This document shows positions 1 to 64,000 of a stretch of 64,000 nucleotides of DNA, piece by piece. How positions within the stretch are numbered: the stretch's first letter is position 1; the number at the start of each line of letters is the position of its first letter. The translations under genes were made by a program, and so were the position numbers. The stretch is from assembly GCA_903831255.1 (NCBI GenBank), contig CAIKWZ010000033.1:1-64000 (forward strand), read 5' to 3'. This stretch comes from an uncultured Alphaproteobacteria bacterium (GTDB lineage: Bacteria > Pseudomonadota > Alphaproteobacteria > Caulobacterales > Hyphomonadaceae). Below the pieces are notes generated by a model. It made no database searches, had not been told where the DNA came from, and worked only from the letters and a program-made list of their open reading frames with translations.

Positions 1-146
1 AGCAGGGGATATCGAACCTGGTCGATGCGGATCTTGCGAAGGAAAGCGCCCGTCTCCAGTCGCTGCAGATCAAGCAGCAGCTGGGCGCTCAGGCGCTCTC
101 GATCGCCAACCAGTCGCCGCAGCTTATCCTCTCCTTCTTCCGTTAA
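1..146 (+). CDS. Flagellin, C-terminal end (cut by window edge)
   Basis: Only the last 47 or so codons of this gene are in the window. They encode a flagellin C-terminal D0 helix ([18 protein letters not shown] onward) ending in LILSFFR and a TAA stop. The flagellin C-terminus packs with the N-terminus to form the inner core of the flagellar filament. The protein end is nearly the same as that of the next gene, differing mainly in the last residues. Bases 15-122 are identical to bases 1448-1555 of that gene, so the two are close paralogs or have recently exchanged sequence. Start, length and promoter lie outside the window. Confidence 0.93.
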
Positions 147-180
147 GGCGGTCGTCTTGTCCTGACCCAGGCGTGGCTTG

Positions 181-199
181 CCCGGCATATCTTGCCGGG
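181..199. promoter_or_regulatory. Palindrome resembling an FlbD-binding ftr element
   Basis: CCCGGCATATCTTGCCGGG is a perfect 7-bp dyad with a 5-bp centre. It lies about 110 bp upstream of a sigma-54-type promoter for the next flagellin, a normal distance for an enhancer site. The same CGGCA-N5-TGCCG core recurs at 15352-15368 before fliL. In Caulobacter the regulator FlbD binds similar ftr palindromes near flagellar promoters; binding here is inferred. It could also act as a hairpin after the upstream flagellin, but no T-run follows it. Confidence 0.55.
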
Positions 200-303
200 A
201 TGTGCGCTTGATGCCGGGTCCCATCGGCGGCATCTGCGCGCCTCGTTAACACTTCACGTCTGATATATTTGAGAAAATCCGCCCATGAATTAAGGTTACC
301 GGG

Positions 304-320
304 TTGGCACGCTCCTTGAA
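304..320 (+). promoter_or_regulatory. Sigma-54 (RpoN) type promoter of flagellin gene
   Basis: TTGGCACGCTCCTTGAA matches the -24/-12 consensus TTGGCACG-N4-TTGCA at the whole -24 half and at TTG of the -12 half; the usual final C is an A. It sits 66 bp before the flagellin ATG. Late flagellar genes in Caulobacter and relatives are transcribed by sigma-54, which fits the product. Confidence 0.65.
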
Positions 321-385
321 ACGCCTGTTCCTTGAAACGCCTGCACCCGGGCGTGATCTGGAAGTCGCGGTGAGGAGCAGTTGCG

Positions 386-1582
386 ATGCTGAGCGTCAAC
401 ACCAATTACAGCGCCATGGTTGCGCTGCAGAATCTGGGCAACACCAACAAGGAACTGGAAGAGGTCCAGGGGCGCATCAATACCGGTCTCAAGGTCGCCG
501 GCGCTAAAGACAATGGAGCGGTGTATGCGATCGCAGAGGGACAGCGATCGAGGGTTTCAGCTCTCGCAGCCGTTGCCGATGGCATTTCCCGCGCGACTTC
601 GTCGATCGATGTGGCGCTTGCGGCCGGTAAGTCTATCGGGGACATTCTTCAACAGCTCAAGTCCCGCGCCGTATCTGCGCAGATGGAGGACCTGACGGCT
701 GAGCAGAGGTCCGCCATCCAGGCCGACTACGACGCCTATCGATCACAGATTAATCAAATCGCAGGCTCGGCGGAGTTCAACGGCTTCAACCTGGTCGGGG
801 CCGGCGGTCTCAATCTCAACGTTCTCATGTCCGACCTTTCCTCGGGCACGGCAGGTCGTCAGGTGACTTCGACACCGGTCGCCGGTCTTGTCCCCGGACT
901 TTCGGCTTATGTGGTTGGAAACGGCGGCGTTACGGCCGCCGACGATACGACCTTCAACCTCAACGGGGCGGCGATCGGGACGGTCGACATCACGGCGACC
1001 ATGACGGTCCAGGATTATCTCGATGAGGTCACGACGCAGACAGGCGGTCGAATCGCCGCCTCTTATGATCAGACAACTGGTACTTTCACCTATGTCGCGG
1101 TCGAAGGTGTGGCGGTCTCCAATGAACTGACGGTGACGACCCCTGGCACGGCCCGAGCTTGGCTCGGCCAGGGCGTTGCGGCGGGGGCGGTGTCGGGGGC
1201 TTCCCCCACGCTGACCGTCACGGATCTTGATTTCTCCGTGGCAGGCTCTGGCGCGCTTTCCACCGTTTCGGGCGCTGCTAATACTCTCGCATCGTCAAGT
1301 TCAGCGCGAACGACCAGCGCCGGCATTGATTCCGCGATTGTCGCCCTGAACCGCCAGATGGCGTCTCTCGGCTCTCAGGCCAAGGGGCTTGAGATTCAGA
1401 AGAATTTCCTTACCTCACTGTCGGATACCGTCACCAAGGGTATCGGGAACCTGGTCGATGCGGATCTTGCGAAGGAAAGCGCCCGTCTCCAGTCGCTGCA
1501 GATCAAGCAGCAGCTGGGCGCTCAGGCGCTCTCGATCGCCAACCAGTCGCCGCAGGTTATCATGAGCCTCTTCAGGAACTGA
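386..1582 (+). CDS. Flagellin, 398 aa, with extended central domain
   Basis: This is the subunit of the flagellar filament, exported and polymerised outside the cell. Residues 1-145 are a typical flagellin N-terminus (SVNTNYSAMVALQNL, then LNTGL-like INTGLKV) and about 300-398 a typical C-terminus ending in SLFRN. The middle is longer than in the usual 270-280-residue alphaproteobacterial flagellin: about residues 155-300 form an insert with a FlgIN-like beta stretch (DDTTFNLNGAAIGTVDI). The ATG at 386 has a GAGGAG ribosome site and a sigma-54-type promoter upstream. It lies between two other flagellin genes in the same direction. The insert would be surface-exposed on the filament; that is inference. 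Confidence 0.95.
   Translation: MLSVNTNYSAMVALQNLGNTNKELEEVQGRINTGLKVAGAKDNGAVYAIAEGQRSRVSALAAVADGISRATSSIDVALAAGKSIGDILQQLKSRAVSAQMEDLTAEQRSAIQADYDAYRSQINQIAGSAEFNGFNLVGAGGLNLNVLMSDLSSGTAGRQVTSTPVAGLVPGLSAYVVGNGGVTAADDTTFNLNGAAIGTVDITATMTVQDYLDEVTTQTGGRIAASYDQTTGTFTYVAVEGVAVSNELTVTTPGTARAWLGQGVAAGAVSGASPTLTVTDLDFSVAGSGALSTVSGAANTLASSSSARTTSAGIDSAIVALNRQMASLGSQAKGLEIQKNFLTSLSDTVTKGIGNLVDADLAKESARLQSLQIKQQLGAQALSIANQSPQVIMSLFRN
1448..1555 (+). repeat. 108-bp direct repeat shared by two flagellin genes (second copy)
   Basis: Bases 1448-1555 are identical to 15-122, both coding for the same stretch of flagellin C-terminus in the same frame. Similarity falls off immediately on the 3' side, where the last codons differ. 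Perfect identity at third codon positions points to recent duplication or gene conversion rather than protein-level selection alone. Confidence 0.95.
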
Positions 1583-1785
1583 TCGATATCGATCAGATCT
1601 GACCCTCAAAGGCTCTCTGTTCTGGCGCGTTCCCGGTCTGCGGCCCACCGGCCACAGCCGGGCGGTCAGACGCTGCGACCGCAGGGGAGGGGCTCAGTTG
1701 GAAACCTTCTGTTAACGAACGCGGCTCATGTCTGAACGTCTGTAGACGAATCGTTTACCAACGATCTCGTCCGGAGGATTAGGTC

Positions 1786-2619
1786 ATGGTTGAGAACGTC
1801 AACAATGCGGGAGGGGCGGTTGTCGCGCTTCGCAGCATGCAGACCGCCCGTGAGCAGCTGGTCGCCTCTGAAAAGCGACTGTCTTCGGGCCTGAAAGTCG
1901 ATAACGCCCGAGATGATGCGGTCTCCTTTCAGGCCGCTTCGGCGATGAGGGGCCAGACGGCGTCATTGCGGTCGGTCAGTCTGAGCCTGGGACGCGCCGA
2001 GGGCGTGGTGGACGTGGCGCTGGCCGCTGGAGAGCAGATATCTCGCCTTCTCGGCGAGATGCGGGGAGCCGCAGCTACCGCCATGGCGGGCGACTTTACG
2101 GAAGACCAACGGGCGGCCCAGAATGCGGCCTTCGAGCAACAGAAGGCTCAACTCGTTCAGCTGGTTCGAAACGCCACTTTCGACGATGCGAACCTCCTTG
2201 ACGGGTCTAATCCTAACGGCGTCAGCTTCATTGCCGATGCGGATGCGTCTCAGCCCATCGTATTGGCGGGTCGAAACCTCCTTCCTGGCGGAGCTGTGGT
2301 CACTCTCGGTCCGCAGAACGATCTGTCCTCGCCCAGCGCGGCCGCGCAGGCATTCGAGCAGATCGGAGTATCGTTGGCGAATGTCGGTCAGGTCCTCGCT
2401 GACATGGGTGATGAAAGCAAGAAGATAGGGGCTCAAATCACCTTCGTTTCAAGGCTTGCGGATGTGCTGGCGTCTGGGATCGGTCGGATGGTCGATGCCG
2501 ACCTCGCGGAGGAAAGCGCCCTCATTCAGGCCCTGCAGGTCCGGCAGACGCTAAGCGCTCAGGCCGTCAGCATCGCAAACTCCGCTCCGAGGGCCCTGCT
2601 CAGTCTGTTTCGGGGATAG
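1786..2619 (+). CDS. Flagellin paralog, 277 aa
   Basis: A second complete flagellin of the compact kind. The N-terminus (residues 1-140) keeps the heptad pattern with KRLSSGLKVDNARDD, and the C-terminus ends VSIANSAPRALLSLFRG. The central domain is short, about 60 residues. It differs clearly from the 398-residue neighbour, including an atypical first ten residues (MVENVNNAGG). A strong GGAGG ribosome site lies 8 bp before the ATG. I do not see a convincing sigma-54 site in the 203 bp upstream, only a TTAAC half-site around 1710, so its control may differ from the neighbour. It may be a minor filament or hook-proximal flagellin. Confidence 0.93.
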   Translation: MVENVNNAGGAVVALRSMQTAREQLVASEKRLSSGLKVDNARDDAVSFQAASAMRGQTASLRSVSLSLGRAEGVVDVALAAGEQISRLLGEMRGAAATAMAGDFTEDQRAAQNAAFEQQKAQLVQLVRNATFDDANLLDGSNPNGVSFIADADASQPIVLAGRNLLPGGAVVTLGPQNDLSSPSAAAQAFEQIGVSLANVGQVLADMGDESKKIGAQITFVSRLADVLASGIGRMVDADLAEESALIQALQVRQTLSAQAVSIANSAPRALLSLFRG

Positions 2620-2756
2620 GCTGGCTTTCGCCTGATCTTGTACCCTGGCCGATGCTCACTCAGGGGGGCGCTTGCCGGAGACTTTCCAAGTCTTCATTTC
2701 AATGTCGTCTTTTTCGACGATAGAGACATGCGGGTAGTTCGTGTTGGAGCTGGAGC

Positions 2757-3407
2757 ATGCAGTCGGATCAGATTGAACTGCTCATCGCCACATTCGTGAC
2801 GTTCTTTGTCGTGATCGACGCCGTCGGCGTGGCGCCGATCTTCGCTTCTTTGACCCAGCCCGGGGGACAGGCCTATGCGAGGCGCATGGCCATCAAGTCC
2901 TCGGTCGTGGCTGGGATCATTCTGTTTTTCTTCGCGTTTGTTGGCCCATGGTTGCTTGATCATCTCGGCATCTCTCTGGACGCATTTCGCGCCGCCGGCG
3001 GCGTTTTGCTGTTTATGATCGCACTCGATATGGTGTTTGAAACTCGCGGCATGAGACGGAAGAACCGTGCTGAGCAGGTTCTCGCCGAGGAGGAGCAGGC
3101 CGGGCGCCTTGAGGATATCTCGGTCTTTCCTATCGGGATGCCGATGATTGCGGGTCCGGGTTCGATTGCGACGGCGATGCTTTATATGCAGAACGCTCAG
3201 GGAGATCCTCTGGGCGTGTCGATCGTGTCAGCGGCTATCGCGGCCAATCTTGTCCTGACGGCGGGGATTTTTCTCGCCGCCGGGCCCCTCATAAAGGTGA
3301 TGGGGGAGAGCGTCGCCGGCGCCGTGACGCGGATTTTTGGCGTTATTCTCGCAGCGCTCGCTGTCCAGCTGGTGATCGACGGGATCAAGGGCGCTTTCTC
3401 CCTCTGA
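2757..3407 (+). CDS. MarC family integral membrane protein
   Basis: A 216-residue protein with about six membrane segments (first at residues 6-30, FVTFFVVIDAVGVAPIFASL). It carries the MarC/UPF0056 hallmarks: an early DAVG.APIF segment and a central FPIGMPMIAGPGSIATAML re-entrant-like motif. The biochemical function of the family is unknown; the old link to multiple antibiotic resistance in E. coli was withdrawn. The ATG has a GGAG ribosome site. It follows the flagellin genes without an obvious terminator and converges with the gene at 3427-4773, leaving 19 bp between the stops. Confidence 0.92.
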   Translation: MQSDQIELLIATFVTFFVVIDAVGVAPIFASLTQPGGQAYARRMAIKSSVVAGIILFFFAFVGPWLLDHLGISLDAFRAAGGVLLFMIALDMVFETRGMRRKNRAEQVLAEEEQAGRLEDISVFPIGMPMIAGPGSIATAMLYMQNAQGDPLGVSIVSAAIAANLVLTAGIFLAAGPLIKVMGESVAGAVTRIFGVILAALAVQLVIDGIKGAFSL

Positions 3408-3426
3408 TCCGGTATTCGTTCGTCTC

Positions 3427-4773
3427 TCAAAGGGCGGGCGCTTCTTGAAGTGCGTAGATGGCGCTTCGTCTCACTGGCCTTGTTCTGGTGAAAGAACGCC
3501 AAAGAACGTTCAGAGCGAGCACTGTCATCAGGCACAGACTTGCTGCAATGCCTGCCAGCTGCAGACGCAGCGCGTGGCTCCACGGAATGATCGTTCGCGC
3601 AGATTCGAGGAAGTGAGTTTCGTCATATCGGGCCAAAGCGACAGCCCGGTCTCCGCCCGCCAGGGCTATCAGCCGCGCACGGTGCAGATCAGCTGAGCTG
3701 CGGACGCTGGACAATATAGTGACGGCGGACATCGCCGACGTCTGTTCAACGATGTCCTGAATGATCCTCAGATCCTCATTGAGACCCTTCAGAGCTCCGG
3801 GATCGGCGACCGCCCTGAAGGCGGCGCTGATGACTTCGGAATTTGAGACAAATTCGAAGGAATCACGAAGACGGCCGGCTAACTCCTCCCGGAGGCGATC
3901 GGGCGGCGCTGCTTTGAAGATCCGGCGCTCCATGTAGGTTTCGAAGCGCTCGTTAAGCCTGTCTGCCCGGCGGCTCGACAGCACGACGGAGGCTCCCTCC
4001 TGCGCCTGGGGATCCAGCAGGGTCAGTCCAATACCCGAAAGTATGAAACTCACTTCATCGACGTCGTCACTTACGGCGGAAGAAGCAGGCGAGGGCCGGC
4101 TCCAGCGAGCCGCCTGCATCGCGAGATCCCTCATGTCGCCCAGAACCCTGAACTCTCCTCTGTCCTGAACTTCGCCTTCCGGGGCCGGCGCCGCTTGCGG
4201 CTCCCCTGTCAGGTCGTCAGGGCCTGCCGCTATCGATGAGCTGGCATCCGGCTGGTCGGACTGAACGAATTCCGTTTGTCCGGTGTCTGGCTGCACCGTC
4301 AGGCCGTAGCGCTCGCTAATCGGCGTGTTGAGATCCTCGTAGCGCATCTGAACGTCCTCGGGGAGATAAACGAGGGCGGCGTTCAGGATGGCGTCTTCCC
4401 CTTCTTCTTCAGAGACCTCAAGCCTTGCCTTCAGCGCCTGTCCGTCGAGGCCGTTGCCGAGCATCGCCGGTGCGGCCAGAAGCAGTCCACGCACTGTGGT
4501 CATGTCGCCGGCGTCGAGTTCCTCGCGAACATAACTTGACCAGGTTTCCTTCGGGCTTTCGTCACCCTGTGCCGACAGCCGCGCGAAGCGTTTGTCGATT
4601 TCTCTGCGAGTGGCCTCAACGGCTTCATAAGACGCTTCGTACTGTGGGCGATCCCGCCCGTAAGCGTTGTTCACGGCGTGGGCTCCGACATAGGCCGTGA
4701 GCCCCAGAGACGCGTTGAACGCCAGGGCCGTCAGCGCCGCAAAGGGCAGACGATGCTTGCGTCGGCGACTCAT
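3427..4773 (-). CDS. Unknown membrane-anchored protein with two terminal TM segments
   Basis: A 448-residue protein I do not recognise. One membrane segment lies near the N-terminus (about 10-35) and one near the C-terminus (about 405-428), with some 370 residues between them. That part has an acidic, low-complexity middle (about 160-215, rich in D, E, S, P and A) flanked by helical stretches. A basic start (MSRRRKHR) suggests the N-terminus is cytoplasmic and the large loop periplasmic. It lies downstream of the flgI, flgJ-like and flgN-like operon in the same direction, 186 bp away, so a link to motility is possible but not shown. Length and composition do not suggest a pseudogene. Confidence 0.75.
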   Translation of the reverse strand: MSRRRKHRLPFAALTALAFNASLGLTAYVGAHAVNNAYGRDRPQYEASYEAVEATRREIDKRFARLSAQGDESPKETWSSYVREELDAGDMTTVRGLLLAAPAMLGNGLDGQALKARLEVSEEEGEDAILNAALVYLPEDVQMRYEDLNTPISERYGLTVQPDTGQTEFVQSDQPDASSSIAAGPDDLTGEPQAAPAPEGEVQDRGEFRVLGDMRDLAMQAARWSRPSPASSAVSDDVDEVSFILSGIGLTLLDPQAQEGASVVLSSRRADRLNERFETYMERRIFKAAPPDRLREELAGRLRDSFEFVSNSEVISAAFRAVADPGALKGLNEDLRIIQDIVEQTSAMSAVTILSSVRSSADLHRARLIALAGGDRAVALARYDETHFLESARTIIPWSHALRLQLAGIAASLCLMTVLALNVLWRSFTRTRPVRRSAIYALQEAPAL

Positions 4774-4814
4774 AATCCCGTTCCGCCCGATACTCAGCCG
4801 ATTTTCAGGTCCGT

Positions 4815-4842
4815 GGACTGGGAAGAACGAGCTCCCCAGTCC
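4815..4842. terminator. Inverted repeat between flgN-like gene and unknown membrane gene
   Basis: GGACTGGG at 4815-4822 pairs with CCCAGTCC at 4835-4842 around a 12-nt loop. It lies in the 186-bp gap after the minus-strand flgI operon and before the next minus-strand gene. No T-run follows on the minus strand, so it may be a weak or Rho-assisted terminator, or an operator for the downstream gene. Confidence 0.35.
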
Positions 4843-4959
4843 CCTTGTTTATATTCATGTGGGGAAGATCAAGAGGCTTGGGCGCCTGCTTCGCCTAATT
4901 TCCGACCCCTGGGCGTTCCTTATGCGCCCTTGGCGGTGGAGCATGCAGATTTCAGACCG

Positions 4960-5409
4960 TCAGGCTTTCGCGTTGATTGTCAGCCCGGACGAGTCGGGTC
5001 GCGCTCCAGACTGAAGGGTCCCTGACCGTCCATAACTGGCCGGGCCGCCGCGGGCTGAGGCGATTTCGCCAGCGATGCTGCGAACCAGCCCTTCCGAAAC
5101 CTCCTTCATGGCTGACAGAGCCGCCTGATGACCGGAAAGGGCGGTCTCCAGACCTGAAGAGATAGCCCGCAGATTCTGTATCTGATCCGGCCGAGCTCCG
5201 CTGAGGAGGGTCGGGTCAGCCTTGATGTGGGTGATTTCAAGCCGGTAGGCGTGAGCCAGCCGTTCTTTTTCCTCAAAATCAATGCTTGCGCCGTCGAGAC
5301 GTCGCTCCCGAAGCGCGACGATTTCCGCCTGAATCAGCTGCAAAAGCCGCTGCCCCATCGCGAGCAGGCGATCGGCCCGATCTTCACCGCTGACAGAAAA
5401 CTGGGTCAT
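4960..5409 (-). CDS. FlgN-like flagellar protein
   Basis: A 149-residue, mostly helical protein, third in the flgI operon. The helical part (about 15-125) resembles the FlgN export chaperone family: a spaced LL..EI.AL helix, then KERLAHAYRLEI. FlgN binds hook-filament junction proteins before export. Its start overlaps the stop of the FlgJ-like gene by 4 bp (ATGA), so translation is coupled. In Caulobacter a comparable small gene (flbY) is, as I recall, linked to flgI. The family call rests on helical pattern and context rather than on a sharp motif. The last 30 residues look disordered. Confidence 0.55.
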   Translation of the reverse strand: MTQFSVSGEDRADRLLAMGQRLLQLIQAEIVALRERRLDGASIDFEEKERLAHAYRLEITHIKADPTLLSGARPDQIQNLRAISSGLETALSGHQAALSAMKEVSEGLVRSIAGEIASARGGPASYGRSGTLQSGARPDSSGLTINAKA

Positions 5410-5729
5410 TCGAGTCCCTGAAGCTTGAGAATTTCCTTCAGCACAGCGTCTGCGACGCCGATCCCGCCGCCAGCTGCAACCGACTGGGCATAGTGATCGA
5501 TCAGCATGGGTCGAAAGGCTTCTTCCGCCGACCCGCCCCCGAAGGGACCGTCGGTTTCGAGGCCTGCGAACATCGGCTGCAACATTTCGGCTATAAACAT
5601 CCGTTCAAAGTCGCGTGCGACCTCTTCGGCCTGTTGGCGTGTCGCAACCCCTGCGGTTCGAGCCTCAATGGAGGGACGAGAGGCTTTCATCGCCTCCAGA
5701 GACGGGAGCGGAAGACTGAGATCGGGCAT
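5406..5729 (-). CDS. Rod-binding protein, FlgJ N-terminal domain type (CheL-like)
   Basis: A 107-residue protein that corresponds to the rod-binding half of FlgJ. Residues 27-104 hold the domain (VARDFERMFIAEMLQPMF, then FGGGSAEEAFRPMLIDHYA). It caps the growing rod in the periplasm. The muramidase half found in enteric FlgJ is absent, as is usual in alphaproteobacteria, where the short form is often called CheL. Its ATG overlaps the flgI stop by one base (TAATG) and its own stop overlaps the next start by 4 bp. A separate rod hydrolase would be needed and is not in the window. Confidence 0.9.
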   Translation of the reverse strand: MPDLSLPLPSLEAMKASRPSIEARTAGVATRQQAEEVARDFERMFIAEMLQPMFAGLETDGPFGGGSAEEAFRPMLIDHYAQSVAAGGGIGVADAVLKEILKLQGLE

Positions 5730-6835
5730 TACATGACCTCGATTTCAGCCTGAAGGGCCCCTGAAGCCTTGAGAGCCTGAAGGATGACGATCATGTCTCG
5801 CGGCGAAACGCCCAAAGCATTCAGTCCGTTCACCAGCTCTCTTAACGGAACTCCCCCCTCGATCACCGCCAGATCCGCCATATCCTCGGTGGCTGAGATA
5901 TCGGATTGCGGAACCACGACGGTCTGTCCGCCGCCGAGAGGAGCCGGCTGACTGACGGCCGGCGTTTCGGTCACCTGGATCGTAAGGTTCCCCTGAGCGA
6001 TGGCGACGGTCGAGATCCGAACGTTGTCGCCCATTACGATGACCCCGGAGTTCTCATCGATGACGATCTTGGCGGCCTGATCCGGTTCAATCTGGAGAAG
6101 TTCAATCTCCGAAATCAGAGCGGCCATGTCGCGATAGCCGGGCGGCTTCTGCAGTCGAACTGTCGCGGGATCGGCTGCGATCGCGGCGGTCGCTCCCACG
6201 AACGAATTGATGGCCCCCGCTATTCGGGTGGCCGTCGTGAAGTCCGGATTACGAAGCGCGAGGCGAAGCTGATTCTGCGTCGAAAGGTCGAACTGTATCT
6301 CCTTCTCGATCAGCGCTCCGCTGGTGATGCGTCCGGTTGTGGGAATGTTGCGCGTGATCGATGAGCCCGAGTCTCCGCCTGCAGCGAAGCCGCCAACAGC
6401 TACCGATCCCTGGGCTACGGCGTAGACCTGTCCGTCCGCCCCCTGGAGCGGGGTGGCGATCAACTGGCCGCCTTCCAGGCTTTCCGAGTCGCACAAGGCC
6501 GAGACGGTCACGTCAATTCGGGTGCCGTTGGTTGAGAAGGCTGGCAAGTTGGCCGTCACCACAACGGCGGCTGTATTGGCTGTATTGAGAGTGGAGTTCC
6601 GAGTGTTGATGCCGAGGCGCTCCATCATCGATTCCAGGCTCTGGCGGGTCATTGCGCAGTTTCGGAGACTGTCGCCGGTGCCCTTTACGCCCACCACGAT
6701 GCCATAGCCGAGGAGCTGGTTCTCTCGGACGCCTTCTATGTCGATAATGTCCTTCAGTCGGGTCGCTGAAAGCGCTGGCGCAGCGGCGATCATGACGAGA
6801 GCGAAGACAGATACGAGACGCACGAGCACGCGCAT
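5729..6835 (-). CDS. flgI: Flagellar P-ring protein FlgI
   Basis: FlgI forms the P-ring around the rod in the peptidoglycan layer. I chose the ATG at 6835, giving 368 residues, because it puts a signal peptide (MRVLVRLVSVFALVMI, cleaved after LSA) at the very start and has AAAGG in front; an ATG at 6880 would add 15 residues before it. Family features include RLKDIIDIEGVRENQLLGYG after the signal and RDMIVILQALKASGALQAEI at the end. It is the first gene of a three-gene operon and is divergent from fliX, with a CtrA-like box between them. FlgA, encoded at 12896-13654, is its assembly chaperone. Confidence 0.97.
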   Translation of the reverse strand: MRVLVRLVSVFALVMIAAAPALSATRLKDIIDIEGVRENQLLGYGIVVGVKGTGDSLRNCAMTRQSLESMMERLGINTRNSTLNTANTAAVVVTANLPAFSTNGTRIDVTVSALCDSESLEGGQLIATPLQGADGQVYAVAQGSVAVGGFAAGGDSGSSITRNIPTTGRITSGALIEKEIQFDLSTQNQLRLALRNPDFTTATRIAGAINSFVGATAAIAADPATVRLQKPPGYRDMAALISEIELLQIEPDQAAKIVIDENSGVIVMGDNVRISTVAIAQGNLTIQVTETPAVSQPAPLGGGQTVVVPQSDISATEDMADLAVIEGGVPLRELVNGLNALGVSPRDMIVILQALKASGALQAEIEVM

Positions 6836-6950
6836 GGCGACCTTTCGGGACAGGATTGAATCCAGCCATTCTGGCCGCACATTTCAGCTGACACCGTGAC
6901 TGCAATTTGAGAACAAACTCTTAATCGCGTTGACGACCGGTAAAGGTCTA

Positions 6951-6966
6951 TTAATCGAACGTTAAC
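6951..6966 (+). promoter_or_regulatory. CtrA-like binding box between flgI and fliX
   Basis: TTAATCGAACGTTAAC is an exact TTAA-N7-TTAAC, the Caulobacter CtrA consensus. It sits 45 bp before the fliX start and 116 bp before the flgI start, so it could serve either promoter. Another TTAA lies at 6931. CtrA control of early flagellar genes is known in Caulobacter; here it is inferred. CckA, the kinase upstream of CtrA, is encoded at 29392-31977. Confidence 0.7.
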
Positions 6967-7010
6967 CGATGTCCGGAAGGTTGAGATCGTCGAGGAGGTT
7001 TATCGACGCC

Positions 7011-7439
7011 ATGAAAGTCACGTCCGCATCCGGATCCACCGCCGCCAGCGGTTCAGGGGGCGCCCGCCCGGCCGCGGAGGGCTTTCGCGTCGACCTCGGG
7101 CATGGGGGCGGGGCGAACGTCAAGGCCGCCTCGTCCGTCCTTGGCGCCGGCAGTATCGGCGGCGTGTCCGCGTTGATGGCCCTGCAGGGTGTCGGAGGCG
7201 CTGAGGCTCGTTCACGCGCGTTGCGAAAAGGGCGTCGTCTGCTGGACGCCCTGGATCGATTGCAGGTCGCCCTGCTGTCGGAGGGGCCTTCGCGCGCCCA
7301 TCTCAGTATCCTGCAGCGTGCGCTCGGAGAACAGCGTGAGGCTACGGATGATCCGGAACTCGATGAAACGCTGCAGTGGGCTGAGGTCCGCGCCGCGGTG
7401 GAAGCCGCCAAGCTTGAGCGCGCGACCCAGGGTCGCTGA
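7011..7439 (+). CDS. fliX: Flagellar assembly regulator FliX
   Basis: FliX links flagellar assembly to transcription in Caulobacter by controlling the sigma-54 activator FlbD. The protein is 142 residues when started at the ATG at 7011, which has a GAGGAGG ribosome site 12 bp upstream; a start at 6969 would add 14 residues unlike the family. The N-terminus is MKVTSASGS followed by a Gly/Ser/Ala-rich segment, and the C-terminal two thirds (about 55-142) are helical: GISALMALQGVG-like SALMALQGVGGAEARSRALRKG, then LDRLQVALL. It is divergent from flgI, the Caulobacter arrangement. FlbD itself is not in this window. Confidence 0.88.
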   Translation: MKVTSASGSTAASGSGGARPAAEGFRVDLGHGGGANVKAASSVLGAGSIGGVSALMALQGVGGAEARSRALRKGRRLLDALDRLQVALLSEGPSRAHLSILQRALGEQREATDDPELDETLQWAEVRAAVEAAKLERATQGR

Positions 7440-7629
7440 TCTCCTGTCTGGAATTTTGTCTCATTTTGGGGCGGGCCGATCACTGCCCGTTCTATTGTGT
7501 TGAATTTTATGTAAAATTCTTCTCGCCGATCCTCGGTTCAAGGCCGTGGACGCTCAGGCCTTAAACGGTTATACGACCACCGCGCGACTTCGCGCGCCGG
7601 GCGCTTATTCCGTAGCAGGGAGCAGGAGC

Positions 7630-8229
7630 ATGAGTCCGATCAAGACCGGATCGTCGAGGGCGACGTCGGCAAAGTCCGCGCCGAAGAAGGCGGCGGTTCA
7701 GAAACCCGTCTCCACAAAGGCTCCGGCGACTAAGGCCCAGCCGGTGAAGACTGCCTCCGTCAAGGCCCCTGTCTCGAAAGATGCCTCGGTTCCCGTTCCG
7801 GAAGCGACGCCGCGGGCTGCTTCCCCAAAGGCGCCTTATCGGCCGACCGAAAGCGAGCCTTATATGGGCAAGCGGCAGCTTGCCTATTTCCGTGAGAAGC
7901 TGGCCGCCTGGAAGGAAGAGATACTCCTGGGCAACCGCGAAACGATCAACGGGATGCAGGAGAATGTCGCTCCCATTCCGGATCTTGTGGATCGCGCTGC
8001 GTCTGAGGCGGATCGTGCTCTTGAGCTGAGAACGCGTGATCGCCAGCGCAAGCTGATCAATAAGATCGATTCAGCGCTGAGGCGGATTGAAATCGGCGAG
8101 TACGGGTATTGCGAGGAAACCGGCGAGCCGATCGGTGTGAAGCGCCTGGAGGCAAGGCCGACCGCCACCCTGTGTCTTGAGGCGCAAGAGCGTCATGAAC
8201 GCAAAGAGCGGACAGTTCGCGACGATTGA
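7630..8229 (+). CDS. dksA: DksA/TraR family RNA polymerase-binding factor
   Basis: DksA enters the secondary channel of RNA polymerase and acts with ppGpp in the stringent response. The ATG at 7630 has GGAG just upstream and gives 199 residues; an upstream start at 7546 adds a stretch unlike the family. Residues 1-75 are a low-complexity K/A/P/S-rich tail not present in E. coli DksA. The conserved part (from YMGKRQLAYFREKL) has the coiled coil with its DxxDxA-like tip (DLVDRAASEAD) and the zinc-finger region YGYCEETGEPIGVKRLEARP. Only two of the four canonical zinc cysteines remain (CEET and TLCLEA), common in alphaproteobacteria. Confidence 0.93.
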   Translation: MSPIKTGSSRATSAKSAPKKAAVQKPVSTKAPATKAQPVKTASVKAPVSKDASVPVPEATPRAASPKAPYRPTESEPYMGKRQLAYFREKLAAWKEEILLGNRETINGMQENVAPIPDLVDRAASEADRALELRTRDRQRKLINKIDSALRRIEIGEYGYCEETGEPIGVKRLEARPTATLCLEAQERHERKERTVRDD

Positions 8230-8297
8230 ACTTGTCCTGCGAGCGATGAACCCTCCTGCGAAGCCTGGTCTCATGGGGGTTCTGGGGATATTGACTG

Positions 8298-8798
8298 ATG
8301 GACACCGCTGAGGCGCCTCTTCTCCTATGGTCTGAGCTGGCTCGAAACTGGGCCTCCGCCTTCACATTCATGGCGGCCCTTGGCGCAGGGCTCTTCGGCC
8401 TTGTCCGGTATCTCCGCTCCGAGAGACTGAGGCAAACTGAGCAGGTCCGGGAACTTTACCGGATGTTTTTTGAATCCTCGCGCTATCGGAGGATCCGCTT
8501 CATCATAGGCGACAAATCCAGTCCTGAGTTCGAAATGCTGAGGGCGGAGATCGCTGCGGGCGGGCTTCCGGGCGAACTTGAAGGCGAGCTTATCGACCTC
8601 CTCAATTTCTTCGAGTTCGTTTCGGGTCTGACCCGGAGAGGCCTGGTCGCCCGTTCGGACGTGGACTGGATGTTCCGAAGTTTCATCGACCGTCTCGCTG
8701 GGGTCGATTTCATTCGTGATTATGTCTTTGGCGGGGACTACGAAGAGCTCGCAGTCATTTTCAGGAAGGCGACGCGGGCCAGGCGCTCCTCCGGCTGA
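8298..8798 (+). CDS. Unknown single-pass membrane protein, 166 aa
   Basis: I do not recognise the family. A membrane segment at about residues 15-38 (WASAFTFMAALGAGLFGLVRYL) is followed by a basic stop-transfer RSERLRQ and a cytoplasmic helical domain of about 120 residues. That domain (FRSFIDRLAGVDFIRDY near its end) resembles DUF4760-like proteins in style, but I cannot confirm the match. It lies between dksA and recR with 68 bp and 189 bp gaps and may be its own transcription unit. The 8799-8987 gap holds nothing I can identify. Confidence 0.7.
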   Translation: MDTAEAPLLLWSELARNWASAFTFMAALGAGLFGLVRYLRSERLRQTEQVRELYRMFFESSRYRRIRFIIGDKSSPEFEMLRAEIAAGGLPGELEGELIDLLNFFEFVSGLTRRGLVARSDVDWMFRSFIDRLAGVDFIRDYVFGGDYEELAVIFRKATRARRSSG

Positions 8799-8987
8799 AA
8801 GGGCTAAGGGCTCAGGCGTCGCCCGGCTGATTTTCTCTGACGTCAGGGGTCGTCTCAGATCCGGCGGAGACATGGTCATAGCCTTCCGAATCAGGCGAGG
8901 TCAGAACCTTCCGCGTCGATAGAGAACGGGTGACGGCTCCCTCTGGCCGGACGATCCGCCGGGACACTGAAAGGGTAACGTCATCTC

Positions 8988-9587
8988 ATGAACCAGCGTT
9001 CGGCGGGGCCCGAAGTCCAGAGACTGATCGAACTCCTTTCGAAACTGCCCGGACTGGGGCCTCGGTCGGCGAGGCGGGTGGCTCTCCATCTGCTCAAGAA
9101 GCCAGATCAGCTGCTGACCTGGCTGGCAACGGCGTTCGCGGATGCGGCTGCCAAGGTTCAGTCCTGCCGTGTCTGTGGAAACTTCGACACTGTGAACCCC
9201 TGTTCGGTCTGCGTGGCCCCCGGGCGTGACGCCTCGGTGATCTGCGCTGTCGAGGAGGTTGGAGATCTCTGGGCCATGGAGCGTTCCGGGGTTTTCAAGG
9301 GCCGATATCATGTGATCGGAGGCGCGTTGTCGGCTCTGGAGGGGATCGGCCCTGACGATCTGAATATCCGCTCGCTCATCGCCCGGGTCGCGTCTGGCGA
9401 GGTGAGGGAGGTCATCCTGGCTCTGAACGCCACGGTGGATGGACAAACGACGGCGCATTACATCACGGATCGTCTTGCTGGCCTGGACGTCCGGATCACC
9501 CGTCTGGCCCAGGGGCTGCCTTTCGGCGGCGAGCTTGATCATCTCGATGATGGCACGATCGCAGCGGCAATGGCGTCCCGGCGCTAG
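8988..9587 (+). CDS. recR: Recombination mediator RecR
   Basis: RecR works with RecO and RecF to load RecA at single-strand gaps. At 199 residues it has the usual length. It shows the helix-hairpin-helix ([20 protein letters not shown], residues about 15-34), a C4 zinc finger (CRVCGNF and [10 protein letters not shown], about 58-79), the TOPRIM segment ([21 protein letters not shown]), and a C-terminal Walker B-like GQTTAHYI. It is usually preceded by dnaX and ybaB in bacteria; here it stands apart, before rmuC. Confidence 0.97.
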
Positions 9588-9633
9588 ATTGCACGAGCTT
9601 GCCCGGAACATAAATAGAACATAGGGTTGTCTG

Positions 9634-11085
9634 ATGATCGTCGATGTTCTTCATGTCTCGCTGGCGGTTCTTCTCTTCCTCGCCGGGGGGGCGGCTTTGT
9701 GGTTCCGTCAGGGTGCCGGGCCTCGTATCGCGACCCTTGAGACCGCTCTGTCGCTGGAAAAGACAGAACGCGCCCGGGACGACGTTGCTTCCAGAGCGGC
9801 TATGGAGACCCTACGTGCTGAATGCGAAGGGCTGAGATCGCGCGCTGAGGCCGCCGAACAGGCCCAGAGCGCATCATCCGCCCGGATCGCGGAGCGTGAG
9901 CAGGCTCTGGAGCGCGAGCGTGAGCATGTCGCAAGACTGCTTCTGGAGAGCGAGCAGCGCTTTCAGGCGCTCGCCGATGCGGCTCTGCGTCGGTCTCAGG
10001 AGCAGTTCATTCAGGTGGCTGATGAGACATTCAAGAAGCACAAGGAGGGCGCGCAGGGCGAGCTGGGCGCGATGCTGAAGCCGATCCATGACGCGTTCGG
10101 TCAGTTTCGGGACAAGGTCGCGGAGATCGAGAAGGTTCGATCGGAGGATCGCGCCCGTCTGGATGAGCAGATCCGAAATGTCGGCGACAGCGCCCGCGAA
10201 ACGCAACTGGTCGCCGGTCGTCTGGCGACTGCTCTTTCCGCTCCTCGCGGCGGGGGGCGATGGGGAGAGGAGACCCTTCGCAATGTTCTTGAGATGGCGG
10301 GTCTGTCGCCGTACGCAGATTTTCTGGAGCAAACGTCTTCTGAGACAGAAAAGGGCCGGCAGAGGCCCGATGTCATCATTCGTATGCCTGGCGGCCGCGA
10401 GCTTGTGATCGATTCGAAGGTCTCACTTGATGATTATCTAGCGGCCATGGATGAGACCGATCCGGCGGCGCGCAAGCAGAGAATGGCGGCGCATGCGGGA
10501 CGGGTGCGGGCCCACGTCGCGGGTCTGTCGCGCAAGGATTACTGGAAGGACTTCTCCGAGCGTGTCGACTTTGTCGCGATGTTCATTCCCGGAGAGAATT
10601 TCTATGCGGCGGTCCTTGAACACGACCGCGACATCTTTGATTACGCGGCCAGAAGCAATGTCATCATTGTGACGCCTTCGACCCTTATCGCTCTGGCCAA
10701 GTCTGTCGCCTATGGCTGGCGGCAGGAGCAGATGGCGAAGAATGCCGAGGAAGCCGCCCGTCTGGGTCGGGAGCTTTATGAGCGCCTTGGCAAAATGACA
10801 GAGCATATGGGCCGGGTCGGCAATGGTCTGCTCGGCGCCATCAAGTCGTTCAACGAGATGGTCGGTTCGATGGAGGCCCGGGTGCTGCCTGCGGCCCGTC
10901 GGTTTGAGGAGCTTCAGTTTGCCGATCCGACGCGCGGTATTGAGGATCCCCAGCGAATTGAACTTCTTCCCCGTCAGCCAATGAGGGATGCGGGGGCTGA
11001 GGAGGGGAGGGAAGCAGACGAGAACCCAACCTCGAATACTCTTTCGCCCCCGACCCGAGGTCGCTCCGGGAAGTCCAAGGCCTGA
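9634..11085 (+). CDS. rmuC: DNA recombination protein RmuC
   Basis: A 483-residue RmuC protein, with an N-terminal membrane segment (about 1-25), a long coiled coil (about 28-195, rich in E, R and A), and the RmuC nuclease-like core. The core shows WGEETLRNVLEMAGL, RPDVIIRMPGGRELVIDSKVSLDDY and a PSTLIALAKSVAYGWRQEQ segment. RmuC limits inversions and rearrangements at short inverted repeats; the core is of the PD-(D/E)XK type (D...SKV). It lies 46 bp after recR and 69 bp before def, so the three may be co-transcribed. The last 45 residues are an unconserved, charged tail. Confidence 0.95.
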   Translation: MIVDVLHVSLAVLLFLAGGAALWFRQGAGPRIATLETALSLEKTERARDDVASRAAMETLRAECEGLRSRAEAAEQAQSASSARIAEREQALEREREHVARLLLESEQRFQALADAALRRSQEQFIQVADETFKKHKEGAQGELGAMLKPIHDAFGQFRDKVAEIEKVRSEDRARLDEQIRNVGDSARETQLVAGRLATALSAPRGGGRWGEETLRNVLEMAGLSPYADFLEQTSSETEKGRQRPDVIIRMPGGRELVIDSKVSLDDYLAAMDETDPAARKQRMAAHAGRVRAHVAGLSRKDYWKDFSERVDFVAMFIPGENFYAAVLEHDRDIFDYAARSNVIIVTPSTLIALAKSVAYGWRQEQMAKNAEEAARLGRELYERLGKMTEHMGRVGNGLLGAIKSFNEMVGSMEARVLPAARRFEELQFADPTRGIEDPQRIELLPRQPMRDAGAEEGREADENPTSNTLSPPTRGRSGKSKA

Positions 11086-11154
11086 AGTTGTCGCTGTGCG
11101 TTCTCTCCCTCTGGTCGTCTTGACGCGGAGCTGGGGCGCTCCTAGCTAGCGAGT

Positions 11155-11670
11155 ATGGCCATCCGTCCCATCCTCACTGTTCCTGATCCGATCCTGAAGC
11201 AGGTCTCAAAGCCTGTGGAAGCGGTCACTGATGAGGTGCGAGCGTTGATGGATGACATGCTTGAGACGATGTACGACGCTCCAGGGATAGGCCTTGCCGC
11301 AATTCAGATTGGCGTTCCTCAGCGTGTGATCGTCATGGATCTCGCGAGTGCTGATCAGCCGCGGGCCCCTCGATACTTCGTTAATCCCGAGATTCTGGAG
11401 ACGGTCGAGGACGTTCTGCCTTATGAAGAAGGCTGCCTGTCCGTTCCTGATTTTTTCGACACGGTCGAGCGGCCGGCGCGTGTTCGACTTCGATATCTGG
11501 ACTATCAGGGCCAGCGTGTCGAAGAGTGGGCGGACGGAATGTTTGCGGTCTGTATCCAGCACGAGATGGACCATCTCGAGGGAACGCTGTTCATTGATCA
11601 TCTCTCGCGATTGAAGCGGAACTATGCCGTGAGCAAGGTCAAGAAGGCCAAGAGAACAGCGGCTGCTTGA
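11155..11670 (+). CDS. def: Peptide deformylase
   Basis: Removes the formyl group from the N-terminal methionine of new proteins. The 171-residue protein has all three motifs: GIGLAAIQ at 44-51, EGCLS at 92-96 with the metal-binding Cys94, and HEMDH at 136-140 with two histidine ligands and the catalytic Glu. Methionine aminopeptidase, the next enzyme in N-terminal processing, is encoded at 53440-54273. The commonly linked fmt gene is not next to it here; the neighbour on the other side is convergent. Confidence 0.98.
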
Positions 11671-11693
11671 TGTTGTTTACCCCGGCGCCGCTC

Positions 11694-12134
11694 TCAGGGC
11701 TGGCGGCTGTCAATTGTGGCGTCGCTTGTGTTCGTCATGTCTGAGATCAGTTGTGGCAGGAACGCGAGGGGCCAGAGCATCAGCGCCAAATTGGGCAGAA
11801 ACCAGAGCCAGTCGAACTCCTGAAGGAGTGTCCAGCAACCCACCGCCATTGTTCCTGCGACCATTGTCAGGACGAGCGAGATCAGCGCCCAGGGTCGCCA
11901 GGCGGAATGTTGAAGACCGGCGTAACGAATGGCCAGAATGCCTGTCACGGAAAATGCGATATCCAGCGGGAAGAATGACCAGTTCCAAGCGACGACCCTC
12001 GGGTTGTCCGCTTCCGCATAGAGCCCGGCGTCCGAAATCGTCACCCAACCCAGGACCGATCGGGCGGCCAATGTTCAATAGGCGATGAAGAGCCCGTCGG
12101 TGAGGGTCAGGGCGATCCGCAGGGCGCTCGACAT
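11694..12134 (-). pseudogene. DUF5360 (YvaD-like) membrane protein gene with in-frame TGA
   Basis: Reading from the ATG at 12134 gives MSSALRIALTLTDGLFIAY, then TGA at 12077-12075, then TLAARSVLGWVTIS in the same frame to the stop at 11694. The downstream part has four membrane segments and the hallmark VAWNWSFFPLDIAFSVTG. From memory, YvaD/DUF5360 proteins have a TD.GF.LYW motif near the start, so the TGA sits where a conserved tryptophan (TGG) is expected. A single G-to-A change explains it. The remaining reading frame is intact, so the lesion is recent, or it is a sequence error, or a TTG at 12071 starts a shortened protein of 125 residues. It follows flgH by 9 bp but is unlikely to be flagellar. 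Confidence 0.75.
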
Positions 12135-12143
12135 TGAAAGTGC

Positions 12144-12884
12144 CTAGAAGGGGGCAACGGTGTCGTAGATCCGCCGACCGAAGCGATCTCGCTGAACTGC
12201 GGAGATATCGCCTCTGCCTCCATACGAGACGCGCGCTTCGGCGATTTTCGTATGGGCGATTGTATTGTCGGCAGCGATGTCCTCAGGCCGGATAACTCCT
12301 GAGATCAGGAGTTCTCTCAATTCGTTGTTGATCCGAACTTCCTGGCTGCCTCCGATCACAAGATTTCCGTTCGGCAGCCTGTCGGTTACAACGGCGGCAA
12401 CGGTCAGACTGACGGTCTCTGCACGGTTGACCGTGCCTGATCCGTTTGAGGCTGAGCTGGAGTCGAAGCCGACCGCAGGATCAAGCGACGGTGAGCCTGG
12501 CAGCGCCCTGGTGATGTTCGCTTCCAGTCCCAGAAGGGCCTGGATACCGGCTTCCTCCGATGTGGTTCGGCTGCGCTGGGTCGAATTGTTGACCTGTGCG
12601 CTGTCAGCAATCTCGATGTTGACGGTGAGGATGTCGCCGATTTTGGCTGCACGCTGATCGCCGAAGAAAGAACGTGCTCCAGCCCGCCACAGGGAGTTTG
12701 CGCCAGCGGGCTCTGATTGAGGCGCGGGGTAGGGCATAGAGACTCTTTGCCCGCCTGAGATGCTCGCCGGGTTTGAGATCGGAGATAGTGAGGGGGCGGC
12801 CGCCCGCTCCGCAATGCTTGCGCAACCGCCCGCAATCAGGACGCCGACTGCCAGGGTCGCCAGGCGAGGAGATGTCGTTGACAT
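12144..12884 (-). CDS. flgH: Flagellar L-ring lipoprotein FlgH
   Basis: FlgH forms the L-ring in the outer membrane. The 246-residue protein has a lipoprotein signal with lipobox LIAGGC (Cys21). Conserved parts include SLWRAGARSFFGDQRAAKIGDILTV, then NGNLVIGGSQEVRINNELREL and the closing RIYDTVAPF-type end. It is the last intact gene of flgF-flgG-flgA-flgH, with 11 bp to flgA. The N-terminal 70 residues after the Cys are a flexible Ser/Pro/Ala linker. Confidence 0.97.
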   Translation of the reverse strand: MSTTSPRLATLAVGVLIAGGCASIAERAAAPSLSPISNPASISGGQRVSMPYPAPQSEPAGANSLWRAGARSFFGDQRAAKIGDILTVNIEIADSAQVNNSTQRSRTTSEEAGIQALLGLEANITRALPGSPSLDPAVGFDSSSASNGSGTVNRAETVSLTVAAVVTDRLPNGNLVIGGSQEVRINNELRELLISGVIRPEDIAADNTIAHTKIAEARVSYGGRGDISAVQRDRFGRRIYDTVAPF

Positions 12885-12895
12885 GACTGCTTGTC

Positions 12896-13654
12896 CTATC
12901 TCTGGTTGACGCGGGCTTCCCCCGCGGCGATCGCAACAGCGTCTACCGAGCGACGCGAGTAGCTGTTCAGAACCCGCACACCGTCGCCGGCCGCCGCATC
13001 GTTCTGGGCGAGTCCGTCTACCGACAGACGCAAGCCGGCGGCCGTGTAGTAAAGTTTGACGGGTTCGCCCTTCCGAATAAGGGACGGTGATTTCAGGTCG
13101 CCCTCGAGGACCGGGAGACCTGCTCTGACCGATCGTTTGAGCTCGAGACCCACGATGTCTTCAACTCTTGTGGCGGCGCCTCGAACGGGTCTCGCCGCGT
13201 CCCTGGGGGCCCAGTCCAGATCGTCTGCTGTAAGTCGAGCGCCTCTGGGCAAATCCCGGATCAGAACCAGCACTCCCATGTCAGGCCCGTCTCGCCCCTG
13301 GAGTGTCGTCTGGGCGGTCTGTCTTGCCTGTGGCGCCAAGGGAGCGACGGCGGCCTTCGGCGCGACGCGTGGAGCGGGCGCTATTTCCCGAATAACCAGA
13401 ACAGGTTCGTCGAGTGGTATCGCCAGATGAACGCCGGAGCGACGAGCCACAGACACGAGAAATTCCGGATCGAGCGCTAATGTCTGACCAGGGGGGGGCG
13501 CGGGTCCGATCAGGACCTGTGCCGCCTCGCCTGTGACCGGCGCGACGTCGCCAAGGGAGATCCAGTCTCCCCGCACCGGCGTTTGCGCGATGGCGGGCGA
13601 AAATGAGATCGCTGCGAGGATCAAGCAGAGGAGGGTGTGAAGCGGACGGTTCAT
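12896..13654 (-). CDS. flgA: P-ring assembly chaperone FlgA
   Basis: FlgA is a periplasmic chaperone that helps FlgI build the P-ring. The 252-residue protein has a signal peptide (residues 1-23, cleaved after AIA). A family-variable N-terminal half is followed by a SAF domain at about 128-195 (VLIRDLPRGARLTADDLDW) and a C-terminal domain with VLEGDLKSPSLIRKGEPV and the ending SRRSVDAVAIAAGEARV. It is 3 bp from flgG and so very likely co-transcribed. Confidence 0.95.
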   Translation of the reverse strand: MNRPLHTLLCLILAAISFSPAIAQTPVRGDWISLGDVAPVTGEAAQVLIGPAPPPGQTLALDPEFLVSVARRSGVHLAIPLDEPVLVIREIAPAPRVAPKAAVAPLAPQARQTAQTTLQGRDGPDMGVLVLIRDLPRGARLTADDLDWAPRDAARPVRGAATRVEDIVGLELKRSVRAGLPVLEGDLKSPSLIRKGEPVKLYYTAAGLRLSVDGLAQNDAAAGDGVRVLNSYSRRSVDAVAIAAGEARVNQR

Positions 13655-13657
13655 GAC

Positions 13658-14443
13658 TTAGCGAAGGTTGCTGGCGGAACGAAGCATTTCATCGGTCGCC
13701 GTGATCACCTTGGAGTTCATTTCATAGGCTCGCTGAGCGGTGATGAGGGCCGATATCTCTGTCACGGCGTTCACGTTGGAGCTTTCGAGAAACTTCTGCA
13801 TCAGGGTGCCGAAACCGACGGACCCGGCCTGACCCCGATTTGCGGTTCCAGAGGCTGCGGTCTCGAGGAACAGATTGTCTCCGAATGCTTCGAGGCCTGC
13901 GGGATTGACGAATCGTGCGAGTTCGAGGGCGCCGATATCCTGAGGGGCGCTGCCATCGGCCATGATCGCCTGAACGATACCTTCCCGATTGATTGAGATA
14001 TCGATCGCATCCGAGGGTACGGAAATTCCGGGCGCTACGATAAATCCGTCTTCCGTAACGACCTGACCGTCGGCATTGCGAGAGAAGTTCCCGGCTCGGG
14101 TATAGCTGTCGCGTCCGTCCGGCAGCTGGACGATGAAGTACCCTTCGCCCTGGATCGCTACATCATAGGCGTTGCCCGACTGGCTGACGCCGCCTTGCTC
14201 GGTGATCCGGTAGACTGAACCGGCTTTGACCCCTGCGCCGACCTGAACGCCGGTCGGAACGATCGTACCTGCTTCTGAAGAGGTGACGCCCATTCTCTCG
14301 ACATTCTGGTAGAGCAGGTCCTGAAACTCTGCACGCTGGCGTTTGAATCCTGTCGTGTTCATGTTCGCGATGTTGTTCGCGATCACCTCGACATTGAGCT
14401 GTTGGGCCTGCATTCCGGTAGCGGCGGTGTTCAGAGCTCGCAT
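13658..14443 (-). CDS. flgG: Distal rod protein FlgG
   Basis: FlgG makes the distal part of the flagellar rod. The 261 residues are the normal length. The N-terminus has MRALNTAATGMQAQQLNVEV with IANNIANMNTTGFKR, the C-terminus ESSNVNAVTEISALITAQRA and the final TATDEMLRSASNLR. The mid-domain includes GYFIVQLPDGRDSYTRAGNF. It sits 22 bp after flgF and 3 bp before flgA. Confidence 0.98.
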   Translation of the reverse strand: MRALNTAATGMQAQQLNVEVIANNIANMNTTGFKRQRAEFQDLLYQNVERMGVTSSEAGTIVPTGVQVGAGVKAGSVYRITEQGGVSQSGNAYDVAIQGEGYFIVQLPDGRDSYTRAGNFSRNADGQVVTEDGFIVAPGISVPSDAIDISINREGIVQAIMADGSAPQDIGALELARFVNPAGLEAFGDNLFLETAASGTANRGQAGSVGFGTLMQKFLESSNVNAVTEISALITAQRAYEMNSKVITATDEMLRSASNLR

Positions 14444-14465
14444 GAGCGATCGTCCTCTTCAGCGT

Positions 14466-15197
14466 TTACCCGACCCGGGCGAGTTTCTCTATGGAGGTGG
14501 CGCGCAGTTCATCCGCCTGGCTGATCATCTTGCTGACGGACTGATAGGTACGACTAATCTCGATCATCTGAGTGATCTGCTCGATCGCATTGACGTTTGA
14601 TCCTTCGATGAACCCTGACGCCACGCGCAGCGCCTGCGGGGGGCGCGGCGCCTCATCGGTGGCGCGCCAGAGGTTGTCGCCAAGCTTTTCCAGGCCGGCC
14701 GGCGTGTCGAATGCGACGATATCGAGGGCGCCGACGAGAAGTCCATTCTGACTGACCGAGCCGTCGCGTGCGACAGCCACGTTTCCTGCAGTTGGATCAA
14801 GGGTCAGCGGTCCGCCGCCTGCGAGAACCGGCTGTCCTGCCCGGGTTACAAGCTGCCCGGCTGCGTCCAGAGAGAAACGGCCGTCCCGCGTGTAGGCCGG
14901 ACCTGCGGGCGTCTGAACTGTAAAGAAGCCTTCTCCCTCGATCGCCAGGTCCAGCGGGTTGCCTGTTCGCTCCATTTCTCCCGCGGAGAAGTCACGCTGA
15001 AGCGTCCATGCGTCGGCGAATGCGATATCATTGGGGGTGTCGGCCGCGGTGGCCGGGGCTTCCGCAAGGGGGCGCGTGATGACGCTTTCGGCTTTGAACC
15101 CGGCCGTGGTCATATTCGCTAGATTGTTGGCGGTCACGTCCATCCGCTGACGCAGAATCTGCTGCGCGGACAGGCCGACCATGAATGAATTGTCCAT
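14466..15197 (-). CDS. flgF: Proximal rod protein FlgF
   Basis: FlgF is a proximal rod subunit. The 243-residue protein begins MDNSFMVGLSAQQILRQRMD with the conserved NNLANMTTAGFKAE, and ends with GSNVNAIEQITQMIEISRTY. It is shorter and more divergent than FlgG at the start, as is usual. It is the first gene of the minus-strand flgF-flgG-flgA-flgH operon and is divergent from fliL. The 256-bp shared region carries a possible sigma-54 site and FlbD-type palindromes. Confidence 0.97.
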   Translation of the reverse strand: MDNSFMVGLSAQQILRQRMDVTANNLANMTTAGFKAESVITRPLAEAPATAADTPNDIAFADAWTLQRDFSAGEMERTGNPLDLAIEGEGFFTVQTPAGPAYTRDGRFSLDAAGQLVTRAGQPVLAGGGPLTLDPTAGNVAVARDGSVSQNGLLVGALDIVAFDTPAGLEKLGDNLWRATDEAPRPPQALRVASGFIEGSNVNAIEQITQMIEISRTYQSVSKMISQADELRATSIEKLARVG

Positions 15198-15275
15198 CGG
15201 TCGCCGATCGGGCCTGTTCCATGCTCTTCGGCACGAAGCGGCTTGTCATCTGACGGCGCGTTTTCTGCTGCTGCC

Positions 15276-15290
15276 GCAAACCAAGAACCT
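15276..15290 (-). promoter_or_regulatory. Possible sigma-54 promoter of the flgF operon
   Basis: On the minus strand AGGTTCTTGGTTTGC has GG and GC separated by 10 bases and an exact TTTGC -12 half, 79 bp before the flgF start. The -24 half keeps only GG, so the match is partial. Caulobacter flgF is sigma-54 dependent, which makes the site reasonable. Confidence 0.35.
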
Positions 15291-15351
15291 CTATCATCGG
15301 TCGAGGGGGTTAACAGGATATTGCCAGCGATCATTCATCGCCCCCTGAGGG

Positions 15352-15368
15352 TCGGCAAAAGTTGCCGA
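15352..15368. promoter_or_regulatory. FlbD ftr-like palindrome between flgF and fliL
   Basis: TCGGCAAAAGTTGCCGA is a perfect 6-bp dyad around a 5-bp centre. It shares CGGCA-N5-TGCCG with the palindrome at 181-199. It lies 86 bp before fliL and about 60 bp upstream of the possible flgF sigma-54 site. In Caulobacter FlbD binds such sites to activate late and repress early flagellar promoters; this placement would suit both. Confidence 0.6.
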
Positions 15369-15381
15369 TCTCCACGAATCC

Positions 15382-15409
15382 TTAACCAAAGCAGGACGAT
15401 TTTGCCGGG
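15382..15409 (+). promoter_or_regulatory. fliL promoter region: TTAACC half-box plus CGATTTTGCCGGG
   Basis: A TTAACC half-site at 15382-15387 is followed by CGATTTTGCCGGG at 15397-15409. The same 13-mer follows the CtrA-like box of flgB (24378-24390) at almost the same distance. On the other strand the 13-mer contains CCCGGCA, half of the ftr palindrome. It is probably the core early promoter of fliL-fliM. Confidence 0.5.
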
Positions 15410-15453
15410 CAGTCCGCTCTCAGCAGGCGGGCATAGGATGAGGCGCGTCGGTC

Positions 15454-16152
15454 GTGGCAAAGAAAGAAAAGAAAAAAAACAAGGCTGAAGAGCCCGATTC
15501 GGAGGCCCTGAATACGGGCGGCGCTGAAGGGGAAGAAGCGTCGACGCCGGAGAAAAAGAAGTTATCCGGTAAGACTCTGGTCCTTTTTGTGATTCTTCCG
15601 GCGCTTTTGGTGATCGGCGGCGGGGGCGCTGCGGCCTTCATGCTGCTTGGCGGAGCCAAACCGTCGACAGAGGTCGCAGAAGCCGGCGCGGAGGGTGAAG
15701 AGAAGCCCGAGGCCGAGAAAAAGGCCAAGAAGGAGGAGGGCAAAAAGGACGCCAAGGGAGGTTCTGGAGAAGAGGGCGCTGAGGGGGAGACGACGGCGGT
15801 CGCTGCGAGCGAGGTCGGATTGCTCACTGTCGGCGAGCCCGGCGATCCATCCTATTACAAGATGCCGAAAATGATTGTGAACCTTGCTTCGGGGTCAGGT
15901 GGGCGGGCCATCGTCATGCAGCTCGATCTCGTTCTCGAATCAGCAGATGCGAAGAACTTCGATGAAATGACCGTGCTTATGCCGCGGCTGACCGACCAGT
16001 TTCAGACTTTTTTGCGTGAACTGCGCGTAGAGGATCTGGAGGGTTCGGCGGGATCCTACAGGCTTAGGCTCGAGCTCCTCAGGCGGTTCAACATCGTCAT
16101 GGCGCCGGCCAAGATCGATGCGGTGCTGATCGAGGGCATGCTGATCAACTAG
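15454..16152 (+). CDS. fliL: Flagellar basal body-associated protein FliL
   Basis: FliL is an inner-membrane protein next to the stator and supports motor torque. The 232-residue protein starts at a GTG with AGGATGAGG upstream. It has a Lys-rich cytoplasmic tail (MAKKEKKKNK), one membrane segment (about 41-66), a long K/E/A/G linker (about 70-125), and the C-terminal FliL domain from YYKMPKMIVNLASG to the end with LRLELLRRFNIVMAP. The charged linker is longer than in E. coli FliL. It starts an operon with fliM and three further genes. Confidence 0.96.
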   Translation: MAKKEKKKNKAEEPDSEALNTGGAEGEEASTPEKKKLSGKTLVLFVILPALLVIGGGGAAAFMLLGGAKPSTEVAEAGAEGEEKPEAEKKAKKEEGKKDAKGGSGEEGAEGETTAVAASEVGLLTVGEPGDPSYYKMPKMIVNLASGSGGRAIVMQLDLVLESADAKNFDEMTVLMPRLTDQFQTFLRELRVEDLEGSAGSYRLRLELLRRFNIVMAPAKIDAVLIEGMLIN

Positions 16153-16162
16153 GGGACGTCCT

Positions 16163-17302
16163 TTGGCTGAGGAAGATGACGATGACATGGCTGCGGCCTG
16201 GGAAGCGAGCGTCGCCTCGGAGGCGGGCTCTCAGGACGATGACCTTGCGGCTTCATGGGAAGCAGAAACTGCGGACGATGCCGGCGGTTCAGGTATTCCT
16301 GGGATCGGCGCTCAGACATCTGAGCGCATCCTTAACCAGGACGAAATCGACAACCTCCTCGGTTTCACGATGGAGGAGGAGACCAACGTCAAGCGCAACG
16401 GCGTTCGTGCGCTCATCAACTCGTCTCTTGTCTCCTACGAGCGACTACCGATGCTCGAGGTGGTGTTCGATCGCCTTGTCCGTCTGATGACCACCAGCCT
16501 CAGAAATTTCACCTCCGATAACGTTGAGGTGAACCTGGATTCCATGCAGTCCATGCGATTCGGGGATTATCTCAACTCGATTTCGCTCCCGGCGATTCTC
16601 TCGGTCTTCAGGGCCAAGCAGCTGGACAATTTCGGCCTGCTGACGGTCGATTCAAATCTGATCTATTCGATTGTCGACGTTCTACTTGGCGGCCGCCGCG
16701 GGACGCTTGCGATGCGAGTTGAGGGGCGACCTTACACAACGATCGAACGTGTGCTTGTGACGCGCCTGGTAGAAGTCATTCTCGCCGATGCGAAGAAGGC
16801 GTTTGATCCATTGACCGAGGTCGATTTCGAGCTCGACCGTATCGAAACCAATCCCCGATTTGCAGCGATCGCGCAGCCGGCAAACGCTGGCATACTGGTT
16901 AAGCTGCGGATCGAGATGGAAGATCGCGGAGGCCGCCTCGAACTCATGCTTCCGTATGCGACCCTTGAGCCGATACGAAAGCTTCTTCTTCAGAACTTCA
17001 TGGGGGAGAAGTTTGGTCGTGACAACATCTGGGAGGGCCACCTTGCAACCGAGTTGTGGTCGGCGCCTGCGACATTGAAGGTCGTCCTCGCCGAATTCCA
17101 GGAGTCATTGGGCCGAATGAAAAATCTTCAGGTCGGGGATACTCTGATCATGAACGCCACGCCTGAAGCAAAGGCGCAGCTGATGTGCGGCGACATTCAC
17201 CTCACTCATGGTCAGGTCGGGCGTATCGGTCATAATGTGGCGATGCGGGTCGAAGCTCCAATTACAAACTCAGCCAAGCGACGTGTTCTGGAGTCGAGAT
17301 GA
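16163..17302 (+). CDS. fliM: Flagellar motor switch protein FliM
   Basis: FliM is the switch subunit of the C-ring that binds phosphorylated CheY. It is 379 residues from a TTG start. The middle domain is clear (LNQDEIDNLLGF at about 58, then MQSMRFGDYLNSISLPAILS), as is the C-terminal SpoA domain (about 290-370, GDTLIMNATPEAKAQLMCGD). The first 40 residues are unusual: DDDMAAAWEASV is followed by DDDLAASWEAET, two copies of one acidic motif, possibly two CheY-contact sites. The next gene overlaps its stop by 4 bp. Confidence 0.97.
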   Translation: MAEEDDDDMAAAWEASVASEAGSQDDDLAASWEAETADDAGGSGIPGIGAQTSERILNQDEIDNLLGFTMEEETNVKRNGVRALINSSLVSYERLPMLEVVFDRLVRLMTTSLRNFTSDNVEVNLDSMQSMRFGDYLNSISLPAILSVFRAKQLDNFGLLTVDSNLIYSIVDVLLGGRRGTLAMRVEGRPYTTIERVLVTRLVEVILADAKKAFDPLTEVDFELDRIETNPRFAAIAQPANAGILVKLRIEMEDRGGRLELMLPYATLEPIRKLLLQNFMGEKFGRDNIWEGHLATELWSAPATLKVVLAEFQESLGRMKNLQVGDTLIMNATPEAKAQLMCGDIHLTHGQVGRIGHNVAMRVEAPITNSAKRRVLESR

Positions 17303-17604
17303 ACATCTTTTCCCTCACGATCGAAATCATTCTGATCAGCCTGCTTCTGATCGCGATCATCTATTGCTGGCGTCTTGATCAGAGACTCAAGACGTTGAGG
17401 TCGGGAAAGGACGGGATGCTCGCCGCCGCCCGGGAACTTCAGATATCGGTCGCTGATGCGCAGAGGGCCGTTGAGATGCTGAGACGGTCAGCAGAAGCAT
17501 CCGGGCGGGATCTGCAGACGAAAATTGATGAGGCGCGCGCTGTCGCCGCCGTTGTTCCGCGAGAGGGACCCGATGCGTCTCTCCGCCGACGCAATGTTTA
17601 CTAG
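17299..17604 (+). CDS. DUF6468-type small membrane protein in fliL operon
   Basis: A 101-residue protein with one N-terminal membrane segment (about 4-27, FSLTIEIILISLLLIAIIYC). A short coiled region with the motif WRLDQRLKTLRSGKDGM follows. Proteins of this type (DUF6468) lie between fliM and a motE-like gene in many alphaproteobacteria, as I recall; their job is not known. It overlaps fliM by 4 bp (ATGA) and precedes the motE-like gene by 9 bp, so it is part of the motor operon. Confidence 0.8.
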   Translation: MNIFSLTIEIILISLLLIAIIYCWRLDQRLKTLRSGKDGMLAAARELQISVADAQRAVEMLRRSAEASGRDLQTKIDEARAVAAVVPREGPDASLRRRNVY

Positions 17605-17613
17605 GAGATCTGC

Positions 17614-18309
17614 ATGAGTGCGACCGTCCGCGTTCTTCCCGCTCTTATCGCCGTCTCGATTGGCGCCCTGGCGTTCAAGGGGGTCGATGTCGCTCAGGCT
17701 TTCGCCGAGGCCAACGAGGCCGCAGATCAGGCGACATCCGCTAAGCCTGAGACCCAGCTGACTTCCGGTATTGCAGACGCGGCATTCCAGAAGGCGGGGG
17801 CTCCGCCGGAGGCAGGAGGTGAGGACGCAGCGAAATGTATTCCAGCCATCGATTACGCCTCTGAAACGGGCATTTCCGAACAGGAGGTCCTTGTCCTGCG
17901 GAGCCTGTCCGACCGGCGTCAGGCCCTCGACGAGAGAGAGGCGGGTCTCGAGACCCGCGAGCAGATGGCGGCTGCGGCGGAGGTGCGGCTGGATGATCAG
18001 ATCTCCAAACTCAAGTCGCTTGAGGGAGACGTTCAGAAGCTTCTGGCCGCTATGGAGGCGAAGCGTGACGAGCGAATGGTTGCTCTGGTTAAGACCTATG
18101 AGGCGATGAAGGCGAAGGACGCCGCGCGGATCTTCGATGGAATGGATGACAAAGTTCTCCTTGAGCTGGCGAAATCCATGAAGCCGGCGAATCTTGCTGC
18201 GGTTCTGGCGGCTATGGATTCCAAGCGTGCTGAAAGCCTGACCCGCATGCTGGCTTCCCTCGCACAGCCCCCCCAAAGCCTGGATGAGCTTCAGAAATCA
18301 GAAGGATGA
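17614..18309 (+). CDS. MotE-like periplasmic flagellar protein (MgtE N-domain type)
   Basis: A 231-residue protein with an N-terminal signal or anchor (about 5-25) and a long coiled coil (about 105-165). The C-terminal MgtE_N-like helical domain includes YEAMKAKDAARIFDGMDD and LAKSMKPANLAAVLAAMD. MotE in Sinorhizobium is a periplasmic chaperone for the motility protein MotC. Here it sits after fliM and DUF6468, and its stop overlaps the start of the 1141-residue TPR protein by 4 bp. That protein may be its client; this is inference. Confidence 0.8.
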   Translation: MSATVRVLPALIAVSIGALAFKGVDVAQAFAEANEAADQATSAKPETQLTSGIADAAFQKAGAPPEAGGEDAAKCIPAIDYASETGISEQEVLVLRSLSDRRQALDEREAGLETREQMAAAAEVRLDDQISKLKSLEGDVQKLLAAMEAKRDERMVALVKTYEAMKAKDAARIFDGMDDKVLLELAKSMKPANLAAVLAAMDSKRAESLTRMLASLAQPPQSLDELQKSEG

Positions 18310-21300
18310 CGTTTCGCCCTCTCCATCTGAAGGCGGCTGTGGGGCTGACGCTTGCGAGCGTCTCGGTCCTCGGCGGCTCATTGCCGGCTTGGGCGCAAAG
18401 AGCCGTGACGATCTCCGTTCAGGATCAAGCCACTCACGCGAGGCTGACGGCGAAGTGGGCCGACGGGGATCTTAAGGCCCCTCGAGTTTCTGCGTCCGTC
18501 TCCTCGCAGGTTCTGCTGCTTCGATTTGATCAGAAAGTGAAGCTCGACGCCGAGGCTCTCAAGAAGGATCTTGGAGGCTGGGCGGCTCTGGTCCGTCTCG
18601 ATCCTGACGGGATGACGGCTCGGATCGGCCTGACCAGAACGCCTCGTCTACACATCTCCACATCGATGGATCTTACAGCGATCGATCTTGTTCGTGCCGG
18701 GGTCAGTGAAGATCCGCCGGATGTCGTCTCTCCCCTCGTTATCAAGAAGGCCGAGGTCGCTGCGGCTCCGCCCCCCCCGCCGCCGCCTGCGGCTATCGTG
18801 CCTGTAGAGGTCAGGGGAAGCCACTATGGTGACAACTCGAGGGTCGCCTTCTACTGGGCGGAAAAGGTCGCCTACAAGGTAGCCGAGCAGGGACCGGACT
18901 TCATCACCCTGCAGTTCGCCAAGCGAGCCAAGCCTGACGTCGCCTATATGCGCATTTCTCCTCCAGCCAATGTGGGCGCCTTCGAGACCGAGAATACCGA
19001 TAAGGGTTATCGGGTCACCCTGCGGTCAAAGGATAAGCTTCCTATTCGGCACTATGTCGAAGAAGGCATCCCCATAGTCGACATCGGGGTTCTTAAGGCG
19101 GAAGCCGCTGATCCGAATGAGGCGCCGCTGTCGCCTCCGCCTCCGCGTGCGCAGGGACGTCCGATTCTTCTTACTCCCCCAAAACAGGTGATCGGCGAGG
19201 GGGGGGCTCCGCCGCCGCCGCCCCCGCCCCCGACTGCGGCTCCGCAGGTGGCTGTTATTGGCGGTGAGGCTCGGGTGACCGCTCTTGGGCCGAGGTGGCG
19301 TGATCCGGCGCCTCGTGGAGCGTCCATCCAGGTCGATGTCGGCGTTGTCGGCGATGGAGTGGAGTTCACCACGTCCTTTCCAAGTCCGGCGGCTGCGGCT
19401 GTTTTTTCGCGAGGAAGCGCCGTCTGGGTCGTTTTTGCTTCCAATGCCGCACTGAAGATGGACCAGGCTGATCTGCCCCGCGGCTTCAGAGCGCGGGTAA
19501 TCCGTGGTCAGAACGCGACGATGATGCGTATCGAGCCGCCCAAGGGTCTTAAGGTATCGGCGGAGGCTGAAGGCTCGACCTGGACGGTCCGGTTCGCTGC
19601 TGTCCCGCTCAAGCCAAGCCGCTTTCTGAAGTCTGAGCGCAAGCCGTCTGATGACGGGCGTATGCGCATTGAGACCATGCTCGTGGGCGCCACGGGTCTG
19701 ATCTGGTTCGACGATCCCGTTATCGGCGATCAGCTGGCGGTTGCCGTATCGTATGGGCCGTCCTCTGCATCTCCTACGGCAAGAGACTTTGTGGAGGCCT
19801 CTTTTCCCGCCACCGCTCACGGTGTCGCGATTGCTCCGAAGTCGGATCAGGTGCTCGCCCTGATCGAGGGCGAACGCGTGGTGGTCGCGCTGGGCCGAGC
19901 TGTGGAACAGTTGGCAAGCGATCCCAAGTCATCTGCCGGATCGCCTCCGCCCCCGCCGCCACCGCCCCCACCCAGCACCCGATCTGCGTGTATTGATTTC
20001 GCCAAGTGGGGCGGTAAGTCCGGTGAGGCGTGGCTTAAAGAGCGACAGACGCTCGAATCCTACGCCTCCAAGCTCGAGCCGACAAAGCCGCAGACCGCCA
20101 CAGCGATCATCGCCCTCGCGCGTTTCTATCTTGGTCACGAATTGGCCTTTGAGGCCCTCGGACTTCTGCGCGCCGCCTCGATCTCTCAGCCGGCTCTTGA
20201 GCTTGACCCAAAGTTTCTTGGTCTCAGGGCTGCAGCCAATGTCATGGCTGGACGAATGGCCGCTGCGGAGGCGGATCTTTCGCGAGAGCTGCTGAAGGGC
20301 GATCGGTCTGCTGCCCTCTGGCGCGCCATGGTCGCCGTTAATCGCCGGGAATGGCCTCGTGCAGTGCAGTTCTTCGGAGAGGCCGAAGGCGAGATTGAAA
20401 AGTATCCTCCACAATGGGCCGCGCGGTTTGAAGTGGCGTCGGCGGAAGCCCTGTTCAACACGAACGATTATGATGCAGCCCGGCGTCTTGCCCAGCATGT
20501 GGTGGATACGGGCCCTCGGCTCGAGGCGGACCGAGCGAGGCTTGTGCTGGCAAATCTTGCCGCTGTCATCGATGGCCCGGATGTAGGTTATGGAAAGTTC
20601 GCCCAGCTCACTCGGTCTGCTCTCGAGCCGGTCGCGGTGAAGGCTGAGCTGCGTCGCATCGAGACAGGATCGGCTGCGGGAAAGATCGCGGTCAAGGATG
20701 CTGTCGATGGTCTTGACGCTCTGCGGTATCGCTGGCGCGGCGACACGCTTGAGCTCGAAACTGTGGCCGTTCTGTCTGACCAGCACATGAAGGCCGGGCG
20801 CTTCCGTGAGGCGCTCGTCGTTCTCCAGTCGGCAGCGCTGCGTGATCCTGCCGCTGTCGGCGCCCGCGAGGTGCGAGTGCGGCTCAGCGATTACTTCCGT
20901 CGTCTTTACCTTGATGGCGAAGTTGATCGTCTGGACCCTATTCAGGCGCTGGCTCTTTACTATGAGTTCGCTGACCTTACGCCCATCGGGTCAGATGGCG
21001 ATCTGATGGTGAGAAAACTGGCTCAGCGTCTGGTTGCATTCGATCTGCTCGAGCCGGCGGCGAGTCTGCTCCAGCATCAGGTTGATAATCGGATGCGCGG
21101 CATGGGTCGCTCGTCGATTGCTGTCGACCTTGCGACAATCTACCTGCTCAACAAACAGCCGGATCTGGCCTTGTCGGCGATTGACAGAACCCGACAGCCC
21201 GGCATGCCGAGGGAGCTCATGCTTGAGCGGCGCCTCCTTGAGGCGGCGGCCTATAGAGACATGGGCCGATTTGATAACGTGATCGAGCTTGTCGAACCGC

Positions 21301-21731
21301 TCGAGACGCCTGAGGCGCGATCGTTCCTGGCCGACGCCTATTGGCGTGATCGGAAGTGGTCCGATGCTGCTCGAACCTATATGGCGATGCTTCCCCCACC
21401 GAATGAGGCTGTTAAACCCGCTCACGCTGACATCGCCATGCGTGCGGCAATCTCCGGCCGGCTGGCGCGGGACATGACCCTTCTGGCGGATCTCCGGACG
21501 CGTTACGGCGCTTTGTTTCAGGGCAATCCCAATCAAGCGAGCTTCGAACTGATGACGTCCCAGGCCGAAGTTGGAGGCGCCGGTTTGTCAGAGGCGGCGC
21601 GCCGAATGGCCGACGCTCCCCGTGTCGATGCATTCTCTGCGGCCATGAAGGCGCGCCTGCAGGGCCGCTCCTCCGCCCCCGCTTCAGGAGCTGCCGCACC
21701 CAAGACCTCCGGAGCGCCTGCGTCCGGGTAA
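18306..21731 (+). CDS. Large periplasmic TPR protein with three polyproline runs
   Basis: A 1141-residue protein with a cleavable signal peptide (about 1-30, ending AWAQ). The N-terminal half has beta-rich repeats of about 140 residues with AMIN-like character (VLLLRFDQKVKLD, VTLRSKDKLPIRHYV). These are parted by proline runs near residues 156-163, 300-309 and 546-556. The C-terminal half (about 570-1110) is helical with TPR-like repeats (ALARFYLGHELAFEALGLLR, LYYEFADLT, ALVVLQSAAL). It overlaps the motE-like stop by 4 bp and is the last gene of the fliL operon. Similar proteins occur at this place in other alphaproteobacteria, as I recall, but no function is known to me. A motor or stator scaffold across the periplasm is a reasonable guess. 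Confidence 0.8.
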   Translation: MTFRPLHLKAAVGLTLASVSVLGGSLPAWAQRAVTISVQDQATHARLTAKWADGDLKAPRVSASVSSQVLLLRFDQKVKLDAEALKKDLGGWAALVRLDPDGMTARIGLTRTPRLHISTSMDLTAIDLVRAGVSEDPPDVVSPLVIKKAEVAAAPPPPPPPAAIVPVEVRGSHYGDNSRVAFYWAEKVAYKVAEQGPDFITLQFAKRAKPDVAYMRISPPANVGAFETENTDKGYRVTLRSKDKLPIRHYVEEGIPIVDIGVLKAEAADPNEAPLSPPPPRAQGRPILLTPPKQVIGEGGAPPPPPPPPTAAPQVAVIGGEARVTALGPRWRDPAPRGASIQVDVGVVGDGVEFTTSFPSPAAAAVFSRGSAVWVVFASNAALKMDQADLPRGFRARVIRGQNATMMRIEPPKGLKVSAEAEGSTWTVRFAAVPLKPSRFLKSERKPSDDGRMRIETMLVGATGLIWFDDPVIGDQLAVAVSYGPSSASPTARDFVEASFPATAHGVAIAPKSDQVLALIEGERVVVALGRAVEQLASDPKSSAGSPPPPPPPPPPSTRSACIDFAKWGGKSGEAWLKERQTLESYASKLEPTKPQTATAIIALARFYLGHELAFEALGLLRAASISQPALELDPKFLGLRAAANVMAGRMAAAEADLSRELLKGDRSAALWRAMVAVNRREWPRAVQFFGEAEGEIEKYPPQWAARFEVASAEALFNTNDYDAARRLAQHVVDTGPRLEADRARLVLANLAAVIDGPDVGYGKFAQLTRSALEPVAVKAELRRIETGSAAGKIAVKDAVDGLDALRYRWRGDTLELETVAVLSDQHMKAGRFREALVVLQSAALRDPAAVGAREVRVRLSDYFRRLYLDGEVDRLDPIQALALYYEFADLTPIGSDGDLMVRKLAQRLVAFDLLEPAASLLQHQVDNRMRGMGRSSIAVDLATIYLLNKQPDLALSAIDRTRQPGMPRELMLERRLLEAAAYRDMGRFDNVIELVEPLETPEARSFLADAYWRDRKWSDAARTYMAMLPPPNEAVKPAHADIAMRAAISGRLARDMTLLADLRTRYGALFQGNPNQASFELMTSQAEVGGAGLSEAARRMADAPRVDAFSAAMKARLQGRSSAPASGAAAPKTSGAPASG

Positions 21732-22177
21732 GGCGTTTGAGGACAGGTGGCGCCGATACGTTGCATCACTCCGGCAGGGGAGGTGGACAATTGGCGCCCA
21801 GTTCTGATTCGAAAGTGAGATGGGTGATTTGACGTTCGACACTTTTGTCGAGTTCGTCTGTTTGATCCGGACCGCCAAGCGGGCGCCGACTGGAGAGGGG
21901 GGGGGGATCCTGGTCTGCGAAGCCCTGTCTGATCAATCGTGATCGGAGATCGTTGCCGTTCCCGCTCTGAGACCTTCGGCTCTTTGGGCGCTTGAGGCGG
22001 CAAACAAGTCTGATGGCCTGGCTTTAAGACAAGACTGATCCTACGCCTTTTCAAGGCTGAATCGTCGGCTCCTATAAAGGAATTGGCGATCCCTAATAAA
22101 GCACGGGAGCTATGGCGAGGTGGGGACGTATGGACACCCCGTCTGACGGGTTTAGACGCGTCCCGAAATGCGATCGT
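21732..22177. other. 446-bp gap between the TPR gene and ttcA
   Basis: This gap separates two convergent genes. I find no supported gene: one 40-codon reading frame starts at the ATG near 21819 with a weak ribosome site but matches nothing I know. A structured stretch near 22123-22164 is listed separately. The rest shows no repeat, tRNA or clear promoter. Confidence 0.6.
22123..22164. terminator. Nested hairpins after ttcA
   Basis: GGGACG at 22123-22128 pairs with CGTCCC at 22159-22164, and inside it CCCG pairs with CGGG around TCTGA. It lies 14 bp beyond the ttcA stop on the minus strand. There is no T-run, so it may stop transcription weakly or stabilise the 3' end. Confidence 0.35.
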
Positions 22178-23092
22178 TTAAACGCCATCGTCACGCTCTC
22201 CCGGATTGCCGAGCTGCAAGCCGGCGAAATCGAAAACCGAGGGGTCTGTGAGGTGCGATAGCCTGACATTTCCCAAAGCTCTCGCCATCACCTGTCGCTT
22301 TCCTGGGTTTTTCCGCTCCCAGTCGTTCAGCATCGATTTGATCGCCATTCTCTGAAGTCCATCCTGGGAGCCGCAAAGATTGCAGGGAATGATCGGAAAC
22401 TGCATAGCAGCTGCGAATCTGGCGATGTCGGCCTCAGCGCACTGAATAAGCGGTCTCAGCACAAAGACGTCTCCAACGTCATTGACGAGCTTGGGAGGCA
22501 TGGCGGCAAGGCGCCCACCGTGCAGGAGGTTCAACATGAAGGTTTCTACGGAATCGTCGCGATGATGCCCGAGGACAATTGCGTCGCATCCTTCCTCTCT
22601 CGCGACCCGGTAGAGAATGCCTCGCCTCAACCGTGAGCAGAGTGAACAATAGGTGCTGGTCGCGGGCAGCTTTTCTGTGACGATTGAATATGTGTCTTCG
22701 GTGATGATGCGAAAATCGACCCCGAGGGTCTTCAGGTAATCGGGCAGAACATGTTTGGGAAAGCCTGGCTGCCCCTGATCGAGATTGCAGGCCAGAAGAT
22801 CGACAGGAAGCGCGCCCTGCCACTGGAGATCCAGAAGCAGGGCAAGGAGCGTGTAGCTGTCCTTTCCTCCTGACAGGCAGACCAGCCAGCGTGGTCGAGA
22901 TCCGTCCTGTCTCGGAGTGCACATTCCATAGACTCGGATGGCTTCCTGAACCTGTCTGACGAGCCGCTTTCGCAGTTTCCCGAATGTCACGCCTCCAGGC
23001 GCCACGGAGAAGACGGGATGCAGGCGTGGCGCCTCCCAAACGACCCCGGGGTCGTCAGCTTCGTCGTCAGAATCGATAAGGTCGTCCGCCAT
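22178..23092 (-). CDS. ttcA: tRNA 2-thiocytidine synthetase TtcA
   Basis: TtcA makes 2-thiocytidine at position 32 of some tRNAs using ATP and an iron-sulfur cluster. The 304-residue protein has the PP-loop SGGKDS at 74-79, the CxxC pair CSLC at 149-152, and a second CNLC near 240. It has an acidic 22-residue N-terminal tail before the conserved start. It stands alone between the TPR gene and the fliOP operon on the minus strand. Confidence 0.96.
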
Positions 23093-23188
23093 AAGCCGCT
23101 CACATCCAAAGACTGAGGAGTCTTTTAGCCGGGTTTTCGGCCTGGAGAAGACGTCAGCTTAGGCGCTCCCCCTTGATCATCGAAGACG

Positions 23189-23938
23189 TCAGACAGGCGG
23201 TCCGACGATGAAGCTTTCCACCAGGGACCCCGCGAGAAGGCGCCATCCGTCGATCAGAACAAAGAAGATCAACTTGAATGGAAGGGAAATTGTCACAGGC
23301 GGAAGCATCATCATACCCATGGCCATGAGTATGGAGGCGACCACAAGGTCAATCACCAGAAACGGCAGAAATACCATGAAGCCGATCTCGAAGGCCCGCT
23401 TGAGCTCTGAAATCATGAAGGCAGGGGCGAGGACTTCGAAAGGCGCCGCCTGCGGACTTTCTAGGTTTTCTATCTTCGCCATTCGGGCAAACAGGGCGAC
23501 GTCCTCACCCTCAGCGTGCTGAGCCATGAACGCCTTCACCGGCCCAAGGGTCCGGGGGATTGCTTCCTCCAGAGTGATCGCTTCCGTCATGAAGGGCTCG
23601 ATCCCAGCCTCGTAAGCCTGGGTGAACGTCGGCGCCATGATGAACGCCGTCAGAAATAGCGACAGGGAAATGATGACGGAGTTTGGAGGGGCGTTCTGGA
23701 GACCGATGGCGGTTCTGAGCAGGGAGAGGACGATAACGATCCGGACGAAGGATGTCGTCATCATCAGTATCGAAGGCGCCAGGGAAAGGACTGTTATAGC
23801 GGCGACAAGCTGTACGATCCCGCCCGTCATGCCCTGGCCGGTGCCAAGGTCGATCGATACTGTCTGAGGAAGTGCGGCTGGAGCGGTTACGCCCACCAGA
23901 AAGCACAGCGCTCCAAGGCGCACCCAGGCACTCGTCAT
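23189..23938 (-). CDS. fliP: Flagellar export protein FliP
   Basis: FliP forms the core of the flagellar type III export gate with FliQ and FliR. I chose the ATG at 23938, giving 249 residues; it overlaps the fliO stop by 4 bp (ATGA) and starts with a signal peptide (residues 1-24). Family features include LAPSILMMTTSFVRIVIVLSLLRTA, the acidic periplasmic loop with FMTEAITLEEAI, and MMLPPVTISLPFKLIFFVLIDGW at the end. Four membrane segments are visible. Confidence 0.97.
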   Translation of the reverse strand: MTSAWVRLGALCFLVGVTAPAALPQTVSIDLGTGQGMTGGIVQLVAAITVLSLAPSILMMTTSFVRIVIVLSLLRTAIGLQNAPPNSVIISLSLFLTAFIMAPTFTQAYEAGIEPFMTEAITLEEAIPRTLGPVKAFMAQHAEGEDVALFARMAKIENLESPQAAPFEVLAPAFMISELKRAFEIGFMVFLPFLVIDLVVASILMAMGMMMLPPVTISLPFKLIFFVLIDGWRLLAGSLVESFIVGPPV

Positions 23939-24249
23939 GGTTCCTCGCCCTGGCTCGTCGCGGCTGGGGATGACGGCCTGACAGGGGCCGGTGAGGTGCG
24001 TTCCGCAATTCTGCAATCACCGCCTGGTCCAAGGCAAAGCAGGTGCTCACGGCCGTCCCATTGGACGACCGCTAGGCGTCTTCGCGCGTCGAGGGACTTC
24101 CATTCCACCACCCGAAGATCCGAGGGCGGGGCCCCTGGCGTTCGTCCCAAACCGCCTCCGAAACGCCGCAGCAGCCAGCTCAGTCCCAGAATAAGTCCCA
24201 GGACCAGGATCAAGGCGCTTAGAGCGCGAAGGGCGGAGAAGGCATCCAT
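23935..24249 (-). CDS. fliO: Flagellar export protein FliO
   Basis: FliO is a small membrane protein that helps FliP complex assembly. The 104-residue protein has one N-terminal membrane segment (about 6-27, ALRALSALILVLGLILGLSW), a basic turn LLRRFG, and a cytoplasmic beta domain with VVEWKSLDARRRLAVVQWDG, typical of the family. It overlaps fliP by 4 bp and is divergent from flgB across 157 bp with regulatory sites. Confidence 0.9.
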   Translation of the reverse strand: MDAFSALRALSALILVLGLILGLSWLLRRFGGGLGRTPGAPPSDLRVVEWKSLDARRRLAVVQWDGREHLLCLGPGGDCRIAERTSPAPVRPSSPAATSQGEEP

Positions 24250-24273
24250 GGACCGGGTCAGCTATCCGATATC

Positions 24274-24293
24274 TCCGGCCAGAGACGGCCGGA
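24274..24293. promoter_or_regulatory. Palindrome upstream of fliO
   Basis: TCCGGCC at 24274-24280 and GGCCGGA at 24287-24293 form a perfect 7-bp dyad with a 6-bp centre, 25 bp before the fliO start. It resembles but does not match the CGGCA-N5-TGCCG elements in this window. It may be an operator for fliO-fliP; TTAAC half-sites follow at 24301 and 24333. Confidence 0.35.
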
Positions 24294-24352
24294 CGTTGCG
24301 TTAACCCATCAGACACATCGGTAAACGAGAAGTTAACAAGGTGGCTTTCGCT

Positions 24353-24368
24353 TTAATCAAAACTTAAG
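24353..24368 (+). promoter_or_regulatory. CtrA-like box before flgB
   Basis: TTAATCAAAACTTAAG is TTAA-N7-TTAA with G in place of the final C of the CtrA consensus. It lies 38 bp before the flgB start and is followed after 9 bp by CGATTTTGCCGGG (24378-24390), the same 13-mer as in the fliL promoter. The spacing suits an early flagellar promoter overlapped by CtrA. Confidence 0.6.
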
Positions 24369-24406
24369 GAAACCGGTCGATTTTGCCGGGTTGAGAGGGG
24401 ATGATC

Positions 24407-24841
24407 ATGGCTGATCCGACCGACCTGACAGTTTTTTCCCTCATGAAGTCGCGCATGCAAATGCTGAGCGCGCGTCAGAAGGTCATTTCCGAAAACGTGG
24501 CGAATGTCTCCACGCCTGGTTACACACCCCGGGACGTAGACCAGGCGGAATTCGAGCGGACACTTCAACGCGTGGCGGGGAGATCGGAAGGCGGACCTGA
24601 GCGCGTTCGGATGACCGTGACGCATTCCGGTCATCTTGCCGGTCCAGCTTCCGGTTCGCCCTCTGGCGTCGCCCTCGTTAAACGCCCTGATTCTGAAACC
24701 ACTCTCGATGGAAACTCAGTGGTGGTTGAAGAACAGATGATGAAAATCGCCGAAACCCGAATGGAGTTCGAAACCATGGTGGGCCTGTACCAGAAGAGTC
24801 TGGGCCTGCTGAGATTGGCCGCGCGTTCTCCTACGCGCTGA
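24407..24841 (+). CDS. flgB: Proximal rod protein FlgB
   Basis: FlgB is the most proximal rod subunit. The ATG at 24407 is preferred because GAGAGGGG ends 6 bp before it; the in-frame ATG at 24401 would touch the ribosome site. The product has 144 residues with FSLMKSRMQMLSARQKVISENVANVSTPGY near the start (cut here by the 20-residue limit only in quoting SARQKVISENVANVSTPGY) and VEEQMMKIAETRMEFETMV near the end. flgC follows after 20 bp. Confidence 0.96.
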   Translation: MADPTDLTVFSLMKSRMQMLSARQKVISENVANVSTPGYTPRDVDQAEFERTLQRVAGRSEGGPERVRMTVTHSGHLAGPASGSPSGVALVKRPDSETTLDGNSVVVEEQMMKIAETRMEFETMVGLYQKSLGLLRLAARSPTR

Positions 24842-24861
24842 CGGCCTGAAGGGAGGGACAG

Positions 24862-25278
24862 ATGTCCTCCGAGCTTATGTCGGCCATGTCCGCTGCTGCG
24901 AGCGGGCTACGTGCGCAAACGGTCAGAATTCGCATGTCCGCGGAGAATCTGGCCAATGCGGATTCGGCGGCGGCCACTCCGGGCGGCGATCCATATCGCC
25001 GGAAGGCTCCGGTTTTCCGCGCTTATTTCGACCGCGAGGTCGGCGCGGAACGGGTGAAGATTTCAGGTGTTCGGGAAGACAAGTCGCCCTTTCCTGAAAA
25101 ATACGATCCAACACATCCAGGCGCTGACGCCCGGGGTTATGTGAAGATGTCCAATGTCTCTTCGCTTATAGAGATGGCGGACCTTCGTGAGGCTCAGCGG
25201 GCCTATGAAGCGAACCTCAACGTGATCGAATCCAGCCGCGCCATGATGCTCGGTATCGTCCAGATTCTGAAAGCGTGA
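24862..25278 (+). CDS. flgC: Proximal rod protein FlgC
   Basis: FlgC is a proximal rod subunit. The 138-residue protein has MRMSAENLANADSAA-like RIRMSAENLANADSAAAT at the start, YDPTHPGADARGYVKMSNVS in the middle and the family ending MADLREAQRAYEANLNVIE. It lies between flgB and fliE, 15 bp from fliE. A GGGAGGG ribosome site precedes the ATG. Confidence 0.97.
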   Translation: MSSELMSAMSAAASGLRAQTVRIRMSAENLANADSAAATPGGDPYRRKAPVFRAYFDREVGAERVKISGVREDKSPFPEKYDPTHPGADARGYVKMSNVSSLIEMADLREAQRAYEANLNVIESSRAMMLGIVQILKA

Positions 25279-25293
25279 GGGAGGCGACTCTAA

Positions 25294-25605
25294 ATGTCCG
25301 ATCTCGGAATCTCAGCCGCACGCGCCTATATGCAGACGGCGCAAACCCTCGCCGGCGTTCAGTCCAAGCCGGCAGAGGGGCTGCAAGGCGCTGGCTTTGG
25401 CGATATCCTGAATACTGCGGTCTCAACACTTTCCAAGGCTGCGACCGGAGCCGAGGGCGCGGTATCCAATGCCGCAATGGGACGGGGAGACCTGGTGGAT
25501 GTTGTGACAGCTGTCGCGGCGGCTGAGGCTACGATGGAAACCGTGATCGCCGTTCGTGACGAGGTGATCAAGGCCTATCAGGAAATCATGAGAATGCCGA
25601 TCTGA
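25294..25605 (+). CDS. fliE: Hook-basal body complex protein FliE
   Basis: FliE joins the MS ring to the rod. The 103-residue protein has the usual short, helical form. The C-terminus is well conserved: GRGDLVDVVTAVAAAEATME, then VIAVRDEVIKAYQEIMRMPI. It is the last gene of flgB-flgC-fliE, the order found in many bacteria. Confidence 0.95.
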   Translation: MSDLGISAARAYMQTAQTLAGVQSKPAEGLQGAGFGDILNTAVSTLSKAATGAEGAVSNAAMGRGDLVDVVTAVAAAEATMETVIAVRDEVIKAYQEIMRMPI

Positions 25606-25996
25606 TCGCTGCGCAGATGTCGCTTCAGATGCGCTGAGCCAGCTAAGCAGGCTGTTGAGGGCCGATGCGCCGGTCTCCTGGGGCGCGGTCTCTTCATCTT
25701 TGGTTTCAAGGCGATGATAGGGGCTCCGGAGCCCTTCGGGTTCCGCCGCCGTGCTGGCGGTCGAAACTCCGAGGCACGCAACGCCTGAGTAAACATCTCG
25801 GGAAGCGTTCTGCCGTCAATCTCTCTCGGGCGACTGAACCGGCCAAGATCAAAACCCCGATCCTTGGCTCATCAGCCTAAGCGGATCCCGTCTGATCCAT
25901 GCCTGATCCATCGCGGCGACTTTCGCGAGAAACGGCTCTCGTATCCTGAGCGCCTCGTCAGTTGAGGGCTTTCAGTTCCTCCCAGACGGATCCGGA
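25606..25996. other. 391-bp gap after fliE
   Basis: No supported gene lies here. The main structure is a perfect palindrome GGGCTCCGGAGCCC at 25721-25734, followed by a possible hairpin GAGCCC-TTC-GGGTTC (25729-25743). No T-run follows, so termination is uncertain. The rest holds only short, unconvincing reading frames and no tRNA. Confidence 0.5.
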
Positions 25997-26857
25997 TCAG
26001 TTATCCGCAAGCCGCAGTCGTTCGGAGACATCGCGCGCTGAGGATACGCCTATCGCATCTGCCGCTGCGAAACGCTGAAGCGCCAAACGCCAGAGCCACT
26101 TTGCACTGCCAATTCTGCCAGCTGCTGCGGCGTGGTCCCCGGCAAGGCCTGTGAGTTCAGCTAAAGCCATTCTCTCCGCGTCGCCGGCTGCGCTCAGTCG
26201 ATTCCTCTCTTCACCAAGGAGGATCTCCGCACGGTCAAGGTCTCCCGCTGCAATCGCATCGCGGATGAGTCGCAGAGACGAGGCGCCCGGAGCGAGGGGA
26301 GGGCCCTGCTCGTCGGGAGGCGCTGCCGACGACGGGGGCGGGTGATCTCGTGTGATGGTCTCCTCGTGGCTCGTTTGGTCCCGAATTGCTGCCGGCGGAA
26401 GAGCCGCTTCAGTACGGATTAACGGGGTTGTCTCGCGATCTGGAAGGGCGGCGTCGGTCACCACAGGAGCGTCTCCTTCGGACGCCTGTCGCGCCGTGGC
26501 GTTCTGATCTTCCTCCGTTCGTCTTGGCGCCTGAGGCGGAAGGTCGCCAGAGCGCCAGTCCCGGTTGGCCGCTCGTGTTTTTGACGCATAGTAGGCGTCC
26601 GCCGCCTCCAGCGCCGCCTGACGTCGCGTCGCCTCCTCCGCCTGTCTCCGACGCTCTGCGGTGCGTGGGGAGAGGCCGTATCCGAGCACTGAGAGACCTG
26701 TGGCGGTGAGCAGAAGGCTCAAAATCGCGGGCCAGGCGCCAATCCCGGCCTCGGGGGGGAAGACAGGCGCTCTCAGGGTGCCCACGCTCCAGGCCAGATA
26801 GCCGCCTCCCGTCGCCATGATCGTTCCGGCGAGGATCTGGACTGCGCGCATAAACAT
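25997..26857 (-). CDS. Unknown membrane-anchored protein, 286 aa
   Basis: I do not recognise this protein. From the ATG at 26857 it has two membrane segments (about 5-24 and 38-62), a basic A/R/E-rich helix (RTAERRRQAEEATRRQAALE), a disordered P/T/E/D-rich middle (about 95-195), and a C-terminal helical domain (about 200-280) with TPR-like spacing (LIRDAIAAGDLDRAEILLGE). An upstream ATG at 27013 is in frame but would add 52 residues that look non-coding. It lies between fliE and fliQ but on the opposite strand from both. Confidence 0.6.
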   Translation of the reverse strand: MFMRAVQILAGTIMATGGGYLAWSVGTLRAPVFPPEAGIGAWPAILSLLLTATGLSVLGYGLSPRTAERRRQAEEATRRQAALEAADAYYASKTRAANRDWRSGDLPPQAPRRTEEDQNATARQASEGDAPVVTDAALPDRETTPLIRTEAALPPAAIRDQTSHEETITRDHPPPSSAAPPDEQGPPLAPGASSLRLIRDAIAAGDLDRAEILLGEERNRLSAAGDAERMALAELTGLAGDHAAAAGRIGSAKWLWRLALQRFAAADAIGVSSARDVSERLRLADN

Positions 26858-27085
26858 CAGTTCGTTCCCACTTGGTCGGTGCTCGTCACATTGGTCAACT
26901 GATGACCCTTTAGGGATTGTGGATATGGTCTTATGATCGACCCACAGCGGACGATTAACCTCTTCCCCGTTTCGCTCAACTGGAAACTTGCAGCCGTGGT
27001 CACCCGGACACATCGGTTGCCGTAGCGGCGTACGGCGGTTTTGAAGGATGTGTCCTCACGTGACACGAGGTTCAGGCACGCTTTG

Positions 27086-27124
27086 TTAACCATTCCTTTG
27101 AGAGAGTTAACGGCTGGCATTAAC
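27086..27124 (+). promoter_or_regulatory. Cluster of TTAAC half-sites before fliQ
   Basis: Three TTAAC sequences occur at 27086, 27106 and 27120 within the 60 bp before fliQ. None is paired as TTAA-N7-TTAA. In Caulobacter the fliQ promoter is a CtrA target, so these are candidate half-sites. Confidence 0.4.
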
Positions 27125-27140
27125 GATCCGGAGACAGACG

Positions 27141-27404
27141 ATGAACGGTGGCGAGGTGCTTGATCTCGGACGCGACGCTCTCTGGGCGACAGTTTTTATG
27201 TGCGCTCCGGCGATGATCGCAGGCCTCGTCGTGGGCCTGATCATCGCCTTTTTTCAAGCGCTTACCCAAATTCAGGAAATGACCCTGGTGTTTGTGCCCA
27301 AGATTCTGGCGATCTTTGCGGCCCTGCTCATTTTCCTGCCTTTCATGGGGGCGACGCTGGCGAGCTTCTCGAACGAGGTTTTCACCCGGATCTCGAATTT
27401 CTGA
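27141..27404 (+). CDS. fliQ: Flagellar export protein FliQ
   Basis: FliQ is part of the export gate. At 87 residues it is the normal size, with two membrane segments (about 16-40 and 52-75) and the family sequence PAMIAGLVVGLIIAFFQALT followed by QEMTLVFVPKILAIFAAL. fliR follows after 13 bp. Confidence 0.97.
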   Translation: MNGGEVLDLGRDALWATVFMCAPAMIAGLVVGLIIAFFQALTQIQEMTLVFVPKILAIFAALLIFLPFMGATLASFSNEVFTRISNF

Positions 27405-27417
27405 CGAGGAAGCGGGC

Positions 27418-28173
27418 GTGGATTGGCTGACACAGTATGCATGGGTGGGGGCGCTGCTCTTTGCGCGTCTTGGCAGCGTGCTTATGCTCGCGCCGGGGTG
27501 GGGAGAACAGGTGACCCCCGCCACTATCCGCCTTGCAGCTGCCGTCCTCGTGACGGCTGCTCTGGCCCCCTCGCTTGTAGCTGTCGCTCCGCCGCCTCCT
27601 GCGTCCATAGGGGAAGGCTTTCCTCTTGTGCTGACTGAAATCGTGATCGGACTGGTGATCGGCGGCGGAGCTCGTCTCATGATGAGCGCCCTTCAGGTCG
27701 CCGGCGCTGTTGTCGGCATCTCCTCAGGACTTGGCTTCGCGCAACAGATAGATCCTATCGCCAGCCAGACCTCCGCAGTTTTTGCCGGGTTTTTCTCCCT
27801 GATGGGGGTTGTCCTCATCATGGATGCGGGTCTGCATCGACTCATGATCGAGGCGGCGGCGGAGAGCTATGAAATGTTTCCGCCAGGCGCTCTTCCTCCT
27901 CTGGGGGACACGTCGGTGTTTGTCACGGAGGCCGTATCGGCGTCCTTTCGTCTGGGCCTGCAGATCGCCGCCCCCGTCCTGATATTCTCTCTTATCTTCA
28001 ACCTGTCGCTCGGTCTTGTCGCGCGCCTGATTCCTCAGGTTCAGGTGTTTATGATCGCCCTGCCGCTGTCCGTTCTGCTCGGTCTTGCGATCGCGGCTCT
28101 CGGTCTGGGCGGCGGGTTCCTGGTGTGGATTGAAGAGATGGAGCGCCAGGCGCAGCTCCTCTCGGTTCAGTAA
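27418..28173 (+). CDS. fliR: Flagellar export protein FliR
   Basis: FliR completes the FliPQR gate. The GTG at 27418 with GAGGAAG upstream gives 251 residues starting MDWLTQYAWVG; an earlier ATG at 27292 lies inside fliQ and would add a non-family stretch. About six membrane segments are present, with GISSGLGFAQQIDPIASQTS and a C-terminal LARLIPQVQVFMIALPLSV-like VARLIPQVQVFMIALPLSVL. flhB follows after 12 bp. Confidence 0.96.
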   Translation: MDWLTQYAWVGALLFARLGSVLMLAPGWGEQVTPATIRLAAAVLVTAALAPSLVAVAPPPPASIGEGFPLVLTEIVIGLVIGGGARLMMSALQVAGAVVGISSGLGFAQQIDPIASQTSAVFAGFFSLMGVVLIMDAGLHRLMIEAAAESYEMFPPGALPPLGDTSVFVTEAVSASFRLGLQIAAPVLIFSLIFNLSLGLVARLIPQVQVFMIALPLSVLLGLAIAALGLGGGFLVWIEEMERQAQLLSVQ

Positions 28174-28185
28174 AGGGACGTTTCA

Positions 28186-29262
28186 GTGGCTGAAGACCAG
28201 GACAACAGTCAGAAAACAGAAGAGCCTACCCAGAAGCGCCTGGAGGAGGCGCGCAAGAAGGGCGACCTGATCAAGAGTCAGGATGTCCCGATATGGTTCC
28301 TTTTCCTTGCTGCGACGGGCGTTCTGGCCGCCGCTGGACCCCTGGCGGGGGACATCGCCCGCCCGCTTGAGAGGATTCTCGATCACCCCCATGAGTTTCG
28401 ACTGTCGGATGGGGGGGCCGAGCAGATGCTGCGTGCGCTTGTCAGCGCTCTTTTGGTTCCTCTTGCAATCGTGTTCGGCGCGCTTCTTGTCGCGTCGGTC
28501 ATCGGCCATGTGATCCAGAGTCGGCCGGTCTGGACCTTCGAGAAGATGAAGCCGGATCTTAACAAGCTGTCGCCAGTCGCCGGGCTCGCCCGAATGTTCG
28601 GCGCTCAGGGTTGGATGAACCTGCTCAAGGCCATTCTCAAGATGATCGCTGTTTCGGCGGCGATGATCTATACGATCTGGCCGGATCGCAACGCGCTCGC
28701 CGAGGCGGGCGCGCTTGATATGATCGGGGTGCTCATGATGCTTCAGTCCATGGCTGGGAGGCTGTTTTTCGCCTCCCTGATCGTGGTGGGGGCTATCGCG
28801 GCTCTTGATTACTTCTTCCAGCGTCAGAGCTTCATGCAGCGCATGCGCATGTCGAGGCGGGATCTGCAGGATGAAACCAAGCAGTCTGAAGGGGATCCGG
28901 CGATTCGGGCCCGGTTAAGGGCCATTCGCATGGAGCGATCTCGTCGCAGGATGCTTGCGGCGGTGCCGAACGCGACGGTGATCATCAACAACCCGACCCA
29001 TTATTCGATCGCGCTTCGCTACGACCCAGATAAGGATGCGGCGCCCATGTGTCTGGCTAAAGGGGTGGATGACGTCGCGTTGCGTATTCGCGAGGTGGCT
29101 GCCGAAGCTGGGGTCCCAATGGTTGAGAATGTTCCTCTCGCCCGCGCCCTCTACGCCAGCGCTGAGATCGACGAATACATCCCCAGGGAGCATTTCGAGG
29201 CGGTCGCGAAAGTGATCGGCTTCGTCATGAACACGGCCCGCTCCAGGAACCGACCCCGATGA
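28186..29262 (+). CDS. flhB: Flagellar export switch protein FlhB
   Basis: FlhB controls the switch in export from rod-hook to filament proteins by cutting itself. The 358-residue protein starts at a GTG. It has a Gln/Lys-rich start (DNSQKTEEPTQKRLEEARKK), four membrane segments, and the cytoplasmic domain with the NPTH cleavage site at 269-272 (NNPTHYSIALRYDPD). The linker after the last membrane helix (MRMSRRDLQDETKQSEGDP) is typical. cckA follows 129 bp later. Confidence 0.98.
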   Translation: MAEDQDNSQKTEEPTQKRLEEARKKGDLIKSQDVPIWFLFLAATGVLAAAGPLAGDIARPLERILDHPHEFRLSDGGAEQMLRALVSALLVPLAIVFGALLVASVIGHVIQSRPVWTFEKMKPDLNKLSPVAGLARMFGAQGWMNLLKAILKMIAVSAAMIYTIWPDRNALAEAGALDMIGVLMMLQSMAGRLFFASLIVVGAIAALDYFFQRQSFMQRMRMSRRDLQDETKQSEGDPAIRARLRAIRMERSRRRMLAAVPNATVIINNPTHYSIALRYDPDKDAAPMCLAKGVDDVALRIREVAAEAGVPMVENVPLARALYASAEIDEYIPREHFEAVAKVIGFVMNTARSRNRPR

Positions 29263-29391
29263 TGTTCGTCCCGCCCGGGTTTTGCGGATGGCTTCCTCTT
29301 TCGGGGATAAACTCGCATCCAGCTGGATCCCAGCCGCCCTTTTTGCACCGAATCAGCGCATTAAGGCATGAAACGATCAGGAAGTTCGCTA

Positions 29392-31977
29392 ATGTCAGAC
29401 CCTCGTGACACGCTGAACGACGAGGCGGCGGAGCGCCCCGCCGCCGCCGCGGGTGGGCGTGACTTCGATGTTCTCCAGATCGGTTTCTGGGCCGCCCTTG
29501 CGATTGCCGGCGGGGTCGCCGCCATGGCCGTCACATGGCCTGGGGCTGTGGGCCCTGCCGGTCCTGTGCTCATTATTGCCTGCGGAGCCATGGGGCTTGT
29601 GCTCGTCTTGTGGTGGCTGCGGGGCGCAGGCCGCAGGCTGGGCGTTTTTCCGGAGCGCGGCGCCGCCGAGGCGGCGGCATTGTCGGCGCGCCGGCCGGTG
29701 TGGCTCGAGGCTCTGGGCGAGCCGGCTTTGATATCTGACAGGGGAGGGGCGAGTGTCGCCGCGAATGCGGCGTATCTGGAACTGTCTCAGGTGGCCCGGG
29801 ATCTGGGCGACGCCAGCCACGCGCCCTCCGTGGATCGACTGTTTGGGGCTAATCCTGGAATGGCTGCGCCTATTTATCGTCTGTCAAAAGCAGCCAAGGC
29901 AGGCGTCAGTCGAACGGAGGTTCTTCCTGCCATTCTGTTCGGAGATGCTCATGTTCCGGTTCAGTATGAGGCCAGCGTCGCTTCGCTGGGAAAGTCCCGG
30001 GCGTTATGGAGGCTCCGCAGGGTCGAGGCGGGAACAGGGTCCGGGGCGGTTGATCCGCGCGCTTTGTACGTTGAAGATGCGCCCGTCGGATTTTTCTCGG
30101 CCCGCCGTGATGGCCGTATTGTCTACATCAACCAGACCCTCAGGGGGATGCTTGGACTTCCCGATGACCCGGCCGGTCTGAGACTTGAGGACATCATGCG
30201 TCCGGAAGGCCTGAAGTTGATGCGGCGTGAAGTTCGCGGCGCGTCCAGCCAGCGCGCCGAGGTGGTGATGAGGGCCCGCGACGGAGTGGAGACACCCGCT
30301 CAGCTTATCACGACATGGTCCGCAAAGGGACCTGACGCCCTCACGCGTTCCATAGTTTACCTGCCGAACGGTTCTGATGCTGCATCCCGCAGGTCGACCC
30401 CCGCCGTCGTTTCAGAGGGGGCGCTGGGCGCTCCGTCTTCGAATGATCCGATGTTCGGCGACGCTCCATTCGGCGCCGTCCGACTCGACGGCGAGAGTGT
30501 CGAGACCGCCGTGATGCTGGATGCGAACCGCGCGCTTCTGGATCTCACAGAGGGCCGCGCACAGCCTGGTTCACGGTTTGCCGATCTGTTTGTGGCGGAT
30601 CAGGGTCCGACACGGCTGGCCGAGCAGCTGGGACAGGCTCTGGATGGGGCCGTCAATCTGAAGCTTGCCGGCGAAAAGCAGAAGTCTGTCGATGTTTTTG
30701 TGGCTCTGGATCGGCAGGGACGTCCCTCCGCCGCTTATGTCATTGACACCACTGAGAAGAAGCACCTCGAGCAGCGTGTGGCTCAGGGGGAAAAGCTCCA
30801 GGCGATTGGTCAGCTTGCCGGAGGCCTCGCTCATGACTTCAACAATCTGCTTCAGGGCATCATTCTGAATGTCAACAAGCTTCAGGTTCGTCATCCTCCT
30901 GGAGACCCCACGTTTTTCGAACTGAAGTCGATCAATGAGTTCGCGTCCCGAGGCGCTGAGCTGGTCCGGATGCTTCTGGCGTATTCCAGGAAGCAGGTGT
31001 TCCGGCAGGATGTGTTCGATGTCTCGGACGTCCTGTCTGACTATTATGTGCTGCTGAGAGATATCATCGATGAGCGCATCAAGCTGGACATCGTTCACGG
31101 TCGCGATCTCCCGCGTATCAAGGCGGATAAGCGTCAGCTTGAGACCGCGCTCACAAACCTCTGCACCAACGCCCGGGACGCAATGATCGAAAAGAACGGC
31201 GGTGGTCGCCTGACGATCCGGACATCCCGTGCGGATTCCGCCATGGCGAGGAAGGATGGTTTCTCCCATGTCGCCGACGGCAGTTACGTTCTGATCGAAG
31301 TGATCGACGATGGGGCGGGCATTCCTCCCGAGCTCGTTCAGAAGATTTTCGAACCCTTCTTTACGACCAAGGAAGCCGGCCATGGCACAGGGCTCGGGCT
31401 CGCCACCGTGTATGGGATTGTGAAGCAGTCAGGCGGATACATTTATCCAGTTTCGAAGCTTGGTCGCGGCACGACATTCAAGATCTTTCTGCCGGTGTGG
31501 ACCGGCGAGGATGAGGAGGCTCCCGCCGACGCCGTATTCGAGCAGCCGGTCGCTCCTGCCTCGTCCCCGGCTAAGGGCGCCGATCTCGCGGGTCGCGGCA
31601 GAATTCTTCTTGTCGAGGACGAAGAAGGGGTGCGCGGCATCGCCGCTCAGCTGCTGACCTCTTGCGGCTATCAGGTGATGGAGGCGGGAGACGGAGAGCA
31701 GGCTCTCGAAATCATCAAGGAAAATGCCGGCGGATTCGATCTGTTGATTTCCGATGTGGTGATGCCTGGGATGGATGGTCCGGCGTTGCTGAAGGAAGCT
31801 CGTCAGTATCTGGGCAAGGCTCGGGTGATGTTCATTTCTGGATATGCGGAACGCGATCTGGCGCGCACACTGGAGGAGGAGAGATCGATTTCGTTCCTGC
31901 CTAAGCCTTTTACGCTTCGCCAGCTCGCAGAGCGCGTGAAAACTGAATTGCAGGCCCGAGACAAGGAAGCGGCGTAA
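29392..31977 (+). CDS. cckA: Cell cycle hybrid histidine kinase CckA
   Basis: CckA starts the phosphorelay that controls the cell-cycle regulator CtrA in Caulobacter. From the ATG at 29392, which has AGGAAG 8 bp upstream, it is 861 residues; an ATG at 29368 would add 8. Order: two membrane segments (about 23-75), PAS-like domains (about 100-390), HisKA with the H-box LAHDFNNLLQG (His481), HATPase (DDGAGIPP, then GHGTGLGLATVYG), and a receiver domain with the phospho-acceptor in LLISDVVMPGMDG (Asp788) and PKPF. Location after fliQ-fliR-flhB matches Caulobacter. CtrA and ChpT are not in the window. Confidence 0.95.
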   Translation: MSDPRDTLNDEAAERPAAAAGGRDFDVLQIGFWAALAIAGGVAAMAVTWPGAVGPAGPVLIIACGAMGLVLVLWWLRGAGRRLGVFPERGAAEAAALSARRPVWLEALGEPALISDRGGASVAANAAYLELSQVARDLGDASHAPSVDRLFGANPGMAAPIYRLSKAAKAGVSRTEVLPAILFGDAHVPVQYEASVASLGKSRALWRLRRVEAGTGSGAVDPRALYVEDAPVGFFSARRDGRIVYINQTLRGMLGLPDDPAGLRLEDIMRPEGLKLMRREVRGASSQRAEVVMRARDGVETPAQLITTWSAKGPDALTRSIVYLPNGSDAASRRSTPAVVSEGALGAPSSNDPMFGDAPFGAVRLDGESVETAVMLDANRALLDLTEGRAQPGSRFADLFVADQGPTRLAEQLGQALDGAVNLKLAGEKQKSVDVFVALDRQGRPSAAYVIDTTEKKHLEQRVAQGEKLQAIGQLAGGLAHDFNNLLQGIILNVNKLQVRHPPGDPTFFELKSINEFASRGAELVRMLLAYSRKQVFRQDVFDVSDVLSDYYVLLRDIIDERIKLDIVHGRDLPRIKADKRQLETALTNLCTNARDAMIEKNGGGRLTIRTSRADSAMARKDGFSHVADGSYVLIEVIDDGAGIPPELVQKIFEPFFTTKEAGHGTGLGLATVYGIVKQSGGYIYPVSKLGRGTTFKIFLPVWTGEDEEAPADAVFEQPVAPASSPAKGADLAGRGRILLVEDEEGVRGIAAQLLTSCGYQVMEAGDGEQALEIIKENAGGFDLLISDVVMPGMDGPALLKEARQYLGKARVMFISGYAERDLARTLEEERSISFLPKPFTLRQLAERVKTELQARDKEAA

Positions 31978-31983
31978 TCGGGC

Positions 31984-32922
31984 TCAACCCCAGGGGCCCT
32001 GAGATCGCTCCCATGGGCCTCGAGGACGTCCTTGATCACGAGGCGCAGACGCCTCTCGCCCCCCGAAGCGATCAATCAGCGCTTTGACTCGGTTCGATGT
32101 GGCCGGATGGGTTGAGAACAGGTTGTCAGCCCCACGTCCCGCCAGAGGATTGATGATGAAAAGATGGGCCGTGGCCGGGTTCCTCTCGGCCTGCAGGTTC
32201 ACCGGTCCCCTTCGGGCGAACGTCTCGATCTTTTCGAGAGCGGATGCGAGCGCTGGAGCATCCCCGCTCATCTCAGCTCCCACGCGATCCGCCTCGTATT
32301 CGCGACCCCGGCTGATGGCCATCTGGACGAGACTTGCAGCCAAAGGTGCAAGGATCATGAGCGCGAGAGTTCCGATCATGCCGCCGGGGCGCTCCTGACG
32401 GTTGTCGCCGCCGAAGAAGAACGCAAAATTGGCGAGCGCTGAAATGGCCCCAGCGAGCGTCGCGGTCACAGTCATCGTCAGGGTGTCACGGTTACGAACG
32501 TGAGCCAATTCGTGGGCCATGACAGCCCTGACTTCACGTCGCTCCAGCATGCGGAGCAGGCCGGTCGTGGCTGCAACCGTTGCGTGGTGAGGATCGCGGC
32601 CGGTCGCGAACGCATTGGGCTGCTCATTCGCCATGATGGTCACTTTCGGAGGCGGCATGCCGGCAGCTGATGCGAGCTCCAGGACGTCTTGAACGTAGAT
32701 GCGCACCAGAGGATCCGGATCACTGTCCGATACCTCTCGCGCTCCATACATCGAGAGAACGATCCGATCGGCGTTCCAGTAGCCGATGAGATTTGCCCCC
32801 GCTCCCAGGACGAGGGCGATCGCCATTCCCGTGGCCCCGCCTATCAGCTGACCGACAAGACCGAACAGCGCCGTCATTGCGGCGAGTAAAACGAATGTCT
32901 TCAAATGGTTCATGCCGGTCAT
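31984..32922 (-). CDS. htpX: HtpX-like membrane zinc protease (M48)
   Basis: HtpX degrades misfolded membrane proteins. From the ATG at 32922 (GAAGG upstream) it is 312 residues; an in-frame ATG at 33009 would add 29 residues without family likeness. Two N-terminal membrane segments (about 7-50) are followed by the catalytic [15 protein letters not shown] (HExxH), two more membrane segments, and the third ligand region [14 protein letters not shown]. The C-terminal 30 residues are a G/P/R-rich tail. It is convergent with cckA, 6 bp apart. Confidence 0.93.
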
Positions 32923-33040
32923 CGTACCTTCGCCCCAGCCGCATTCCCGGCGTCGACGTTTATGTCGGCACCATGAAACGAATGTGGTGAACGCCCGTCG
33001 GCTGCTCAAGACCTCGCTGACTATTCGAGGCGAGCGGCGC

Positions 33041-33589
33041 TTACTTTACGGTGATCGTGATCCGCTCAGACATGACAGGAGGATCGAAGGGTTCGTGGTT
33101 CCTGTCGGCGAACACCAGCTGGAGGGTATGTTCTCCGGGAGGGAGCTCGATAACCGTCTCAGTTTGTCCGCCTCCGAAGTGGAGATGCTGCGCATCGTTG
33201 GGGATGGCGAACTCCTGTTCTTCCGCTGTGAGCTCCTCATCAATCAGAAGGTGATGATGGCCGGTGTTGTCCTTCTCCACCAGGGCGGGCGCGACACCCT
33301 TTCCATAGAGGCCGAAGACCACCCGTAGCGGAGACGCGACGGTGTCCCCGTTGCGGAGGTTGACGAAGTAGACCCCGGGCCCTGCGCTCGGGTGCGGCGC
33401 GACGGCTGATGAGGAAGCGGCCTTGATCGCGTCGAGCTCGGCCTTAACGGCCTGGAGTTCGCTGGCTATCTGAGTTTCCGCCTCTGTCATGCCCTGTGTG
33501 TCCGGTTCCGTGCATGAGGCGCCAAGCAGGACCGCCGCCAAGCATGCGGCTGAGAGGACGAGCTGTCTTTTGGCCGAGGGGGTGCTCAT
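33041..33589 (-). CDS. DUF4399 lipoprotein
   Basis: A 182-residue predicted lipoprotein with lipobox LLGASC (Cys26), a short coiled region (about 40-60, [20 protein letters not shown]), and a DUF4399 domain (about 72-182). Domain marks are [28 protein letters not shown] and [19 protein letters not shown]. The histidine-rich strand suggests metal binding; the function of the family is not known to me. It stands alone between htpX and recA. Confidence 0.87.
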
Positions 33590-33960
33590 GGCAAGGCTCC
33601 GGTCTGTTTCGTTCAGTTGAAGTTACATCGGTGCGCCCCTGGAGGCGAGCGACAAGGTAACGTGGTTGACGCAGAATTGACGTCGCAACTGGCGGTCGTC
33701 GCCGGCCACTGGCTGTGGGACGACCGCTATCGTTTCGAATCGTATGCGCGAGCCTGTCTCTTCGACTATCTTTCGTCCGTCCCCGGCGGGGGCTTCGAAC
33801 CGAAATGAACCACTCTTCTCCCTAAACGCGAGATTCTTTCCCCAAACGATTGATTTTCTCTCTTTGTTCCCGTGAACATTTCGTGTACAAAATGTCTGGC
33901 AGGATGCGATAGGGGTCCGTTTGCCCCGCCCGGCCGCCCGTGGCAGATGAGGAGACTGAG
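33590..33960. other. 371-bp gap before recA
   Basis: The gap contains the recA control region at its end. A 63-codon frame at 33617-33808 starts with TTG, has no ribosome site and matches nothing I know, so I do not call it. AT-rich sequence with T-runs at 33850-33870 is likely the recA promoter. Confidence 0.5.
33874..33888 (+). promoter_or_regulatory. LexA-like SOS box of recA
   Basis: GAACATTTCGTGTAC is GAAC-N7-GTAC, one base off the alphaproteobacterial direct-repeat LexA site GAAC-N7-GAAC (GTTC-N7-GTTC on the other strand). It overlaps an inverted GTTC-N4-GAAC (33866-33877). It lies 72 bp before the recA ATG, a suitable place for an operator. Confidence 0.55.
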
Positions 33961-35037
33961 ATGGTTAATAACGTAACGCTTCGGGTGGTGGAAAACACGG
34001 GAATGGACAAGCAAAAGGCTCTGGAGACAGCCCTTGGGCAAATCGAGCGCAATTTCGGCAAGGGCTCGATCATGCGTCTCGGCGATCAGAAGGCGCTCGA
34101 TATTGAAGCGGTGTCGACGGGCTCTCTTGGGCTGGATATCGCCCTGGGTATCGGTGGGTTGCCGAAGGGGCGCATCATCGAGATTTACGGTCCGGAAAGC
34201 TCGGGCAAGACGACTTTGGCTCTGCATGTGATCGCGGAAGCGCAAAAGAGCGGCGGAGTGGGCGCATTCCTAGACGCCGAGCATGCGCTCGATCCGGTTT
34301 ATGCCGCGAAACTCGGAGTGGACCTGGATGACCTGCTCGTTTCGCAGCCTGACACGGGCGAACAGGCTCTTGAGATTGCGGACACGCTGGTTCGTTCGGG
34401 GGCGGTAGATGTCCTCGTGATCGATTCGGTGGCGGCTCTGACACCCCGAGCGGAGCTCGAGGGTGAGATGGGCGACAGCCTTCCGGGCCTTCAGGCTCGT
34501 TTGATGAGCCAGGCCCTGCGGAAGCTTACCGCCTCGATTTCCAAGTCGAAAACCATGGTGATCTTCATTAACCAGATAAGGATGAAGATTGGCGTCATGT
34601 TCGGGTCCCCCGAGACGACGACCGGTGGAAACGCCCTCAAGTTCTATGCGTCTGTTCGTCTCGACATCCGTCGGATCGGTCAGATCAAGGATCGCGAAGA
34701 GGTTGTCGGCAATCAGACCCGGGTCAAGGTGGTCAAGAACAAGGTTGCTCCCCCGTTCCGTCAGGTCGAGTTCGATATCATTTACGGAGAGGGCGTTTCC
34801 AAGATGGGCGAGCTGGTCGATCTTGGGGTCAAGGCCAATGTGGTGGAGAAATCAGGATCCTGGTTTTCGTTCAGGTCCCAGCGGATCGGACAGGGGCGGG
34901 AGAATGCAAAGAAGTTTCTCCGGGATAACCCAGCTATGGCCCTTGAGATCGAGGACGCAATTCGCAAGAACGCCGGCCTGATCTCTGAGGGCCTTCTCGC
35001 CACCGATGAGGGTGGAGATGAGGCTGCGGAGGCTTAG
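33961..35037 (+). CDS. recA: Recombinase RecA
   Basis: RecA forms filaments on single-stranded DNA, drives strand exchange and triggers LexA self-cleavage. The ATG at 33961 has GAGGAG upstream and gives 358 residues; a GTG at 33940 would add seven. Walker A is GPESSGKT at 77-84, Walker B is in [12 protein letters not shown], and loop 2 is [20 protein letters not shown]. The acidic tail ([11 protein letters not shown]) is normal. RecR, a RecA loader, is encoded at 8988-9587. Confidence 0.99.
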
Positions 35038-35056
35038 GTTTTTGACGAAGACAGGT

Positions 35057-35096
35057 AAAACCCGCGGCTCTCAGAAGGGGCGGCGGGTTTTGCTTT
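35057..35096 (+). terminator. Rho-independent terminator of recA
   Basis: AAAACCCGC at 35057-35065 pairs with GCGGGTTTT at 35083-35091, 20 bp after the recA stop. The run TTTTGCTTTT follows. This is the clearest intrinsic terminator in the window. Confidence 0.88.
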
Positions 35097-35296
35097 TCTG
35101 ACCATCTCGGAGTGACCGGGGCGTTGGATTTGATCGTCCGGTTCGGTTCCGTCGATTGGGCGGTCGTTTTGCTTGGCGCCGCGACGGGGGGGGCTTATAT
35201 CGCGTTCATTCCCAAGTATCGCCCGGATCTACGGCGGGTTTTGGGAAAAAGCGTGTCGTCCCGGATCTGCCCGCCCCTCACGGAGCTGTTTGTTTC

Positions 35297-37987
35297 ATGT
35301 CCACCCGTCGCTCCTCGCGTTCCAAGGCCGGCAGGCCGACATCCGTCAATGCTATCCGATCTGCGTTTTTGGACTACTTCGCGTCGGCTGATCATGTCGT
35401 TCGTCCATCTTCGCCCCTCGTGCCTCAAGGTGATGCAACCCTGTTGTTCACCAATGCCGGGATGGTTCAGTTCAAGAACATCTTTACAGGTCTCGAGAAG
35501 CCTTTCGCGCCGCGAGCTGCGACGTCCCAAAAATGTGTTCGAGCGGGGGGCAAGCACAACGACCTGGATAATGTCGGCTACACAGCCCGCCACCATACGT
35601 TCTTTGAGATGCTTGGGAATTTCTCCTTTGGAGACTATTTCAAGGAGCAGGCCATCGAGCATGCATGGAAGCTTGTCACGGAGGGATTTGGTCTGTCTCC
35701 CAAAAAGCTTCTCGTGACTGTTTATCATGAGGACGAGGAAGCGGCGGGCTATTGGAGAAAGATCGCCGGTCTTTCGGAAGATCGGATTATTCGTATCGCC
35801 ACTTCGGATAATTTCTGGTCGATGGGCGATACAGGACCCTGCGGCCCCTGCTCGGAGATCTTCTACGATCACGGAGACAAGATCTGGGGAGGCCCCCCAG
35901 GGTCTGCCGAACAGGACGGCGATCGCTTCATTGAGATCTGGAATCTTGTCTTCATGCAGTTCGAACAGGCTTCGGATGGAAGCAGGAAGCTTCTGCCCAA
36001 ACCTTCGATCGACACCGGCATGGGTCTGGAGCGGATCTCAGCCATCCTGCAGGGCGTACATAACAATTACGAGATTGATCTGTTCCAGGCGCTGATCACA
36101 GCGGAGGAGGAGGTCTATTCGCGACGCGCGGAGGGAGACGAGCTCGCTTCCTTCCGCGTAATTGCAGACCATCTTCGTGCGACCTCCTTCCTGATGGCTG
36201 ATGGCGTGATGCCGTCGAACGAAGGACGAGGGTATGTGCTTCGACGGATCATGCGCAGGGCGATGCGCCACGGTCACATGCTGGGCGCGCGTGAACCTTC
36301 TATGCATCGGCTTGTGGGTGCGCTGGTCGAGCAGATGGGGGAGGCTTATCCGGAGTTGGCGCGAGCGCAGGCTTCTATCGAGAGCATTCTCGAGCAGGAG
36401 GAGGCAAGCTTCCAGCGCACGCTCGGTCGTGGTTTGCAACTCCTCGATGATGCAGTCGGCGGACTGCCGTCCGGAGGAGTGCTTCCCGGCGAGACGGCGT
36501 TTCGTCTTTACGACACCTATGGTTTCCCGCTCGATCTCACTCAGGACGTTCTGCGCGCGCGCGGGCTGTCCGTTGATGAGGCGGGTTTTCAGTCTGCGAT
36601 GGCGGAGCAGCGCGCGCGCTCTCAGGAAAGCTGGAAGGGATCCGGCGAACAGGGGGCAGGCGAGGCCTGGTTCGCTCTGCGCGATGCGAGCGGAGCGACC
36701 AATTTTAGCGGGTATGACGCTGCGAGCGGCTCTTCGCCCTTGGTTGCGATCGTTCGCCAGGGCGAGCCCTGCGACTCTCTTGGAGAGGGTGAGGCTGCCG
36801 AACTCGTGTTTTCCCAGACGCCCTTTTATGCGGAATCGGGCGGACAGAGCGGCGACAAAGGCGAGATCCGCTTTGCGGGCGGAGCGGTGTTTCAGGTTGA
36901 AGACGTCCAGAAGCGTGCTGGCGATCTGTTCGCCCATGTCGGGACCTTAACGGCCGGCTCTCTCCGGATCGGCGATCTGGCCACCCTGCAGATTGACACG
37001 AACAGACGGGCGCGTATTCGGGCTAATCATTCCGCGACGCATCTGCTTCATGCAGCTCTTCGCAATCGTCTCGGGCGGCACGTGACCCAAAAGGGTTCTC
37101 TGGTTGAAGCAGATTATTTCCGCTTCGACTTTTCGCACAATGCTCCGCTGACCCGTGAGGATATCGACGCCGTAGAGGCTGAGGTGAATACTGTTATTCG
37201 CCAGAATGCGGCCTCGGAGGTCCGTGAGATGTCGCCGGAGGCTGCGGTCAAGGCGGGAGCGTTGGCGTTGTTCGGGGAAAAGTATGGAGAGGTTGTCCGC
37301 GTTCTTCGTCTTGGAAATTCTCCAGACGAGGACGGCGGCGCCTACTCGGTCGAGTTGTGCGGCGGCACTCATGTCGCCCGAACCGGCGACATCGCTGTAT
37401 TCGTGGTGACTGGCGAGGGTGGCGTTTCCGCCGGCGTGAGGCGCATCGAGGCTGCTACAGGTGCGCAGGCCCTAAGCTTCCTTAAGGCTCGAGCGGGTCT
37501 CGCGCGGGATGTCGCCGATCAGCTCAAGGCCCCTGTTGTTGAGGCGCCGGCGCGTGTTCAGGCGCTTCTCGAGCAGAGGCGTAAGCTTGAGCAGGAGCTG
37601 GCGGATGCGCGTCGCAAACTTGCGATGGGGGGGGCGGGCGGCGGTTCTGCGGCTCCTGAACAGATCGCGGGCGTGCAGTTTCTCGGCAAGATCGCTGAGG
37701 GCGTGCAGCCCCGCGATCTGAAATCGATGGTTGATGAGGCGAAGCAGAAGCTGGGATCCGGCGTCGCCGTGTTTGTAGCGGTGACCGATGGAAAGGCGGC
37801 CGTGGTGGTCGGCGTCACTGATGATCTGAAGGCTCGCTTCAGCGCCGTGGATCTGGTGCGGTCAGCCGCTTCGGCCCTTGGGGGATCAGGAGGCGGCGGA
37901 CGGCCTGATCTGGCTCAGGCCGGCGGACCTGACGGCGCTCGCGCGGAGGAGGCCATTGCGGCGGTCAAGGCGGCGCTCGAAGCGTAG
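35297..37987 (+). CDS. alaS: Alanyl-tRNA synthetase
   Basis: Charges tRNA-Ala and edits mischarged Ser and Gly. The ATG at 35297 gives 896 residues; the open frame runs further back to 35156 but that part is not family-like. The class II catalytic domain begins [20 protein letters not shown], the editing domain has NHSATHLLH and CGGTHVART (zinc ligands), and the C-Ala domain ends the protein (about 780-896). No ribosome site stands out before the ATG. Many proteobacteria also pair recA with alaS, often with recX between; recX is absent here. Confidence 0.98.
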
Positions 37988-38034
37988 TCTGATCCCGCGG
38001 GGGTCGTGTTTCCCTTTTTGATGACCGCCCTCGT

Positions 38035-38424
38035 TCAATGAGCGATCACCATGTTGAGGGAAAGAAAGCGCTCCGCGAGACCAAGGCTGGAGGCAGCCGC
38101 CAGCGCGGTCCACTCTCCGATATCAAGGCGCGGCGCTCTGTGACGAAGCGCCAGGATGAACCTGAGAAGACTGGCGGCGAGGCCTAATCCCGACAGGGCG
38201 AACGCAAATGACGCGGAGGAGGGGGACCGAGACGCGTGGGCGAAGGTCACCGCCAGAGCGAGAAGAATGAGCGCCGTCACGTGCCGACCATAGTCGGCAT
38301 CCAGTTGGTTGAGCGCCGAGTGAGGGGAGGCTTCGTCGGGTCTCGCTGGTATACGCCCGAGCAGCAGGTGAAGGACCAGGCCGAATGCGCTCACGCCTCC
38401 GGCGAAAAGGAATATGTAATTCAT
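38035..38424 (-). CDS. Unknown four-pass membrane protein, 129 aa
   Basis: A small hydrophobic protein with about four membrane segments (about 3-23, 48-67, 73-95, 108-127). I recognise no family motif. It starts with MNYIFLFAGGVSAFGLVLHL. It is convergent with alaS, 47 bp apart, and lies 162 bp from icd on the same strand. Confidence 0.65.
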   Translation of the reverse strand: MNYIFLFAGGVSAFGLVLHLLLGRIPARPDEASPHSALNQLDADYGRHVTALILLALAVTFAHASRSPSSASFAFALSGLGLAASLLRFILALRHRAPRLDIGEWTALAAASSLGLAERFLSLNMVIAH

Positions 38425-38492
38425 GATCGATCCCGCGCTTCGATCAGTGAGTCATAGCCTCAGCTGATCGAATGCGAAATCCGGACAAAACA

Positions 38493-38533
38493 CCCTGACG
38501 ACCGCGATCATCCTCTCAGGGCGATCGTCAGGG
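38493..38533. repeat. Inverted repeat downstream of icd (outer)
   Basis: CCCTGACGA at 38493-38501 pairs with TCGTCAGGG at 38525-38533. It lies about 55 bp beyond the icd stop on the minus strand, past the tighter hairpin at 38557-38579, and may be a second transcription stop or the promoter operator of the next gene. Confidence 0.4.
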
Positions 38534-38556
38534 CGGTCCGAATATTCGGGTCAACC

Positions 38557-38579
38557 GCAGACGCCGTAAGGGCGTCTGC
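38557..38579 (-). terminator. Hairpin after icd
   Basis: GCAGACGCC at 38557-38565 and GGCGTCTGC at 38571-38579 form a perfect 9-bp stem with a 5-nt loop, 7 bp beyond the icd stop. No T-run follows on the minus strand. It is probably the icd terminator or 3'-end stabiliser. Confidence 0.55.
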
Positions 38580-38586
38580 TGCGACC

Positions 38587-39804
38587 TCAACGCGCCATGG
38601 CTTCCTGGAAGTTTGCGGCGATCTTTTCGATGAAGCCTTCTGTCGTCAGCCAGGACTGATTTTCTCCGACGAGCAGAGACAGATCCTTGGTCATGAAGCC
38701 CGCTTCAACAGTTTCGATCGTCGTTTTCTCCAGCGTATCGGCGAAACGGGCGAGGTCCTTATTCCCGTCGAGCTTGGCGCGATGCGCGAGGCCGCGCGTC
38801 CAGGCGAAGATCGAGGCGACGGAGTTGGTCGAGGTGGGCTCGCCCTTCTGCCAGTTACGATAGTGACGCGTCACGGTTCCATGTGCGGCTTCAGCTTCAA
38901 CAGTCTTTCCATCGGGTGTCATCAGGACGGAGGTCATCAAGCCGAGAGAGCCGAAGCCCTGCGCTACCGTATCAGACTGAACGTCGCCGTCGTAGTTCTT
39001 GCACGCCCAGACGTAGCCGCCCGACCACTTCATCGCCGAGGCGACCATGTCGTCGATGAGGCGGTGTTCGTAGGTGCCCTTGAACTCCGCAAATTTCGCC
39101 TTGAACTCTGTGTCGAAGATCTCCTGAAAGATATCCTTGAACCGACCGTCATAGGCTTTGAGGATGGTGTTCTTCGTGGAGAGGTAGACGGGCCATTTGC
39201 GCTCGAGGCCGAAGTTCAAGCACGCGCGTGCGAAGTCCCGGATCGACTCGTCGAGATTGTACATGCCCATCGCGATCCCCGCTCCCGGGAAGTCGAAGAC
39301 TTCGTGCTCGATGGGCGTTCCGCCATCGGCCGGGGTGAATTTAATGGTCAGCTTACCCTTGCCAGGAACGAGGAAATCCGTCGCCTTATACTGATCGCCG
39401 AAGGCGTGACGACCGATCACGATCGGCTGCGTCCAGCCGGGCACCAGGCGCGGCACGTTTCTCATGACGATCGGCTCGCGGAAGACCACGCCCCCAAGAA
39501 TATTGCGGATGGTTCCGTTCGGAGACTTCCACATCTTCTTGAGCTTGAATTCCTCCACCCGCGCCTCGTCGGGTGTGATGGTCGCGCACTTGACGGCCAC
39601 GCCGTATTTCTGGGTCGCGAGCGCCGAGTCGATGGTGACCTGATCGTTGGTCGCATCCCGGTTCTCGATCGAAAGATCGTAATATTTCAGATCGATGTCG
39701 AGGTAGGGGAGAATCAGCCTCTCCTTGATGAGCGCCCAGATGATCCGGGTCATTTCATCGCCATCCATTTCGACGACGGGGTTGGCGACCTTGATGACAG
39801 CCAT
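38587..39804 (-). CDS. icd: NADP-dependent isocitrate dehydrogenase
   Basis: Converts isocitrate to 2-oxoglutarate with NADPH formation in the TCA cycle. The ATG at 39804 with GGGAG upstream gives 405 residues, the length of the eukaryote-like form common in alphaproteobacteria. The start is [20 protein letters not shown]. Substrate-binding [19 protein letters not shown] and metal-binding [19 protein letters not shown] are visible. A longer frame to 39960 lacks family likeness. It is divergent from the TrmJ-like gene. Confidence 0.97.
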
Positions 39805-39989
39805 GCGGAGAGCTCCCTTGAGGCAGAGCAGGGCGGTCGCAGGACCGCCGGTCTGGTGTTGAACTGCGTGGCCTATATCAGAGCCCTCTCCCGGAACAAA
39901 GAGCGCCCGAGGCCGCATCCAGGTCTCTTTCGACGGGGGGATCGATGGCGCTCTGGCCATTCGCCCTGGAGCGTCGTAGGGGAGCGGCC

Positions 39990-40733
39990 ATGATCTCTCC
40001 CGCCATCATTCTGGTTGCGCCCCAGCTGGGCGAGAATATCGGAGCCGCGGCCCGGGTCATGGGCAATTTCGGGCTTTTCGATCTCAGACTGGTCGCGCCG
40101 AGGGACGGCTGGCCGAACCCCGCCGCTGATACGATGAGCGCCGGCGCTTTTGAGGCCGGCGTATCTGTAACGGTTTTTGATGACGTAGAGGCAGCGGTCG
40201 CGGACTGCGTCCAGGTGCTCGCCACGACGGCCCGCCCTCGCGGCATGATCAAGCCCGTGCTCGACCTTTCCGGAGCCATCGAGGTTTGTGGGTCTGTCGT
40301 GGGACGCGCTGGCGTTCTGTTTGGCGCGGAGCGTACCGGATTGCCAAACGAGGCCGTCGCTCTTGCCGACGCTATCGTCTCATTTCCGGTCAATCCACAG
40401 TTCGCATCCCTTAATCTTGGTCAGGCTGTGGGGGTCTTCAGTTATGGCTGGGCGGCGGCGGCTTCCGCTGAGGCGCCGAGGCTTCAGGACGATCTCCTTC
40501 GCGATTCCCCCGCAACGCGTGATGAACTGATCGGGATGCTCGAGCATTTCGAAGAGGAGCTCGACAGAGCCGGTTTCTTCTTCCCGGTCGTCAAGCGGCC
40601 CGTCATGCAGCTCAATCTCAGAAACGCGTTCACCCGCGCCGGCTGGACGTCGCAGGAGGTCCGAACCTTCCGGGGGGCCATTAAGGCGCTGGCCCTAGGG
40701 AGAGGCAAGGCGCGGGTCGTTCGGGAGGATTAA
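39990..40733 (+). CDS. tRNA/rRNA methyltransferase, TrmJ-like (SPOUT)
   Basis: A 247-residue SpoU-type methyltransferase. The ATG at 39990 has GGGGAG 6 bp upstream. Motif 1 is [14 protein letters not shown], motif 2 [14 protein letters not shown], and motif 3 [15 protein letters not shown]. The closest known type is TrmJ, which methylates the 2'-O of position 32 in tRNA; the C-terminal helical part (about 170-247) fits. The TtcA enzyme at 22178-23092 acts on the same tRNA position. Confidence 0.9.
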
Positions 40734-40757
40734 TGCCTGAGACCTCTCAAGCTGTTG

Positions 40758-41447
40758 TCAGTGCGCCGGAGGAGCGAGGCAGACATCCGGGACAGCCCAG
40801 CCGATGATCGGGAACGCTTCGCCGCAGACTTCGATACCTCCATGCCACATCATTCTCAGAGCGACGTAGAAGATAATCAGAAGACCGACATACGCGATCC
40901 AGCGGTGGTTATTGAGCAGTCGCGCGATGAACGTTGCAGCCACCCCCATCAAAACGACGGACAGGCCAAGTCCGAACACCAGGATCATCGGGTGCTCGTG
41001 GGCGGCTCCGGCCACGGCCAGAACGTTGTCCAGCGACATTGAGACATCGGCGATTATGATCTGAGTGATCGCCTGTCTCAGGGTCTTGCCCTTGGACCCA
41101 GCGATACGACCGTCTGAGTTTAGGTCCTGACCCGTCAAGGCTTCGGTTTCGGTCTGATGTCCGCCGGAGCGCAATTCCCGCCACATTTTCCAGCAAACCC
41201 AGAGAAGCAGAACTCCGCCCGCGAACAAAAGCCCGACAATCGCCAGCAGCTGGGTCGCGACCAGCGCGAATGCGATCCGCAGCACGGTGGCTGCCAGCAC
41301 CCCCATGAGGATCGCCTTGTTTCTCTGCTCCTGGGGGAGACCGGCCGCCGCGAGGCCGATCACCACGGCGTTGTCGCCAGCCAGAACAAGATCGATCATC
41401 ACCACTGTGAGGAACGCCTGGATCGCTTCGGGTGTCAGGAAGTCCAT
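40758..41447 (-). CDS. TerC family membrane protein
   Basis: A 229-residue protein with about seven membrane segments. The TerC marks are two acidic motifs, VVMIDLVLAGDNAVVIGLAA near the start and IIIADVSMSLDNVLAVAGAA in the middle, with a charged loop between (about 92-120). Family members export metal ions such as manganese or help cofactor loading at the membrane; the substrate here is unknown. It is convergent with the TrmJ-like gene, 24 bp apart. Confidence 0.92.
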   Translation of the reverse strand: MDFLTPEAIQAFLTVVMIDLVLAGDNAVVIGLAAAGLPQEQRNKAILMGVLAATVLRIAFALVATQLLAIVGLLFAGGVLLLWVCWKMWRELRSGGHQTETEALTGQDLNSDGRIAGSKGKTLRQAITQIIIADVSMSLDNVLAVAGAAHEHPMILVFGLGLSVVLMGVAATFIARLLNNHRWIAYVGLLIIFYVALRMMWHGGIEVCGEAFPIIGWAVPDVCLAPPAH

Positions 41448-41736
41448 GGACGGCGACGCTCCGGATCACTTGGTATAAGAAGGGTTAATCTCCTATTCGC
41501 TCTTCGGAACCGCTTTTCAAGGGGCAGGGAGCGGAATCGACGTTGAATGCCTTATCGCGGAGGGCTTTGTCGCCCACCTCCGCGGCCGGCGGCTTGACTT
41601 CCCCATCCCGATCCTGTTTGTGCGCGTCTTCCCCGGTCCATCCATCGGTCGGGGTGAATGACGGAAGGCGCGCCGCCGCCGTTGAAATCGCGTATCCATG
41701 TGGGATGCGCCGGAGCGCGCCGCAGATGAGGATCTG

Positions 41737-42354
41737 ATGTCGAAACGCAGAAATGCGAAATATAAGCTTGACCGGCGGGTTGGGGAAAACGTCTGGGGTC
41801 GCCCCAAGAGCCCCGTGAACAGCCGCCAGAGCCGTCCGGGTCAGCATGGCGCCCGTCGCACCAGCAAGCCGTCCGACTTCGGCCTTCAGCTCATGGCCAA
41901 GCAGAAGCTGAAGGGCTTTTACGGAGACATCACTGAAAAGCAGTTCCGGAAGGTCTATGATGAGGCCGCCCGTCGTCGGGGCAACACGGCCGAGCTTCTG
42001 GTCGGCCTTCTCGAGTCCCGTCTTGATACAGTCGTTTATCGGGCCAAGTTTGTTCCGACCGTTTTTGCGGCTCGTCAGTTCGTGAACCATGGCCATGTCA
42101 CCGTGAACGGCATCCGGGCGAACATCGCCTCCATGATGATCCGGCCTGGCGACGTCATCGAAGTGCGCGAGCGCTCGCGCAATATGGCTCTCGTCATCGA
42201 AGCCATGGGATCGGCCGAGCGGGATATTCCTGACTATCTCGAGGTTGACGCCAAGGCGATGACCGCGAAGTTTGTCCGGATGCCTGCTCTGGGAGAGATC
42301 CCGTATGCGGCCAAGATGGAACCGAACCTGGTCGTCGAATACTATTCGTCGTAA
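41737..42354 (+). CDS. rpsD: 30S ribosomal protein S4
   Basis: S4 starts assembly of the 16S 5' domain. The ATG at 41737 has GATGAGGAT upstream; the product of 205 residues begins [20 protein letters not shown]. The S4 RNA-binding domain (about 95-155) shows [14 protein letters not shown] and [13 protein letters not shown]. It stands outside the usual ribosomal operons, as is common for alphaproteobacterial rpsD. The 290 bp upstream hold only its promoter region. Confidence 0.99.
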
Positions 42355-42397
42355 CGTTCGTCTTCGCGCCTAAAGACTTTCATAGAATGCGTGCGGG

Positions 42398-42419
42398 GCG
42401 GCTCTGGAAACAGGGCCGC
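42398..42419. terminator. Hairpin with GAAA loop after rpsD
   Basis: GCGGCTCTG (42398-42406) pairs with CAGGGCCGC (42411-42419) with one G-T wobble and a GAAA tetraloop. It lies 44 bp after the rpsD stop and 47 bp before ppk2. No T-run follows. Confidence 0.45.
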
Positions 42420-42465
42420 TCCTGTGCTTTCAGAGGACTTGGGCGATCGCCGGAGGAGACGGGAC

Positions 42466-43302
42466 ATGGGCCGTTCGCCTGCATTCTCGAAAGTGCGGTC
42501 CGTCACCCGAATTCCAGCAGGCGGGCGCTCGAGGGTCGATCTTCGCAAGCGTGACACGGATGACAGCATCCTGTTTCGTGACAAGGATCAGGCTCTCGTC
42601 AGTCTGGATGCAGACGCTCAGCGTATCGATGTCCTTCAGGATGCTCTTTTTGCGGCGCAAGCCGGCTCACTGCTGGTGGTTCTTCAGGGTATTGATACGT
42701 CCGGCAAGGATGGGGTCACCAAGGCGGTGTTTCGATATACCAGTCCGCTCGGGGTAAGGGTTCATCCGTTTGGTCGCCCCAGCGAGATGGAGCTTGCCCA
42801 CGATTACCTCTGGCGGATCCATCAGGCGGTTCCTCGTCGAGGGCATATCGCTGTGTTTAACCGCTCTCATTACGAGGATGTTCTGGTGGTTCGCGTCCGT
42901 AATCTGGCGCCTCGCGACCGTGTTGATGAGCGATATGAGCAGATCAATGAGTTTGAGAGGCACCTTGTCGCCAACGGTACGCGGGTCTTGAAGCTCATGC
43001 TTCACGTCTCGCACGAGGAGCAGGGGCGTCGGCTGAAGGAACGGTTGGAGCGACCGGAGAAGCGTTGGAAATTCAACCCTGACGACCTCGCCGACCGGCA
43101 ATTATGGGATGAGTATCAGGAGGCCTATGAAATCATGCTCAGGTCCTGTTCGACCAAGCATGCGCCCTGGCATGTCATCCCCGCTGACAGCAAGACCCGA
43201 CGCGACGCCATCGCCGCCCGGCTGGTGCTGGCGGAACTGGAAGACATGTCGCCAACGTATCCGGACCCCGGATACCGCCCTGATCAGTTCCAGATCGATT
43301 AA
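42466..43302 (+). CDS. ppk2: Polyphosphate kinase 2 family protein
   Basis: PPK2 enzymes use polyphosphate to phosphorylate nucleotides. The ATG at 42466 follows GGAGGAG and gives 278 residues. Walker A is GIDTSGKDG (about 69-77), Walker B lies near RGHIAVFNRSHYEDVLVVRV, and the lid has ERPEKRWKFNPDDL. Length and single domain fit the class that uses AMP or NMP/NDP. Its stop overlaps the stop of the convergent DUF2807 gene within TTAA at 43299-43302. Confidence 0.93.
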   Translation: MGRSPAFSKVRSVTRIPAGGRSRVDLRKRDTDDSILFRDKDQALVSLDADAQRIDVLQDALFAAQAGSLLVVLQGIDTSGKDGVTKAVFRYTSPLGVRVHPFGRPSEMELAHDYLWRIHQAVPRRGHIAVFNRSHYEDVLVVRVRNLAPRDRVDERYEQINEFERHLVANGTRVLKLMLHVSHEEQGRRLKERLERPEKRWKFNPDDLADRQLWDEYQEAYEIMLRSCSTKHAPWHVIPADSKTRRDAIAARLVLAELEDMSPTYPDPGYRPDQFQID

Positions 43303-43952
43303 CGTTCCGATCCCGAAGTGACGGATCCGCCGCTCGAGCTCGACATGTTGAGGCGTGAAGGACCGCCCATAATGCGAATGCTCGCGCCTGAGGAGGCGTT
43401 GGCTGCAGCCGCTTCGGATGCGCGAACTGTTATCTCTGATCCGGAAGACGCCTCAGTCCTGACGGATTGGCATGCGAGCTGATCTCCGGTGAACTGAGCC
43501 CCAGACGAGGCCGTCGCCTGAAGGTTTGAGCACGTTCCAGTCAGCGCGATGCTGGCGCCGCTGGAAGCGACAAGCTTCATATCGCCGAGGCGAAGGTCGG
43601 CGCCTTTGATTTCACTTCCGGAGGAGGCGGAGAGTGACGACAGGGCGGGGCTCTGGACTCTCACCATAAAATCGCCTGCGGGGCGCGGCATGATTGAAAA
43701 GCGGGTTTTTCGAGTGATTTCAAGGATGCCCTTGTTCACCTTCAGTGTGATCTCATCGAAGGGCTTGCCTTCGGTTTCGACCGTGACGCTATAAGGCCCT
43801 TCAAGCAGCGTCACAGAGATGCCTGAAGCGGCTGAAACCCCGGTAAAGCCGGTCAGAGCGTAGGATCGCGTTTCGGCTGCGGCGGTATGAGAGATGGTCG
43901 CCAGGCCGACAAAGACACCCGCCGAAGCGAGGAACACGGCGCATTTCATCAT
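43299..43952 (-). CDS. DUF2807 (GIN domain) secreted protein
   Basis: A 217-residue exported protein with a signal peptide (about 1-26, cleaved after TAAA). The GIN domain follows. A motif of the type ASSGS or ASSGA recurs about every 20 residues (SASSGSEIKG, VASSGASIAL, TASSGAQFTG, EASSGSEITV, NASSGASIRI), as in a beta-solenoid where each coil places SSG at one corner. The ATG at 43952 has GGAG 5 bp upstream. Function of the family is unknown; a surface or periplasmic role is likely. Confidence 0.87.
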   Translation of the reverse strand: MMKCAVFLASAGVFVGLATISHTAAAETRSYALTGFTGVSAASGISVTLLEGPYSVTVETEGKPFDEITLKVNKGILEITRKTRFSIMPRPAGDFMVRVQSPALSSLSASSGSEIKGADLRLGDMKLVASSGASIALTGTCSNLQATASSGAQFTGDQLACQSVRTEASSGSEITVRASEAAAANASSGASIRIMGGPSRLNMSSSSGGSVTSGSER

Positions 43953-44070
43953 GGCGTCTCCAGACGGACCCGATGGATCATGCAAACTCATTCATAGAGG
44001 CTTACAACGCGTTCGACGTCAATCCAGCGCGTCGAACCGACGCGTTAATCGACGTCATGCAAACGGAATG

Positions 44071-45396
44071 TCAGATGTCTCCCCAGAGATCGTATTCGTC
44101 CGCATCGGTGATGCGGGCGCGAACGATATCGCCCGGCTTCAATTGCTGTCCGTTGTCTATGAAGACTGTTCCATCGATTTCAGGCGCGTCCGCCTTCGAG
44201 CGGCCGACAGCCCCCTCATCGTCGACCTCATCAATGATGACATCGAGGGTGCGTCCAATCATGCCGCGGGAGCGCTTGTCGGATATCTGGGCCTGCAGCT
44301 CCATAAATCTCTTCCAGCGTTCGTCCTTGACCTCCTCCGGCACCTGCCCAGGCAGGTCGGCCGACGCAGCTCCGGTGACATTTTCATATCGAAAGCAGCC
44401 TGCGCGATCGATCTTAGCTTCGCTCATCCAGTCCAGAAGACGGCTGAAGTCCTCCTCCGTTTCGCCAGGAAATCCGACGATGAACGAGGAGCGGATTGCA
44501 AGATCCGGTACGTCTCGGCGCCATGCTTCGATGCGTTTGAGCGTCTTTTCCTCGTTCGCCGGTCGCCGCATGGCTCGAAGGACATTCGCACTTGCGTGCT
44601 GAAATGGAATGTCGAGGTAGGGCAGGATGCGACCGTCCGCCATCATCGGGATTACGTCATCCACATGGGGATAGGGGTAAACGTAATGGAGGCGCACCCA
44701 GATGCCCAATTCGCCCAGTCCTTCGCAGAGGTCGCGAAAGCGGGTCTCCCGCAGCCGCCCCTTCCACTCATAGGGGGCGTATCGCACATCAAGGCCGTAG
44801 GCGGAGGTGTCCTGGGATATCACAAGAAGCTCTCTGACACCTGCATCACGAAGCTGTTCGGCTTCACGCAGAACGGCGTCGATGCGCCGAGAGGCCAGAT
44901 CTCCTCTGAGAGATGGAATGATACAGAAGGAGCATCGATTGTTGCATCCTTCAGAAATCTTCAGATAGGCGTAATGCCTCGGCGTAAGCCTTATTCCCGA
45001 ATCTGGAACAAGGGCGACGAACGGATGATCCGGCGCCGGCAGGTGAGTGTGCACGGCCTCCATCACCTGCTCGTACTGATGCGGGCCGGTGACCGCCAGA
45101 ACGCCAGGGTGCTCCCGGGTGATGACGTCCTTTTCGGCCCCCAGACATCCGGTCACGATCACCTTGCCGTTCTCGTTCAGGGCCTCACCGATGGCGTCGA
45201 GACTTTCTTTTCTTGCGCTGTCAAGAAAGCCGCATGTGTTGACCAGAACGAGGTCGGCTCCATGATAGTCCGGGGCGATCTGGTAACCCTCTGCGCGAAG
45301 CCTGGTGATGATCCGTTCACTGTCGACAAGCGCCTTGGGGCAACCAAGGCTGACGATGCCGACCTTGGGCGCGCTCAGCGTCGTCGGCTTGGCCAT
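44071..45396 (-). CDS. rimO: Ribosomal protein S12 methylthiotransferase RimO
   Basis: A radical-SAM enzyme that methylthiolates Asp89 of ribosomal protein S12. The 441-residue protein has the UPF0004 domain with cysteines in [12 protein letters not shown] and [10 protein letters not shown] and VTGCLGAEK. The radical-SAM CxxxCxxC appears as CNNRCSFC, and a TRAM domain ends the protein. It is alone on the minus strand, 175 bp before grxD. Confidence 0.97.
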
Positions 45397-45571
45397 GATA
45401 CACGTTCCCCGTCATCGGTCCGGCGGCGCGTCCTGCCTGTTCGAGCCAATTCCGACCCTGCCGACCGCGCGATCCACTATCCCAATTTCAAGCCGGGAGA
45501 AAGACGCGCTGCGGCCTCAGGGCCTCTGAATTCCCGACAGCGCCTTCCACAGAGGAAAACCTTAAGGGGTT

Positions 45572-45904
45572 TCAACCAGCAGGAAGGACGCCTTTGTCTG
45601 CAAGGAAAGGCTGCAACTCCCCAGACTGAAACATCTCCTTCACGATATCGCAGCCGCCGATGAATTCACCCTTCACATAGAGTTGGGGAATTGTCGGCCA
45701 GTTGGAGAATTCCTTGATACCCTGACGGAGTTCCGCATCCTCGAGAACGTTGCCAGCTCCATACTCAACGCCAAGATGGTCGAGGATCGACACGACTGTG
45801 GCGGAAAACCCGCACTGCGGAAATGCCGGCGTTCCCTTCATGAACAGCATAACCGGATGGGTCTCTATGGACTGCCGGATCCGATCGGAAATCGTTTCGC
45901 TCAT
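45572..45904 (-). CDS. grxD: Monothiol glutaredoxin Grx4 type
   Basis: Binds and carries iron-sulfur clusters, usually with BolA. The 110-residue protein has the CGFS motif at 31-34, the cis-Pro region NWPTIPQLYVKGEFIGG, and GGCDIV. It is in the bolA-AKR-grxD run, 82 bp after the aldo/keto reductase gene. The nearby BolA is its expected partner. Confidence 0.96.
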   Translation of the reverse strand: MSETISDRIRQSIETHPVMLFMKGTPAFPQCGFSATVVSILDHLGVEYGAGNVLEDAELRQGIKEFSNWPTIPQLYVKGEFIGGCDIVKEMFQSGELQPFLADKGVLPAG

Positions 45905-45986
45905 GGTCGGTTGCCTTTCCTGGCGAGGTGCGCGCTAAGGATACGATCCTCTTTAATGCCTGAGCTAAGCGTTGAACGGAGTTCAA

Positions 45987-46826
45987 TCAAGCGTCTGCTG
46001 AAAGAGTTTCATATGCCTTCAGTATTTCATTCAGGTGGGAAAGGCTTGAGGTCGTCGTCAATGCAAGGTCGGCGCGATTTCGCGCGAGAGCCCATGTCAG
46101 AGCATCCCTTATGTTCATGCGTACATGCGGATCGGGCCGCGAACGCATCGCGGCGGCCCTCATCAGGCGAAAAACACCCCCTGCGGTCCCGGGCGCTATC
46201 CGCGTTCGAAGCGCTGGAGCCAGGGTTTCGATCCCTATAATCTGAGTTCCCCTGGCGCGCAGGCGTTCAAGCGTGCTGACGGCCTCTGGCCTGAGCCCTG
46301 CGTTAACAGGGATCATGGCGAGTGAGATGAGGTCCGTTGTCAGCGCCTCTTCGACCTCCGATCCTCGACCTGCCACGCCCAGACGAAGGATCCGGCCCGA
46401 TTTGATCTCTGCTTCGAGCATCCTGAGCAGGGGATCCGTCAGTTCTTCGAGCGCGGGGCCGTGAAGAAACAGCCAGTCGACATGGGAGGTCCGAAGTCTG
46501 GACAGGGAAGCGTCGATCGATCGGCGCACCCCGTCGGGAGTAAAGTCCCGCACAAGGCGGCCTCCAGGGTCTCGGTTGTGGCCAACTTTCGTGGAGAGCA
46601 TGTATTGATTTCGGGGCAGGTCCTGCAAGGCGTCGCCCAGCCGCCTCTCGGCTTCCCCGTCTCCATAGGATGGCGCCGTATCGAACAGGCGGATGCCGCC
46701 TTCAAAGGCCGTTCTCAGCAGTCGTGTTGTCTGGGCTGGCGACAACAAAGGGGTTGCGTGGGGGCCGCTGACGCCGAAACCGATCCGGCCGCCATACTCG
46801 GCTGCCTCAGGATGCGAGATCGTCAA
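45987..46826 (-). CDS. Aldo/keto reductase family protein
   Basis: A 279-residue NADPH-type oxidoreductase. The catalytic tetrad is present: Asp49 and Tyr54 in RLFDTAPSYG, Lys80 in LSTKVG, His122 in DWLFLHGP. The end is more divergent (LALTTTSSLSHLNEILKAYE in place of the usual IPG.....). It lies between bolA and grxD, 13 bp after bolA, so it is probably in the same operon. Its substrate is unknown. Confidence 0.88.
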   Translation of the reverse strand: MTISHPEAAEYGGRIGFGVSGPHATPLLSPAQTTRLLRTAFEGGIRLFDTAPSYGDGEAERRLGDALQDLPRNQYMLSTKVGHNRDPGGRLVRDFTPDGVRRSIDASLSRLRTSHVDWLFLHGPALEELTDPLLRMLEAEIKSGRILRLGVAGRGSEVEEALTTDLISLAMIPVNAGLRPEAVSTLERLRARGTQIIGIETLAPALRTRIAPGTAGGVFRLMRAAAMRSRPDPHVRMNIRDALTWALARNRADLALTTTSSLSHLNEILKAYETLSADA

Positions 46827-46839
46827 GTGTGGATGCTCT

Positions 46840-47073
46840 TCATTCTGGGGGACGGGTCGACAGGGCCAGGGCGTGAAGAACTCCGCCCATCTTTCCCTTC
46901 AGTGCGGCGTAGACCATCTGGTGCTGGGCGACGCGAGTCTTGCCGCGAAAGCTTTCCGATATGATTTCCGCGCTCCAGTGATCATTATCTCCCGCCATGT
47001 CGGTGAGATTGATCGTTGCATCCGGAAACGCCTCCCGCAGGTAGGTCTCAAGTGTGGTTCGATCCATGGCCAT
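46840..47073 (-). CDS. bolA: BolA family protein
   Basis: A 77-residue BolA-type protein. The family core HWSAEIISESFRGKTRVAQH and MVYAALKGKMGGVLHALAL is visible; the His after the helix is used with monothiol glutaredoxins to bind a 2Fe-2S cluster. grxD is two genes downstream. The short form fits BolA2/YrbA-like members. Confidence 0.94.
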   Translation of the reverse strand: MAMDRTTLETYLREAFPDATINLTDMAGDNDHWSAEIISESFRGKTRVAQHQMVYAALKGKMGGVLHALALSTRPPE

Positions 47074-47112
47074 GCCTTGAAACTCCCTGTTCGTCTGATG
47101 ACGCTCGTCCGA

Positions 47113-47682
47113 TCAGCGATTCGACAGCGCGTTCACACGCGACTGAACATCTCTGATCTGAGGCAGCGATTCAGATGCGAAAACCTTCAGCGGCTCTATG
47201 GAGCCGTCACGTGAGTAGGCTTCCAGACGCCCCTGAGCGCCTGACAGGAGCTCAGTCTGGAGCGCCAGGTAGAGCCGATCGAACTCTTCACCCTGTGAGG
47301 CGGGCAGGCTCTCGAGGCGCGCCGCCAGCGCAGCCGAGGGAGCTGGCGGCGGCGGCGCCAGAACCGCTGCGCCGGACGCTACCGTCAGCGCGTCTTCCAA
47401 GTCGCGGTATGCGCCTGCGGACCATTCCGCCAGAGCGCGAATGTCAGGGTCGCCCGATCGTTCGAGGGCTGATTCGCTGCTGAGTCTTCCCGCCAGGGCG
47501 AGATCGCCGGCAAGCGCCACGATTTCCTGAGCCTTCCCGATCTGCGCGTCAAGCTGGGCCACAGGCTCGGGGAGCTCGCTCTCGGGGATCGCTGCAGCAG
47601 GGTCGGATCCGCCTCCCACCCGATCACATGCGCTGGCCAGGCCAAGCGCCGCCAGTGAACTCAAGGCTACGGAGATTCGCAT
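47113..47682 (-). CDS. DUF4142-like lipoprotein
   Basis: A 189-residue predicted lipoprotein with lipobox LASAC (Cys19). The mostly helical body resembles DUF4142 in its second half (GEEFDRLYLALQTELLSGAQ, then LKVFASESLPQIRDVQSRVN). The family call is moderate. It lies between purL and bolA on the same strand. Function unknown. Confidence 0.65.
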   Translation of the reverse strand: MRISVALSSLAALGLASACDRVGGGSDPAAAIPESELPEPVAQLDAQIGKAQEIVALAGDLALAGRLSSESALERSGDPDIRALAEWSAGAYRDLEDALTVASGAAVLAPPPPAPSAALAARLESLPASQGEEFDRLYLALQTELLSGAQGRLEAYSRDGSIEPLKVFASESLPQIRDVQSRVNALSNR

Positions 47683-47776
47683 GAACCCGTCCTTTTGGAC
47701 AAATGGACTGTCGGATGTCGTTTAGCCTTTTGTGTCTCATGCGTGAAGACATGCAGCGGCAATTGCTTCAGCTGTT

Positions 47777-50035
47777 TCAGCCTGCGGGCTGTCCGCTCAT
47801 ATAGGCAGGCAGCCATCCCTCATTCGCGTCCCGCAGGGATTTGAGAGGAAGCTGACGACCATCCAGGGCGATCGAGGCTTTCTCGGCGTCATTTGCGAGG
47901 AATTCCCCTGCGAGGTCCCACTTCTGTTCCGCCTGATCCAGCACGCCAACCACGTCCGCCCAGTCATCCGACGGCACAGCCAGCAGATAGCGGGCCTGGC
48001 ATTCGCCAAAAAACCATGCGGCCGCCTTGTCGCTGGCTGCAGATGACGTCAGCCGAAGCCCGAGGTTCGCGGCGAGCGCCATCTCGGCCGCCGCGCACGC
48101 GACACCTCCCTCGCTGATATCGTGGGCCGCGGTGATGCGACCTTCGCCGATCAGCCGACGCACGAGCCCTGAAGCTTTTTTCTCAGCGAGCAGGTCGACC
48201 GGCGGCGGCGATCCAGCGTCCTTGCCCTCGAGCTTGAGGATCACTCGTGCATAGAGCGATGCTCCGAGGTGGCCTTCTGTGCGTCCCAGAAGCAGAAGTT
48301 TGTCTCCAGGGCGAGCGCCTCCAATCCCTGCAGTCCGCGCCCCCGGGGGGACAAGGCCAACTCCCCCAACAACCGGGGTTGGCGGGATTCCGGAGCCGTC
48401 TGTCTCGTTGTAGAGGCTCACATTGCCCGACACGACGGGGAAATCCAGTTCGCGGCAAGCCAGCGCCATTCCTTCAATCGCCCTGACGATCACGCCCATC
48501 GTGTCCGGTTTTTCGGGGTTACCGAAATTGAGATTGTCTGTGATTGCGATCGGCTCAGCGCCCACAGCCGAGAGATTGCGGTAAGCCTCGGCCACGGCTT
48601 GCTTGCCGCCTTCAAACGGGTCTGCAGCGACATAATGCGGGTTGCAGTCCGAACAGATGGCCAGAGACTTGGTTGTGCCGTGAATTCGAACAAGCGCTGC
48701 GTCCCCTCCGGTCTGGGAGGAGGCGAGGGTGTCTCCCATGACGTGGCGATCGTACTGCTCCCAGATCCATCGCTTCGAAGCCATGTCGGGAGATGACATG
48801 AGATTAAGCAAGCTCTCTGCCGTGTCCTCAGGCAAGTTCAGTCGCGAGAGATCGAGTGCGGGAGCTGCGATCGGCGGATTCCATGGCCGGTCGTAATTGG
48901 GCGCATCGTTCGACAAGGGGGAGACGGGGATGTCGCACACGACGACACCCTGCTGGGTCAGAACGAGACGGCCGGTATCGGTCGTATGGCCGATGACTTC
49001 CGCATCAAGATCCCATTTGTCGAAAATCGCCTTGGCTTCCGCTTCGCGGCCGGGCCGCAGGACCATGAGCATTCGTTCCTGGGATTCCGAAAGCATGATC
49101 TCGTAAGCGGTCATGCCCGTTTCCCTTTGGGGGACGAGATCCATGTTCATCTCGACACCGACGCCGCCCTTGTCCGCAATTTCAACGGAGGAGGATGTGA
49201 GCCCCGCGGCCCCCATATCTTGAATGCACTGTATGGCGTCTGTGGCCATCAGCTCCAGGCAGGCTTCGATCAGAAGCTTTTCGGTAAAGGGATCGCCAAC
49301 CTGGACCGTGGGCCGCTTCTCTTCCTCCCCTTCAGAAAACTCGGCCGAGGCCATGGTGGCGCCGTGAATGCCGTCTCGTCCTGTCTTTGAGCCGACATAG
49401 AAGATCGCGTTTCCAGGCTCTGCACCCCTCGAGTAGAAGATCCGATTCTGATCTGCGAGGCCGACCGCCATCGCATTGACAAGGATGTTGCCGTTATAAC
49501 CCTTGTGGAACTGGGTCTCGCCGGCGACCGTCGGCACGCCCACACAGTTCCCATAGCCGCCGATGCCCGCGACGACGCCGGCCACCAGCGAGCGCGTTCT
49601 GGGGTGAGACGGATCGCCGAAGCGAAGCGCATTCACCAGGGCGACGGGTCGCGCGCCCATCGTGAACACGTCTCTGAGTATCCCTCCTACGCCGGTCGCT
49701 GCGCCCTGATAGGGCTCTATGTAGGAGGGATGGTTGTGGCTCTCCATTTTGAAGATGCAGGCCTGTCCGTCGCCGATATCGATCACCCCGGCGTTTTCTC
49801 CGGGGCCCTGAATGACGCGCGGACCTTTCGTCGGAAACTTGCCGAGATGTCTTCTCGTGGATTTGTAGGAACAATGTTCTGACCACATGACCGATACGAT
49901 CCCGAGCTCCACCATGTTCGGCGCTCGGCCCAGGCGGTTCACCAGAAGGGCGTATTCGTCCGCCTTGACGCCTTGCGACAGGGCGTCCGCGGCTGTCTGG
50001 GGCCGAAGCAGGGGAGAAAGGTCGATGGCTGTCAT
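47777..50035 (-). CDS. purL: Phosphoribosylformylglycinamidine synthase, large subunit PurL
   Basis: Makes FGAM from FGAR and glutamine-derived ammonia in purine synthesis. The 752 residues are the small type that works with PurS and PurQ, both encoded at 60964-62535. Clear segments are [40 protein letters not shown] and [20 protein letters not shown]. It is on the minus strand, about 10 kb from purC-purS-purQ on the plus strand; in many alphaproteobacteria purL directly follows purQ and precedes bolA-grxD, which it still does here. Confidence 0.98.
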
Positions 50036-50100
50036 GCTCGCTGTTTAGCTTCTCGCGACGAGCTTCGCCAGTGATCTCGTCGTGAATCCGACAGGCGTGA

Positions 50101-50910
50101 TCACGTCTCCCGGGCTGTGGATAAGTCGGCATTCCCCGCGTTCTGGCGGGCGAGGTCGATGATCGCCTCGCGTTCCTCAGACTTCAGTCCTCTCCAGCGA
50201 CCTTCAGGCAGGTCGCCAAGATGAACCGGTCCGATTCTGACCCGGCACAAGTCCTCGACGTCAAGTTCGGTCAGTTCGCACATTCGTCTGATCTGCCGGT
50301 TGCGGCCTTCCGTCAGAATGAACCGCAGGAGGTGCTCGTCTTCCCGTGTGACACGCGCAGGTCGCAGGCGACGTCCGTCGAGCTCGAGGCCATGGCGCAG
50401 CCGGAGGATCTTTTCACGCGTGATGCGTCCGCGGACTGTCACCAGGTATTCCTTGTCGATTGCGGACGTGGGTCCGATGATCGCTTTGGCGAGGACGCCG
50501 TCATCGGACAGAATCAACAGTCCCCGACTATCCATGTCGAGACGACCAAGCGGGGCGAGTGAGCTGTCCCGGTTCGGGGGCGCCGGGCCCTCTCCGAGCC
50601 GGCTATCGGCCCGTAGCAGCCGGATAGCCGGCTGCTGGTCGCGCTCCGGCTGTGCGGAGACATAGCCGACCGGCTTGTTGAGGACGACGCTCAGCTTCTG
50701 ATCGAGCTGAGACTGTCCTCTTTCGCCAAGCACCAGTGTTTGGCCGGGGCGTATCTTGCGCCCCGGGTCCATGACTTTTTCGCCGTCGATTCTGATGAGC
50801 CCGTCCGTGATGAGCGCTTCGGCCTCCCGACGAGAGCATACCCCCTCATGAGCCAACCAGCGGTTGACCCTTTGCGGTTCGGCTCCGGTGTAGACGCGTG
50901 TCCATGCCAT
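50101..50910 (-). CDS. rRNA pseudouridine synthase, RsuA/RluB/RluF family
   Basis: Isomerises uridine to pseudouridine in rRNA. The 269-residue protein has an S4 domain at about 12-60 (QRVNRWLAHEGVCSRREAEA) and the catalytic domain with the active Asp in LGRLDMDSRGLLILSDDG. It ends with RLGLEVEDL-like LTELDVEDLCRVRIGPVHLG. It looks closest to RluF or RluB; I cannot fix the target base. It lies between purL and an enoyl-CoA hydratase, all on the minus strand. Confidence 0.92.
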   Translation of the reverse strand: MAWTRVYTGAEPQRVNRWLAHEGVCSRREAEALITDGLIRIDGEKVMDPGRKIRPGQTLVLGERGQSQLDQKLSVVLNKPVGYVSAQPERDQQPAIRLLRADSRLGEGPAPPNRDSSLAPLGRLDMDSRGLLILSDDGVLAKAIIGPTSAIDKEYLVTVRGRITREKILRLRHGLELDGRRLRPARVTREDEHLLRFILTEGRNRQIRRMCELTELDVEDLCRVRIGPVHLGDLPEGRWRGLKSEEREAIIDLARQNAGNADLSTARET

Positions 50911-50928
50911 GGGGCGATCGCAGGCGGT

Positions 50929-51723
50929 TCAGCCGGTCTGCTCCCGACCCCGCTGCATCACGTCCCTGCGGGAGGTCTCGGCCGCGTCAGGGGTGACCGC
51001 CCTGTTGTGGGCTGTCCCGCGGGCAATCTCCATGTCGAGCGCCTGAGGCAAGGGCAAGGCTGCGCCGTCGTCGATGAGGCCCTTCAGCGATTTCAGCAGT
51101 TCTGGCGGCAGGCCCGCCATGTCATGTGCAAGACGGCGCGCGGCCGGCAGAAGCTCCTCAGGCGCGCAGACCCGGTTCACGAGCCCCCAGCGCTCGGCCT
51201 GCTCGGCTCCCAGAAAATTGCCCGTGAGCGAGAGTTCCTTGGCTCGCCCCGCTCCAATCAATCGCGGAAGCTTCTGGGACAGTCCCCAAACAGGCATCAA
51301 GCCAACCCTGCCGTGGGTGTCTGCGAATTTGGCCTCGGTTGAGGCCATAAGGACATCGCACATCAAGGCCAGCTCGAAACCGCCTGTTATGGCGAAGCCA
51401 TTGATGGCGCCAATCACCGGCCAGGGACAGGCGCTGAACGCTTTGCCCATGTCGATATCTGTGCCTGTCGCGCTTCCCACACCCAGGGAAAATCCTTCGC
51501 GTCCGGCTTCCTTCAGGTCGACGCCCGCCGTGAAGGCGCGACCAGCGCCGGTCAAAACGATTGCTCGTATCTCGTTCTGAGCCGACAGGCGGCGAATCTC
51601 GGAGACAATTTCCCGTCGCAGAGCAATCGACAAGGCATTGAGCTGCTTGGGGCGATTGAGCGTCAGGGTGACGATCGGTCCATCGGGTTCAACCAGCAAA
51701 AGGGGTTCTGCGTTCTCGCTCAT
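50929..51723 (-). CDS. Enoyl-CoA hydratase/isomerase (crotonase) family
   Basis: A 264-residue crotonase-fold protein, probably an enoyl-CoA hydratase of fatty acid oxidation. The oxyanion hole lies in GAGRAFTAGVDLKE and in INGFAITGGFELALMCDVLM. The segment ADTHGRVGLMPVWGLSQKLP holds the active-site region; the usual Glu of the PE..LG motif is replaced by a His-Gly-Arg context common in this subgroup. It overlaps nothing and is 6 bp after the CinA-like gene. Confidence 0.9.
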   Translation of the reverse strand: MSENAEPLLLVEPDGPIVTLTLNRPKQLNALSIALRREIVSEIRRLSAQNEIRAIVLTGAGRAFTAGVDLKEAGREGFSLGVGSATGTDIDMGKAFSACPWPVIGAINGFAITGGFELALMCDVLMASTEAKFADTHGRVGLMPVWGLSQKLPRLIGAGRAKELSLTGNFLGAEQAERWGLVNRVCAPEELLPAARRLAHDMAGLPPELLKSLKGLIDDGAALPLPQALDMEIARGTAHNRAVTPDAAETSRRDVMQRGREQTG

Positions 51724-51729
51724 GCCGTC

Positions 51730-52512
51730 TCATTCCTGGGGATCGGTTTCGGGTTCGATGTCCTGCGATCGCACCAGGGCGATCAATTCGTTGAACGCTC
51801 CAGACAGCGCATCGGCATCCCTGCTTCGGGCGACGAGATTGACCCCGTAGTCGGGGCCGGCCGCGCCCCCGGGGCGCATCCAGGGATAGGAGCCGATCGA
51901 GGTTGCCGGCCAGCGTTTGGCGATTTCACCAAGGGCCGACGCGATATCGCCCTCGCGCATAGTCCTTCCGCGAACTGTCTTTGCAAGCACGACGCTCCCA
52001 CCGGCAAGCCGATGGCCGATATCCTGGAGCATGCCGCGCATGACGGAGGGCACTCCGGCCATGACGAAGACGTTGCTGATCTGGAAACCTGGCGCTCCGG
52101 ACACCGGATTGAGTATGAGGCTGGCTCCTTCGGGAATTCGGGCCATTCTCAGGCGGCTCTCATTGATTTCCTGTCCTGGAGCGCGAAGCCCGTAATGCCG
52201 CTTGAGCTGGTCGACTGCGTCCTCGCGAACGTCAATTGTCCGGTTAAACGCGGCGGCCATCGCATCAGCCGTTATATCGTCGTGTGTGGGTCCGATCCCG
52301 CCTGTTGAGAATACGTAGGTCCATGCGGCGCTGAGATGTCTCACAGTTGAGACGATGGTGTCGTGATCGTCAGGAACAACCCGCGCTTCGCGGATCTCCA
52401 CTCCAACCGGCGCCAGGAACTCTGCGATAGAGCGCAGGTTCGTGTCCTGCGTCCTTCCGGACAGAAGTTCATCCCCGATCAGGAGCACAGCGGCGGTGAC
52501 GGTGTCTGTCAT
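51730..52512 (-). CDS. Competence/damage-inducible protein A-like (MoCF domain)
   Basis: A 260-residue protein with a molybdopterin-binding (MoCF) domain: LIGDELLSGRTQDTN near the start and FSTGGIGPTHDDITADAMAA. It lacks the C-terminal amidase domain of full CinA, so it is the short form found in alphaproteobacteria. CinA-type proteins act in NAD recycling or nucleotide pool cleaning in some species; the role of the short form is less clear. Confidence 0.9.
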   Translation of the reverse strand: MTDTVTAAVLLIGDELLSGRTQDTNLRSIAEFLAPVGVEIREARVVPDDHDTIVSTVRHLSAAWTYVFSTGGIGPTHDDITADAMAAAFNRTIDVREDAVDQLKRHYGLRAPGQEINESRLRMARIPEGASLILNPVSGAPGFQISNVFVMAGVPSVMRGMLQDIGHRLAGGSVVLAKTVRGRTMREGDIASALGEIAKRWPATSIGSYPWMRPGGAAGPDYGVNLVARSRDADALSGAFNELIALVRSQDIEPETDPQE

Positions 52513-52570
52513 GTCACGGACATAGGCAAATTCCTGCCGGAGGTCCAGATCTCCGGGCCGAAGCGGAACG

Positions 52571-53233
52571 CTAGAACCGGAAGGTCAGACCTGCCTGAAC
52601 GACCGGATAGATTTCGTAAGCTTCCACATCGGAACGCAGGTTCTGTTCCTCGCGGCTGACTTCCGCCAGAAACGCCGGATCGGTCGACAACAGGCCGCCC
52701 GACGCGGCGAGGGAGATCTCCGGCGCGCCTGACATCATGGCGCCTGCCATCAGACGAAATCCGAAGACGCCGTCGCCCTGAAAAGTCGTGTCCCAGCCTA
52801 TGCCGAGGAACGGCGCTGTCTCGGCCAGGTCGGCAGTCAGGCTGAGCGTCCCGACCTGAGCGGGCGAATAGGTCTGATTTCCGATGCGGACGCTGGAGGA
52901 TGGGGCGGCTCCGACCCTCAGGCCCTTGTCTCCGATGAAGGCCCCTGCGCTGACGACGAAGCTGTTCAGAAAGGGCCGAAGATCGACGAAAGCGCCCCAT
53001 GACGTGAGGTCCAGATCTCCCTGATAGGCGATGTCGTCGAAGGTCTCCGACAGGCCGTAGCTGAAGATGTTGTACCCGCCTCGAACCTGGAGGCCGGGAG
53101 TGATCTGAGCCGTCGCCTCCAGGCCACCCCCCGTGGTTCCGATTGCTCCGCCTATGGCCAGGCCCTGATCCGCATAGGCAAGACTTCCGCCTGAAAGCAA
53201 GGCGAGCACGGACAGGGATGCGCAACGCATCAT
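52571..53233 (-). CDS. Outer-membrane beta-barrel protein
   Basis: A 220-residue exported protein with a signal peptide (about 1-21, cleaved after AYA). Alternating hydrophobic strands (TAQITPGLQVRGGYNIFSYG, FVVSAGAFIGDKGLRVGA) lead to a C-terminal FRF, the signal for outer-membrane insertion. It likely forms an eight-strand barrel. I recognise no specific family. It is 58 bp from the CinA-like gene. Confidence 0.75.
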   Translation of the reverse strand: MMRCASLSVLALLSGGSLAYADQGLAIGGAIGTTGGGLEATAQITPGLQVRGGYNIFSYGLSETFDDIAYQGDLDLTSWGAFVDLRPFLNSFVVSAGAFIGDKGLRVGAAPSSSVRIGNQTYSPAQVGTLSLTADLAETAPFLGIGWDTTFQGDGVFGFRLMAGAMMSGAPEISLAASGGLLSTDPAFLAEVSREEQNLRSDVEAYEIYPVVQAGLTFRF

Positions 53234-53439
53234 GGCAAGACCCCCTACTGAGAATCAACGGGTCAGGCTGTCATCTTCCTGCCGGACCAGCAATCGTTGA
53301 GGCTCCTCGTCTTCGGGGCGGGCGGGAGGCTTCAGCGGCTCCTGAGGCTCCCGCGAGGGGGGGCAGGTCCGAGGGTTGACGATCGGGCGTATACGGGGTT
53401 CACCACTCTTCAGCTCGGGGCCCACCCTCAGGAACCGCA

Positions 53440-54273
53440 ATGACGTTTGTCGACGCCTCTAATGCCCCCGTCCGTTATACGGGCGAAATCAAGCTTTACG
53501 GACAGGAGGCGTTCGAGGGCATGCGGCGCGCCGGGCGGCTCGCCGCAGAGTGTCTGGATATGCTGACGGAGCATGTTCGTCCCGGGGTTCTAACGCAGGA
53601 GATTGACGATCTGGCGCGCGAGTTCGTCACGGAACGTGGCGGGACGCCAGCCTGTATTTTCTACAGGGGGTATCGGCATACCGTCTGCACCTCGGTCAAT
53701 CATGTCGTCTGTCACGGTGTGCCGGCGAAGAAAGCCCTCAAGGAGGGCGACATCGTCAATATCGACGTCACCGTGATTGTCGACGGATGGCACGGCGACA
53801 CCTCCCGGATGTATTCGGTGGGGGGGGTGAAGCGTCGCGCCATGCGCCTGATGGATGTGACATACGAATGCCTGATGAAGGGCATTGAGGCGGTCAAGCC
53901 GGGGGCGCGTCTCGGCGATATCGGCGCGGTCATTCAGGAGCATGCTGAACGTCAGCGCTTTTCGGTGGTGGAGGCTTTTTGCGGCCACGGTCTTGGGCGC
54001 ATCTTTCATGATGCTCCGAACATCCTGCACTTCGGACGGCGCGGTCATGGAGAAAGGCTCGCTCCGGGAATGATTTTCACCATCGAGCCGATGATCAATG
54101 CGGGGCGCAAAGATGTTTCGCTCATGGCCGACGGCTGGACGGCGGTCACACGCGACCGGACATTGTCGGCTCAGTACGAGCATTCCATCGGCGTGACGGA
54201 GGAGGGGTGTGAGATCTTCACGCTGTCCCCGGTCGGCCGCCATACCCCCCATTCTGACGCTCCCGTGATCTGA
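53440..54273 (+). CDS. map: Methionine aminopeptidase type I
   Basis: Removes N-terminal methionine after deformylation. The 277-residue protein has all five metal ligands in order: two Asp in VNIDVTVIVDGWHGDTSRMY, His in GHGLGRIFHDAPNI, Glu in FTIEPMI and Glu in QYEHSIGV. The conserved substrate His is in NHVVCHGVP. It has a short N-terminal extension before the core. It is divergent from the outer-membrane gene across 206 bp with no other gene that I can support. Confidence 0.98.
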   Translation: MTFVDASNAPVRYTGEIKLYGQEAFEGMRRAGRLAAECLDMLTEHVRPGVLTQEIDDLAREFVTERGGTPACIFYRGYRHTVCTSVNHVVCHGVPAKKALKEGDIVNIDVTVIVDGWHGDTSRMYSVGGVKRRAMRLMDVTYECLMKGIEAVKPGARLGDIGAVIQEHAERQRFSVVEAFCGHGLGRIFHDAPNILHFGRRGHGERLAPGMIFTIEPMINAGRKDVSLMADGWTAVTRDRTLSAQYEHSIGVTEEGCEIFTLSPVGRHTPHSDAPVI

Positions 54274-54500
54274 GGCGGCAGCCGGGCGATCCTGACCGCT
54301 TGGCCTATCTTTGATGGTCACTGATCGGTTGTTTCGGGTCGCCTGGCGCGCGTGCTGCGGCGCGGCAAAATCACCGCCAGCGTTCGGCGCGGATCACGAG
54401 CGATCGAAAGCGCTTGCTCGGCTGGATTTCATGGCTAGCGTAGGGCATCCGGGCGAGCAGTCGTCATAAGGACAAAGAGATCGGGCGCGTCCTCAGTCTG

Positions 54501-56039
54501 ATGACTCGAGACGACAGACCCAAGGGAGGTATCGACGTGGCGAATGTGGTTGCAGAGCCGGCGGGAGAGGCGTCCGCCGGCGGACAGAATTACGGATCGG
54601 CTCCGTACAGGGGGTACGTCCTGTTGAGCCTGACCTTTGTCTATACGCTCAATTTCATCGACAGAAATCTTCTGGGCGTTGTCGCCCAGCCGATCATTAC
54701 GACTTTCGGTCTCAGCGACACGCAGTACGGTTTTCTCAATGGTCCTCCTTTCGCGCTGTTTTATGCCCTGATGGGTATACCGATCGCTATGGCCGCCGAC
54801 CGGTTTAACCGGGTGGCGATTATGGCGATCTGTATCGCTGTCTGGTCGCTGATGACGGCGCTCTGCGGCTTTGCCACGAGCTTCCTTTTCCTTCTGATCG
54901 CGCGGGTTGGAGTGGCGATTGGAGAGGCGGGCGGAACCCCGCCGTCGAATTCGATCATCGGCGATTACTTCAAGCCGAGAAGTCGCGCCAACGCGCTGGG
55001 GATCTTTGCGATGGGCGTCACCATCGGCGGCGCGCTCGCCAACGCCTTTGGCGGCCCCATAGGCGGCATGACCGACGAGACGGTGTTGTCAATTCTCGGT
55101 TCGGTCGGTCTCGGCGGTCTGCCGGAGCAGATGGGCTGGGGAGAATCCTTCGGCTGGCGTTTCGCCTTCATCGCCCTCGGTGTGCCTGGCCTTCTTGTTG
55201 CCCTGATCTTCTTCCTGACGGTCAAGGAGCCCCCTCGCGGGTTCTCGGACCCTCCCGGCACGCAGCGGGTGGAAAAGGCCAGCTTTGGCGAAACCTTGCA
55301 GGAGCTATTCTCGAAGCCGTCTTTCTGGACGATGGCGATGGGAGCGTCTCTGGTGGCGCTCGTCGGTTACGGCCTGTTCGGCTTCCAGGCGCCTATGATG
55401 CAGAGGGTCTATGGGGTCAGTCCCGGAGAGTTCGCCATTCGCTTTGGCGTACCCCTCGCGCTTGTGTCGGCTGTCGGAACATTCGCGGGCGGCTTCCTTA
55501 CCGAGAAGCTCAGCGCGCGTCATCCAGGCGCGGTCGCCTGGCTCCCGGCGATCGGGCTCATCATCTCGATCCCGCTTTACATCGGCGCCTTCTACATGCC
55601 GCAGGACAACTACCTTCTCGTTCTCGTTGTCTGGGGACTGGGGGCAGGCGCCCACTATGCCTACCTCAGCGCCCAGTACACGATTGGTCAGGGGGTTGTC
55701 TCACAGAGGTCCCGCGCCTCTGCGATTGCAATACTTCTTTTCCTGATCGCGCTGATCGGTAACGGGCTCGGGCCGCAGATTGTCGGCATCCTCAGCGACA
55801 TCTTCATGCGCATGCAGATCGAAGCCTCCGGTATGTCGGATGTTCTCACCAACGAGGCCTGCCGCGCCAAGGATCTGTCGGCGTTCACGCCTGAGCAGCA
55901 GGATGTGTGTCGGATGGCCTATGGAGAGGGGTTGCGTCAGTCGATGGCTGCAACCGTCCTGTTCTTCATCCCGGCGGCCATCTTCTACGTGCTGTCATCC
56001 CTGACCCTGAAGAAGGATCTGGTGGCGAAGATGAGCTGA
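54501..56039 (+). CDS. MFS transporter, Spinster type (first of tandem pair)
   Basis: A 512-residue carrier with about 12 membrane segments. Spinster-like marks are LTFVYTLNFIDRNLLGVVAQ in the first helix, GEAGGTPPSNSIIGDYF in helix 5 and LSAQYTIGQGVVSQRSRASA in helix 10. Near the end an extra loop (NEACRAKDLSAFTPEQQDVC) carries two cysteines also kept in the neighbour. The substrate is unknown. It is followed by a strong hairpin and then by its paralog in the same direction. Confidence 0.92.
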   Translation: MTRDDRPKGGIDVANVVAEPAGEASAGGQNYGSAPYRGYVLLSLTFVYTLNFIDRNLLGVVAQPIITTFGLSDTQYGFLNGPPFALFYALMGIPIAMAADRFNRVAIMAICIAVWSLMTALCGFATSFLFLLIARVGVAIGEAGGTPPSNSIIGDYFKPRSRANALGIFAMGVTIGGALANAFGGPIGGMTDETVLSILGSVGLGGLPEQMGWGESFGWRFAFIALGVPGLLVALIFFLTVKEPPRGFSDPPGTQRVEKASFGETLQELFSKPSFWTMAMGASLVALVGYGLFGFQAPMMQRVYGVSPGEFAIRFGVPLALVSAVGTFAGGFLTEKLSARHPGAVAWLPAIGLIISIPLYIGAFYMPQDNYLLVLVVWGLGAGAHYAYLSAQYTIGQGVVSQRSRASAIAILLFLIALIGNGLGPQIVGILSDIFMRMQIEASGMSDVLTNEACRAKDLSAFTPEQQDVCRMAYGEGLRQSMAATVLFFIPAAIFYVLSSLTLKKDLVAKMS

Positions 56040-56063
56040 CGCTCAAACCTTGTTGATCTTATG

Positions 56064-56093
56064 CGGCCGGCGTCTTTCCAAAGGCGCCGGCCG
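56064..56093 (+). terminator. Hairpin terminator between the two MFS genes
   Basis: CGGCCGGCG at 56064-56072 pairs with CGCCGGCCG at 56085-56093, a perfect 9-bp GC stem 25 bp after the stop. TTCGCGTTTGC follows, with only short T-runs. It suggests the two MFS genes are separate units. Confidence 0.6.
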
Positions 56094-56194
56094 TTCGCGT
56101 TTGCAGCATACAAAGTCCTGATCCGGCACGGGTTTCCCCTCTGGACAGACCGTATCCGCCTTCCCATGTCGGTTATATTCGGGGGGGAGCGTTC

Positions 56195-57658
56195 ATGACG
56201 AAGGCGAATACGACCGTCGCGGCGAGGTCAGTTGACCCGGCAGCGGGAGGCGCTGAGGGGCATCTCACAGGCTTTGGCAGTCGAAGCTATCGGGCCTATG
56301 TGCTCAATGCGCTTCTCTTCGTTTATATCCTGAACTTTCTTGATCGGGGCCTTCTGAGCATCGTCTCGGAACCGGTGATGAACGAGCTCAAGATCACGGA
56401 CGGTCAGTTCGGGCTTCTGACCGGGATAGGCTTCGCGCTTTTCTATTCAGTTGTCGGCATTCCGCTCGCTCATCTCTCCGAAACGCGCAATCGGGTGTGG
56501 ATCATGACGGTCTGCATCGCTCTTTGGTCGGGCGCGACGGCCCTGAGCGGGCTGGCTGATGCGGTCAATTTCGGCGCGTTTGCGGTGAGCGGGTTCGTTA
56601 TGCTTCTGCTTTGCCGTGTCCTGGTCGGGGTCGGGGAGGCGGGATGCACGCCTCCGGCCAACTCGATCATCGCTGACTATTTTCCTCCATCGCGGCGCTC
56701 AACCGCTCTGGGCTACTACGCGATGGGCGTCACTCTCGGCGGTCTGTCGGCTAATCTTCTCGGCGGGCCTGTCGCCGAGGCTTATGGCTGGCGTACGGCA
56801 TTTGTCGTCATCGGTCTTGCCGGCGTGATCGTGGCGGTGGTCTTCCGGCTCACGGTGCGCGAGCCCCCACGGGGCTATAGCGATCCGCCGCAGACCACCC
56901 GTCCCTCAAAAGCGTCTTTCCGTGAGGCGCTGCGCGAGCTGGCCTCCAAACCCTCCTTCTGGCTTATGAGCGCCGGGGCCACTCTGGCGTCGTTCTGCGG
57001 TTATGGAATGACCACGTTCCAGACGTCATTCCTTATCCGCACGCACGGCCTCAGCCTGACTGAGGCGACCCTTCAGTTCAACGCGCCCGCGGCGCTGGCC
57101 GGTTCGATCGGTGTTGTCGCAACGGGTTGGCTTGCCGAAAAAACGGTTAAGAAAAATCCTAACGCCATCGCATGGCTGCCTGCGATCGGCCTCGTGGCCT
57201 GCGTTCCGTTTTACCTGATCGGTTTCAGTTCTGATAATCGCTGGATCGCGCTGGCGTTCATCAGTCTCGGGGCGTGCGTCAAATACGGATATATCGCTGC
57301 TCAGTATACGATCGGGCAGGGCGTGGTCGGCGTGCGAACCCGGGCCACGGCGACCGCCATACTTCTCTTCATCATCAATCTGATCGGTTACGGCCTTGGT
57401 CCGCCTTTCATTGGCGTTCTGTCGGAGATCCTTTTCTCCATGCAGGCCGATGCTGAAGGATTTGCCGGGCTCGCGCGGGCATCCTGCAAGGGCGCTCTGC
57501 TCGCGGGGCTGCCGGAGACTGAACAGGCCTTCTGCCGGGTTGCGGATGCTGACGCTCTGCAAAAATCTCTGATCATCACCTCCGTTCTCTACCTTGCTCC
57601 AGCGGTGTTTTTCATGGCCACCGCAAGGACATTGCAGAGGGATCTCGTGGCGCGCTGA
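56195..57658 (+). CDS. MFS transporter, Spinster type (second of tandem pair)
   Basis: A 487-residue carrier of the same family: LFVYILNFLDRGLLSIVSEP in helix 1, GEAGCTPPANSIIADYFPPS in helix 5 and AAQYTIGQGVVGVRTRATAT in helix 10. The C-terminal loop again has two cysteines (ARASCKGALLAG and EQAFCRVADADAL). Alignment by eye suggests close to half identity with the upstream gene, so this is an old duplication. GGGGGGAG precedes the ATG. Confidence 0.92.
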   Translation: MTKANTTVAARSVDPAAGGAEGHLTGFGSRSYRAYVLNALLFVYILNFLDRGLLSIVSEPVMNELKITDGQFGLLTGIGFALFYSVVGIPLAHLSETRNRVWIMTVCIALWSGATALSGLADAVNFGAFAVSGFVMLLLCRVLVGVGEAGCTPPANSIIADYFPPSRRSTALGYYAMGVTLGGLSANLLGGPVAEAYGWRTAFVVIGLAGVIVAVVFRLTVREPPRGYSDPPQTTRPSKASFREALRELASKPSFWLMSAGATLASFCGYGMTTFQTSFLIRTHGLSLTEATLQFNAPAALAGSIGVVATGWLAEKTVKKNPNAIAWLPAIGLVACVPFYLIGFSSDNRWIALAFISLGACVKYGYIAAQYTIGQGVVGVRTRATATAILLFIINLIGYGLGPPFIGVLSEILFSMQADAEGFAGLARASCKGALLAGLPETEQAFCRVADADALQKSLIITSVLYLAPAVFFMATARTLQRDLVAR

Positions 57659-57859
57659 GCTTCGGCGGCAAACGCTCAGGAATGAAAAAAGGCCAGGGGT
57701 CGTTTTCTGTTTCTGATGGCGTTATGATGACTGGCAAGGCACGTCTCGTCGTCGGGGTGCGCTCTGGCCCCGGAGATAAGCGATGAATACGATCGCTCTG
57801 TCGGGGGAGGCCGGGTGGCTCCGGTCGCATGGCGGCTGGGATGTTCAGGATTTGACGAT

Positions 57860-58129
57860 ATGATTTGGCGCGGGGCCGTTCTTGTCGTCATCGGTCTGGT
57901 GGCGGCCGGAGTTTATGCCTTCGGGGGGCGGCTTTCGCCTTTTCTTCTTGAAGAAGGCGCACGTCTCAATGCGGTCGTCGCGATTCTGCTTCTTGGTCTC
58001 GCTTTGGGCTGGGTGCGTGACCTCGAAGGTCTGCGGCTGAGCGCATTCCTTCGCTATGGCCTGATCTGGCTTGTGATCATCCTTGCGATCGCCCTGGGGT
58101 TTGAGGCGTGGTCCCGCTCCGGAGGCTGA
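57860..58129 (+). CDS. Unknown three-pass membrane protein, 89 aa
   Basis: A short hydrophobic protein with three membrane segments (about 2-22, 34-52, 65-84) and ending WSRSGG. Its last part (FLRYGLIWLVIILAIALGFE) resembles the membrane stem at the start of TIGR02281 aspartic proteases of alphaproteobacteria, but no protease domain follows. It may be a stand-alone membrane protein or the remnant of such a gene. The start at 57860 has a weak AGGAT site; an earlier start at 57815 is possible. Confidence 0.6.
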   Translation: MIWRGAVLVVIGLVAAGVYAFGGRLSPFLLEEGARLNAVVAILLLGLALGWVRDLEGLRLSAFLRYGLIWLVIILAIALGFEAWSRSGG

Positions 58130-58319
58130 AATCCGCTTTTTCCGCATGAGTGCGCGGGGTCGGTTTCTCAGGATCTGGCGAGCCCTCTTTGGGGGACACC
58201 GAACATCCAGACTGGTTCCGTCGTCCTTCTGATCCTCGATGATGTCGGACTGGGGGGGTCGTGTTCGCGTCCACATTGTCGTACACGGCTGGCCGGAAAC
58301 CACCGCTGGAGGCTGTGAG

Positions 58320-59621
58320 ATGATTCCCCGTTATTCGCGTCCTGAGATGAGCGCCATCTGGACGCCGGAACAGCGGTATTCGATCTGGCTCGAGATCGAA
58401 ACGCTGGCGGCCGAAGCCATGGCCGAGCTCGGTTTCATCCCTGAGGAGGCCGCGCGAGCCGTTCGAGAGCGGGGCGCGTTCGATGTGGCGCGGGTCGACG
58501 AGATCGAGCGGGAGGTCAAGCATGACGTTATCGCATTTTTGACCAGCGTGACCGAGCATGTCGGTCCTGAAGCTCGGTTCCTCCATCTTGGGATGACGTC
58601 GTCAGACGTCCTGGACACCTGCCTGTCCGTCCAGCTGGCAAGGGCAAGCGATCTCCTTCTTAAAGGGGTGGATCGGCTGCTTGCTGCGCTGAAAGTCAGG
58701 GCGCATGAGCACCGCATGACCCCAACGATTGGCCGCAGCCACGGCATTCATGCTGAGCCGACGACATTCGGGGTCAAGCTTGCGGGGTATTATGCCGAAA
58801 TGGCTCGCAACCGACGTCGCCTCGAGGTCGCCCGCGAGGAGATCGCAACCTGTGCTATTTCTGGTGCGGTCGGAACGTTCGCTAATGTCGACCCCCGGAT
58901 CGAGCAGCGGGTCGCTGAGCGGCTGGGACTGGTCGTGGAGCCGGTGTCGACCCAGGTCATCCCTCGCGATCGTCATGCCGCATTCTTTTCCGCTCTCGCT
59001 GTCACAGCCTCTTCCATCGAACGTCTTGCGACCGAGATCCGGCACCTTCAGAGAACGGAGGTTCTTGAAGCCGAGGAGTACTTCTCAGCGGGTCAGAAGG
59101 GGTCCTCGGCCATGCCCCATAAACGCAATCCTGTTCTGACGGAAAATCTGACGGGTCTCGCCCGGCTGGTGCGCTCGGCCGTCGGTCCAGCCCTCGAGAA
59201 TGTCGCCCTCTGGCACGAACGGGACATCTCTCATTCTTCAGTCGAACGCGGTATCGCTCCCGACGCGACCATTCACCTGGATTTCGCGCTGCACCGTCTC
59301 GCGGGCGTGATCGAACAGCTTGTGGTCTATCCCGACGCCATGCTCGCCAATCTCAATCGACTTGGCGGGCTCCATAATTCTCAACGCGTGCTGCTCAGCC
59401 TCGTAGAGGCGGGCGCCTCCCGGGAAGACGCCTATCGTCTTGTTCAGGACGCCGCCATGAAGACCTGGAGAGGAGAAGGCCCTTTCATCGATCATCTGAA
59501 AGCCTCTCCGGCCATAATGGCCAGACTTTCAGCCGCTCAGGTCGATGACCTTTTCGATCTCGGCTATCATTTCAAGGCTGTGGATACGATTTTTGAGAGA
59601 GTGTTCGGACGGGCCGTCTGA
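58320..59621 (+). CDS. purB: Adenylosuccinate lyase
   Basis: Acts twice in purine synthesis, splitting fumarate from SAICAR and from adenylosuccinate. The ATG at 58320 gives 433 residues; family sequence starts at MIPRYSRPEMSAIWTPEQRY. The signature SSAMPHKRNP and the catalytic-His segment GRSHGIHAEPTTFG are both present. The frame extends back to 58239 without family likeness. It is convergent with the zeta gene. Confidence 0.97.
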   Translation: MIPRYSRPEMSAIWTPEQRYSIWLEIETLAAEAMAELGFIPEEAARAVRERGAFDVARVDEIEREVKHDVIAFLTSVTEHVGPEARFLHLGMTSSDVLDTCLSVQLARASDLLLKGVDRLLAALKVRAHEHRMTPTIGRSHGIHAEPTTFGVKLAGYYAEMARNRRRLEVAREEIATCAISGAVGTFANVDPRIEQRVAERLGLVVEPVSTQVIPRDRHAAFFSALAVTASSIERLATEIRHLQRTEVLEAEEYFSAGQKGSSAMPHKRNPVLTENLTGLARLVRSAVGPALENVALWHERDISHSSVERGIAPDATIHLDFALHRLAGVIEQLVVYPDAMLANLNRLGGLHNSQRVLLSLVEAGASREDAYRLVQDAAMKTWRGEGPFIDHLKASPAIMARLSAAQVDDLFDLGYHFKAVDTIFERVFGRAV

Positions 59622-59637
59622 TCTCGTCCCGTCCGAA
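59604..59637. terminator. Bidirectional hairpin at purB/zeta convergent end
   Basis: TTCGGACGGG at 59604-59613 pairs with CCCGTCCGAA at 59628-59637, a perfect 10-bp stem. The purB stop codon lies in its loop, and the zeta stop is 14 bp further. It probably ends transcription from both sides, though T-runs are lacking. Confidence 0.6.
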
Positions 59638-59650
59638 GGTACTGATACGA

Positions 59651-59989
59651 TCAGCGTTTTTCCGCTTTGACCTGGTCAATGGCCGTGGTCATCAGCTCTT
59701 CCATCTGCCGGTGGATCTGATGGTCGGTCTGATTAACCCCCGCGCGGTCGAAATCGCCCCGAATCTTACGGAAGACGTCCTCGTCGCCAGGGGCCTCGAA
59801 ATCCGACTTCACGACCTCGACCGCGTAAGCGCTGGCCGCGTCCCCACTGAGGCCAAGCAGGTCAGCCGCCCATAGCCCGAGCAGCTTGTTTCTGCGGGCA
59901 TTCGCCTTGAAGCGCAGCTCCTGATCCAGGGCGAAACGCGCTTCCTCACCCGACTTGCGTTTGTCGAACCCGGTCAACCTAGTCTCCAT
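59651..59989 (-). CDS. F1-ATPase inhibitor, zeta subunit (DUF1476)
   Basis: The zeta protein of alphaproteobacteria blocks ATP hydrolysis by F1-ATPase. The ATG at 59989 gives 112 residues; the earlier frame to 60049 is not family-like. Family sequence includes the inhibitory N-terminus ([20 protein letters not shown]) and [11 protein letters not shown]-like [20 protein letters not shown]. It is convergent with purB and divergent from purC. Confidence 0.93.
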
Positions 59990-60182
59990 CCGTTCGCTTG
60001 CGCAGTATGCGTCTGAGGTCGATATAACGTCGCGCGAGCCGATTTGCACCCCCAGAGCGCGTCAATGCGCAGGACGAAGCGTTTGGGATGCTGTAAGGAG
60101 GCGTCGAAGTGTGCGAGTCGCCCTTCCGGACGCCCGGGGACGGGGGACGGCTGGGGTCGTTCGATCGGGGAGACCAGGGACG

Positions 60183-60947
60183 ATGGCCAAGGGCCGGAAA
60201 ATCTATGAGGGCAAAGCCAAGATCCTCTATGAGGGGCCTGAACCGGGCACCCTCATCCAGTATTTCAAAGATGACGCCACGGCTTTCAATAACGAGAAGC
60301 GCGCTGTGCTTGACGGCAAGGGGGTCCTGAACAATCGCATCAGCGAGTTCGTGATGACCCAGCTGAATTCAATCGGACTGCCGACCCACTTCCTCAAGCG
60401 GCTCAATATGCGCGAGCAGCTCATCAAGGAGGTCGAGATCATCCCGCTTGAGGTGATCTGTCGAAATGTCGCAGCGGGTTCGATTTCCAAGCGTCTCGGA
60501 CTTGAGGAGGGCGCTCCTCTTCCCCGTTCCATCATCGAGTTCTGTTACAAGAAGGACGAGTTGGGCGATCCCCTCGTTTCGGAGGAGCACATTACGGCCT
60601 TCAACTGGGCCTCCAATCAGGAGATTGACGACATCATCGCGATGACGCTTCGGGTCAATGATTTCCTGACCGGATTGTTTGCGGCGGTGGGCATCAAGCT
60701 CGTCGACTTCAAGGTGGAGTACGGGCGTCTTTATGAAGGCGAAATGGTTCGCACCGTCCTGGCCGATGAAATCAGTCCAGACAGCTGTCGGCTCTGGGAC
60801 ATGTCGACCGGCGAGAAGCTCGATAAGGATCGTTTCAGACGAGATCTTGGAGGGGTGACCGAAGCCTATTCCGAGGTCGCCCGTCGACTGGGGATTATCA
60901 AGGAAGACAAGGGCGGCGCCGAGATCCTGTCGTTCGGCGGCGAGTAG
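60183..60947 (+). CDS. purC: SAICAR synthetase
   Basis: Joins aspartate to CAIR in purine synthesis. The ATG at 60183 gives 254 residues, starting [20 protein letters not shown]. Clear family segments are [20 protein letters not shown] and [10 protein letters not shown] and [15 protein letters not shown] longer open frame back to 59955 is not family-like. purS follows after 16 bp with a GGAGG ribosome site. Confidence 0.98.
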
Positions 60948-60963
60948 ACGGAGGAGGCCGGAG

Positions 60964-61206
60964 ATGCGCGCCAGAGTTCATGTCAGCCTCAAGCCGGGCG
61001 TGCTCGATCCTCAGGGCAAAGCGGTCGGAGACGCCCTGGGTCGCCTAGGGTTCAGTGAAGTCGGCCAGGTACGGGTCAGCAAGACCATCGACCTTGAGCT
61101 TGCCGACACACTTACCGCGGCCGAGGCAGAGGCACGGGTCCGCGAGATGTGCGAGTCCCTCCTCGCAAATACCGTGGTCGAGCGCTACAGCATAGAGATC
61201 AGCTGA
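60964..61206 (+). CDS. purS: FGAM synthase subunit PurS
   Basis: PurS is the small structural subunit that joins PurL and PurQ. The 80-residue protein has ARVHVSLKPGVLDPQGKAVG at the start and a C-terminal LLANTVVERYSIEI strand. It sits between purC and purQ; two other small genes lie between it and purQ here. Confidence 0.96.
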   Translation: MRARVHVSLKPGVLDPQGKAVGDALGRLGFSEVGQVRVSKTIDLELADTLTAAEAEARVREMCESLLANTVVERYSIEIS

Positions 61207-61222
61207 CCACCCGACGGCTGTT

Positions 61223-61363
61223 TCAGGGGTCGGTTTTGGCCTCGTCAGCGGCCTTGCGGATCGCCTCTCCGGCTTTGGAGAGATCCTTGCCGACGCCCTC
61301 GAGAGTATTGCACGCCGTCATCAAGGGCGTGATGAGGCAGAGCATAAGGAAGATCTTGCGCAT
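61223..61363 (-). CDS. Entericidin-like small lipoprotein, 46 aa
   Basis: A 46-codon gene on the minus strand, inside the purS-purQ interval. It encodes MRKIFLMLCLITPLMTAC, a lipoprotein signal with Cys18 as the lipid site, then NTLEGVGKDLSKAGEAIRKA and a short charged tail. NT.EGVGKD...G is the hallmark of the EcnA/EcnB entericidin family, small envelope lipoproteins. The ATG at 61363 follows GGCGAAG. Its presence on the opposite strand suggests insertion into an older purS-purQ pair. Confidence 0.85.
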   Translation of the reverse strand: MRKIFLMLCLITPLMTACNTLEGVGKDLSKAGEAIRKAADEAKTDP

Positions 61364-61493
61364 CTTCGCCGGTCCTGTGCGTGATGGTTCAGGGGGAGAC
61401 CTTTACCGGCATTGATCCTGGCGGCAAGCCTCAATGGCGCCCACGAATCAGGGCCGCAGGATGGTTGAGTCCAAATCCTGAGGGAGGCATGCC

Positions 61494-61835
61494 TTGACCA
61501 TGGCCCACTGGGCGCCTGTCGCTCTCCTCGTCTGCTCAAATGTGTTCATGACCTTCGCGTGGTATGGGCATCTGAAGACCCCCTCGAGTCCTCTGATCAT
61601 CGCGGTTCTTGCGAGCTGGGGCATTGCCCTGTTCGAGTACTGTCTGGCTGTGCCGGCCAATCGCATGGGTCACCAAGTTTACTCGGCCGCTGAACTCAAG
61701 ACGATGCAGGAGGTCATCACCCTCTGCGTTTTCGCAGTCTTTTCCGTGGTCGTGCTAAAGGAGCCCCTGACGCTGAGGCATGGCGCCGGATTCGTTCTGA
61801 TCGCGCTCGGCGCCGGGGTGATTTTTTACAAGTAG
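61494..61835 (+). CDS. DMT superfamily protein (DUF486)
   Basis: A 113-residue protein with four membrane segments (about 5-25, 36-55, 72-89, 94-112) and family sequence [11 protein letters not shown], then [19 protein letters not shown] and [20 protein letters not shown] at 61494 has the better ribosome-site spacing (AGGGAGG), while the ATG at 61500 is two codons in; I report the longer form. It lies just before purQ. Role unknown; relatives are small drug/metabolite-type carriers. Confidence 0.9.
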
Positions 61836-61875
61836 GTTTTTGCCTGTCTCTTTCAGGTCTGCTATGGGCTCGGGC

Positions 61876-62535
61876 ATGAAGTGCGCTGTTATTGTCTTTC
61901 CTGGATCCAACTGCGACCGCGACGCTGCGGATGCGCTGACACGCGTCACGGGCCGTTCTCCGGTCATGGTCTGGCACAAGGATGGCGACCTGCCTGAAGG
62001 GCTGGATCTTGTGGTCCTTCCAGGCGGATTTTCGTATGGCGATTATCTGCGATCAGGTGCGATGGCGGCCGCCTCTCCCGTCGCTTCTGCTATTCGTCGT
62101 CATGCCGACCGAGGAGGATTTGTCCTCGCGATCTGCAATGGCTTCCAGGTCGCCACCGAACTTCGTCTGCTCCCGGGCGCGCTTCTAAGGAATGCGGGGC
62201 TGACCTTTGTCTGTCGTCCGCAGCAATTGTCCGTCGCGACCGATTGCGCGTTCACCTCCTGCTATGGCGCCGCTGAAGAGGTCGTCTTTCCAATCGCTCA
62301 TCATGACGGTAATTTCTTCGCGGAGGCGGACATGCTTGATCGTCTCGAAGGCGAGGGCAGGGTGGCGTTCCGGTATGTGGGAAATCCTAACGGCTCACAA
62401 AGGGATATCGCTGGCGTCCTCTCTGAAAACCGCCGCGTCCTCGGTCTCATGCCCCATCCTGAGCGCGTGATGGGAGGAGCGGAGAACGGGGCGGACGGAC
62501 TTAAGCTCTTTCAGGGTCTCATGGCGGCTGTCTGA
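61876..62535 (+). CDS. purQ: FGAM synthase glutaminase subunit PurQ
   Basis: Supplies ammonia from glutamine to PurL. The ATG at 61876 gives 219 residues, beginning [16 protein letters not shown]. The nucleophile Cys is in [13 protein letters not shown] and the His-Glu pair in [12 protein letters not shown]. An earlier start at 61840 would add 12 residues. It is separated from purS by the entericidin and DUF486 genes and from purL by about 12 kb. Confidence 0.97.
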
Positions 62536-62592
62536 TCCCGATCTCCGATGGGGCGCTCGGCGTCAGCGAACAGTTTGCTTCGAGGAGAACAG

Positions 62593-63537
62593 GTGAGCAG
62601 GTCCGAATTCAACCGCTCGGGAACCCTCTCCGACCTTTCGGCCCAAGGCTCGAGTCCTGCCGCCGTGAGCCGTCTCGGGGAGGCGGCTTCAGGACGCTTT
62701 GTGGTGAGCGAGGGGACGAAGGTCCATGTTGATCAGGAGGGAGAGGGCCCTGATCTGCTTCTCATCCATGGCGCCTCTTCGGACATGGCGGTGTTCAGAC
62801 CCTCGGTCGCTCCACGGCTCGCGCGCCGCTATCGCCTGTCGGCCTATGACAGGCCTGGCCTCGGCCGGACAACCTCACGCCCGGCGAGGGCTCACACCCT
62901 TGAGGTTCAGGCCCGGGTTGCGGCGGGCGTCATCGAGGCGCTGGAACTCAACCGTCCTCTCGTTCTCGCCCATTCATGGGGAAGCGCGGTCGCTCTCAGG
63001 CTGGCCCTTGATCGCCCTGATCTGACGGCCGGGCTGATTCTCGTTGCGCCGGTCGCCTATGAATGGCCCGGCGGCGTCAGCTGGCACCTTTACTGGTCGG
63101 GCCATCCCCTCATCGGTCCTTTGTTCAATCATGTCATCGCTCGGCCCTTCCTGACTTCAGCGATCCGCGCCGGAGTGGCCGGGACATTTCATCCTCTCAC
63201 GCCTCCGGATACCTACGTTGAAGCCGCCCGGGTCCTGCGGGCCGCCCGACCCGGGGCGATGGCTGCTAATGGACGAGACCTTCTGGCTGCGAAGGCGGAG
63301 ATACGCGCGCAGCAGGCGCGTTATCCCGAGATAAGACGTCCGGTCGCGGTCCTGTCCGGCGATTGCGACACGGTCGTGCGCACTTCTATTCATACCACGC
63401 AACTGTCGCGATCGCTTCCCATGGTCAAAGCTGAGGTGCTCGAAGGGGTAGGTCACGTCCCTCATGAGGCCGCACCCGATCGGCTTGAGGCCCTCGTCGA
63501 CTGGGTCCATTCGGAATCAGCGGCCCCTTCGGTCTGA
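62593..63537 (+). CDS. Alpha/beta hydrolase
   Basis: A 314-residue alpha/beta hydrolase started at a GTG that follows GAGGAGA by 5 bp; an ATG at 62548 is in frame and would add 15 residues. The oxyanion turn is LLLIHGASSD, the nucleophile Ser128 is in LVLAHSWGSAVA, the acid is in VLSGDCDTVV and the base in EGVGHVPHEA. The lid (about 160-230) has no clear match. Substrate unknown; general esterase or lipase-like activity is likely. Confidence 0.88.
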   Translation: MSRSEFNRSGTLSDLSAQGSSPAAVSRLGEAASGRFVVSEGTKVHVDQEGEGPDLLLIHGASSDMAVFRPSVAPRLARRYRLSAYDRPGLGRTTSRPARAHTLEVQARVAAGVIEALELNRPLVLAHSWGSAVALRLALDRPDLTAGLILVAPVAYEWPGGVSWHLYWSGHPLIGPLFNHVIARPFLTSAIRAGVAGTFHPLTPPDTYVEAARVLRAARPGAMAANGRDLLAAKAEIRAQQARYPEIRRPVAVLSGDCDTVVRTSIHTTQLSRSLPMVKAEVLEGVGHVPHEAAPDRLEALVDWVHSESAAPSV

Positions 63538-63643
63538 CCCTTCCTTCGACGTGAGGTCCCCGTCACACAGCCATCGCCGGAGGCGCGCTGCGCAGCTCAT
63601 TCCAAGGCCTGCACGTCGGGGGCCGCTCAGCGCGGCGAGGCGT

Positions 63644-64000
63644 TCAGCTATGGCCGGGCAGGCCTTCAAGGTATTTTTCGGCTTCAAGAGCCGCCATGCA
63701 TCCAAGGCCTGCAGCGGTCACGGCCTGTCGATAGACATCATCGGCAACGTCTCCGGCTGCGAAGACGCCCGGGATATTGGTTGCTGTGGAGTTCGCCGCG
63801 GTCTTGAGATAGCCGCCCGCTTTCATGTCGAGCTGCCCTTCGAAGAGTTGGGTCTGGGGAGCATGCCCGATCGCGATGAAAACGCCATGGACGGGAAGGG
63901 ACGTGATCTCCCCGGTCGAAAGGTTTCGTAAGCGCGCCGCGGAGACGCTGAGCGGCGTTTCCTCACCTGTGACTTCGGCCAATTCGGTATTCCAGATCAC
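63644..64000 (-). CDS. trxB: Thioredoxin reductase, C-terminal part (cut by window edge)
   Basis: The last 118 residues of thioredoxin reductase. Family segments are GVFIAIGHAPQTQLF, then NIPGVFAAGDVADDVYRQAV and TAAGLGCMAALEAEKYL, the FAD-binding end of the enzyme. The CxxC pair and the NADPH domain are beyond the window. It is convergent with the hydrolase gene, 106 bp apart. Confidence 0.96.
   Translation of the reverse strand: MIWNTELAEVTGEETPLSVSAARLRNLSTGEITSLPVHGVFIAIGHAPQTQLFEGQLDMKAGGYLKTAANSTATNIPGVFAAGDVADDVYRQAVTAAGLGCMAALEAEKYLEGLPGHS

Follow-up and report, generated by a model that had tools for sequence, protein, structure and literature searches.

The molecular identity of the flagellar E-ring and of its spokes has been assigned only recently. 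In Caulobacter crescentus, CC_2058/FssB (CCNA_02137) is a TPR protein with a Sec signal, encoded directly after the motE-like CC_2059 (PMC7885107, PMC10954123, PMC13023049); an AMIN-type N-terminus is reported (PMC10954123, PMC13023049) and printed as residues 36-132. Its deletion leaves the flagellum paralysed with filaments present, as in a motB mutant (PMC7885107). MotK of the Cereibacter sphaeroides Fla2 system (652 aa) combines a signal sequence, one AMIN domain followed by a helical/TPR half, and proline-rich disordered stretches, and belongs to a cluster fliL-pflI-motE-motA-motK, with motA between motE and motK; it is essential for flagellar rotation, has MotE and MotB2 as binding partners and is located, dependent on the stator, at the flagellated pole (PMC10954123). 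PflA of Campylobacter jejuni, with an N-terminal AMIN-like beta-sandwich, a flexible linker and a TPR superhelix, forms spokes spanning E-ring to rim (PMC12222027, PMC11870540). Such spokes are hard to find because their sequence is described as not conserved (PMC11870540). MotC of Sinorhizobium meliloti is a periplasmic TPR partner of MotE required for motor function and is described as lacking the extra AMIN domain of MotK (PMC13023049). CC_2058/FssB, C. sphaeroides MotK, PflA and MotC are compared here by published description, PflA also by way of PDB chains, and the profile comparisons use MotK-type stand-ins.

The window, i.e. the whole analysed stretch of 64,000 nucleotides from an uncultured member of the Hyphomonadaceae, contains a gene for a 1141-aa protein that is very probably the Hyphomonadaceae form of the MotK/FssB (CC_2058) family, a PflA-like periplasmic spoke scaffolding stators. 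The features are:

15454..16152, + strand, fliL (Pfam/NCBIfam-type profile matches)
16163..17302, + strand, fliM (profile matches)
17299..17604, + strand, DUF6468 gene, pflI-like (Pfam; the name pflI by position from PMC10954123)
17614..18309, + strand, motE-like gene, candidate for the E-ring protein (hydrophobic segment at the N-terminus, Cys75 as its only cysteine, MgtE_N match just short of the cut-off)
18306..21731, + strand, motK/fssB/pflA-like gene (1141 aa, TPR protein, signal-like N-terminus)
18306..18398, + strand, putative signal peptide, aa 1-31 (sequence, hydropathy; pLDDT <50; presumed cleavage after Ala-Trp-Ala)
18399..18755, + strand, AMIN-type beta domain 1, aa ~32-150 (8 strands at 34-129; AlphaFold2, profiles)
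18768..18788, + strand, proline run of 7, aa 155-161, between AMIN 1 and AMIN 2
18795..19091, + strand, AMIN-type beta domain 2, aa ~164-262 (AlphaFold2, profiles)
19209..19232, + strand, proline run of 8, aa 302-309, in the linker joining AMIN 2 to AMIN 3
19317..19607, + strand, AMIN-type beta domain 3, aa ~338-434 (AlphaFold2, profiles)
19608..19925, + strand, conserved module of unsettled fold, aa ~435-540 (column conservation; low pLDDT)
19944..19973, + strand, proline run of 10, aa 547-556, ahead of the TPR half
19998..21665, + strand, TPR solenoid, aa 565-1120 (Pfam, AlphaFold2; aa 881-960 best conserved)

The reading frame (18306-21731, + strand) comprises 1141 codons from an ATG start that overlaps the motE-like stop, the letters ATGA being common to both genes. 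This 4-bp overlap is kept in all nine two-gene loci among the 12 loci from named records. The gene is the last of its run, the next one, ttcA (22178-23092), being on the opposite strand, and the preliminary description of a gene that overlaps its neighbour by 4 bp and closes the operon agrees with the coordinates. Scans for operon promoters and terminators gave no signal above shuffled sequence. The comparison with L031, a relative of 94% identity, shows 410 synonymous and 64 non-synonymous codon differences; with dN 0.029 against dS 0.78, the frame is a real gene rather than a chance one. Pfam matches and coordinates give the order fliL-fliM-DUF6468-motE-1141-aa gene, with fliM and without motA, unlike the Cereibacter cluster (PMC10954123); in Rhizobiaceae, motE is described between flgI and flgH (PMC10954123).

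The MotE-like neighbour has a C-terminal MgtE_N match (E 5.9e-5, 24.0 bits) just under the cut-off of 25.9, and reaches 22.4 bits with the FlbB model (cut-off 110). Its single Cys75 is invariant in all ten MotE-like proteins and, judged from the sequence, would fit the dimerising cysteine published for MotE. An analogy with MotE as a chaperone of MotC had been proposed for this gene pair; it is called into question by a 2026 review, which favours MotE as the likely builder of the E-ring and doubts the chaperone role (PMC13023049).

Pfam and NCBIfam searches alone return weak TPR matches, one of them (Pfam) at the cut-off, and no family name for the 1141-aa protein. Its hydropathy maximum lies at aa 10-28, ahead of an Ala-Trp-Ala/Gln site, which is consistent with the signal peptide read earlier from the sequence. 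The long TPR half, likewise noticed before, is borne out by the weak Pfam matches together with a helical solenoid at aa 565-1120 of the AlphaFold2 model. Of the beta-rich segments described there, the beta part is real and is here refined into three AMIN-type domains followed by the module at aa ~435-540, which has a mean column identity of 0.48 over the family, yet a pLDDT <50 (conservation profile without L041, where the gene is split). The three proline runs (7, 8 and 10 residues) that had been called hinges are present, besides shorter ones of 4 (aa 277-280) and 3 (aa 1030-1032), but are not a family trait. Runs of at least seven occur solely in the window protein and its 94% relative within the 11-sequence alignment A1, and runs of at least five in 4/37 family proteins and 0/23 MotK-type proteins. 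With so few carriers in the family, polyproline runs as functional hinges common to all members are ruled out, and the runs are best read as a local elaboration of linkers.

The MotK-type proteins, from the order to which the window belongs, stand in for C. sphaeroides MotK; two of their loci were recognised from the gene order, the others through a profile. Both inspected loci have the order fliL-DUF6468-motE-motA-X-flgF, with FliL, DUF6468, MgtE_N and MotA confirmed by Pfam, which equals the printed Cereibacter cluster up to motK (PMC10954123). The 24 loci were reduced to 23, L139 being left out because the longest ORF chosen there lay on the wrong strand. The MotK-type proteins are homologous to the window family at profile level: a one-to-one hhalign comparison of the 21-member family with the 23 MotK-type proteins yields a probability of 98.9 and E 1.3e-17 over 677 columns, covering AMIN and TPR, against reversed controls of E 0.04 and 0.15. 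With two MotK-type sequences only, the match is weak (probability 73). By parts, AMIN 1 (E 3.2e-6) and AMIN 2 (E 1.6e-9) match the MotK-type AMIN and the TPR half matches its counterpart (E 7.8e-13); AMIN 3 alone stays below significance (E 0.02), and no match to the MotK-type profile is present for the module at 440-545 (E 0.35). The domain-2 HMM detects an AMIN domain in 22/23 MotK-type proteins at E <0.01. A single MotK-type protein as query over the class reaches 7/387 genomes, and the own-family profile 40/62.

Foldseek comparison of the full AlphaFold2 model (pTM 0.43) with 350,542 PDB chains ranks 9hmf_K first, with E 1.9e-10 over 894 columns (runner-up E 1.1e-7). This chain belongs to the periplasmic scaffold of the flagellar motor of C. 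jejuni; 9hmf_L is at rank 46. By its chain length 9hmf_K is probably PflA; the entry is an alpha-carbon trace based on AlphaFold models. TM-scores of 0.14 and 0.20 and an rmsd of 43.5 limit the resemblance to a local one. PflA differs in having one beta-sandwich and a linker that wraps its partner PflB (PMC12222027, PMC11870540). At sequence level, a PDB search with the 1141-aa protein up to E 1 returns one chance match and no PflA chain, and the family profile up to E 10 retrieves 29 chains, mainly designed TPR proteins, again without PflA; the protein is therefore said to work like PflA and is not classed as PflA. Modelled alone, the beta region (pLDDT 78.9) matches PilQ (3jc8_Qa) at rank 1 with E 7.8e-5, the sole match below E 0.001, then PilQ B2 (rank 2, E 5.7e-3) and AmiC (4bin, rank 5, E 2.8e-2), closely followed by small heat-shock proteins, another beta-sandwich. 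The AmiC AMIN domain is reported as best match by the MotK authors as well (PMC10954123).

The family follows FliM. At order level (61 genomes), both FliM and the window-type gene are present in 39 genomes, neither in 20, and 2 are discordant; at class level (387 Alphaproteobacteria, two candidates scored per genome) the numbers are 194, 154 and 39 (14 and 25), counts that ignore kinship. One sequence profile recovers the family in 184/188 Alphaproteobacteria with strong FliM, the strong/weak cut (1e-45) having been chosen after the values were seen; the 184 matches at E 1e-3 become 179 at 1e-20 and 170 at 1e-50. motE and the window-type gene adjoin in 33/39 order-level genomes holding both, and the profile also finds the gene in the remaining 6/39 FliM-bearing genomes, where it is unlinked from motE. 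In BLAST searches by the MotK authors, motK showed no similarity to the Caulobacteraceae genes (PMC10954123), whereas the profile now joins the window family to the MotK-type. With this link and the profile recovery, the family becomes easier to annotate.

Gene, context, domain make-up, MotK-type homology and FliM co-occurrence are thus established by computation, and the protein is very likely a larger, newly recognised member of a known family with described counterparts. The preliminary description knew of no described function, a statement overtaken by the paralysed FssB deletion (PMC7885107) and by the essential MotK that binds MotE and MotB2 (PMC10954123); with counterparts needed for swimming in other bacteria, this is not a mystery protein. 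Predicted structure, profile homology, operon and FliM co-occurrence lend good support to the suggestion, made in the same description, that the protein serves the stator or motor as a periplasmic scaffold. Export, docking site, peptidoglycan binding, linker role and function in the Hyphomonadaceae host we infer from these likenesses. Sec would export the protein to the periplasm, where the TPR superhelix may dock on an E-ring built by the MotE-like neighbour and extend outward, with the likely E-ring contact in the repeats of aa 881-960, which are strongly conserved. The three tandem AMIN-type domains, on disordered proline-rich linkers, could attach to peptidoglycan, to components of the rim and stator, or to both, and the spoke would recruit, position or activate the MotA/MotB stators, so that its loss should give a filament that does not turn.

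The AMIN domains of AmiC and PilQ bind peptidoglycan, and the beta part is predicted to fold like both. The protein might accordingly be pictured as a flagellum-linked peptidoglycan-binding sensor that links the load on the motor to signalling for surface attachment, with only an indirect effect on torque; FssB was indeed identified by screening for surface-adhesion signalling, and it works within the stator-dependent mechanical pathway (PMC7885107). We regard this as very unlikely, since fssB deletion mutants are non-motile with filaments, like a motB mutant (PMC7885107), and motK mutants are paralysed (PMC10954123), which argues for a primarily mechanical role.

Still less probable is a protein that serves mainly the folding or stability of its MotE-like neighbour, without being a structural part of the motor. 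MotE is reported to be unstable without MotK in Cereibacter (PMC10954123) and MotC to be degraded without MotE in Sinorhizobium (PMC13023049), but MotK occupies the flagellated pole in a stator-dependent manner (PMC10954123). Moreover, the top structural match, 9hmf_K, is a known motor scaffold, and a large multidomain protein would be an odd chaperone. Least probable of all, the protein could belong to a different machine of the envelope, as a PilQ-like or a general TPR/AMIN protein whose gene stands at the operon end by chance: TPR and AMIN domains are common and PilQ is the best predicted fold of the beta part, but the gene co-occurs with FliM class-wide and is kept in FliM genomes even when unlinked from motE, no secretin family is among the Pfam matches, and its own genome holds one match only, up to E 10.

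For the spoke family, what is new here is the three tandem AMIN-type domains; a new kind of system is not revealed. MotK-type proteins possess one AMIN domain, the f2 family of the order two, and the window protein three. Two proteins from loci laid out much like that of CC_2058 (L083 and L086, 969-973 aa) have two; AMIN 1 is judged absent in six f2-family proteins, the domain-1 match in two of these lying on the domain-2 stretch (L083) or in a seemingly over-extended start (L077). It is conceivable, if rather unlikely, that a near-universal alphaproteobacterial spoke family uses one, two or three AMIN domains on variable, often proline-rich linkers as a molecular ruler for stator radius and torque; AMIN number and linker length could then set the cell-wall grip points and the stator distance. 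Proteins with one, two or three domains form a natural series in which the role of the arm can be tested. Three domains occur in Hyphomonadaceae and at least seven further families of the class. Domains were counted in 16 class proteins, all among the 20 best-scoring class loci, and the share of three-domain proteins in this sample is therefore not representative. Among the matches listed in the class search, many start near model position 120-170, as two-domain forms should.

The window gene is a plus-strand ORF at 18306-21731 (1141 aa). Its ATG lies on the stop of the motE-like gene, confirming the 4-base overlap of the preliminary description, and the same overlap is kept in 9/9 loci holding both genes, among 12 loci from named records.

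Gene order around the window gene
flgF-flgG-flgA-flgH: leftward
fliL-fliM-DUF6468-motE-window gene: rightward, divergent from flgF-flgG-flgA-flgH
ttcA, fliP: directly after the window gene, opposite strand
flgB-flgC-fliE: beyond ttcA and fliP, flgC called by position only

Counterparts of the encoded protein are known. FssB (CC_2058) is reported to possess a Sec signal and TPRs; its deletion abolishes swimming though filaments remain, like that of motB, and suppresses an adhesion response dependent on the stator (PMC7885107). MotK of Cereibacter, encoded in fliL2-pflI-motE-motA2-motK, combines a signal sequence and an AMIN-like N-terminus with a TPR-like part, and also contains disordered and proline-rich stretches; it is polar and binds MotE and MotB (PMC10954123). 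A requirement for rotation was shown for FssB (PMC7885107), and MotK is essential for it (PMC10954123). Both CC_2058 and MotK are proposed to be PflA-like, and CC_2059/MotE to form the E-ring (E-ring review PMC13023049; 2025 preprint PMC11870540). No description of three AMIN domains in the MotK/FssB family was found in searches of the open-access literature. The window protein would be a further member of an already known kind, distinguished by its more elaborate N-terminal arm.

Features of the window protein (beta and helical regions from the full-length AlphaFold2 model: 11-sequence input, mean pLDDT 71, pTM 0.43)
aa 34-129, 164-260, 340-431: three beta domains, alike in strand order
aa 155-161: proline run of 7
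aa 302-309: proline run of 8
aa 443-529: beta-rich stretch, poorly modelled
aa 547-556: proline run of 10
aa 565 to 1120: helical solenoid

The same three beta domains appear in a separate model of aa 32-436 (pLDDT 78.9, pTM 0.36). In many members of the window family, single-domain HMMs cross-match one another's positions, the domain-2 HMM matching domain 1 of L157 (E 2e-10) and domain 3 of L145 (E 4e-11; both E for a set of 60), which argues that the three AMIN-type domains are homologous repeats. Conservation (20 of 21 rows used) peaks within the TPR half at aa 881-960, with mean column identities of 0.78 and 0.73 in two 40-residue blocks and 0.32-0.64 in the remaining blocks. AMIN 3 and the TPR half are separated by a module (19608-19925, aa 435-540) with a family mean column identity of 0.48, whose pLDDT is <50 in the AlphaFold2 model despite this family-wide conservation. 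Long proline runs were observed in the window species and its nearest relative, and singly in L079, L153 and L041; they are thus probably spacers and not a conserved hinge.

For two genomes from the same order as the window (loci L107 and L091), Pfam annotation of the neighbours gives the order fliL-DUF6468-motE-motA-X-flgF, where protein X has 782 and 770 aa, respectively. A two-sequence profile of X matches in 40 of 62 genomes of X's own family. Profile-profile comparison of 23 such MotK-type proteins with the 21 of the window family (prob 98.9, E 1.3e-17, 677 columns) pairs AMIN with AMIN and TPR with TPR, and its reversed controls reach at best E 0.04 and 0.15, which argues that both types are homologous. 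Against the single MotK-type AMIN, domain 1 scores E 3.2e-6 and domain 2 E 1.6e-9, and domain 3 alone yields no match (E 0.02); the TPR half matches the MotK type at E 7.8e-13, and the 440-545 module does not match its profile (E 0.35). The MotK type has one AMIN domain; of the 21 window-family proteins, six, all from another family of the order (f2), have two, and the other 15 have three. All three are present in 15 of 16 further high-scoring class-wide proteins from seven families, a sample in which good matches are over-represented. L083 (973 aa, AMIN 34-133) and L086 (969 aa, 38-133), both f2 proteins, fit the printed description of CC_2058 (AMIN 36-132) and are candidate Caulobacter proteins. 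One genome (G052) contains both fliL-fliM-motE-TPR (L085) and fliL-DUF6468-motE-motA-MotK-type-flgF (L091); to judge from these loci, two spoke types can coexist in a single genome.

In a Foldseek search of the full model against 350,542 PDB chains, 176 chains pass E 0.001. Rank 1 is 9hmf_K of the Campylobacter jejuni flagellar-motor periplasmic scaffold (E 1.9e-10 over 894 columns, with TM-scores of 0.14 and 0.20 and an rmsd of 43.5), which we take to be PflA from its length (773 residues); a sequence search of the PDB found no PflA chain. Rank 2 is a Pol II elongation complex chain (1.1e-7), 9hmf_L is rank 46, and eukaryotic complexes form most of the best 50 of the 176 matches. Published PflA and PflB models are AlphaFold predictions fitted into the map (PMC12222027). 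For the beta region alone, PilQ (3jc8_Qa, E 7.8e-5) is the best and sole match passing E 0.001; the PilQ B2 domain 4aqz scores 5.7e-3, AmiC 4bin is rank 5 (2.8e-2), and small heat-shock proteins occur from rank 7 on.

The window protein would be a spoke docked on the E-ring, its TPR half pointing inward, on MotE, and its AMIN arm outward, to cell wall and stators. We infer for this protein which end docks where, that its AMIN domains possibly bind peptidoglycan, and what the linkers do.

Among 61 genomes (own, genus, family, order), window-protein and FliM matches are both present in 39, both absent in 20 and discordant in two: G002, a 540-contig assembly lacking a FliM match, and G048, whose FliM is weaker and in which this search detects no window-protein match. 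BLAST with window proteins detects a weak relative in G048 (L090, 564-aa ORF, E 9e-10) adjoining a motA-like gene called by eye. The homologue adjoins motE in 33 of the 39 genomes having both; in the other six they lie on different contigs, other genes between, three homologues still being beside fliP-flgBC-fliE and three showing, over the stretch read, none of the window flagellar genes tested for. Class-wide (387 genomes), 208 genomes match the family profile and 219 match FliM; 194 match both, 14 the profile alone, 25 FliM alone and 154 neither, as raw counts ignoring kinship. FliM is weak in 21 of the 25 FliM-only genomes (E >1e-45, a cut chosen after the values were seen). With up to two candidates scored per genome, strong-FliM genomes have a family match in 184/188 (E 1e-3), 179/188 (1e-20) and 170/188 (1e-50), and other TPR proteins may account for weak profile matches. 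Up to E 10, the window protein has a single match in its own genome, where MotB-plug is matched twice, at best with E 4.9e-20.

Eight family genomes without PF02154 FliM match (G027, G026, G018, G022, G021, G017, G033, G029; loci L099-L105, L108) yield no match to the window TPR family at E 1e-3. They keep a divergent motE-like gene (BLAST), a DUF6468 match (8/8 at E 1e-3, 6 above cut-off) and, in 4/8, a FliL match, and possibly represent another flagellar type with diverged FliM, or a remnant.

Compared with its nearest relative (L031, 94% identical), the window gene shows 410 synonymous and 64 non-synonymous codon differences (dN 0.029, dS 0.78), pointing to strong purifying selection. In Hyphomonas sp. 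ih12 (L041:5923-9410, CP051229.1, titled as chromosome) it is broken up into two frames that overlap (1025 + 137 aa), which would reflect either a frameshift or a sequencing error. A short piece on a contig labelled Planctomycetaceae (L042:6001-6189), 36% identical to window-protein aa 954-1028, would be due either to contig contamination or to a short TPR match. The motE-like neighbour matches MgtE_N just below the Pfam cut-off; its one cysteine, Cys75, is invariant in 10/10 MotE-like proteins and fits the dimerising cysteine reported for MotE (PMC10954123). Upstream of fliL no exact TTAA-N7-TTAA was found. Two exact copies (0.02 expected by chance) of this CtrA-type motif are present: the one at 6951-6965 precedes flgI by about 70 bp, and the one at 24353-24367 precedes the flgB-like gene by about 33 bp.
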